Shown here piece after piece: positions 1 to 35,034 of a DNA stretch of 35,034 nucleotides. The stretch covers positions 228,805-263,838 of the forward strand of contig NZ_CP034876.1 in the NCBI RefSeq assembly GCF_005081705.1, given 5' to 3'. Both the position numbers and the translations under genes were made by a program. Origin of the DNA: Buchnera aphidicola (Hyperomyzus lactucae) (GTDB lineage Bacteria; Pseudomonadota; Gammaproteobacteria; Enterobacterales; Enterobacteriaceae). The notes under the pieces were generated by a model. It saw only the letters and a program-made list of their open reading frames with translations. It ran no database searches and was not told where the DNA came from. Every line of letters starts with the position of its first letter. The stretch's first letter is position 1.

Positions 1-51
1 GTTCTAAGAATATTTTATTAATCAGTCTAAATAGTTTAATAAATATATGAC

Positions 52-91
52 ATTTAATTAAAAAATTATTAAGCACTTGTTTTAATTAAAT
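52..91 (-). terminator. AT-only hairpin just after speD
   Basis: A perfect 12-bp inverted repeat (ATTTAATTAAAA at 52-63, its complement at 80-91) with a 16-nt loop lies 2 nt beyond the speD stop codon. It could end the speED transcript, but it has no GC pairs and no clear U tract on the minus strand, and its arm is itself palindromic, so chance is a real alternative in DNA this AT-rich. Nothing else is visible in bases 1-93. Confidence 0.25.
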
Positions 92-93
92 AC

Positions 94-897
94 CTATGAA
101 CTAGAATCTATCATAGACATATTCTTGCCGTAGTATATTTCTCGCATTTCTCTCCATAGTAAATTAATAATATAAGTATGTTCTTCTTTTTTTAAATCTT
201 CTAAATGAATATTAAATAAATAATTTTTTAAATTAAATTCTTTTAATAACATTCGAGTATGAAAAATATTTTCTTGATAAACATTAACATCAACCATATC
301 ATACATTGTTTTTATATCATTAGACATAAAATTTTGAATAGAATTAATTTTATGATCAATGAAATGTTTAATACCATGAATATCTCGAGTAAATCCTCTA
401 ACACGATATTCAATAGTTACAATATCAGATTCTAATTGATGTATAAGATAATTTAATGCATTCAACGGTGATATAATTCCACATGTTGAAACTTCAATAT
501 CAGCACGAAAAGTGCAAATTCCACTTTGAGGATGACTTTCTGGATATGTATGGACACAAATATGACTTTTATCTAAATGAGCTAGTACAGAAGACGACAC
601 GATATTACTTTTTAAAACATTAATTTTATCTAGATTCATCGGTTCTTCACATACTAAAATAGTTACACTTGCACCCTGGGGTTCATAATCTTGATGAAAT
701 ATATTTAACACATTAGCGCCAATAATTGAACAAGTTTTTTTTAAAATTTTAGTCAATCGAACAGCGTTATATTGTTCATCAATATAAGAAATATAACTAT
801 TTCGTGAATCATTAGTATTCGCATAGCAAATATCATAGATACAAAAACTTAGGCTTTTAGTTAAATTATTAAAGCCATATAATTTTAGTTTTTGCAA
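94..897 (-). CDS. speD: S-adenosylmethionine decarboxylase proenzyme
   Basis: Makes decarboxylated S-adenosylmethionine, the aminopropyl donor for spermidine, in the cytoplasm. The 267-residue product is close to the 264 of E. coli SpeD and aligns throughout. The self-cleavage site that creates the pyruvoyl group is K110-S111 in [13 protein letters not shown], and the conserved cysteine is C139 in ADIEVSTCG. The start is TTG (895-897). It is chosen because the protein begins like E. coli SpeD ([16 protein letters not shown]) and an AGGAGAG ribosome-binding site sits about 8 nt upstream; no ATG fits. It lies 27 nt behind speE on the same strand, so the two are probably co-transcribed. Codon use looks like its neighbours and all key residues are present. 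Confidence 0.97.
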
Positions 898-924
898 TTT
901 AATTACTCTCCTATAAAAGGATTT

Positions 925-1785
925 TTAACTTTTATCTAATGCGTTAAGAATATATTGAGGCAAATAAAAACTACTTACATGAATTTTAGCATTATAGTAA
1001 TTTAAAGCTAGTTTTGTATTTTTTATGTTTGATTGGAGAATTTTCAGATCTTTTTTTCGAGATTTTATATTGTCAGTTCCCCATGCAAAAATCATCATAC
1101 CACCATAATAAGTGGGAATATTTGCATGATAAAATTTTACATCATGAAAATATTTTTTTAAATTTTTATAAGTAAGAATAGTTTCATTTTTTTGAAGAAA
1201 AAAAACACCATTTTGCGCTACAAAAATACCATTTTTATTAAGACAATTTTTACAGTTAAAGTAAAATTCTGATCGAAATAAATTTTTTCCACAACCAATA
1301 GGATCTGTAGAATCTGATATTATTAAATCAAATTTTTCTCTTGTTTTTTTTACAAAATTCAAACCATCATCAATAATCAATTTTAAACGAGAATCATAAT
1401 AAGCATTACAACTATGATTAGGGAAATATTTTTTACATAAGTTAATAATATTAATATCGATTTCAACCATCGTAATATTTTCAATATTTCTATGTTTACA
1501 TACTTCGCGAAGGATACCTCCATCCCCTCCTCCTATAATTAATACATTTTTTATCTCTCCATGTGCGAATATCGGTACATGAGCAAGCATTTCATGGTAT
1601 ATAAATTCATCGTATTCAGTTGTTTGAACAATGTCATCAATTGCCATAACTTTTCCGAAAATAGAATTTTGAAAAATTACTACTTTGTGATATGTGGTTC
1701 GTTCTTCATATAGAAATTCATCAATTAAAAAGTATTGTCCAAGATGACAATAAAGTTTTTCATGCCATGTTTTTTTTTGATCCAT
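925..1785 (-). CDS. speE: Spermidine synthase
   Basis: Transfers the aminopropyl group from decarboxylated SAM (made by SpeD) to putrescine, giving spermidine and 5'-methylthioadenosine. The 286-residue protein has the family's usual length (288 in E. coli). Visible motifs are the Rossmann-type nucleotide-binding GGGDGG at 85-90, the following acidic residue in VEID (107-110), and the catalytic aspartate D158 in ISDSTDPIG. The C-terminal IPTYYGG motif is also kept. The start is ATG with a poor ribosome-binding site. It is the first gene of a likely speE-speD operon, and the MTA-cleaving gene mtn lies just upstream on the same strand. No putrescine-forming gene is in this window, so the putrescine source cannot be judged here. 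Confidence 0.97.
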   Translation of the reverse strand: MDQKKTWHEKLYCHLGQYFLIDEFLYEERTTYHKVVIFQNSIFGKVMAIDDIVQTTEYDEFIYHEMLAHVPIFAHGEIKNVLIIGGGDGGILREVCKHRNIENITMVEIDINIINLCKKYFPNHSCNAYYDSRLKLIIDDGLNFVKKTREKFDLIISDSTDPIGCGKNLFRSEFYFNCKNCLNKNGIFVAQNGVFFLQKNETILTYKNLKKYFHDVKFYHANIPTYYGGMMIFAWGTDNIKSRKKDLKILQSNIKNTKLALNYYNAKIHVSSFYLPQYILNALDKS

Positions 1786-2059
1786 GGTTATATTTATATA
1801 TCCTATAAAATTTAATAATCTAGATTATTTTGGGATTAATAAAAATCACGAGTATTATGAAATAACAGATTTTATTTTTAGAGTTTTTAAAAGAAGGATA
1901 ATGATTTTTACAAAAATAAATTATTTTTTTAAAATTAATCTAATGTTTTATAAGAATATTTTGTAAAAAATAATAAAACTCATTAAAAAATCATCTGAAC
2001 AAAATTTATTTAAAATAATATAAGAATGTTATTTTTTGATTAAATAGATTAGATAACTT
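1786..2059. other. 274-nt gap between mtn and speE
   Basis: Very AT-rich non-coding DNA. It should carry the speE promoter (minus strand), but I cannot single out a convincing one. It contains a perfect 16-bp palindrome, AATAATCTAGATTATT, at 1814-1829. A 60-codon plus-strand frame here has no family resemblance and antisense-overlaps the speE start, so I do not call it a gene. No recognisable gene remnant was seen. Confidence 0.5.
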
Positions 2060-2758
2060 TTATATATTTATTATATTTTCTAAAATGATTTCAACCAATT
2101 TAGATGACTGAAATGATGCAACTGAAATATTTTTTTTAAAATTTAACGTAGCATTATTATCTGATAAATCAGAAATAGCTTTTACGACAATAAGAGGAGT
2201 GTTAAATTTATAACAAACTTGAGCTATTGCTGCTGATTCCATTTCTACTGCTATTGCAGAAGGAAATTTATTATTTAGTTTTTTTATGCATGAATTTTTT
2301 CTAATAAACGAGTCTCCACTAATAATTAATCCTGTTTGAAATGTTAATTCATATTGAATAAATTTTTTTTTAAAAATATTCCATATTTTTTTGTTAGTGG
2401 TGAAATACTTTGGATATTTAGGTACTTGACCTAAAGAATAACCAAAATTTGTTAAATCTACATCGTAATAACATATTTTTTCTGGAATGATAAGATCTCC
2501 AATCTTTAATAATGAGTTTAGACTACCGGCAGAACCAGTATTAATAATAATATCTGGTTTATATAAATTAATAAGAAGAGTAGTTGAAATGCTAGCAGAA
2601 ACTTTTCCTATTCCTGATTTAATTAAAAAAATATCGTTATTTTTAAATTTACCTATGTAAATTGTATAATTACCATTCTTTTTTTCTATACATGTATTTA
2701 TTAATTTTTTAAGTGTTTCAATTTCTTTTTTTATAGCGCCTATTATTGCAATTTTCAT
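2060..2758 (-). CDS. mtn: 5'-methylthioadenosine/S-adenosylhomocysteine nucleosidase
   Basis: Cleaves adenine from methylthioadenosine (by-product of SpeE) and from S-adenosylhomocysteine (by-product of SAM methylations such as RsmH, also encoded here), preventing product inhibition. The 232 residues equal the E. coli length. The active-site residues are in the same positions: E12 near the N-terminus, E174 in AVEMESAAIAQ, and the acid D197 in AISDLSD. The NTGSAGSL loop (73-80) is also typical. The start is ATG with a weak ribosome-binding site. It lies 58 nt downstream of erpA on the same strand and just upstream of speE. In E. coli btuF and clcA/hemL flank this pair; none of these is present. 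The older name is pfs. Confidence 0.97.
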   Translation of the reverse strand: MKIAIIGAIKKEIETLKKLINTCIEKKNGNYTIYIGKFKNNDIFLIKSGIGKVSASISTTLLINLYKPDIIINTGSAGSLNSLLKIGDLIIPEKICYYDVDLTNFGYSLGQVPKYPKYFTTNKKIWNIFKKKFIQYELTFQTGLIISGDSFIRKNSCIKKLNNKFPSAIAVEMESAAIAQVCYKFNTPLIVVKAISDLSDNNATLNFKKNISVASFQSSKLVEIILENIINI

Positions 2759-2816
2759 TTTAATATAACGTATATTGAATGATAGAACATAATGTTAGTA
2801 TCGCATTTATATTGCA

Positions 2817-3161
2817 TTAGATACTAAATGAAGAACCGCATCCGCATGTATTTCTCGCATTTGGATTAGATACGATGAATTTAGAACCTTCTAAATTTTC
2901 TAAATAATCTATTTTCCCACCATGTATATATTGCAAACTAATCGCATCAATAATCAATGAAATATCTGACTGAGTGATTATAATATCGTCTTCATTAATT
3001 TTTTCATCAAAAACAAACTGATATTGAAAGCCGCTACATCCACCACCATTTATATAAATTCTTAATTTTAAATCATAATTTTTTTTTATTTTAATAAGAT
3101 TTTTTATCTTTTTAATTGCGTTATCAGTAACATTAAGATATTTTTTAGGAGTGTTTTTCAT
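2817..3161 (-). CDS. erpA: Iron-sulfur cluster insertion protein ErpA
   Basis: A-type carrier that receives Fe-S clusters from the Isc or Suf scaffold and delivers them to apoproteins such as the isoprenoid enzymes IspG/IspH. The product is 114 residues, the same as E. coli ErpA. The three cluster-ligating cysteines are C42 (GGGCSGFQY), C106 and C108 ([11 protein letters not shown] at the C-terminus). The closing [16 protein letters not shown] pattern and length identify ErpA rather than IscA or SufA. The start is ATG; an AGGAGT-like sequence occurs inside the gene, not before it, so initiation looks weak. Presence of dxr and uppS in the same window is consistent with a need for the IspG/IspH pathway. 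Confidence 0.95.
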
Positions 3162-3282
3162 TTTTGTTTTGTTCTCAGAAACACATTGAAAATATTGTAT
3201 GTATATTTTTTATTTTAATTTTATCATAAAAAAATATTTTTTAAACATTTTATATATTTATTTTTTAGATAGATTAAATCCG

Positions 3283-3316
3283 TGCGCCGATAGATAATTT
3301 AGTCCTTATTGGCGCA
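3283..3316. terminator. GC-rich hairpin downstream of ftsZ
   Basis: TGCGCCGATA (3283-3292) pairs with TATTGGCGCA (3307-3316) over 10 pairs, with one G-U type pair, around a 14-nt loop. Six consecutive GC-rich pairs are striking in a gap otherwise almost all A and T. It begins 59 nt past the ftsZ stop (minus strand) and could end the dcw transcript, as lpxC, the next gene in E. coli, is missing. Neither side has a proper U tract, so rho-independent termination is not proven; RNA processing or 3'-end protection are alternatives. Confidence 0.4.
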
Positions 3317-3374
3317 GGTTATTAAAGATAATAATATTATTAATTAGTATTAATAATTTAATTTTTTTAAAAAA

Positions 3375-4529
3375 TTAATCTGATCTTTTACGTAGAAAAG
3401 ATGGAATATCTAGATATTCTGCTTCTTTATTAGTTTTATCTTCTGATTTGCTAATTTCTTTTTTTATAGTTTTTTTTTCTATTTTATTTGGAGATACATT
3501 TAAATATTGATAGCGATAATCCATTAAAATTTCTCTAGATGATTTATTTTTTATTTGATTAATTTCTGAATTTTTTTCCATCCCAATACCTGTAGCAACA
3601 ACAGTTACTCGAAGAGTGTCATTCATGTCAGGATCTAAAGAAGTACCTATAACAACTGTTGCATTATCTGAAGAAAAAGATCTAATCGTATTTCCTACTG
3701 TTTCAAATTCGTCTAATTTTAAATCAAAACCAGCGGTAATATTAACTAAAACACCACGTGCACCTGATAAATCTATATCTTCTAATAAGGGGCTAGATAT
3801 AGCTATTTCTGCAGCTTCTTCTGCGCGATTTTCTCCAGAAGATATACCCGTTCCCATCATTGCATATCCCATTTCTAGCATAACAGTACGTACATCAGCA
3901 AAATCTACATTCATTAAACCAGGTCTTGTAATCAGTTCAGCAATACCTTGTACTGCTCCCTTTAAAATATTATTAGCGGCACTAAAAGCATCAAGTAAAG
4001 AAATACCTCTACTAAGAACTTTTAATAATTTGTCATTAGGAATTGTAATTAAAGAATCTACATATTTAGATAATTCAATCACGCCTTGTTCAGCTACAAT
4101 CATTCTTTTTTTACCTTCAAAATTAAAAGGTTTGGTTACTACAGCAACAGTTAAAATACCTAATTCTTTTGCAATTTCTGCTACTACGGGAGCAGCTCCA
4201 GTTCCAGTACCCCCTCCCATTCCAGCCGCTATAAAAACCATGTCAGAACCATCCAAGGCAGATTTTAATATTTCTTTATCTTCTTCTGCTGATGTTCGTC
4301 CAATTTCTGGATTAGCTCCAGCTCCCAATCCTTTAGTGATATTATTACCTATTTGTATAGTTTGACCTACTTCTATTTTTCTTAGTGCTTGTGCATCAGT
4401 ATTAATAGCAAAAAATTCCACACCTTCGATACGTTCTCTCACCATGTGTTCTACTGCGTTTCCACCACCACCTCCGACACCGATCACTTTAATTATTGCG
4501 TTATTACTTAATTCTGCAGGTTCCAACAT
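3375..4529 (-). CDS. ftsZ: Cell division GTPase FtsZ
   Basis: Tubulin-like GTPase that polymerises into the division ring under the inner membrane. The 384 residues match the E. coli length (383). The glycine-rich nucleotide loop GGGTGTG is at 105-111. The T7 catalytic loop NVDFADV begins at 207, with D209 and D212 positioned to complete the neighbouring subunit's active site. The variable linker is lysine-rich (about 316-370). The last residues [13 protein letters not shown] are the conserved tail that binds FtsA, so partner binding looks kept. The start ATG (4527-4529) has GGAAA about 6 nt upstream. It lies 53 nt behind ftsA and is the last gene of the dcw cluster, where E. coli continues with lpxC. 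Confidence 0.98.
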
Positions 4530-4582
4530 AATTTGTTTCCATTATATATCTATATTTTATAAAATTTTGAGTGTAATTTTTT

Positions 4583-5839
4583 TTAAAATTCTTTTTTAAA
4601 CCAATTGTTAATTTGTTTAAAAAATTTTTCAAGAAAAGAATATTGTTTTTTTTTCTTTTTAACATTTGTGTAATATTCTTTTCCATAATGCAACAAACCA
4701 ACTACTGTTGAGTAATCTGGTTCAGTTATTTTTTCTATTAATCCTGAAATATTTAAAGGTTTAGCAATTCGCACTTTTTTATGAAATACTTTTTCTGCAC
4801 ATTCTGTTAAGCATGAGATTTTTGATCCACCCCCAGTAAGTACTATGCCACTTAGTAATTCGTGTTTTTCTCCTTTTTGATGAAGCCTTTTTTGTATATA
4901 AAGAATTTTGTTTTTTACTAAAGATAATAATTCAATATATCTTGATTCAATTACTTCTATTAAAGCATCTTGTTGTAAAGTTTTTTGAAAATTTCCGGTA
5001 ACACTAGAATAATCAATATTTTTTGATGCACCTAAAGAAGGTTTTATTGCAGATCCATATTGGATTTTCATTTTTTCCGCATTATAATAAGAAGTGCTAA
5101 AAGCATATGAGATATCGCTAGTGACAATATTTCCTGCATATGGAATAACTTCGCTATACTGTATAGAACCATTAATATAAATAGTAAAATCTATTGTTCC
5201 TCCACCTATATCAATCATGCAAACTCCAAGTTTACACTCATCTTCTGTTAAAACGGCTTTACTAGAAGCAAGACCTGAAAAAATGACTTGATCAACTTTT
5301 AAATCACATTTTTCTACGGCTTTAATAATATTCTTAGCTACATTTTGATGACAAGTAATTAAATGTACTTTTACTTGCATACGTACTCCAGATAAACCTA
5401 TAGGATTTTTTATTCCAGATTGTTGATCAATTGAATATTCCTGTGGTATTACATGTAATATATGGTGTTCATTAAGAATTTGAACAGATTTTGCAATGTG
5501 TATTACAGTTTCTAGATCTTCTTTTGTTACTTCATCTTCAGAAATTGGAACCATACCTATTTCATTATGACAATTGATATGTTTATTAGATAGAGATAAA
5601 TATACAGAAGTAATTTGACAATCTGACATAATTTCAGCTTTGTTGATAGATTCCTTGATAGATGCAACTATTGTATCTAAATTATTAATTCTTCCTTTAT
5701 CTATTCCTTTAGATAAAGCAGTTCCGAATCCAATTATTTTAATTGTATCGTCTATTAATACTTCTCCCACCAAAGTTACTACTTTAGTAGTACCAATTTC
5801 TAATCCGACTACTAATTTTCTATCTTTTGATATGATCAT
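4583..5839 (-). CDS. ftsA: Cell division protein FtsA
   Basis: Actin-family ATPase that anchors FtsZ filaments to the inner membrane and recruits later division proteins. It has 418 residues (420 in E. coli) and aligns throughout. Visible parts are the N-terminal LVVGLEIGTTKV phosphate-binding strand-loop, the second phosphate loop CMIDIGGGTIDFTIY (about 205-219), the adenosine-side loop GIVLTGGGSKI, and the C-terminal membrane-binding amphipathic helix FLEKFFKQINNWFKKEF. The start is ATG at 5837-5839 with a poor ribosome-binding site. ftsQ, which separates ddlB and ftsA in E. coli, is missing, so ftsA follows ddlB after 133 non-coding bases. Confidence 0.98.
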   Translation of the reverse strand: MIISKDRKLVVGLEIGTTKVVTLVGEVLIDDTIKIIGFGTALSKGIDKGRINNLDTIVASIKESINKAEIMSDCQITSVYLSLSNKHINCHNEIGMVPISEDEVTKEDLETVIHIAKSVQILNEHHILHVIPQEYSIDQQSGIKNPIGLSGVRMQVKVHLITCHQNVAKNIIKAVEKCDLKVDQVIFSGLASSKAVLTEDECKLGVCMIDIGGGTIDFTIYINGSIQYSEVIPYAGNIVTSDISYAFSTSYYNAEKMKIQYGSAIKPSLGASKNIDYSSVTGNFQKTLQQDALIEVIESRYIELLSLVKNKILYIQKRLHQKGEKHELLSGIVLTGGGSKISCLTECAEKVFHKKVRIAKPLNISGLIEKITEPDYSTVVGLLHYGKEYYTNVKKKKKQYSFLEKFFKQINNWFKKEF

Positions 5840-5972
5840 ATTTCTTGGGCCTGTACTTTATTTCCTTAATTATCATTTTTAACAAAGTAAATTTTTTATT
5901 TTTTTGTTTTTATACAACATAAAAATTCAGTTGAAAAAAGAATTATGTATACTTTTTTCTTATTTGAAAATT

Positions 5973-6896
5973 TTACTTAGTTATATCTAAAATTGATAAT
6001 ACTAGCTCATCAAATGATATCCCCATTTTTTTTGCTGATATAGGTACTAAACTTCTATTTGTCATTCCCGGTATAGTATTTACTTCTAGCAACCAAAATT
6101 GATTGTGATTATCTAATATAGTATCAATTCTTCCACATCCACTGCATCCTAGTATTTTCCATGCCAAAAAAGCTATTCTTTTTAGTTCTTTTTCTTTCTG
6201 TATAGGTAGCCCACTTGGACATATATATTTAGTAGAAGAATCTGTATATTTAGCATTATAATCATAGAAACGATGTTCAGTGGAAATATAAATAGAAGGT
6301 AATATATTTTCGCCAAGAATAGAGATCGTGTATTCTTTACCCTTTATAAATTTTTCAATAAGAATATTTTCATCGTAGATAGAAGCAAGATTGATGGCAT
6401 CATTAATTTGTGTGATACAAGAAACTAATGTCATACCTATACTTGAACCTTGATTATTTGGCTTGATTAAGACAGGCAATCCTAATTTTAATATTTTTTT
6501 AATTATAAGAGAACTCAATGCAGTTGTATTTTTTTTTTTTTTTTGAATATAAACATCGGGTGCTGTTCTAAGACCAGAAGATTTCCATAATAATTTAGTT
6601 CGAAATTTATCTATGGCAATTGAAGATGCCATAATCCCACTTCCTGTATAAGGAATATTTAAATATTGAAGAACCCCTTGAATGCTACCATCTTCACCAC
6701 CTTTTCCATGTAATGCAATATATGCTTTATCAAAACCTTCTTTTTTTAAATTTATTATAGAATAATCACGTGTATCAATCGGATATGCATTTAATCCAGA
6801 TTGTAATAAACTCATAAGAACTGCATATCCTGATTTTATTGAAATTTTTCTTTCGGAAGATGTTCCTCCTAATAAAACTGCTATTTTTTTATTCAT
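5973..6896 (-). CDS. ddlB: D-alanine--D-alanine ligase B
   Basis: Joins two D-alanines with ATP to give the dipeptide that MurF adds to the peptidoglycan precursor. It has 307 residues (306 in E. coli). ATP-grasp features include the N-terminal [13 protein letters not shown], the [12 protein letters not shown] motif, the lysine in [15 protein letters not shown], and the metal-binding [15 protein letters not shown] near the end. Its ATG overlaps the murC TGA (6893-6896), implying translational coupling. The gene holds a run of 16 A on the coding strand (6529-6544) encoding a lysine stretch after IQ; the frame is intact as read, but such a run is prone to slippage. It lies directly before ftsA because ftsQ is absent. 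Confidence 0.97.
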
Positions 6897-8337
6897 AATA
6901 TCACTTTTTTGTTGTTTTTTATCAAAAATTTATGTACTATTTTATCTATATTTCCAGCACCTTGTATCAAAATAATATCGTTACCATTCAAGTAAGGCAC
7001 AAGAGTATCTAATATTAAATTATGATCAGAAATAAAGTCTGTATAATTTTTACCTAGTTTTTTTATATCAAGATAAAGTGAAAAACTATCTCCTCCAGAA
7101 ATAAACTTTTCGTTTGCAGAATATACATTCAATATTAAAAGAACATCAACTGTAGATAAAATTTTTACAAAATCATTATATAAATTATATGTTCTCGTAT
7201 ATCGATGAGGTTGAAATATCATTATTAAGTTTTTTTTAGGCCATCCAGTTCTTATTGTTTTAATAGTTTCAGATAACTCAGTGGGATGATGTCCATAATC
7301 ATCTATTAACATAGTACTAATATTATGATTAATGTTGTTTTTTATTAAAAAATATCCAAGGCATTCAAATCTTCTGCAAGTACCTTGAAAATTTTTTAAC
7401 GATGCAATTATATCGTGATTTTTTATACCTTCATGTATTGCGAGCGCGACAGCAGCTGCAGCATTTAGTGCATTGTGTTTACCAGGAATATTTAATGTTA
7501 TATTTAATTTAGTTTTATTTTTTATAATTAATTTAAAATGTCCTACAAAAAAATATTGTTTATAAAATTCGATACGAATATCTGCATTTTTATTAAATCC
7601 GTACGTAATAATTTTACATTTTATATTAGGTAAAATATCGCAAATAGCAGAATTATCTGTACATACTATAGCTGTACCATATAATGGAATTTTTTTCAAA
7701 AAATTCAAAAAGGTTTTTTTTAATTTTTTAAAACTATTATTATAATTTTCCATATGATCAGGTTCTATATTTGTTACAATAGCTATTTTAGGATTTAAAT
7801 ATAAAAAAGAAGCATCACTTTCATCTGCTTCTACAATAAAGTAACGAGAGTGACCAAGTTGTGCGTGGGCATTGATTGATTTTATTAAACCACCATTAAT
7901 ACAAGTGGGACTCAAGCCATTATTAATAAATATATCTGTAATTATTGAAGTAGTAGTAGTTTTTCCATGAGTTCCAGAAATAGCTATTCCAAATTTATAT
8001 TTCATTAATATTTGTAGCATTTCTGCTCTTAATAATACAGGAATTTTGAGTTTTTTAGCAGCAATAATTTCTTTGTTAGTTGATAAAATAGCACTAGATT
8101 TAATTATGTAATCGATATTATAAATATTTTTTTCAGCATGTTGAAAATATATATTTGCTCCTAGATTAATTAATTGTTCAGTAATGGTATTCTTTAATAA
8201 ATCAGATCCACTAATTTTATAGCCTAATTTTAATAAAATTAAAGCTATACCTCCCATACCAGACCCACCGATACCAATCAAATGAATGTTTTTTTTTTGA
8301 ATAAAAAAAAATTATTTTTTATATTTTTTATGTTCAT
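6893..8337 (-). CDS. murC: UDP-N-acetylmuramate--L-alanine ligase, frameshifted at A10 near the start
   Basis: Adds L-alanine to UDP-MurNAc, the first amino acid of the peptidoglycan stem. Motifs are [10 protein letters not shown] (UDP binding), GTHGKTTTT (ATP P-loop), EADESDASF and DDYGHHPTE. The unbroken frame runs only from a TTG at 8279-8281, which begins inside the first strand (E. coli has about 22 residues before VGIGG) and has no ribosome-binding site. Upstream, ATG at 8335-8337 opens [16 protein letters not shown], then stops at TGA 8278-8280. The two frames meet in a run of 10 A (8289-8298); one extra A joins them into a product of normal length. The first stop upstream of the main frame is at 8312-8314. 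Its TGA overlaps the ddlB ATG. Function is probably kept by transcriptional slippage, but a sequencing miscount is possible. Confidence 0.93.
8289..8298 (-). repeat. A10 slippage site in murC
   Basis: Ten consecutive T on the plus strand (A on the murC coding strand). The ATG-initiated frame enters this run and the conserved MurC frame leaves it, one base out of register. Eleven A would join them. Poly(A) tracts of this size are known sites of RNA polymerase slippage in Buchnera and Blochmannia. Confidence 0.8.
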
Positions 8338-8364
8338 ACTATTATCTTTTACATTTATATTTTT

Positions 8365-9435
8365 TTAGAAATTATACTTTTTAGTGATATTATTAATAAT
8401 ATTAGAAATTTTTATTGTTGAATCACGAACGCCTAAAGAATAAGCCTTTTCTGCCATGACAAATAACTTTTCTCTATTTAATGAATCAAGCATGTTAACT
8501 ATCAATGAAGTTTTAAAACGGGATTGATCGATTATTTTTGCAGCACCAATTTTCTCTAAATCTTGTGCATTATAATGCTGTTGTTTATCCTTATGTGGAT
8601 AAGGTATAAATATAGCGGCTAATCCTACTATAGATATCTCACTTACAGTTAAAGCTCCGGAACGACAAATAACTATATCCGCCCATTCATATGCTAAAGC
8701 TATATTGTTTATAAAACAATGAATAAGCTGTTTTTTTAATCCATATTTTTCATATTTTCTTTTAGTTTTCTGAAACTCATAATTTCCCGTTTGATGCCAA
8801 ATAATAATTTTTTCTTGTAATATAAATGAAACTTTTGGTAAAACATAATTTAGAATTGAAGCTCCTTGACTACCTCCTATAACTAATACTCGTAAAGGAC
8901 CTTTTCTATTTTGAAAGCGATTTGTAGGTAAAGGAATATTTATAATACTCTGACAAACTGGATTGCCTACGACTTCTGCATTTGTTAAAGCTCCAGGAGA
9001 TGCTTGTATGTTTTTTGTAGATATTTTCGAAAGCCATCGATTAGTAATACCTGCGATTTTATTTTGTTCATGTAATATAAATGGAATTCTAGAACTCCAA
9101 GCAGCTATCCCCCCTGGGCCAGAAACGTACCCTCCCATTCCTAAAATGATATTTGGAGACCAATTTTTTATTATTTTTTTAATTTGATAATAAGAACGTA
9201 ATATGTATATTGGAGAACAAATTAAATTTTTTAAACTAGCATTACGTAATCCTTTAATTTTAATAAAATGAATTTTAATACCGTATTGAGGTATTATTTG
9301 TGATTCTATTTTATTTTTTGTTCCTATCCAATTTACACTCCATCCTTTTGTAATCAAATAACGTGCTATAGTTAGTCCTGGAAAGACGTGACCACCACTA
9401 CCTCCTGCCATAATTATTATTTTCTTAGAAATCAT
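8365..9435 (-). CDS. murG: UDP-GlcNAc:lipid I N-acetylglucosaminyltransferase
   Basis: Peripheral inner-membrane enzyme that converts lipid I to lipid II, the finished peptidoglycan building block. It has 356 residues (355 in E. coli). The N-terminal [14 protein letters not shown] is the first glycine-rich loop contacting lipid I. Further MurG signatures are the second glycine-rich segment [36 protein letters not shown], and the donor-site pattern [12 protein letters not shown] with [13 protein letters not shown]. Its ATG overlaps the ftsW TGA by 4 nt (9432-9435), so translation is likely coupled. The stop lies 27 nt before the ATG proposed for murC. Confidence 0.97.
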
Positions 9436-10607
9436 TTAGGTCCTCTAGGAAATGCTTGTGATTTTCTTAATTTTGTTTCGAAATCTATTCTTAATAAAAA
9501 AAAAATAGCTATTGAATTAATAATTAAACTAGAACCACCATAACTAATAAATGGCAAAGTTAACCCTTTAGTTGGTAAAAGACCAGTAACAGCACCAACA
9601 TTAATTAATGTTTGAAAGCTAAACCAAATACCAATAGAACATGCAAGGAATCCTGAAAATTTTTTTTTGTCTTCTAAAGCTCTTTGTCCAATAAACATAG
9701 CTCTAAAAGAAATGGTAAAAATTATTGATAATATTAAAAAAGAACCAATGTATCCTAACTCTTCTCCTATAATAGAAAATATAAAATCACTATGCGCATC
9801 AGGTAAATAATTTAGTTTTTGTATTGAATTACCCAATCCTTTTCCTAAAATACCACCACGTCCTAATGCCATCAATGATTGCGTTAATTGATATCCATTG
9901 CCAAATGGATCTTTCCAAGGATCCCAAAAAGACAATATTCTTTGAATACGATAGGGTTCTAATAATATTAATAAAATTATTATTAATATAGTAATAATAA
10001 TAATTATAAAAAATTGTCCTATTTTAGCACCAGAAAGGAACAAAATTGATAAAGTTGTAAAAAGAAGAACTATCACAGTTCCTAAATCAGGTTCGATCAA
10101 TAAAAGAATTGATTCTATTATTACAATACTAATAGGTTTAAAAAAACCCCAGAAATTATTCTGTACTTCATTGGATTTGCGTGATAGATAACTAGATATA
10201 TAGCAAAAAGAAGAAAATTTACATATTTCAGATGGTTGTATGTGTAAAAAACCTAGACTGATCCATCGATAAGATCCGTGTATTGAATCTCCCACTAATA
10301 ATACAATAAATAGCAATGAAATTGAAATTATTAGTATAGAATTACTACTTTTTTCCCAAAAAATAATTGGTGTACGCAAAAAAATAAAAGATAATAAAAA
10401 TATTAAAAAAAAATAAAATATTTCTCTTTTTACGAAAAAAAAAGGATCATGATATAAGCTTTGACCTATTGGTATAGATGCAGAGAGCACCATAACTAAT
10501 CCAATGGATAATAAACTTAAAGTCAACCATACTAATGTGCGGTCATATAGTATTGTTTCAAAAACTTTTGCATCATCTATTATATCAACATTTTTTTTTA
10601 TAAACAT
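9432..10607 (-). CDS. ftsW: Septal peptidoglycan glycosyltransferase FtsW
   Basis: SEDS-family polytopic membrane enzyme that polymerises lipid II at the septum together with the transpeptidase FtsI. It has 391 residues; E. coli FtsW has 414, the difference being a shorter cytoplasmic N-terminus before [10 protein letters not shown]. The sequence is dominated by hydrophobic segments compatible with ten membrane helices. Conserved SEDS stretches are seen: [53 protein letters not shown] and the closing [19 protein letters not shown]. The start is ATG one base after the murD TGA, and its own TGA overlaps the murG ATG, so it is embedded in a tightly coupled set. Confidence 0.97.
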
Positions 10608-10608
10608 T

Positions 10609-11925
10609 TCAAGAATTTATTTCCTTTGTTAATTTTATAAAAAGATTACCTCTCTCTTCAAAGTTAGAAAATTGATCTAAACTGCTACATCCAGGAGATA
10701 AAAGTACACTATCACCCAATTTTGCTTCTTTGGAAATTAAGATCATTGCTTGTTCTAAAGTTTCAATATAAGTAGATTTTTCTTTGCATATTTTTAAAAG
10801 TTTAATACCATCTTTTCCAAAACAATAAATTTTTATATTTAGTTTTCTGAAATAAATTTTTAATATATTAAAATTTGCAGATTTGCTGTCTCCTCCTAAT
10901 AATAACCGTATTTTTCCTTTGGTATTTAGCGATTCTAAAGCAATTTTAGTACTATTGACGTTAGTAGATTTAGAATCATTTATCCAATCTATTCCTTTAT
11001 CTTTTTTGATTATTTGAAATCGATGTGGTAAATTTAAAAAATTTTTAAGCGCATCTATTGCACAATTTCTAGGAAATTTCATTGCATCAGAAATTGCTAA
11101 AGAGACTAATGCATTATCATAATTATGACGACCATATAATAATGTTTTACAAGTATTCAATATTTTTTCATTTTTATAGTATAAAATAGAACATTTTTTT
11201 TTATCATAGATATGATAATCACTTTTTTTTGTACCAAAACTAATTTTATTTTTGTTTTTGATTAGATTTTTTACATTGTCTTTAGAATTAAAGATGCAAA
11301 TTTTTGCCTGATTGTAAATAGATAGTTTAATTTTCTTGTATTGTTGAAATCCATTTGGATATCGATTAATATGATCTTCACTAATATTGAGAACAATAGC
11401 TATTTTTGATTTTAAAGTAAATACATTTTCTAGTTGAAAACTAGATAATTCTACAATGTATAAATCAGCTTTTTTATAAAGCAGTTTTAATACAGGAGTA
11501 CCAATATTTCCACCTAAAAAAGCTTTATAACCTGCATTTTTTGCAATTTTTTCAACCATTGTAGCCACAGTACTTTTTCCATTAGTACCTGTGATTGAAA
11601 TAATAGGTAAATTTACTTCTCTAGCGAATAATTCAATATCATTAATAATTTCAATTCCTAATAAACGAGCTTGGACTAAAATTGGTTTAAATGAAGAAAT
11701 TCCTGGACTTATGATAATTAAATCCGATTCTAAAATCCACTTATGTTCTAAACTACCTAGATGATATTTAATATTTTTAGGAAGTTTGAAAAAATGAATA
11801 GGATGTCTAGATTCATCAATAATTTTAGGCTTAATTCCTTTTTTTAAAAAAAAATTAACACAGGATATTCCCGTTAATCCAATTCCTAAAATCAATATTT
11901 TTTTACCAAAATAACTATATGACAT
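10609..11925 (-). CDS. murD: UDP-N-acetylmuramoyl-L-alanine--D-glutamate ligase
   Basis: Adds D-glutamate to UDP-MurNAc-L-Ala. I place the start at ATG 11923-11925, giving 438 residues, the same as E. coli MurD. The frame could open two codons earlier at a GTG, but AGGTG at 11931-11935 sits 5 nt before the ATG and would overlap the GTG. Motifs are [17 protein letters not shown] (UDP site), ITGTNGKST (ATP P-loop, near residue 112-119), the [12 protein letters not shown] segment, [13 protein letters not shown] and WINDSKSTN. The start ATG shares its A with the mraY TAA (TAATG), a typical re-initiation arrangement, and the gene ends 1 nt before ftsW. Confidence 0.97.
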
Positions 11926-12998
11926 TAACACACCTGTAAGGATATAAGGCTTATTAAAAGTAATATGAATGAGATAATCCAGAATCTTATAATGATTAAA
12001 GGTTCTAATATTCCTTTTATTTCATAATGATGATGAATTGGTGCCATTTTAAAAATTCTTTTTTTTCTAAATTTAAATGATACAACTTGTAAGATAACAG
12101 ATATAGTTTCCAAAACAAAAATACCACCCATTATTAATAACAATAGCTCTTGATGTAACAATATTGCTATAGTTCCCAAACAACCACCTAATGACAATGA
12201 TCCAACATCTCCCATAAATATTTTAGCTGGATAGGTGTTAAACCATAGAAAGCCTAATCCTGATCCAATAATAGCAGTACACAATATAGCTAACTCTCCT
12301 GAGTTTTTTACATAAGTAATATGTAAGTAATTAGAACTATTAATATTTTCACTTAAAAAAGATATTAATGTAAAACCACATGTTGTAAAAACAACGGGCA
12401 TGATAGCTAAACCATCCAATCCATCTGTTAGATTGACTGCATTACTAGCACCAACAATAATAAAATAAGATAGAAATATATATAAATAATTTATTTCAAA
12501 AGAATTTTGTGCATAAAAAGGGACTATTAAATGAGTAGGAATAATGTTTGAATTATTACTATAAATAGTATAAATTAGTCCAAAAGCAACTATAGATAAC
12601 CAGAAATATTTCCATTTTAATTCTAATCCTTGAGTATTTTTATATTTTATTTTTTTATAATCATCTATTAAACCTATTAAACCATATCCAATTAAAATAG
12701 TGATAACATACCAAATATAAAGATTAGATAAATTACAATATAGAATTGTTGAAAAAAATATAGAGAGTATAATAAACACCCCCCCCATAGTAGGCGTATC
12801 TTTTTTTAAGAGATGTGTTTTTGGTCCGTTTTGTCGTATTATTTGATATTTTTGTAAATTTTGAAGATATTTTATGAAATATGAACCCATCAATAAACTA
12901 ATAAAAAAAGAGGTTAATAAGCTTAATATGGCACGATATGAAATATGAGAAATAAAACTTAAATGAGAATTGAAATATTTATTAAACAAAATCAACAT
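11925..12998 (-). CDS. mraY: Phospho-N-acetylmuramoyl-pentapeptide transferase
   Basis: Integral membrane enzyme that moves phospho-MurNAc-pentapeptide from UDP to undecaprenyl phosphate (from the UppS pathway), forming lipid I. It has 357 residues (360 in E. coli) with about ten hydrophobic segments. Signatures are TPTMGGVFIIL, the aspartate pair D112-D113 in LIDDYKK, NAVNLTDGLDGLAIMP, FMGDVGSLSLGG and the MAPIHHHYE histidine motif. The ATG is preceded by a strong GAGGAGAG ribosome-binding site, itself inside murF, and the gene overlaps the end of murF by 17 nt. The TPTMGGVF region is written with a run of eight G on the coding strand (12779-12786), unusual in this AT-rich DNA. Confidence 0.97.
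   Translation of the reverse strand: MLILFNKYFNSHLSFISHISYRAILSLLTSFFISLLMGSYFIKYLQNLQKYQIIRQNGPKTHLLKKDTPTMGGVFIILSIFFSTILYCNLSNLYIWYVITILIGYGLIGLIDDYKKIKYKNTQGLELKWKYFWLSIVAFGLIYTIYSNNSNIIPTHLIVPFYAQNSFEINYLYIFLSYFIIVGASNAVNLTDGLDGLAIMPVVFTTCGFTLISFLSENINSSNYLHITYVKNSGELAILCTAIIGSGLGFLWFNTYPAKIFMGDVGSLSLGGCLGTIAILLHQELLLLIMGGIFVLETISVILQVVSFKFRKKRIFKMAPIHHHYEIKGILEPLIIIRFWIISFILLLISLISLQVC
11931..11935 (-). promoter_or_regulatory. Ribosome-binding site fixing the murD start
   Basis: AGGTG on the minus strand, 5 nt before ATG 11923-11925. It lies inside the mraY coding end and overlaps the alternative GTG, so it supports the shorter, family-length MurD. Confidence 0.6.
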
Positions 12999-14361
12999 TT
13001 TTTTTACTCTCCTCGATAAGGTATTCTACTACTTCCTCCATTTTTGCATCACGAGATCCTTTAACTAAGATTGTAATTTTGTTTTTCTCCAAAAATATCT
13101 TTTTCAGATAGCGATTTAATGTTTTTTTATCAAAAAAATGTTTTCCATTATTAAAAATTTTAGTAATTTCATGACTTATTTTTCCAATACTAAAAATTTT
13201 ATTAATTTTAGATAAATTAGCAGTATTACCTATCATTTGATGATATAAAATACTTTTTTCTCCTAATTCAGCCATATCTCCTGTAACTAATATTTTATAA
13301 CCTGGCATTTTCTCTAATACTTTTATTGCTGAAATCATAGAAGAAACATTAGCATTATAAGTATCATCAATTAAAATTTTACAAGGATTTGCTAATATAA
13401 TAGATTCTAATCTTTTTGATATAATAGGAGTGTTGAATAATCCTGTTTTTATTTTTTTTAAAGGTATTTTTAAAGAAAAAGAAAGAGCGCTAGCAGCTAA
13501 TGCATTAGAGACATTTTGATGACCTAAGAAAGGTAGTGAAATATTTATTTTTCCACATGGTGTATGCATAGTAAAAGAAGTACTATTTAAATTAATTTTA
13601 ATATTACTCGAAAAAAAATCGCTATATTTTTTTTTTTTAATAGAAAAATATAAAATATTTTTTTTTCTTATATTTTTTTTCCATTGCGAAAGATGATTGC
13701 TATCTAAATTGATAATAACTGTACCATTCGATTTAAGACCAGAAAATATTTCTGATTTTGCTTTAGATACTCCTAATAAAGATTTAAATCCTTGCAAATG
13801 AGCGTAGTGAATGTTGTTAATTAATATAACATCTGGTTGAGTAATATTACTTGTGTAAGAAATTTCCCCTGGTTTATTTGCTCCTAGTTCAATTACAGCA
13901 TATTTATTTTGATGTGTTAACTGTAACAAAGTCATAGGAACACCAATATTATTATTTAAATTATCAATAGTAGATATTGTATTTCCATTTTGTTTAAGTA
14001 TAGATGCAGTCATTTCTTTTACTGAAGTTTTTCCACAAGAACCAGTGATGGCTAATACTTTTGCATTTGTTTTCTTGCGAATCCAAGCAGCAATTTTTCC
14101 TAAAGCAATCGATGTATTATCTACTAAAACATAAGAAACATAACAGACTATATTTTTTTGTGTTATAATACTAGAACAGCCTTTTTTAATTGCATCTTGT
14201 ATGAATATATGCGCATCAAATCTTTTTCCTATTAAAGCAACAAACAAACAACCCGGAACAATTTTTTGAGTATCAATAATAATTTTATCTATAAACAAGT
14301 CTTTTCCATATAATTTTCCATTAGTAATTAAAGCAATTTTTTTTAACGATAAAGTAATCAT
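12982..14361 (-). CDS. murF: UDP-MurNAc-tripeptide--D-alanyl-D-alanine ligase
   Basis: Adds the D-Ala-D-Ala dipeptide made by DdlB, completing UDP-MurNAc-pentapeptide. It has 459 residues (452 in E. coli). The Mur ligase ATP loop is ITGSCGKTSVKEM (near 105-117). Other markers are the N-terminal IIDTQKIVPGCLFVAL, NNIGVPMTLL, the conserved LGHQNVSNALAA, and DDTYNANVSSM with ILVTGDMAELGE. Its ATG overlaps the murE TGA (14358-14361) and its 3' end overlaps mraY by 17 nt. A run of 12 A on the coding strand at 13627-13638 encodes four lysines in a loop; the frame is intact but the run is slip-prone. Confidence 0.97.
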   Translation of the reverse strand: MITLSLKKIALITNGKLYGKDLFIDKIIIDTQKIVPGCLFVALIGKRFDAHIFIQDAIKKGCSSIITQKNIVCYVSYVLVDNTSIALGKIAAWIRKKTNAKVLAITGSCGKTSVKEMTASILKQNGNTISTIDNLNNNIGVPMTLLQLTHQNKYAVIELGANKPGEISYTSNITQPDVILINNIHYAHLQGFKSLLGVSKAKSEIFSGLKSNGTVIINLDSNHLSQWKKNIRKKNILYFSIKKKKYSDFFSSNIKINLNSTSFTMHTPCGKINISLPFLGHQNVSNALAASALSFSLKIPLKKIKTGLFNTPIISKRLESIILANPCKILIDDTYNANVSSMISAIKVLEKMPGYKILVTGDMAELGEKSILYHQMIGNTANLSKINKIFSIGKISHEITKIFNNGKHFFDKKTLNRYLKKIFLEKNKITILVKGSRDAKMEEVVEYLIEESKKNVDFV

Positions 14362-15851
14362 ATATTTTTTTCCAATAATTTTAAAACGATCATTTTATCT
14401 GAATAATATATACATCTATCTCGAATTATTTGCTGTTCTTCATGTCCTTTTCCAGCTATAAGAATAACATGATTATATTGTGCTTTTAAGAAAACATAAG
14501 ATATTGCCTCTTGTCTGTTTTTTATAATTAATATTTTTTTCTTTTTTTTACATCCGCTTAAAATATCTTCAATAATTGTCATTTCTTTTTCATTTCTAGG
14601 ATTGTCATTAGTAATAATAACTTTATTAGCTATTTTTTCTGCTATAGCTCCCATTATAGAACGTTTTTTTTTATCTCTTTCTCCTCCGCATCCAAATATG
14701 CACCATATGTATTTTTTATAATGTAAACGAATAGCATTCAGTGTATTTTTTAATGCATCAGGTGTATGAGCATAATCAATAATAAAAATAGGTTTTTTAG
14801 CAACTATAAATGTTTGCATTCGACCTGTTATAGGTGTTATTTTATTAGATGTGGTAATTAGGCTACATAAACTATGACCTAATTCCAAAAGACAAGCTAA
14901 TGATAATAGTATGTTTTTAACATTAAAAGTACCAATTAAAGAAGATGATATTTTTCCTATTCCCCAACTTGATTCAAACGTAATATAAATCAAATTATTA
15001 TAATGTTCAATATTAGTAGCATTAATCCATTTTGTAGAATATTTTTTTTGTGCAGTATTTTTAATAGTAACTGCTATTGTATAATAGTTGAATAGTTTTT
15101 TTAACCATATTTTTCCATATTTGTCATCAGCATTTAATATGATTTTTTTAACTTTATGTGTGCTAAATAACAACCATTTTGCTGATGCATATTTTTCCAT
15201 ACTTTCATGATAATCTAAATGATCTTGTGTGAGATTTGTAAATATAGCAATGTCAAAAGGAACTTCTTTAACACGGTTTTGTATTAATCCATGTGATGAC
15301 ACTTCCATAGTTACTAATTTAGTTTGTTTTTCTGATATTTTAGATAAAAAAGAATGAATAAAAATAGAAGAAGAGGTTGTGTTTTGTGTAGGACATAAAG
15401 CATTATAAAAACCATTCCCTAAAGTACCCATTGTTGCAGTTTTATTGCCTAATATTTCACTCCATTGATTAATTAATTGTGTTACAGTTGTTTTTCCATT
15501 AGTACCAGTCACGCCAACAATTTTTAATCCTTTTTTTGGTTTTTTATAAAATCGGCTCGCAAGCATTGAGACGTTTTCCGACAGTTTAAAAAAATATATT
15601 ATAAGAATGTTATGAATATATTTAAATATTCCATGCTCCCCTTTTTTTTTGGTTTCGTATAGTATTGCAGATACTTTTTTACAGATAGCTTCATAAATAA
15701 AATTGCGTCCATCTTTTTTTGTTCCTGGTATTGCTATGAATAAATCTCCTTTTTTTAATGTTCGACTATCTGTATTTAAATTTAATATATATATTTTTGG
15801 AGCATTTTTTATCCATGGTAATAAAAAATATTTTAAGCAAATTTTATTCAT
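14358..15851 (-). CDS. murE: UDP-MurNAc-L-Ala-D-Glu--meso-diaminopimelate ligase
   Basis: Adds the third stem residue, meso-diaminopimelate. It has 497 residues (495 in E. coli). The ATP loop GVTGTNGKTTV is at about 113-123, the carbamylated-lysine region is near K225 in YASAKWLL, and DNPR at 416-419 is the motif that selects meso-DAP rather than lysine. This fits dapD being encoded in the same window. The start is ATG with AAAGGAA about 7 nt before it. The stop overlaps the murF ATG by 4 nt and the start lies 37 nt after ftsI. Every catalytic motif I know for the family is present. Confidence 0.98.
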   Translation of the reverse strand: MNKICLKYFLLPWIKNAPKIYILNLNTDSRTLKKGDLFIAIPGTKKDGRNFIYEAICKKVSAILYETKKKGEHGIFKYIHNILIIYFFKLSENVSMLASRFYKKPKKGLKIVGVTGTNGKTTVTQLINQWSEILGNKTATMGTLGNGFYNALCPTQNTTSSSIFIHSFLSKISEKQTKLVTMEVSSHGLIQNRVKEVPFDIAIFTNLTQDHLDYHESMEKYASAKWLLFSTHKVKKIILNADDKYGKIWLKKLFNYYTIAVTIKNTAQKKYSTKWINATNIEHYNNLIYITFESSWGIGKISSSLIGTFNVKNILLSLACLLELGHSLCSLITTSNKITPITGRMQTFIVAKKPIFIIDYAHTPDALKNTLNAIRLHYKKYIWCIFGCGGERDKKKRSIMGAIAEKIANKVIITNDNPRNEKEMTIIEDILSGCKKKKKILIIKNRQEAISYVFLKAQYNHVILIAGKGHEEQQIIRDRCIYYSDKMIVLKLLEKNI

Positions 15852-15888
15852 TTATTTCCTTTTAATTTGATTTATAATTACTTATTGA

Positions 15889-17595
15889 TTATAAATCATC
15901 TGGTTGAATATTCCTTTTTTGTAATATTAATGTCATTATCTTACTAAAGACAGGAGCAGACACTGCACCTCCATAGTATTTTTTTCCTTTAGGATTATCA
16001 ATAACAATTATTAATGAAAATCTTGGTTCACTAGCTGGTGCAATTCCTGCCGTATAAGCTATATATTTTTTTATATACTGCCCTCTTAATCCTACTTTTT
16101 TTGCAGTACCAGTTTTAACTGCAATGCGATATCCTTTAACTGCTGCTTGTACACCGCCTCCACCTGGTTTAGCAACACTTTCCATCATATTAATTACATT
16201 TTGTACATATTTTTTGGGAAAAACTCTTTCTCCATATACAGGATAATTGACTTTTGTAATTGAAAGAGGGCGATAGATTCCATAACTGCCAATCGTGGCG
16301 TATAATCGCGCTAACTGAAGAGGAGTAACCATAAGTCCATAGCCAAATGAAAAAGTAGCTTTTTCTAAATTAGACCAAATTTTTTTTTTAGGCAAAACAC
16401 CATTATTTTCTCCAATTAATCCTAATTTAGTTGGCTGTCCTAATCCAAATTTAATATAACTGTCAACTAATTTTAGGATCGGTATAGAAGATGCTATTTT
16501 TGATACTCCTACATTGCTCGATTTTTGCAATATTCCAGTTATACTAAGCTGATCATGATATGAAACATCTTTTATTTGATGTTTTTTTATGAAATAAGGT
16601 TTAGTGTTTATTATTGAGTCTTTTTTAATTATTCCAAGTTTTAATGCTTCTATAATTACTATTGGTTTTATTGTGGAACCAGGTTCAAAAATATCTGTGA
16701 TAGCTTTATTACGAATATTGTTTTTTAAGCTATTATTTATGTTATTAGGATTATATGAAGGACTATTTGCCATTGCTAGAACTTCTCCAGTTTTAATATC
16801 AATTAATACTGCACTACCAGAATCAGCTTTGTTTTTTTTAACTCCCTCGTTTAATTTTTGATATACAATAGTTTGCAATTTTTTGTCTACACTCAGTGTT
16901 AAGCTATTAGATACGCATTTATTAACTAAAGATATATTTTCAATAATTTGTCCTTTATTATCTCTTCTTATTTTTCGTTTTCCAGGTTTTCCTGTTAGGA
17001 GTTTATTAAAACTTTTTTCTACACCTTCAATGCCTATTCCATCTATGTTTGTTATTCCTATTAGTTGAGCTGCAATTTTTCCAGAAGGGTAATATCTTTT
17101 AGATTCTTCTAATAAAAAAATTCCAGGTAACTTTAATTGTTTGATATATTCTCCAATTTCAGGAGTAATTTGACGGGCTAAATAAATAAATTTTGATTGT
17201 ATATGATTATTAATAGTGAAAATGATTTTTTTTAATGGAATAGAAAGTATTTCAGATAAAGCTTTCCATCTTAGATCATTTTGAATATTTTTTTTATTAG
17301 TAATTTTCGAGGGATCTGCACAAATCGCATTCACTGATACAGTTACTGCAAAAGGATATCCTGATCGATCATGAATAATTCCTCTTGTACTGAGTAAAGA
17401 CTGTATTCTTGATGTCCTACGATCTCCTTCAAGAATAAGTAGATTAGAATTAATTATTTGTAAAAAAATTATGCGTAGTGTTAAAATAATTAAAGATACA
17501 AAAATAAAACTACATAATATAAAAAACCGCTTATGCATGTATGTTGTTTTTTTTATTTTTTCTTTAAAAAAATTGGTTTTCTCTTTTCTGTGCAT
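15889..17595 (-). CDS. ftsI: Septal peptidoglycan transpeptidase FtsI (PBP3)
   Basis: Class B penicillin-binding protein that cross-links septal peptidoglycan made by FtsW. It has 568 residues (588 in E. coli). A short cytoplasmic N-terminus is followed by one membrane anchor at about 24-48. The pedestal domain contains RGIIHDRSG and [14 protein letters not shown]. The transpeptidase motifs are S307-T-I-K310, S359-S-N361 and K494-T-G496, at the same numbers as in E. coli. The C-terminus is shortened, which in E. coli lies beyond a processed end. A coding-strand A10 run at 16380-16389 encodes lysines but leaves the frame intact. The start ATG is preceded by a GTAGAAA sequence at best. Confidence 0.97.
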
Positions 17596-17662
17596 TTTCT
17601 ACGTAATATCCATCAATTTACATTTCTTTGTTAAAGCAAGATTATTCTCTTTTAAGTCGATA

Positions 17663-17916
17663 TTATTTTATTTGTGTTGTAGAATCTATGGATAAAGCGT
17701 TTTTTTCAATTATTAAATTTCTCCACTCATCATTTTTTTTTTTTTTTTTAAAAGCAATTGTTCTTCTTGAGTAATCAATAGACGAGTTTTGTAAACTGTA
17801 ATAACAATGAAATTAGCAGATAATATAATTGCTATTAATAAAATCAAATGCATTTTTCCATATAAAATAAAATCATTTTTAATTATTGTTAGTAAATCAT
17901 AACGTTTATTCTTCAT
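17663..17916 (-). CDS. ftsL: Cell division protein FtsL, frame broken at A17
   Basis: Small bitopic division protein whose periplasmic coiled coil normally pairs with FtsB and activates FtsWI. The frame from ATG 17914-17916 gives a cytoplasmic segment, a membrane helix (about 23-42) and TRLLITQEEQLLL, which matches E. coli TRLLTAQREQLVL. It then enters 17 coding-strand A, and as written ends after five lysines and MMSGEI at 17713-17715 (67 residues). In the next frame the sequence continues DEWRNLIIEKNAL and stops at 17663-17665, matching E. coli DIEWRNLILEENAL. One additional A (A18), or two fewer, gives about 84 residues. E. coli FtsL has 121, so even the repaired protein is short at both ends. 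It begins 2 nt after rsmH. Slippage rescue is the likeliest reading; true decay or a miscounted homopolymer are alternatives. Confidence 0.85.
17733..17749 (-). repeat. A17 homopolymer in ftsL
   Basis: Seventeen consecutive T on the plus strand, the longest homopolymer I found in the window. It lies in the coiled-coil part of ftsL exactly where the conserved reading frame changes register, encoding only lysines. Confidence 0.9.
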
Positions 17917-17918
17917 GT

Positions 17919-18857
17919 TTATTTTTGTATTTCTGCTATACGAAGTATTGAGCTACGAGCTCTAGGATTGTTATTAATTTCATTTTGAGTGGGTAATATT
18001 CGATTAATAATTTTCAATTTACATTTTTTTAACTGATTTAATTGTTTTTCTGTAATAGGTATCCCATATGGTACTATTGCTTTTCTACTATGTTTAATCA
18101 TAAATTTTTTTACTATTCTATCTTCTAAAGAATGAAAACTAATAACAGATAAACGTCCTCCTGGTTTCAATATTTTTATTGCACTTTCTAAAGCTTTTTT
18201 TATTTCTTCTAATTCTTGATTGATATAAATCCTAATAGCTTGAAAAGTTCTTCTAGCTGGATGTTTAAATGTATTTTTTTGTGGTATAGCTCGTCTAACA
18301 ATATCAGATAATTCTACAGTTCTGGTTATCTTTTTTATTTTGTTTCTATTGTTAATAGCATAAGCAATTTTTTTTGCAAAACGCTCCTCTCCAAAATTTT
18401 TTAAAATATAAGCAATGTCGTTAACATTACTTTTAAATAGCCAATCTGAAGCAGAAATTCCATAATTAGGATTCATTCTCATGTCTAAAGGACCATCTTG
18501 TTTAAATGAAAAACCTCTTTTATAATTATCAAGTTGTAGTGAAGAGACGCCTAAATCAAATATAATTCCGTTAACTTTTCCTATTATATTATTATTTTGA
18601 GCATAATTTAATAACATTGAAAATGTTTGATTAATTATATGAAAACGTGAATCTGTAATAGCATCACCTATAGAGAAAGCAGTTGGATCTCTATCAATAG
18701 AATATAGTTTTCCATCTTTCCCTATTTTTTTTAAGATTTCATTTGAATGTCCACCATTACCAAATGTACTATCGATATAAATACCATTTTTTTTAATTTT
18801 TAAAGAATCAATTAATTCTTTTTTCATTACTGGAATGTGTTTGAGTGTGTGATTCAT
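17919..18857 (-). CDS. rsmH: 16S rRNA (cytosine-1402-N4)-methyltransferase
   Basis: SAM-dependent methylation of C1402 in 16S rRNA, tuning the ribosomal P site; older name mraW. I start it at ATG 18855-18857 ([15 protein letters not shown]), giving 312 residues against 313 in E. coli. The frame opens 15 codons earlier, but that ATG lies inside a hairpin (18893-18921) and the extra residues have no counterpart. Motifs are [16 protein letters not shown] (SAM loop), [35 protein letters not shown] and [12 protein letters not shown], ending [13 protein letters not shown]. It is the first gene of the dcw cluster here because mraZ is missing; ftsL follows after 2 nt. Confidence 0.97.
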
Positions 18858-18892
18858 TGTGAAATATATATGATATAAAATAAGAAGAAAGC

Positions 18893-18921
18893 ACATGGTC
18901 ATTCTAATAACATGACCATGT
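18893..18921 (-). terminator. Perfect 10-bp hairpin between ilvH and rsmH
   Basis: ACATGGTCAT (18893-18902) and ATGACCATGT (18912-18921) form a perfect stem with a 9-nt loop, 88 nt past the ilvH stop. On the minus strand it is followed by a T-rich but broken stretch (GCTTTCTTCTTATTTTAT); on the plus strand by TTTTATTTTTTTATT. It probably ends ilvIH transcription before rsmH. The stem is stable compared with the surrounding DNA. Confidence 0.5.
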
Positions 18922-19009
18922 TTTATTTTTTTATTAAGGAAAAATTGTTTTTTTGCAGATTATTAATTTAGATTTAAATATTTTAATAAATATAAATTGT
19001 TACAAAAAA

Positions 19010-19486
19010 TTATCCACGAGAAATTCCAACAATTCCAGATCGAGTTACCTCGACTACTTCTGATATATTACGTATTATTTTAAGAAAAGAATCAAGTTTT
19101 TTTGTAGTTCCAGATAATTGCAGTATATATGTCGTAGAGGTAATATCTACAATTTGTCCTCGAAATACTTCAGTAACATGTTTAACATCATCTTTTCTAT
19201 AATTGTTTATTTGCACTTTTAATAACATAATTTCACGTTCTATATGAGAAGATTGTCCAATTTCTACTACTCTTAATACGTCTATTAGTTTATGCAGTTG
19301 TTTTTCAATTTGTTCAATAGTCTTTTCGTTTCCCACTGTTTGTATAGTCATTTTTGATAAAGTAGGATCTTCAGTTGGTGCTATTGTTATAGTTTCTATA
19401 TTATATCCTCTTTGTGAAAAGAGTCCTATTACGCGTGACAATGCACCTGATTCGTTTTCTAATAGAATAGATAAAATTCTTCGCAT
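19010..19486 (-). CDS. ilvH: Acetolactate synthase III regulatory subunit
   Basis: ACT-domain subunit that activates IlvI and makes it sensitive to valine. It has 158 residues; E. coli IlvH has 163, and the last few residues after SRG are lost. The N-terminal ACT domain begins [21 protein letters not shown]. The residues whose change gives valine resistance in E. coli (G14, S17, N29, A36) are all unchanged, so feedback control may still operate. The downstream half with FRGQIVDIT and [15 protein letters not shown] is also conserved. It starts at ATG 7 nt after ilvI, clearly one operon. In E. coli cra and mraZ follow; here rsmH does. Confidence 0.97.
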
Positions 19487-19493
19487 ATTATTT

Positions 19494-21209
19494 TTAGGAA
19501 ACCTCTTTTTTCCTTAACCACATTTCATTCATACCACCACCTTGAATCTGCATAGGATAAACGTGCTCAGAATTATCTATTTCGACGTCTACAAAAACTA
19601 AATGACCATTAGATACTGCATTTAATGCTAGTATTAATTTTTCTTCTAATTCCGTAGGTTTGGTAATTTTTATACCAATATGTCCATAAGATTCTGCTAA
19701 TTTTACAAAATCTGGAAGTGAATCCATATAGGAATGAGAGTGTCTTCCCGAATAAATCATATCTTGCCACTGTTTAACCATACCTAAAGAAGAATTATTA
19801 AGATTTAGTACTAACACTGCCAAATTGTATTGTCTTGCTGTAGATAGTTCTTGAATATTCATTTGAATACTACCATCTCCAGTTATACAAATTACAGTTT
19901 CTTCAGGTAAAGCTAATTTAACACCCAATGCTGCGGGAAGTCCAAATCCCATAGTACCTAAACCACCTGAATTAATCCAATGTCTAGGTTTGTTAAAGGG
20001 ATAATACAACGCAGTAAACATTTGATGTTGACCAACATCTGACGTGATATAAGACGTTCCTTTTGTTAATTTAAAAAGTGTTTTGATTACCGTTTGTGGT
20101 TTTATTTTTATGCTTGTTTCATCGTATTCTAGACTATTAGTTTTTTTCCATTTTTCAATAGAATTCCACCAATTTTTTAAACATGGAATTTTTTTTTCTT
20201 GTTTAAGTAATTCTAACATTTTTTTTAGAATATATTTTGCATCACCAACAATAGGTATATTAGCTGAAACAGTTTTAGAAATAGAAGTAGGATCAATATC
20301 AATATGTAAAATAGTAGCACTAGGACAATATTTATTTAAGTTATTTGTAGTTCGGTCATCAAATCGAACACCTATTCCAAAAATTACATCGGCATGATGC
20401 ATGGCCATATTAGCTTCATAAGTACCATGCATTCCTAACATGGAAATGTTTTGAGGATGATTACCTGGAAATGCACCTAGTCCCATTAAAGAGCTGGTAA
20501 CAGGACAGTTTGTTTTTTCTGCAAAGATAAGTAGTTCTTCATTACTGTCAGAACTAATGATACCACCACCTACATAAATTACAGGTTTTTGAGCTTTTAA
20601 TAATGTATCAAGTGCTTTTTTAATTTGTCCTATATGCCCCTTGGTTGTTGGATTATAAGAACGTATGTAAATATTTTCCGGCCATTTATAAGAGTGTTTA
20701 TTTTCTTTTTTTAAGATATCTTTTGGTAAATCAATCACTACAGGTCCTGGTCGTCCACTTGATGCTAGCCAGAAAGCTTTTTTAAAAATTACTGCTATAT
20801 CTTCAGTTTTTTTAACTAAAAAACTATGTTTAACTACTGGGCGAGAAATACCAATCATATCACATTCTTGAAAAGCATCATAACCGATCAATGAAGAAGC
20901 CACTTGACCTGAGATTACAACCATAGGAATGGAATCCATATATGCAGTAGCAATACCAGTAATGGCATTAGTAGCACCTGGACCAGAAGTAACTAGTACT
21001 ACTCCTGTTTTTCCAGTAGAACGAGCATAACCGTCAGCCATATGAGTTGCAGCTTGTTCATGACGGACTAGAATATGTTCGATTCCGCCAACAGTTTTTA
21101 GAGCATCATAAATATCTAGTACAGCGCCACCAGGATAACCAAATATATGCTTTATTCCCTGATTAATTAACGATCGAACGACCATTTCGGCTCCTGATAA
21201 TATTTCCAT
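19494..21209 (-). CDS. ilvI: Acetolactate synthase III catalytic subunit
   Basis: Thiamine-diphosphate enzyme for the first common step of valine, leucine and isoleucine synthesis (acetolactate or acetohydroxybutyrate from pyruvate). It has 571 residues (574 in E. coli). The catalytic glutamate is E51 in [15 protein letters not shown]. The Mg/ThDP motif is GDGSIQMN followed by [12 protein letters not shown], and the closing [13 protein letters not shown] is typical of the IlvI type. The start ATG has an excellent GGAGG ribosome-binding site 5 nt away, one of the strongest in the window, hinting at high translation. These amino acids are what a nutritional symbiont would make for its host (inference). 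Confidence 0.98.
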
Positions 21210-21276
21210 TTTTTCCTCCAGGATACTAATTTAGTAGGTTTTATTTCCTAGTTCGCTATCTATCAGTTTATCCTGT

Positions 21277-21294
21277 ATTTTATCTAGATAAAAT
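21277..21294. other. 18-bp perfect palindrome upstream of ilvI
   Basis: ATTTTATCTAGATAAAAT reads the same on both strands, 68 nt before the ilvI start and inside the 193-nt gap to apbE. It could be a protein site, a leader hairpin or chance. The TATCTAGATA core recurs upstream of degP (22593-22602) and, shorter, upstream of speE (1818-1825). I could not identify a convincing ilvI promoter in the gap. Confidence 0.3.
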
Positions 21295-21402
21295 TAGCGT
21301 CATGTAATTTGATAAATTTTTATTATTACAATAATATCAGATATTATCAATCAATATAAAGTATTAAGTATAATTTATGTTGTTTGATATTTAAATACAA
21401 AA

Positions 21403-22458
21403 TTAGTAAAAATTGTTTTTTTTAATTAAAAATCGTTTAAATTCAGGTGAAGTCCATGTTAAAAAAACGTCTTTTTTTTGAGTGATAAGACAAACAGCTA
21501 ATTTTTCTTTTAATGCTAATTTTTTAGCGTTTTTAAAACCTAATATCAACAATCCCGTATCCCAGCCATCCGCTTCTAAAGCTGTTTGAGCAATAACACT
21601 TACTGATACTAAATTATGAGTAACAGGTTTTCCGTTACTAGGATCAATCAAGTGTGGAATGCATTTTCCTTGAAGATAGTAATAATTACGATATATACCG
21701 GCTGTGCTAATGGAATTGTTTTTTAAACGTACAAGTAAATGTATTGATTGTTTTTTATCAGTTGGTTTTTGAATGGCAATTATTTTCGCTTTTTTATTTT
21801 TTTCTGTTTTAACTAACACAGTTCCTCCGACTGATATTGTATAATTCTTTATTCCTTTTTTTTTAAGTATATATGATAAATGATCTGCAGCAAAACCTTC
21901 CCCAAGAGTGGAAAGATTAATTTTTATGCCGTTGATATCCTTTTCTAGATAAACTCCTGAAGAATTTTTAATAAGCTTTAAGTGTTGGCTGCCTGAAAGA
22001 GTTACATAATAATTAATTTTTTTTTGAGAAGGATAACTAATAGGTTTTTCTTTAGTACCAAATCCCCATATATCAATTAATGAACCAATTGTAATATCTA
22101 ATTTTCCATGAGTTTTTTTATTGATTTTTAGTGCTGTTGCAATCACACGATAAAATTTTTTATTAATTATTTGAGGTTGATTTTTTTTTCTTTTATTAAA
22201 TTTTGATACTATAGAATTTTTTTTCCAAGACGAAAGCATGTTTTCATCTTGATTTAAATATTTTTGCATTAAATTTTTTATATATACTTTATTTTTTAAA
22301 TTGGGAATTTTAACTTGCCAATATGTTCCCATGGTTTTTCCTGTTAATATTATAATATTTTGTTTTTCTTTATTAACCGGTTTATTGTAAAAATTAGCTA
22401 TACTAAATATAGTACAAATAAAAATACTGATAATGATATTAAAAAATACAAATAACAT
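21403..22458 (-). CDS. apbE: FAD:protein FMN transferase
   Basis: Membrane-associated periplasmic enzyme that attaches FMN to a threonine of target proteins; known targets are the Rnf/Nqr subunits. I start it at ATG 22456-22458, giving 351 residues, the E. coli length. The frame opens 15 codons earlier, but AGGA at 22464-22467 lies 5 nt before the inner ATG and the outer one has no such site. Visible parts are an N-terminal hydrophobic segment (about 1-24), GKTMGTYWQVKIP, DITIGSLIDIWGFG, INLSTLGEGFAADHLS, YTISVGGTVLV, HLIDPSNGKPV and ALEADGWDTGLL with the metal-binding acidic residues. E. coli ApbE is a lipoprotein; the cysteine here (C15) lacks a proper lipobox, so a membrane anchor is more likely. 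Confidence 0.93.
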   Translation of the reverse strand: MLFVFFNIIISIFICTIFSIANFYNKPVNKEKQNIIILTGKTMGTYWQVKIPNLKNKVYIKNLMQKYLNQDENMLSSWKKNSIVSKFNKRKKNQPQIINKKFYRVIATALKINKKTHGKLDITIGSLIDIWGFGTKEKPISYPSQKKINYYVTLSGSQHLKLIKNSSGVYLEKDINGIKINLSTLGEGFAADHLSYILKKKGIKNYTISVGGTVLVKTEKNKKAKIIAIQKPTDKKQSIHLLVRLKNNSISTAGIYRNYYYLQGKCIPHLIDPSNGKPVTHNLVSVSVIAQTALEADGWDTGLLILGFKNAKKLALKEKLAVCLITQKKDVFLTWTSPEFKRFLIKKNNFY

Positions 22459-22463
22459 ACTTT

Positions 22464-22467
22464 TCCT
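22464..22467 (-). promoter_or_regulatory. Ribosome-binding site fixing the apbE start
   Basis: AGGA on the minus strand, 5 nt before ATG 22456-22458. It selects the 351-residue product over a longer frame that has no ribosome-binding site. Confidence 0.55.
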
Positions 22468-22591
22468 AATTATATAGATATTAAGTAAAAAATTATAAAA
22501 CATATTTTTTTATACAAAAATTTTTAATTTCGATTTTTTTTGAATGTAAACATTTATTTTTTTTAACTAATCAATATTAGTATAAATTTTC

Positions 22592-22603
22592 ATATCTAGA
22601 TAT
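22592..22603. other. 12-bp palindrome between apbE and degP
   Basis: ATATCTAGATAT, a perfect palindrome in the divergent gap between apbE and degP. Its TATCTAGATA core is the same as in the palindrome before ilvI. Promoters for both genes must lie in or near 22459-22717, but I see no convincing heat-shock (sigma-32) or sigma-E pattern. Confidence 0.3.
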
Positions 22604-22717
22604 TAACGAGCAATGGAGTTAAAGAGAGATGGCGTGTATAATAAAAATTCATCCTATTACGGAAAATATTATAATAGTTTTATTTACAGATTAGATTGTA
22701 ATTATGAGAAAGAAATA

Positions 22718-24154
22718 ATGAAAAGAATAGCTATGGTATTAAGCGAAGTAATCCTAATGTTGACGCTATTACTAAGTTTTGGAATGTCTTGGAGTAGTGT
22801 TATTCCTTCTGAAAAAAATAGCAATGTTTCAAGAGCAGTCGCTCCTAGTTTGGCTCCAATGTTAGAAAAAGTTATGCCTTCAGTAATTAGTATTAATATT
22901 GAAGGAAGTACTATTGTTCGTACTTCTCGTCTACCCCATCAATTTCAACCTTTTTTTGGTGATAATTCTCCATTTTGTCAGGGTAATTCACCATTTCGAC
23001 ATTCTCCATTTTGTCGAGTGAATCCGGATTCTGATGATACAAATGAAAAATTTCACGCATTAGGTTCTGGTGTGATCATTAATGCTGATAAAGGATATGC
23101 AGTAACAAATAATCATGTTGTTGAAAATGCAAATAAAATTCAGGTTCAATTAAGTGACGGACGTCGTTATGAAGCCCAAATAATTGGAAAAGATCCGCGT
23201 TCTGATATTGCATTGATACAATTAAAAAATGCAAATAACTTAAGTGAAATAAAAATTGCTGATTCTGATTCTTTAAGAGTAGGAGACTATACTGTAGCTA
23301 TTGGTAATCCATATGGTCTTGGGGAAACTGTTACTTCTGGTATTATTTCTGCATTAGGACGCAGTGGTTTAAATATTGAACATTATGAAAATTTCATTCA
23401 AACTGATGCAGCAATTAATAGAGGTAATTCTGGTGGAGCATTAGTTAATTTAAATGGTGAATTGATAGGAATTAACACAGCCATTTTGGCACCAGAGGGT
23501 GGAAATATTGGCATAGGATTTGCTATTCCAGGTAATATGGTAAAAAATTTGACTGCACAAATGGTTCAATTTGGACAGGTAAGAAGAGGAGAATTGGGCA
23601 TAATAGGTATGGAATTAAATTCAGATTTAGCACAAGTTATGAAAATAAATGCACAAAAAGGTGCTTTTGTCAGTCAGGTATTGCCTGATTCTTCCGCATT
23701 TGAAGCGGGTATCAAAGCTGGTGATATTATTATTTCTTTAAATAAAAAACCTATTTCCAGTTTTTCAGCATTGCGTGCTGAAGTTGGATCTTTACCAGTG
23801 ACAACTAAAATGGAATTAGGAATATTTAGAGAAGGAAAAATCAAAAATGTAATTGTTGAATTGAAGCATTCTTTAAAAAATAATTTAAATTCAGAAAAAA
23901 ACTATATAGGAATTGAAGGTGCAGATTTAAGTAATTATTTTTTAAATGGACAAAAAGGTATAAAAGTAGAAAATGTTAAATCAAATACTTCAGCATCAAA
24001 AATAGGTCTGAAAAAAGATGATATTATTATTGGAATAAATCAACAATCAGTTGGTAATTTAGAAGAATTAAAAATAATTTTAGATGCTAAACCCGCAATA
24101 TTAGTTTTTAGTGTCAAAAGGGGAAGTGATAGTATATACTTAGTAAGTAAATAA
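22718..24154 (+). CDS. degP: Periplasmic serine protease/chaperone DegP (HtrA)
   Basis: Degrades or refolds damaged envelope proteins in the periplasm. I start it at ATG 22718 (478 residues; 474 in E. coli). The frame opens 35 codons earlier, but the signal peptide MKRIAMVLSEVILMLTLLLS begins here and the preceding residues have no counterpart; GAGAAAG lies upstream. The protease triad is H133 (TNNHVVEN), D163 (RSDIALIQ) and S238 (GNSGGALV). C87 and C99 match the disulfide of the DegP regulatory loop, which separates it from DegQ. Two PDZ domains follow, at about 280-370 and 390-478. It is a single-gene unit between divergent apbE and convergent dapD, ended by a strong terminator. Confidence 0.97.
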   Translation: MKRIAMVLSEVILMLTLLLSFGMSWSSVIPSEKNSNVSRAVAPSLAPMLEKVMPSVISINIEGSTIVRTSRLPHQFQPFFGDNSPFCQGNSPFRHSPFCRVNPDSDDTNEKFHALGSGVIINADKGYAVTNNHVVENANKIQVQLSDGRRYEAQIIGKDPRSDIALIQLKNANNLSEIKIADSDSLRVGDYTVAIGNPYGLGETVTSGIISALGRSGLNIEHYENFIQTDAAINRGNSGGALVNLNGELIGINTAILAPEGGNIGIGFAIPGNMVKNLTAQMVQFGQVRRGELGIIGMELNSDLAQVMKINAQKGAFVSQVLPDSSAFEAGIKAGDIIISLNKKPISSFSALRAEVGSLPVTTKMELGIFREGKIKNVIVELKHSLKNNLNSEKNYIGIEGADLSNYFLNGQKGIKVENVKSNTSASKIGLKKDDIIIGINQQSVGNLEELKIILDAKPAILVFSVKRGSDSIYLVSK

Positions 24155-24168
24155 TTATAAGAATAGTC

Positions 24169-24195
24169 CCGCCCGAAAAAACGGGCGGTTTTTTT
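24169..24195 (+). terminator. Intrinsic terminator of degP
   Basis: CCGCCCG (24169-24175), A6 loop, CGGGCGG (24182-24188), then seven T: a textbook rho-independent terminator 14 nt past the degP stop. It is the only fully classical one seen here. The A-rich loop region and T tract also make it partly usable for dapD on the other strand, whose stop codon (24194-24196) lies in the T tract. Confidence 0.95.
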
Positions 24196-25018
24196 ATCTG
24201 ACATTTCTTAATAATTTATTGATTTCTGTTTTACTTAATGTTTTTGAGTCTACCTTTTTTACGATAACGGCTGCATAGAGATTATAATTCCTATTTTTAG
24301 AGGGTAAACTACCGGAAACTACTACGGAATTAGTTGGTACTTTTCCATAAAAAATTTCCCCAGTTTCTCTATCATAAATTTTAGTACTTTGTCCAATAAA
24401 AACACCCATAGAAATTACACATCCTTTTTCTATAATAACTCCTTCTACTATCTCAGAACGGGCACCAATAAAACAATTATCTTCAATAATCGTAGGATTA
24501 TTTTGTAATGGTTCTAAAACACCCCCTATACCTACTCCACCAGATATATGTACATTTTTACCGATTTGAGCACAAGATCCTATTGTAGCCCAGGTATCAA
24601 CCATTGTACCTTTATCAATATATGCACCTATATTTATATAAGAAGGCATAATTACTGTATTATAATTAAGAAATGCTCCATATCTTATTGTTGCTGGTGG
24701 TACTATGCGAATTTTTTCTTTTTTAAATTTTTGGTCGTCATATTTTGCATATTTTAATGGAATTTTGTCATAATAATTAGTATGACTACCTTTTATAAGA
24801 TTATTTTCTTTTATATAGATGTATAAAAGAACTGCTTTTTTTAACCATGTGTGGGTAATCCAGGTATTATCTTTTTTTTCTGAAATTCTTATGGTACCAT
24901 TATTCAATAATTCAATAATGTGAAGAATAGTTTTAAAAATATTGTTATCGATGTTATTAAGATCTATTTCATTTTTTTTTTCATAGACCTCTTCAATTAT
25001 TTTTTTAAGTTCTTTCAT
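24194..25018 (-). CDS. dapD: Tetrahydrodipicolinate N-succinyltransferase
   Basis: Succinylates tetrahydrodipicolinate using succinyl-CoA in the DAP/lysine pathway, which supplies both MurE and lysine. I start it at ATG 25016-25018, giving 274 residues, the E. coli length. The frame reaches a GTG four codons earlier, but that GTG is part of the AGGTGA ribosome-binding site of the ATG. The centre and C-terminal half show left-handed beta-helix hexapeptide repeats, for example [43 protein letters not shown] in shorter blocks. The end [12 protein letters not shown] matches the family. Its stop sits inside the T tract of the degP terminator. map lies 53 nt upstream on the same strand. Confidence 0.97.
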
Positions 25019-25071
25019 TTTGAATTTCACCTAATTTATTAATGAAAAAGAAGATTATTTTTATAAAAAAG

Positions 25072-25866
25072 TTAATTGTTATTAATTAATTTTTCTGAAA
25101 TCGTCTCATTTTTTTGCCATGTCAAAATATCACACCCATACTCTGTAACAAGTATAGTATGTTCATATTGCGCTGACAAAGAACGATCTTTAGTTTTTAT
25201 AGTCCATCCATCTTTCATACATCTTACTTGAGCATTTCCAGCATTAATCATTGGTTCAACAGTAAAAATCATTCCTTTTTTTAAAATAATGTTGTTTTCT
25301 TTGTTTTTATAATGTAAAACATGTGGTTCTTCGTGAAAATTACGACCAATTCCATGTCCACAATATTCTTTTACAACAGAAAAATTATTACCTTCAACAT
25401 AGTTTTGAATAATTTCTCCAATTTTATATAATTTAATACCTGGTTTAATTAATTTTAAGGATCGATATAGGCTTTCTTGAGCAACTGCACATAAACGTTT
25501 AGATAAAATACTTGTTTTTCCTATACAAAACATTTTTGAAGCATCACCATGATAATTATTTTTGATAATAGAAACATCTATATTGACTATATCGCCTTCT
25601 TTTAACATTTGTCCTTTGTTTGGAATTCCATGACAGACTACATCATTAATAGAAATACAAATTGATTTTGGAAATCCATGATATCCTAAACATGCCGAAA
25701 TAGCTTTTTTTTCATAAACAATATAATCATGACAAATTTGGTTAATTTCTTCTGTACTTATATTAGGCTGAAGATATTTTTCGATCATTTCTAACACTTC
25801 AGCAGTTAATTTTCCAGATTTACGCATTTTTTTAATTTCTGATTCTGTTTTAATTATAAAACTCAT
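25072..25866 (-). CDS. map: Methionine aminopeptidase type I
   Basis: Removes the initiator methionine from nascent proteins. It has 264 residues, the same as E. coli Map. The five metal ligands are recognisable: D in NIDVSII and D in YHGDASKMF, H in GHGIGRNFHEEP, E in FTVEPMIN, and E in QYEHTILVTEYG. The substrate histidine region CLGYHGFPKSICISIN is kept. The start is ATG with a weak ribosome-binding site. It is divergent from rpsB across a 264-nt gap, the same arrangement as in E. coli, and is probably co-transcribed with dapD. Confidence 0.97.
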   Translation of the reverse strand: MSFIIKTESEIKKMRKSGKLTAEVLEMIEKYLQPNISTEEINQICHDYIVYEKKAISACLGYHGFPKSICISINDVVCHGIPNKGQMLKEGDIVNIDVSIIKNNYHGDASKMFCIGKTSILSKRLCAVAQESLYRSLKLIKPGIKLYKIGEIIQNYVEGNNFSVVKEYCGHGIGRNFHEEPHVLHYKNKENNIILKKGMIFTVEPMINAGNAQVRCMKDGWTIKTKDRSLSAQYEHTILVTEYGCDILTWQKNETISEKLINNN

Positions 25867-26067
25867 AATATTAGCCGTTTTTTCATATCATTTTTAAATT
25901 CAAAATATATATAAATTATACATTTAAAATGTTTTCTTTTTTGAATTTTATTATTTTTTATATAAAATATATAAATAATTGTTAATATTATTCGTATCAA
26001 AAATATGATATAAATTATTTTATATGTTATATAAAATCATATAAAACAAAAATAAAAAATTAATATA

Positions 26068-26095
26068 TTGATCTTTATTTTTAATTTAAGATAAT
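26068..26095 (+). promoter_or_regulatory. Likely sigma-70 promoter of rpsB-tsf
   Basis: TTGATC (26068-26073), 16 nt, then GATAAT (26090-26095) lies 35 nt before the rpsB start in the 264-nt gap (25867-26130) between map and rpsB. It is a good match to the consensus, but AT-rich DNA offers many weak matches. The rest of the gap is featureless AT-rich sequence that should also hold the map promoter; I saw no tRNA or protein remnant there. Confidence 0.4.
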
Positions 26096-26130
26096 ACTTA
26101 TACAATATTTTTTTTAAAAGGTAAAAAATT

Positions 26131-26862
26131 ATGGAAATAGTATCAATGAGAGATATGTTAAAAGCAGGAGTTCATTTCGGTCATCAAACGCGTTATTGGA
26201 ACCCAAAAATGAAGCCTTTTATTTTTGGCATTCGTAATAGAGTACATATTATTAATTTAGAAAAAACTCTTCCAATGTTTAATTTTGCCCTTAGTGAATT
26301 AAAAAAAATTTCTTCTAAAAAAGGCAGGATATTATTTGTTGGCACTAAAAGAGCAGCAAGAAACGGAATAAAAGAAGCTGCTATTAATTGTGAACAATTT
26401 TATGTAAATCATCGTTGGTTAGGGGGAATGTTAACAAATTGGAAAACTGTTCGACAGTCTATTAAACGCTTGAAAGATTTAGAGATAGAATCTAAAGATG
26501 GTACTTTTTCTAAATTAACTAAAAAAGAAGCTTTAATAAGATCAAGAGAATTATCTAAACTAGAAAATAGTTTGGGTGGTATAAAAAACATGGGAGGATT
26601 ACCTGATTGTCTATTTGTTATCGATGCTGCACATGAGAATATTGCTATAAGAGAAGCTAATAATTTAGGTATTCCTGTATTTGCTATAGTTGATACTAAT
26701 TCCAATCCTGATGGTATAGACTATATTATACCTGGTAATGATGATGCTATTAGATCCGTAAATTTATATTTAAAATCTGTATCTTTGAGTATTTCTCGGA
26801 TAAATAATCAAAATTTATCAAATGAAGTATTTATACAGACTGAAAATATCATAGATATATAA
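26131..26862 (+). CDS. rpsB: 30S ribosomal protein S2
   Basis: Structural protein of the small ribosomal subunit, needed for recruiting S1. It has 243 residues (241 in E. coli) and aligns throughout. Clear S2 signatures are [22 protein letters not shown] at the start (within residues 5-26), the [13 protein letters not shown] block, the coiled-coil helix region around [35 protein letters not shown] and [22 protein letters not shown]. The ATG is preceded by AAAAGG at a normal distance. It heads the rpsB-tsf-pyrH-frr series in E. coli order, with tsf 59 nt downstream. Confidence 0.98.
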
Positions 26863-26921
26863 ATATAAAAGTTTTATCGAAGTTTAAATAAATTGATTAA
26901 AAAGGTAAAAAGGAAAGTAAT

Positions 26922-27734
26922 ATGACTTCTATTGATAATATCACCGCTTCTCTTATTAGAGAGCTTAGATCTCGTACAGGAGTAGGTTTTTTGGAATGCA
27001 AACGAGCATTAGTAGAAGAAAATGGGAATATAGAATTATCTATTGATAATTTAAGAAAATCTGGAAAGTTAAGTGCTGAAAAAAAAATAAATAATATTAC
27101 AAATCAAGGTAAGATTTTTGCACAAACTCAAAATAATGTTGGTGTTCTTCTTGAATTGAATTGTGAAACTGATTTTGTAGCTAAAGATGATGCATTTATT
27201 TTTTTCGGAGAAGATATTATACTAACAGCATTAGAAAAAAATATAAAAGATATTAATCAATTAAAATCTATGTTCGAAGAAAAAAGAACGGACTTAGTTT
27301 TAAAAGTAGGTGAAAATATTAATATACGTCGTTTCCAATTTCTTGAAGGTGAAAACATTTCTTACTATGTTCATGGAGTTCGAATCGGTGTATTAGTTGA
27401 TGCTAATTTTTCCAATAAAAAAATACTTAAAAGTATCGCAATGCATATTGCTGCAAGTAAACCAGAATATTTACATCCAAAAAATGTGACTAATACCGTA
27501 TTTGAAAGAGAATATCAAATTCAATTAGAACTAGCAAAGAATCTTCAAAAACCCGCTAATGTATTAAAAAAAATTATTGAAGGAAAAATGAATAAATTTG
27601 TTAATAATATCTCTTTAACAAGCCAGAGTTTTATTATAGATCCTACGAAGAAAGTAGGAGATGTACTGAATGAGTATAATGGATGTATTAAATCATTTAT
27701 TAGATTTGAATTAGGTGAAATTATTCTTCAATAA
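26922..27734 (+). CDS. tsf: Elongation factor Ts
   Basis: Nucleotide exchange factor that regenerates EF-Tu-GTP. It has 270 residues (283 in E. coli). The N-terminal UBA-like domain carries [16 protein letters not shown], and the exchange-promoting motif TDFVAKD is at 83-89, the element that inserts near the EF-Tu magnesium site. Core segments with [13 protein letters not shown] and the C-terminal VGDVLNEYN are present; some of the coiled-coil part looks trimmed. The start is ATG with AAAGGAAAG in front. It is probably co-transcribed with rpsB. Confidence 0.97.
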
Positions 27735-27785
27735 CTGTTATAGTTTAAAGCTATATTAATATAAAATATATTTAGGTTGAGAAAT

Positions 27786-28514
27786 ATGTCTACTAATAAG
27801 AAATTTATATATCGACGTATTTTATTAAAAATAAGTGGAGAAGTTTTGCAAGGTATTAATGAATTTGGTATTGATGTAAATTCTTTAAAAAGAATTGCAA
27901 AAGAAATTAAATCCGTAGTAGATATCGGTATTCAGGTAGGTTTAGTCATTGGAAGTGGAAATTTATTCCGCGGTTCAAAATTATCTAAATTAGGTTTAAA
28001 TCGAGTAGCTGCTGATCATATAGGTATATTATCTACTGTTATAAACAGTTTAGCAATGAGAGATACGATACATTCAATTTCTTCTATTAAGACGTGTTTG
28101 ATGTCTGCAATACCATTAAATGGTATTTGTGAAATATACAGTTGTCAAAAAGCAATAAGTTTATTATCTAATAATTTTATTATTATATTTGCTGCAGGTA
28201 TAGGTAATCCCTTTTTTACAACCGATTCTGCTGCTTGTTTGCGGGGCATTGAAACAGAAGCCGATATAATTTTGAAAGGCACTAAAGTTAATGGAGTATA
28301 TTCAAACGATCCTAAAAAAGATGCGAATGCTATTTTATATAAAGAACTAACATATAAAGATGTTCTTAAAAAAGAATTAAAAGTAATGGATTTATCCGCT
28401 TTTATATTAGCTCGAGATTATCGTTTGCCAATTCGAGTTTTTAATATAAATAAACCTGGATCCTTATATCGTATTATTATGGGAAATGACGAAGGTACTC
28501 TTATTACTCAATAA
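27786..28514 (+). CDS. pyrH: Uridylate kinase
   Basis: Phosphorylates UMP to UDP, feeding pyrimidine nucleotides and UDP-sugars for peptidoglycan. I start it at ATG 27786 (242 residues; 241 in E. coli) because [19 protein letters not shown] aligns with the E. coli start; a TTG three codons earlier abuts the AGG of the likely ribosome-binding site. Amino-acid-kinase features are [36 protein letters not shown] and [15 protein letters not shown]. The glycine of the canonical VVIGGGN loop is serine here (GSGN). The neighbours tsf and frr are as in E. coli. Confidence 0.96.
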
Positions 28515-28571
28515 ATTGTAATTTTAAAAAAGAAATATAATGATATTTATTTCAATATCAATATATCGTAT

Positions 28572-28575
28572 AGGT
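28572..28575 (+). promoter_or_regulatory. Ribosome-binding site fixing the frr GTG start
   Basis: AGGT lies 6 nt before GTG 28582. It supports the GTG start, which gives a protein of exactly the family length, over an upstream in-frame ATG at 28540. Confidence 0.6.
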
Positions 28576-28581
28576 AATCAT

Positions 28582-29139
28582 GTGATTAATCAGATTAATA
28601 AAAAAAGTAATGAACGAATGGAATCTTGTATTCAAAAATTTCAAAATAATGTTAATAACATAAAAACTGGAAGAGCATCACCAACATTGCTTCATAGTAT
28701 TTATATTGAGTATTTTGGGGCTAAAACTCCTCTACGTCAATTATCTAATATAATAGTAGAAGATGCTCGTACTCTTAGAATCAATGTTTTTGACAATTCT
28801 ATTACATCTTTAATTAGAAAGTCTATTTTAAATTCAAAACTTGATTTAAATCCTATCGTACATGGTAAAGATATATTAATACCCATACCTGCACTAACAG
28901 AAGAAAGAAGAAAAAAACTAATCAAAATTATTCGCAGTGATGCTGAAAGTAGTCGTGTTAGTATTCGCAATATTCGAAGAGACTCAAACGATAAGATAAA
29001 ACGGCTTTTAAAAGATAAAACAATTAGTGAAGATGATGAACGTATTTCACAAATCAAAATACAAATTATGACAGATGAATACATAAAAAAAATAGATATT
29101 ATTCTATTTAAAAAAGAACAAGATCTTATGAAGATTTAA
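28582..29139 (+). CDS. frr: Ribosome recycling factor
   Basis: Splits post-termination ribosomes together with EF-G. I use GTG 28582 as the start: it gives 185 residues, exactly the E. coli length, aligns INQINKKSNERM with ISDIRKDAEVRM, and has AGGT 6 nt upstream. The in-frame ATG at 28540 would add 14 residues with no counterpart. Signatures are the KTGRASPTLLHSI loop, EYFGAKTPLRQLSN, EDARTLRINVFD, PALTEERRKKL and RDSNDKIKRLLKDKTISEDDE in two short blocks of the long helical domain. The gene follows pyrH by 67 nt. Confidence 0.96.
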   Translation: MINQINKKSNERMESCIQKFQNNVNNIKTGRASPTLLHSIYIEYFGAKTPLRQLSNIIVEDARTLRINVFDNSITSLIRKSILNSKLDLNPIVHGKDILIPIPALTEERRKKLIKIIRSDAESSRVSIRNIRRDSNDKIKRLLKDKTISEDDERISQIKIQIMTDEYIKKIDIILFKKEQDLMKI

Positions 29140-29191
29140 AAATTTCCTCTTAAAACGACACACATTTTATGTAATAAAGTATTTGTTATAT

Positions 29192-29211
29192 AAATAAAAA
29201 ATTTTTTATTT
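29192..29211 (+). terminator. AT-only palindrome between frr and dxr
   Basis: AAATAAAAAATTTTTTATTT is a perfect 20-bp palindrome 18 nt before dxr and 52 nt after frr. It ends in a T-rich arm and might act as a weak bidirectional terminator of the rpsB-frr transcript, but it contains no GC pair and could be chance. Confidence 0.25.
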
Positions 29212-29229
29212 TTAAAAACAAGAATATTT

Positions 29230-30426
29230 ATGAAAAAAATAACCATTTTAGGATCAACTGGTTCTATTGGTACTAGCGTATTGTCCGTTATTCAAAAAAA
29301 TCTTAATTTATTTAAAGTAATTGCTTTAGTGGCTAATACAAATATTACAACTATGTTGAAACAATGTGAGTTGTTTTCTCCTGACTGGGTGGCTATGAGA
29401 GATAAAAAATCTGCTAATATACTCAGAAAAAAATTAAAAAAAAGAAAGATTAAAACACAAGTTCTTTCTGGAGAAAAAGATATTTGCAAATTAGCTTCGT
29501 TAGAAGGTACAGATCAAGTAATTTCTGCAATTGTAGGAATGGCTGGTCTATTGCCGACTTTGTCTGCAATATATGCTGGAAAAACAATATTATTAGCCAA
29601 TAAAGAATCTTTAATTACATGCGGTTATTTATTTATGAAAGCAGTTGCTTTCAGTGGGGCTAAGATTTTTCCTATTGATAGTGAACATAATGCTATTTTC
29701 CAAGTTTTACCTCTAGAAATTCAAAAAAATTTAGGTATTGCTCCATTAAAAAAAAATGGTGTAAAATACATCTTATTAACTGGTTCAGGAGGTCCTTTTT
29801 ATAATTTTTCTGCATCTGAGTTGTCTAACGTAACTCCATTGCAAGCATGTTCTCATCCTAATTGGGTAATGGGAAGAAAAATTTCTGTGGATTCAGCAAC
29901 GATGATGAATAAAGGTTTAGAATATGCTGAAGCTAGATGGTTATTTAACGCTTTAGAATCAGAAATTAAAATTTTAATTCATCCTGAATCAATTATTCAT
30001 TCTATGGTTCAATATTATGATGGTACTTTATTGGCTCAATTATCAGTTCCAGACATAAGAATTGCTATTTCATATGTAATGTCTTGGCCTAATCGTGTGC
30101 ATTCTGGAGCTAGTCTTTTAAATTTTTCAAAAATAAATCATTTATCTTTTTTTGAACCTGATTTTGCTCAATTTCCATGTCTAAAATTGGCTATCGATTC
30201 TTTTTCTCAAGGTCAAGCCGCTATGACTACTTTAAATGCTGCTAATGAAATTGCTGTTTCAGCTTTTCTTGATTCTAAAATTTCTTTTACTAAAATTTAT
30301 GAAGTAAATATTGAAATATTAATGTCTTCTTGTTTTTCAGAACCTAACTCTATTGAAGATGTTTTAGAAATTGATAGGAAAGCAAGAATATTAGCTAAAA
30401 ATAAAGTATCATCTTTAGTATTTTAA
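29230..30426 (+). CDS. dxr: 1-deoxy-D-xylulose-5-phosphate reductoisomerase
   Basis: Second enzyme of the methylerythritol-phosphate pathway, making MEP for isoprenoids; these feed UppS. It has 398 residues, the same as E. coli. The NADPH loop is GSTGSIG at 8-14. The metal and substrate site is seen in [12 protein letters not shown], the LTGSGGPF loop, [21 protein letters not shown] and EYAEARWLF. The start is ATG with a poor ribosome-binding site. It follows frr as in E. coli, and uppS comes 88 nt later. Confidence 0.98.
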
Positions 30427-30468
30427 ATGTGTATTATTAAACAATGCACTAATCAATTATTTTTATTC

Positions 30469-30488
30469 AGAATTTTAAATAAAATTCT
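30469..30488 (+). terminator. Possible weak terminator after dxr
   Basis: AGAATTTTA (30469-30477) and TAAAATTCT (30480-30488) can form a stem, followed by ATTTTT. It lies 42 nt past the dxr stop. The stem has only two GC pairs and a very tight turn, so confidence is low. Confidence 0.25.
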
Positions 30489-30514
30489 ATTTTTAAGAGA
30501 AATCTATACGTATT

Positions 30515-31264
30515 ATGTGGTATACATCTTCATTAAAATATAAAGACAAGTTTAAAGAAGAAAATCCTCGTCATGTAGCAATTATTATGGATGGAAATGG
30601 ACGATGGGCTAATAAAAAAGGAAAAATGCGTATTTTAGGTCATAAAGAAGGTTTTAAAGCAGTAAAAAAAGCAGTAAAATTTTCTATTATGAACAATTTA
30701 AAAATATTAACATTATACGCTTTTAGTAGTGAAAATTGGAATCGTCCAGTATTTGAAATCAAATCTTTAATGGAGTTATTTTTTTTTGCATTAGATAGTG
30801 AAATTAATAATTTCAAAAAATTTAATATTAGATTAAAAGTTATTGGAGATATAACACATTTTAATAAAAAATTACAAAAACGTATTCATCAAGTAGAAAA
30901 AATAACTTTAAATAATAATGGTTTAATATTAAACATAGCAGCTAATTATGGTGGAAGATGGGACATAATTCAAAGTGTTAAAAAAATAGTTAAAAAAGTT
31001 CAAAACGGCGTTTTACAAACAGAAAAAATTGAAGAAAAAACAATTACTCAATATTTATCAACTAGCGAACTCCTACCCGTAGATTTAGTTATTAGAACAG
31101 GTGGAGAAAAAAGAATTAGTAATTTTTTATTATGGCAGATAGCTTATTCTGAGTTATATTTTACCGATGTTTTATGGCCAGATTTTAATGACTGTTCTTT
31201 TCAAAATGCTATAGATTCTTTTATATCTCGAGAACGTCGTTTTGGAGGATTTAAAAAAATATAA
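30515..31264 (+). CDS. uppS: Undecaprenyl diphosphate synthase
   Basis: Cis-prenyltransferase that builds the C55 lipid carrier used by MraY and MurG. It has 249 residues (253 in E. coli). D26 in AIIMDGNGRWA is the catalytic aspartate, at the E. coli position. Other family blocks are GHKEGFKAVKKAV, LYAFSSENWNRP, IAANYGGRWDI, DLVIRTGGEKRISNFLLWQ and SELYFTDVLWPDF. The start is ATG with no strong ribosome-binding site. In E. coli cdsA and rseP follow; here only about 200 non-coding bases separate it from bamA. Confidence 0.97.
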   Translation: MWYTSSLKYKDKFKEENPRHVAIIMDGNGRWANKKGKMRILGHKEGFKAVKKAVKFSIMNNLKILTLYAFSSENWNRPVFEIKSLMELFFFALDSEINNFKKFNIRLKVIGDITHFNKKLQKRIHQVEKITLNNNGLILNIAANYGGRWDIIQSVKKIVKKVQNGVLQTEKIEEKTITQYLSTSELLPVDLVIRTGGEKRISNFLLWQIAYSELYFTDVLWPDFNDCSFQNAIDSFISRERRFGGFKKI

Positions 31265-31464
31265 ATAATAGTATTATTTTATAAAGATGTTTTATATGAA
31301 TAAAATTTAAATTGTATCTAAAAGTCATTTATTTAATTTATAATTAAAAAAAATTATTTTTTTAAATTTTATTTTTACTTTTTATTTTCTTCTAAATAGT
31401 AAGTTTTTGTTTTAAATAAACTTTACATCAGATGAAATCTATTGTAGGGAAAATTTTAATAATA

Positions 31465-33867
31465 ATGTCAATTAAAAAATTTTTTATAGCTTTTTTAATA
31501 TTTTGTAGTGTAGAAGTTTATGGGAAAAATATATGGATCGTAAAAGATATTCAGTTTAAAGGATTAAAAAATTTTTCAGAAAAAGAAGCATTAAAAAATA
31601 TTGTTTTTAATATTGGAAGTAAATTTTCTGAATATGATGTAAAAAATAGTATACGGTCTTTATTTGAAACTGGTAAATATAAAGATATTGAAGTAACTTA
31701 TTCTGGACAAACTATAATATTTAATGTGCAAGAAAAACCTATTATTTCTAATATCATCATTTCTGGTAATAACATTATTAATACTTCCGTTTTAAATACA
31801 TATTTAAGGAAATTAAATATTGTCAAAGGCAGTGTATTTAGTTCTTTTTTAGAGAATATATTTATAAAAACAATACAAGATGTTTACTATAATCTTGGTA
31901 GATATAAATCAAATATTAAAATATTAAAAAATTTTTCGGAAAATAACACTGTTCATCTAGAAATAATTATTGATGAAGGTCAATCAATAAAAATTAATAG
32001 TATAAAAATTTTTGGAAACAAAGATATTTCTGAAGATAAAATCTTGTCAATTTTTAAGTTGAAAAATCATCATTCTTGGTGGAATTTTTTAGATAAAAGT
32101 CTTTATTCTCCAAAGAAATTAGATCAAGATTTAGAAAACTTAAATAATTTTTACTTAAATAAAGGGTATTTTTATTTCAATATTGATGCTAAAAGATTAG
32201 ATCTTTCTGGAAATAAAAATTATCTAGATATTATCATAAATATTTCCGAAGGAAAAAAATATAGAATTTCAAATTTTTTTATTAATGGAAATTTATTTCC
32301 ATATGAAAAAAGAATTACAGATTTTGTTAAAATCAATTATTATGAATTATATAATAAAGATAAAATCAACTATATAGTAAATGAAATAACAAGATTTTTA
32401 TCTGAGAATGGTTATATTAATGCTAAAATTATTGTGGAACCAAAAATTGATCATGAAAAGAAAACAATAGTTTTAAATTTTAATATTGATATAAATAAAC
32501 GTTATTTTGTAAAAAGAATTAATTTTATAGGAAATGAATTAACTCAAGATAAAGTTTTACGTCGTGAAATCAAGCAAATGGAAGGTGAATACTTTAATAT
32601 TAAGTTAGTTGAGCTTAGTAAAAAATTATTAGAAAGAACTAAATATTTTAGCAATGTTAAAGTAATAAAAAATATACATTCTAAAGAATCTAATCAAGTA
32701 GATATTACTTACCAAGTACAAGAGCAACCTACTGGTTCTATAAACTTTGGATTGGGATATGGAATAGATAGCGGAATAAGTTTTAATACTTCTTTTTCTC
32801 AAGAAAATATATTAGGTTCTGGAAATTCTTTAAAAGTAAGTGCTATTAAAAATAATAATCAAAAATACATAGATTTGTCAACGAATTATCCTTATTTCAT
32901 GTCTAATAATATAGATTTAAATAATAGATTTTTTTATAACGATTTTAAATATAATTTTAATAGTATTTCAAATCTTATCAAAAACACTTATGGTTTCGAG
33001 GCTAATTTAGGATTTTTGATCAATAATACTAACAAAGTAAATTTTGGTTTTGGATATACTCATAATGGTATTAATAATCAAAAAAAGGTAGTCAAAAATT
33101 CTTCATCAATAAAAAAAATATTAGATGTACAATTATTAAAAAATAGTTTAGTAGATGACTTTACTATGAATTATTCTTGGATATATGATAGTTTAGAATA
33201 TCTTTACTTTCCTATTTCTGGTAACAAAACATATATTAGTGGAAAGAACACAATCCCCGGTTCTGATAATAATTTTTACAAATTAATATTAGATAGCGAA
33301 GAATATATTCCATTAAATAAAGGGAAAAAATTCATATTTTTAAGCCATATTAATATGGGTATAGGAAATAGTTTTACTAAAGCAAATGAATTTCCTTTTT
33401 ATGAAAATTTTAATATCAGTAGTATGAATAATATTCGCGGTTTTCGTCCTAATACCATTGGTCCTAAAAAAATCTATAATAATGATTTAGAAAAATGTAT
33501 TGGATTTAAAAATAAAAATATATGTGAATCTTTTGATTCTGTTGGCGGAAATGCTACTTTGATAACTAATTTAGAACTTATTACCCCTCTTCCTTTTTTA
33601 GAAAGTAAATATTCGCAATTTCTTCGAACTTCTTTATTTTTGGATGCGGGTAATATTTGGGATACACAATCCAATAGTACGAAAAGTGCTGATTCTCTAA
33701 AATTCTCAGACAGTAGTATTTTGAATGATATTTATTCATCAGTTGGTCTATCCTTACAATGGTTTTCTCCTATTGGTCCATTAGTATTTTCTTATTCTTT
33801 TCCTATTCAGACAAATAAAAATTATCAATTAGAACCATTTCAATTGCATCTTGGTAAAAATTGGTAA
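31465..33867 (+). CDS. bamA: Outer-membrane protein assembly factor BamA
   Basis: Central component of the BAM machine, which inserts beta-barrel proteins into the outer membrane. I start it at ATG 31465, giving 800 residues (810 in E. coli). The first 20 residues form a signal peptide ending VEVYG, exactly the length of the E. coli one ending TVYG. An in-frame ATG at 31432 would add 11 residues; neither has a good ribosome-binding site. Five POTRA repeats occupy about 21-410, followed by a 16-strand barrel. The barrel motif NIRGFRPNTIGPK corresponds to the VRGF signature, and it ends FQLHLGKNW with the C-terminal aromatic residue. Neighbouring E. coli genes rseP, skp and lpxD are absent. Confidence 0.96.
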   Translation: MSIKKFFIAFLIFCSVEVYGKNIWIVKDIQFKGLKNFSEKEALKNIVFNIGSKFSEYDVKNSIRSLFETGKYKDIEVTYSGQTIIFNVQEKPIISNIIISGNNIINTSVLNTYLRKLNIVKGSVFSSFLENIFIKTIQDVYYNLGRYKSNIKILKNFSENNTVHLEIIIDEGQSIKINSIKIFGNKDISEDKILSIFKLKNHHSWWNFLDKSLYSPKKLDQDLENLNNFYLNKGYFYFNIDAKRLDLSGNKNYLDIIINISEGKKYRISNFFINGNLFPYEKRITDFVKINYYELYNKDKINYIVNEITRFLSENGYINAKIIVEPKIDHEKKTIVLNFNIDINKRYFVKRINFIGNELTQDKVLRREIKQMEGEYFNIKLVELSKKLLERTKYFSNVKVIKNIHSKESNQVDITYQVQEQPTGSINFGLGYGIDSGISFNTSFSQENILGSGNSLKVSAIKNNNQKYIDLSTNYPYFMSNNIDLNNRFFYNDFKYNFNSISNLIKNTYGFEANLGFLINNTNKVNFGFGYTHNGINNQKKVVKNSSSIKKILDVQLLKNSLVDDFTMNYSWIYDSLEYLYFPISGNKTYISGKNTIPGSDNNFYKLILDSEEYIPLNKGKKFIFLSHINMGIGNSFTKANEFPFYENFNISSMNNIRGFRPNTIGPKKIYNNDLEKCIGFKNKNICESFDSVGGNATLITNLELITPLPFLESKYSQFLRTSLFLDAGNIWDTQSNSTKSADSLKFSDSSILNDIYSSVGLSLQWFSPIGPLVFSYSFPIQTNKNYQLEPFQLHLGKNW

Positions 33868-33917
33868 TTTTTAAATAAACTCATATTTTTTTTTGAATTA
33901 GAAATAGAGTAAATATT

Positions 33918-34382
33918 TTGAATACTATAAATAATACTTTGAATATTAAAAAAATCTTTAAAATTTTGCCTCATCGTTATCCTTTTTTGCTTATTGATCG
34001 AGTTTTAAACTTTAAAAATTTTGAATTTTTAAATGCAATAAAAAATTGCACTATAAATGAGCCTTATTTTCAAGGTCACTTTGTAAAAGAGCCTATTTTT
34101 CCTGGTGTATTAATTATTGAAGCTATGGCTCAAGCAGCAAGTATTTTAATATATAAAAGTATAGGTCAATTACATATAAATAAATTATATTATTTTGTAG
34201 GTATAGATAGCACTCGTTTTAAAAAAACTGTTATTCCTGGGGATCAAATATTTATACAAGTAAATATTTGGAAGTTTAATAAACATATTTTAATTTTTAA
34301 GAATACAGCTTTAGTAAATGAAAATATTGTTTGTAAATCTAAAATAATTTTTGCCAAAAAATCTTGTTCAAAATATAAATAG
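33918..34382 (+). CDS. fabZ: 3-hydroxyacyl-[acyl-carrier-protein] dehydratase
   Basis: Dehydrates 3-hydroxyacyl-ACP in fatty acid elongation. It has 154 residues (151 in E. coli). The hot-dog fold catalytic residues are H54 in FQGHF and E68 in LIIEAMAQAAS, at E. coli numbering; LPHRYPFLLIDRV is the N-terminal signature. The GHFPGKP of E. coli reads GHFVKEP here. The start is TTG 33918-33920, chosen because NTINNTLNIKKI aligns with the E. coli start; E. coli fabZ also begins with TTG. In E. coli lpxD precedes and lpxA-lpxB follow; all are missing, so the enzyme now serves fatty acid needs only. Confidence 0.97.
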   Translation: MNTINNTLNIKKIFKILPHRYPFLLIDRVLNFKNFEFLNAIKNCTINEPYFQGHFVKEPIFPGVLIIEAMAQAASILIYKSIGQLHINKLYYFVGIDSTRFKKTVIPGDQIFIQVNIWKFNKHILIFKNTALVNENIVCKSKIIFAKKSCSKYK

Positions 34383-34411
34383 ATATTTATGTATAAATTT
34401 CGGGAAAACAT

Positions 34412-35034
34412 ATGAATAAACCAAAATTTATTCATCTTCATGTACACAGTGATTATTCAATTATTGATGGATTATCTAAACCTGAAGATTTAGTTAAAAA
34501 AGCAGCATTTTTGGGCATGCCAGCCATTGCAATAACAGACTATAATAATTTATACGGAGTAATTAAGTTTTATAATACAGCTCATAAATTAGGTTTAAAA
34601 CCCATTATTGGTGTTACAGTAAATTTTTTTTCTGAATTAGTAAATAATGAATTGACAAAATTAACTTTATTAGCTTCTACCCAAGAAGGATATAGAAATT
34701 TAATTTTACTAATTTCCAGAGCGTATCAAAAAGGGTATATCAATAATTATAATGTAACTATTAAAAAAAAATGGCTATTAACACTTAATAAAGGATTAAT
34801 ATTACTTTCCGGAGGTTGTCAAGGTGAAATCGGAAAAATTTTACTTTATGATAGTAAATCATCTTTAATATCTACTTGTTTATCTTTTTATCAAAAAAAT
34901 TTTCCGGATTCTTACTATCTAGAACTATTCCGTACTAATCGAGATAATGAAGAAAGATATTTACATTTAGCCGTAGATTTATCTTTATCTACAGGAATTC
35001 CAGTTGTGGCTACTAATGATGTATGTTTTTTAAG
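34412..35034 (+). CDS. dnaE: DNA polymerase III alpha subunit (5' part, runs off the window)
   Basis: Replicative polymerase subunit. The open frame from ATG 34412 gives 207 complete codons and continues past the window end, so only the N-terminal PHP domain is visible. GGGAAAA lies about 8 nt before the ATG. Alignment with E. coli DnaE is clear: HSDYSIIDGLSKPEDLVKKA, LGMPAIAITDYNNLYG, LTLLASTQEGYRNLILLIS, NKGLILLSGGCQG and GIPVVATNDVCFL. E. coli has HLRVH at residues 8-12, whereas this protein has HLHVH, so a PHP metal-site histidine (H10) is present; residue 44 is tyrosine where active PHP domains have histidine. lpxA, lpxB and rnhB, which separate fabZ and dnaE in E. coli, are absent. Confidence 0.97.
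   Translation, partial: MNKPKFIHLHVHSDYSIIDGLSKPEDLVKKAAFLGMPAIAITDYNNLYGVIKFYNTAHKLGLKPIIGVTVNFFSELVNNELTKLTLLASTQEGYRNLILLISRAYQKGYINNYNVTIKKKWLLTLNKGLILLSGGCQGEIGKILLYDSKSSLISTCLSFYQKNFPDSYYLELFRTNRDNEERYLHLAVDLSLSTGIPVVATNDVCFL

Follow-up and report, generated by a model that had tools for sequence, protein, structure and literature searches.

A frameshifting poly(A) run in ftsL of Buchnera, recurrent across the genus in one preferred phase and followed by codons with the signs of coding constraint

The division gene ftsL of Buchnera aphidicola from Hyperomyzus lactucae lies on the minus strand, flanked by rsmH and ftsI, in the chromosomal window analyzed here, the whole 35,034-nucleotide stretch of contig NZ_CP034876.1. 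Its reading frame is interrupted by a run of 17 A, and the remaining codons are found in another frame. The question raised by this locus is whether the gene is decaying, wrongly assembled, or alive and restored at some later step. In the zero frame, translation from the ATG at 17916 leads to KKKKKMMSGEI and to a stop at 17715-17713; the first-pass annotation, which had given 67 residues ending in MMSGEI after A17, was correct in coordinates, letters and frame arithmetic. In the -1 frame, DEWRNLIIEKNALSIDSTTQIK is encoded by 22 open codons from 17731, closed by a stop at 17665-17663; their beginning, DEWRNLIIEKNAL, matches E. coli FtsL from residue 79. By the assembled sequence, reads aside, this is an indel in a long A run of a gene elsewhere open. 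The features are collected in Table 1; the window has no Rfam matches at gathering thresholds.

Table 1. Features of the ftsL and murC frameshifts in the window
Feature	Position	Strand	Basis
ftsL ORF of 67 aa in the zero frame: cytoplasmic portion, transmembrane helix, initial periplasmic coil	17713..17916	-	Pfam FtsL, 32.8 bits (cut-off 22.9)
A17 tract in ftsL, lacking one base for an intact frame (or with two extra)	17733..17749	-	assembled sequence, frame arithmetic
displaced ftsL 3' part, DEWRNLIIEKNALSIDSTTQIK plus stop, -1 frame relative to the start	17663..17731	-	block identifiable in 34 of 35 genomes; third-position-biased change
ftsL codons matching E. coli FtsL W81-L91 (AWI/CCD block), with K at E88	17693..17725	-	alignment, residue counts; block as defined in passages of PMC7733951
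ftsI, intact, next downstream of ftsL	15889..17595	-	anchor for the locus search in relatives
probable start codon of murC, read in the frame preceding A10	8335..8337	-	sequence
A10 tract displacing the first codons of murC, same phase as ftsL	8289..8298	-	sequence

The match of the displaced frame to E. coli FtsL, proposed from the letters down to the stop at 17663, is borne out by an intact Buchnera homologue (G006), whose 84-residue FtsL aligns with 8hhf_L, which we take to be the FtsL chain of E. coli, from residues 4-83 to 20-99 with no gap (E = 5.3e-16). EWRNLIIEKN of the former stands opposite EWRNLILEEN of the latter, and the displaced codons correspond, by this alignment, to E. coli residues 79-91 and onwards to about 100. 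The AWI/CCD block, W81-L91, is found in the window in the -1 frame only, out of frame with the ftsL start. With Pfam FtsL (PF04999), the score of the 67-residue ORF, above cut-off (Table 1), compares with 62.8 bits for an intact relative; in NCBIfam, the ORF falls below both FtsL cut-offs (53.5 of 96 and 19.1 of 42.45), and the intact relative is above one of them (47.5 of 42.45). The prediction that A18, or A15, would restore 84 residues agrees with a near relative (P0001, 88% identity over 75% of the ORF), where 84 residues are in frame. As also expected, annotation yields short forms, a 67-residue protein being named FtsL in the Buchnera of Diuraphis noxia (P0012).

The 22 codons without a stop had been taken as a sign of selection. 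Openness alone is weak evidence, since 517 of 5000 dinucleotide shuffles are open as well; selection is instead supported by the relatives, from which the evidence against chance comes.

Of 36 Buchnera genomes, 35 yielded the ftsL locus upon matching to FtsI, the remaining one (G025), which has no FtsI match, being outside the count. The gene is in frame in 15 genomes and lacks one base in 18, including the window genome; in a single genome (G023) it is in the third phase, with TGA at once, and in one the block is lost. The first-pass annotation had overlooked this recurrence of the broken state. In all 34 genomes retaining a recognisable block, W81, R82, L84 and E87 are identical. A freely decaying frame past the tract, named beforehand as evidence against a kept frame, was looked for in the relatives and is absent, G004 excepted. 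Both the A run and the WRNLIIEKN block are missing from this genome (locus L063), and its FtsL ends in LIKQKQREQHSLLKKYT. The exact codon pattern of WRNLIIEKN was found in 31 of 394 related genomes, all of them Buchnera, and is missing in five Buchnera (G004, G005, G019, G025 and G031). An FtsI scan of named genomes, from which near records were possibly omitted, gave one distant locus, in Sulfurospirillum, at 30% identity.

Among the broken genomes (18) the longest A run measures 9-18 bases, and among the intact ones (15) 8-16 (medians 11 and 13, respectively, P = 0.41); tract length was discarded as an indicator of a broken gene. Base calling often makes long homopolymers too short, and an assembly one A short, with A18 in the DNA and an intact ftsL, would give exactly the missing-base phase observed; in-frame genes with A16 are known (G017 and G024), and the assembled A17 may be off by one. 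Under-calling does not readily account, however, for nine broken genomes where the longest run has just 9-10 A (A9 in five of them), for an A9 common to four lineages, or for murF, whose frame is disrupted in 29 of 35 genomes, in most of them at 10-12 A. Moreover, the G019 gene is broken at A10 in a genome which fits the PCR-free Illumina assembly of Pentalonia Buchnera described in passages of PMC7718742. An assembly error is, on balance, an unlikely explanation.

Near-identical strains seem to vary in run length: two protein clusters, P0006 (68 residues, 7 contigs, the longest of 628,098 bases) and P0010 (82 residues, 5 contigs, the longest of 628,100), have the same sequence up to the tract, phase being the sole difference. 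On a tree built from 8 protein alignments (3,148 columns, some nodes with less than 80% support), the ftsL phase changes 11 times, compared to 12.1 +/- 1.5 upon shuffling (P = 0.32); with so little phylogenetic signal, some broken tips are possibly recent. Both members are broken in the sister pairs G011/G033 and G008/G010. Tract length might also vary among chromosome copies or cells, in-frame and out-of-frame genes coexisting and switching at the DNA level. Such a mixture would be compatible with the slippage proposed below, and is in line with the two clusters, with the low phylogenetic signal and with the within-strain polymorphism, single-base indels included, reported for two Buchnera in passages of PMC3164680. 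However, the two clusters represent different strains rather than one population, and the third phase, which free drift should make common, was seen in 1 of 34 genomes; we hold a DNA-level mixture to be doubtful.

Selection on the displaced codons was evaluated by codon-position counts. Over the first 12 codons past the run, parsimony assigns 10, 3 and 24 changes to positions 1, 2 and 3 in the 18 broken genomes, and 13, 1 and 22 in the 15 intact ones, on trees pruned for each set, in which inner branches of the broken set may have been in frame. In the broken set, 13 of 37 changes fall at positions 1 and 2, where two thirds are expected (P = 1.4e-4). Amino acid departures within WRNLIIEKN are few, being limited to G019 (two) and G031 among the broken genomes and to G005 among the intact ones. 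Third-position changes in the same block number 26 over the 34 genomes, compared to 29.7 expected from conserved codons for the same amino acids in neighboring genes (P = 0.33): synonymous change being normal, the constraint acts on the protein. By these counts, the post-run block appears to evolve like an ordinary well conserved protein, purifying selection being a property of the broken genomes pooled, among which the window genome is one tip of 18.

The objection that all breaks may be recent is best answered by six broken genomes that group together (G011, G033, G021, G002, G035 and G030), with the intact G006 placed within their group: the 38 nucleotides after the run are unchanged in all six, against a divergence of 20-38% at four-fold sites of ftsI. 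The run reads A9-G in G011, G033, G021, G002 and G035, and A10-G in G006; one ancestral A9 followed by one gain would be a simpler history than multiple independent losses, on a tree where three nodes of the group have support of only 68-79%. In the broken pairs G008/G010 and G016/G032, 3 of 36 bases differ in each, at four-fold divergences of 17% and 31%, respectively. These ftsI comparisons cover 17 pairs, with ftsI taken from 25 of 34 genomes, the six cited included. The 38-nucleotide stretch is the second longest unchanged run in an alignment of 12,941 columns; an additional constraint at the RNA level was considered on account of these invariant bases, yet rejected because of the normal synonymous change over the 34 genomes.

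Recent neutral inactivation, with ftsL dispensable and its decay just begun, appears contradicted at the genus level by these substitution patterns. Buchnera does lose genes, G004 is without the ftsL block, and ftsL is listed in 0% of Lachninae and 84% of Aphidinae Buchnera, according to a portion of PMC10591338. On the other hand, the 18 broken genomes retain the block with substitutions distributed as in the intact ones, the broken state is common to the sister pairs mentioned above, and the third phase is almost absent. This explanation is, in our opinion, very improbable.

The phase of the breaks is strongly biased. Free drift of tract length would make the two broken phases about equally common, with respect to which the ratio of missing-one to third phase in ftsL, 18:1, is lopsided (P = 7.6e-5 if the genomes are taken as independent). 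The favored phase, one base missing or two extra, is the one mended by one additional A in the RNA or by a -1 step of the ribosome, the latter route having been overlooked in the first-pass annotation. The low phylogenetic signal suggests a turnover fast enough to populate the third phase, if it were tolerated. A mutational bias towards deletion was set aside as the less likely sole cause: it would need all breaks to be recent, whereas the low signal and the lineages sharing A9 favor turnover, and pure deletion bias with recent breaks only is the weaker alternative.

The same direction prevails in other genes of the cluster, namely murF (28:1), murE (7:1), murC (5:0), mraY, ftsI and murD (1:0 each), leading to a total of 61:3 over seven wall and division genes, a figure which counts genomes and not independent events. 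The murF bias may be for the most part one old event; in murE, the same direction is found at several distinct sites. Frame changes were read from tblastn fragments, which for 8 genes and 35 genomes gave 40 changes in 280 copies, not all of them checked by eye. In one genome (G031, locus L073), the ftsI frame changes near residue 130, beside a run of A10, with the missing-one phase.

For murF, 26 of the 28 missing-one genomes were tested (G004 and G019 omitted). Their 4,680 post-shift codons contain no stops, and changes at positions 1, 2 and 3 amount to 374, 199 and 661 in the 180 post-shift codons (out of 185) present in all 26, a pattern similar to that of the 205 codons before the shift (441, 202 and 848). 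In these genomes, the post-shift codons of murF thus appear to be under coding constraint. In the window, murF (12982-14361) is in frame, with A12 at 13627-13638, and ddlB is in frame despite A16 at 6529-6544 on the minus strand, a second very long run in the cluster. The window copy of murC (6893-8337, minus strand) is frameshifted: 16 residues from the ATG at 8337 are followed by A10, and the enzyme resumes in the -1 frame. This start frameshift is present in 5 of 28 genomes bearing the motif, always in the same phase. In 7 of 35 genomes (G001, G008, G010, G014, G017, G020 and G024), the start motif was not detected where expected, and the loss of murC may be real there, unlike that of murF.

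The frameshift in the assembled sequence, the same state in roughly half of the Buchnera genomes, the protein-type constraint on the displaced codons and the phase bias are all observed. We propose that ftsL is a maintained poly(A) frameshift, probably rescued by slippage of RNA polymerase. The DNA would encode, in the zero frame, the truncated 67-residue FtsL; the polymerase would slip on the A run, producing mRNAs with mixed A counts, of which those with A18 or A15 would direct the synthesis of an 84-residue FtsL with AWI/CCD, and the remainder mostly that of the 67-residue form. The AWI/CCD of the long product would contact FtsI and activate FtsW, and as the long product carries this block, selection would retain the displaced frame, though the gene appears broken. 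Slippage at this run, its yield and the long product as the working form are what we infer. The initial expectation that every third transcript class encodes the full protein is too even, the range published for other symbiont genes being 12-50% of transcripts corrected (Tamas 2008, as quoted in passages of PMC5009743). Of 157 insertions in Buchnera RNA, 151 were located within homopolymers, as compared with 16 deletions, and a transcriptome-wide study including Buchnera reports no frame-restoring transcription error, in the sections of PMC5574713 dealing with these data. The short A9 runs weigh against slippage, which should be weaker there.

Persistence at A9 alone would be accounted for by a ribosomal -1 shift on A_AAA_AAA or A_AAA_AAG within the run, a mechanism compatible with slippage. 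The displaced frame being -1, a single shift of this kind would be enough; all-A codons are present, and the slippery heptamer A_AAA_AAA lies here in the zero frame. A zero-frame A_AAA_AAG occurs in 8 of 18 broken and 1 of 15 intact genomes, a contrast which is confounded, because removal of one A before a conserved GAY codon creates AAG, and is not to be taken as main evidence. However, there is no class-wide stem-loop after the run (mean z -0.37 in broken and -0.32 in intact genomes; 2 of 18 broken below -2; window 0.26) and, as synonymous sites are free, a stimulator is not seen to be kept. For this reason, and because of precedent, slippage is ranked above the ribosomal shift, which we judge to be a rather improbable explanation. 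The explanations considered here overlap, and their likelihoods need not add up to one.

What is displaced, described from the letters as the lost half of a coiled coil, does belong to it, but is more exactly the AWI/CCD block. In the relevant passages of PMC7733951, this region of E. coli FtsL is defined by dominant negative mutants at R82, N83, L84, L86, E87 and A90, its partner is FtsI, and loss of charge at E88 gives an over-active FtsL. In Buchnera, besides the invariant R82, L84 and E87, N83 is found in 33 of 34 genomes and I at position 86 in 33 of 34, while position 90 is occupied by T (12), S (11), A (10) or M (1). The codon equivalent to E88, at 17702-17704 in the window, specifies K in 34 of 34. 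Searches of the window genome gave a match for FtsB and none for FtsN and FtsQ, both of which are detected in E. coli by the same searches; ddlB and ftsA are separated by only 133 bases, and both ftsQ and ftsN are listed in 0% of Buchnera in the portion of PMC10591338 on these genes. It is possible that the fixed E88K-like change substitutes for the FtsN signal. By analogy with E. coli, FtsL without the displaced block should still sit in the membrane, but would not activate FtsWI.

The short FtsL might be useful itself, for example as a brake, recruiting FtsW without activating FtsI, the run setting the ratio of brake to activator. It retains the cytoplasmic and membrane parts, and AWI mutants of E. 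coli FtsL are dominant negative in the passages just mentioned. Nevertheless, the zero-frame tail after the run varies (MMSGEI, TTNGEI, IMNGGI), merely mirroring the other frame, and the 15 in-frame genomes need no short FtsL. A role of this kind seems quite improbable to us.

The displaced codons of ftsL being those of the activator block, the tract is placed where division activity could be set. We put forward, as a tentative extension and with some reserve, that the phase of broken runs in Buchnera is itself selected, a run being kept either in frame or in the phase mendable by +1 slippage or by a -1 shift of the ribosome, and almost never in the remaining one. Genes such as ftsL and the murE and murF with displaced frames would then be live at reduced dose, and the ftsL run would set the share of FtsL carrying the AWI activator, in a cell without a recognisable FtsN. 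The 61:3 bias provides a simple rule for RNA data and further genomes.

Surveys discarding frameshifted genes can misjudge symbiont capabilities. According to passages of PMC9116674, CDSs with internal stops or frameshifts were removed as likely pseudogenes, and murF, murC and/or murE were missing in Aphidini Buchnera, where persisting wall-building then needed explaining. As murF has an open and constrained frame past the run in the 26 genomes tested, part of this puzzle may, in so far as the two sets of genomes correspond, be an effect of gene calling.

The mechanism itself is already known. The ftsL frameshift was not met in the passages of the literature on Buchnera and ftsL that were consulted, although the homopolymer lists of PMC3164680 may include it, nor was the phase rule in passages on related topics. 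Portions of PMC3164680 describe homopolymeric frameshifts in murF, murE and mraY, members of the same cluster as ftsL, and our murF states agree with those reported there (intact in A. pisum Tokyo, broken in Ak, Ua and Sg), as do murE and mraY, broken in Sg. That study counts inactivations, four of them independent for murF, slippage being noted as possible; here, murF codons appear constrained. The -1 frameshifting of E. coli dnaX on A_AAA_AAG, in the account given by part of PMC5009743, resembles the ftsL case in type of slippery sequence and in direction. In contrast to dnaX-type systems, ftsL has no stimulator seen to be kept, and it is the long form, not the short one, that needs the shift.

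The closest parallel is with the poly(A) frameshifts of Buchnera and Blochmannia rescued by transcription slippage (Tamas et al. 2008, through passages of PMC5009743, PMC3017870 and PMC3164680), among which ftsL is not named in these passages. The proven cases include cell wall genes of an aphid symbiont, as stated in part of PMC5009743. As in ftsL, one base is gained or lost within an A run, and the AT-rich symbiont gene is open in its remainder. They rest on transcripts, 12-50% of which are corrected, while the evidence on ftsL comes from DNA. Frameshifts kept by selection between Blochmannia species have reportedly been described by Wernegreen, Kauppinen and Degnan in 2010, a work cited in passages of PMC3017870. 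There, as in ftsL, the broken state is common to species, with no decay after the run; unlike in Blochmannia, the ftsL phase turns over across the 35 Buchnera genomes, and is nearly limited to one of the two broken phases.
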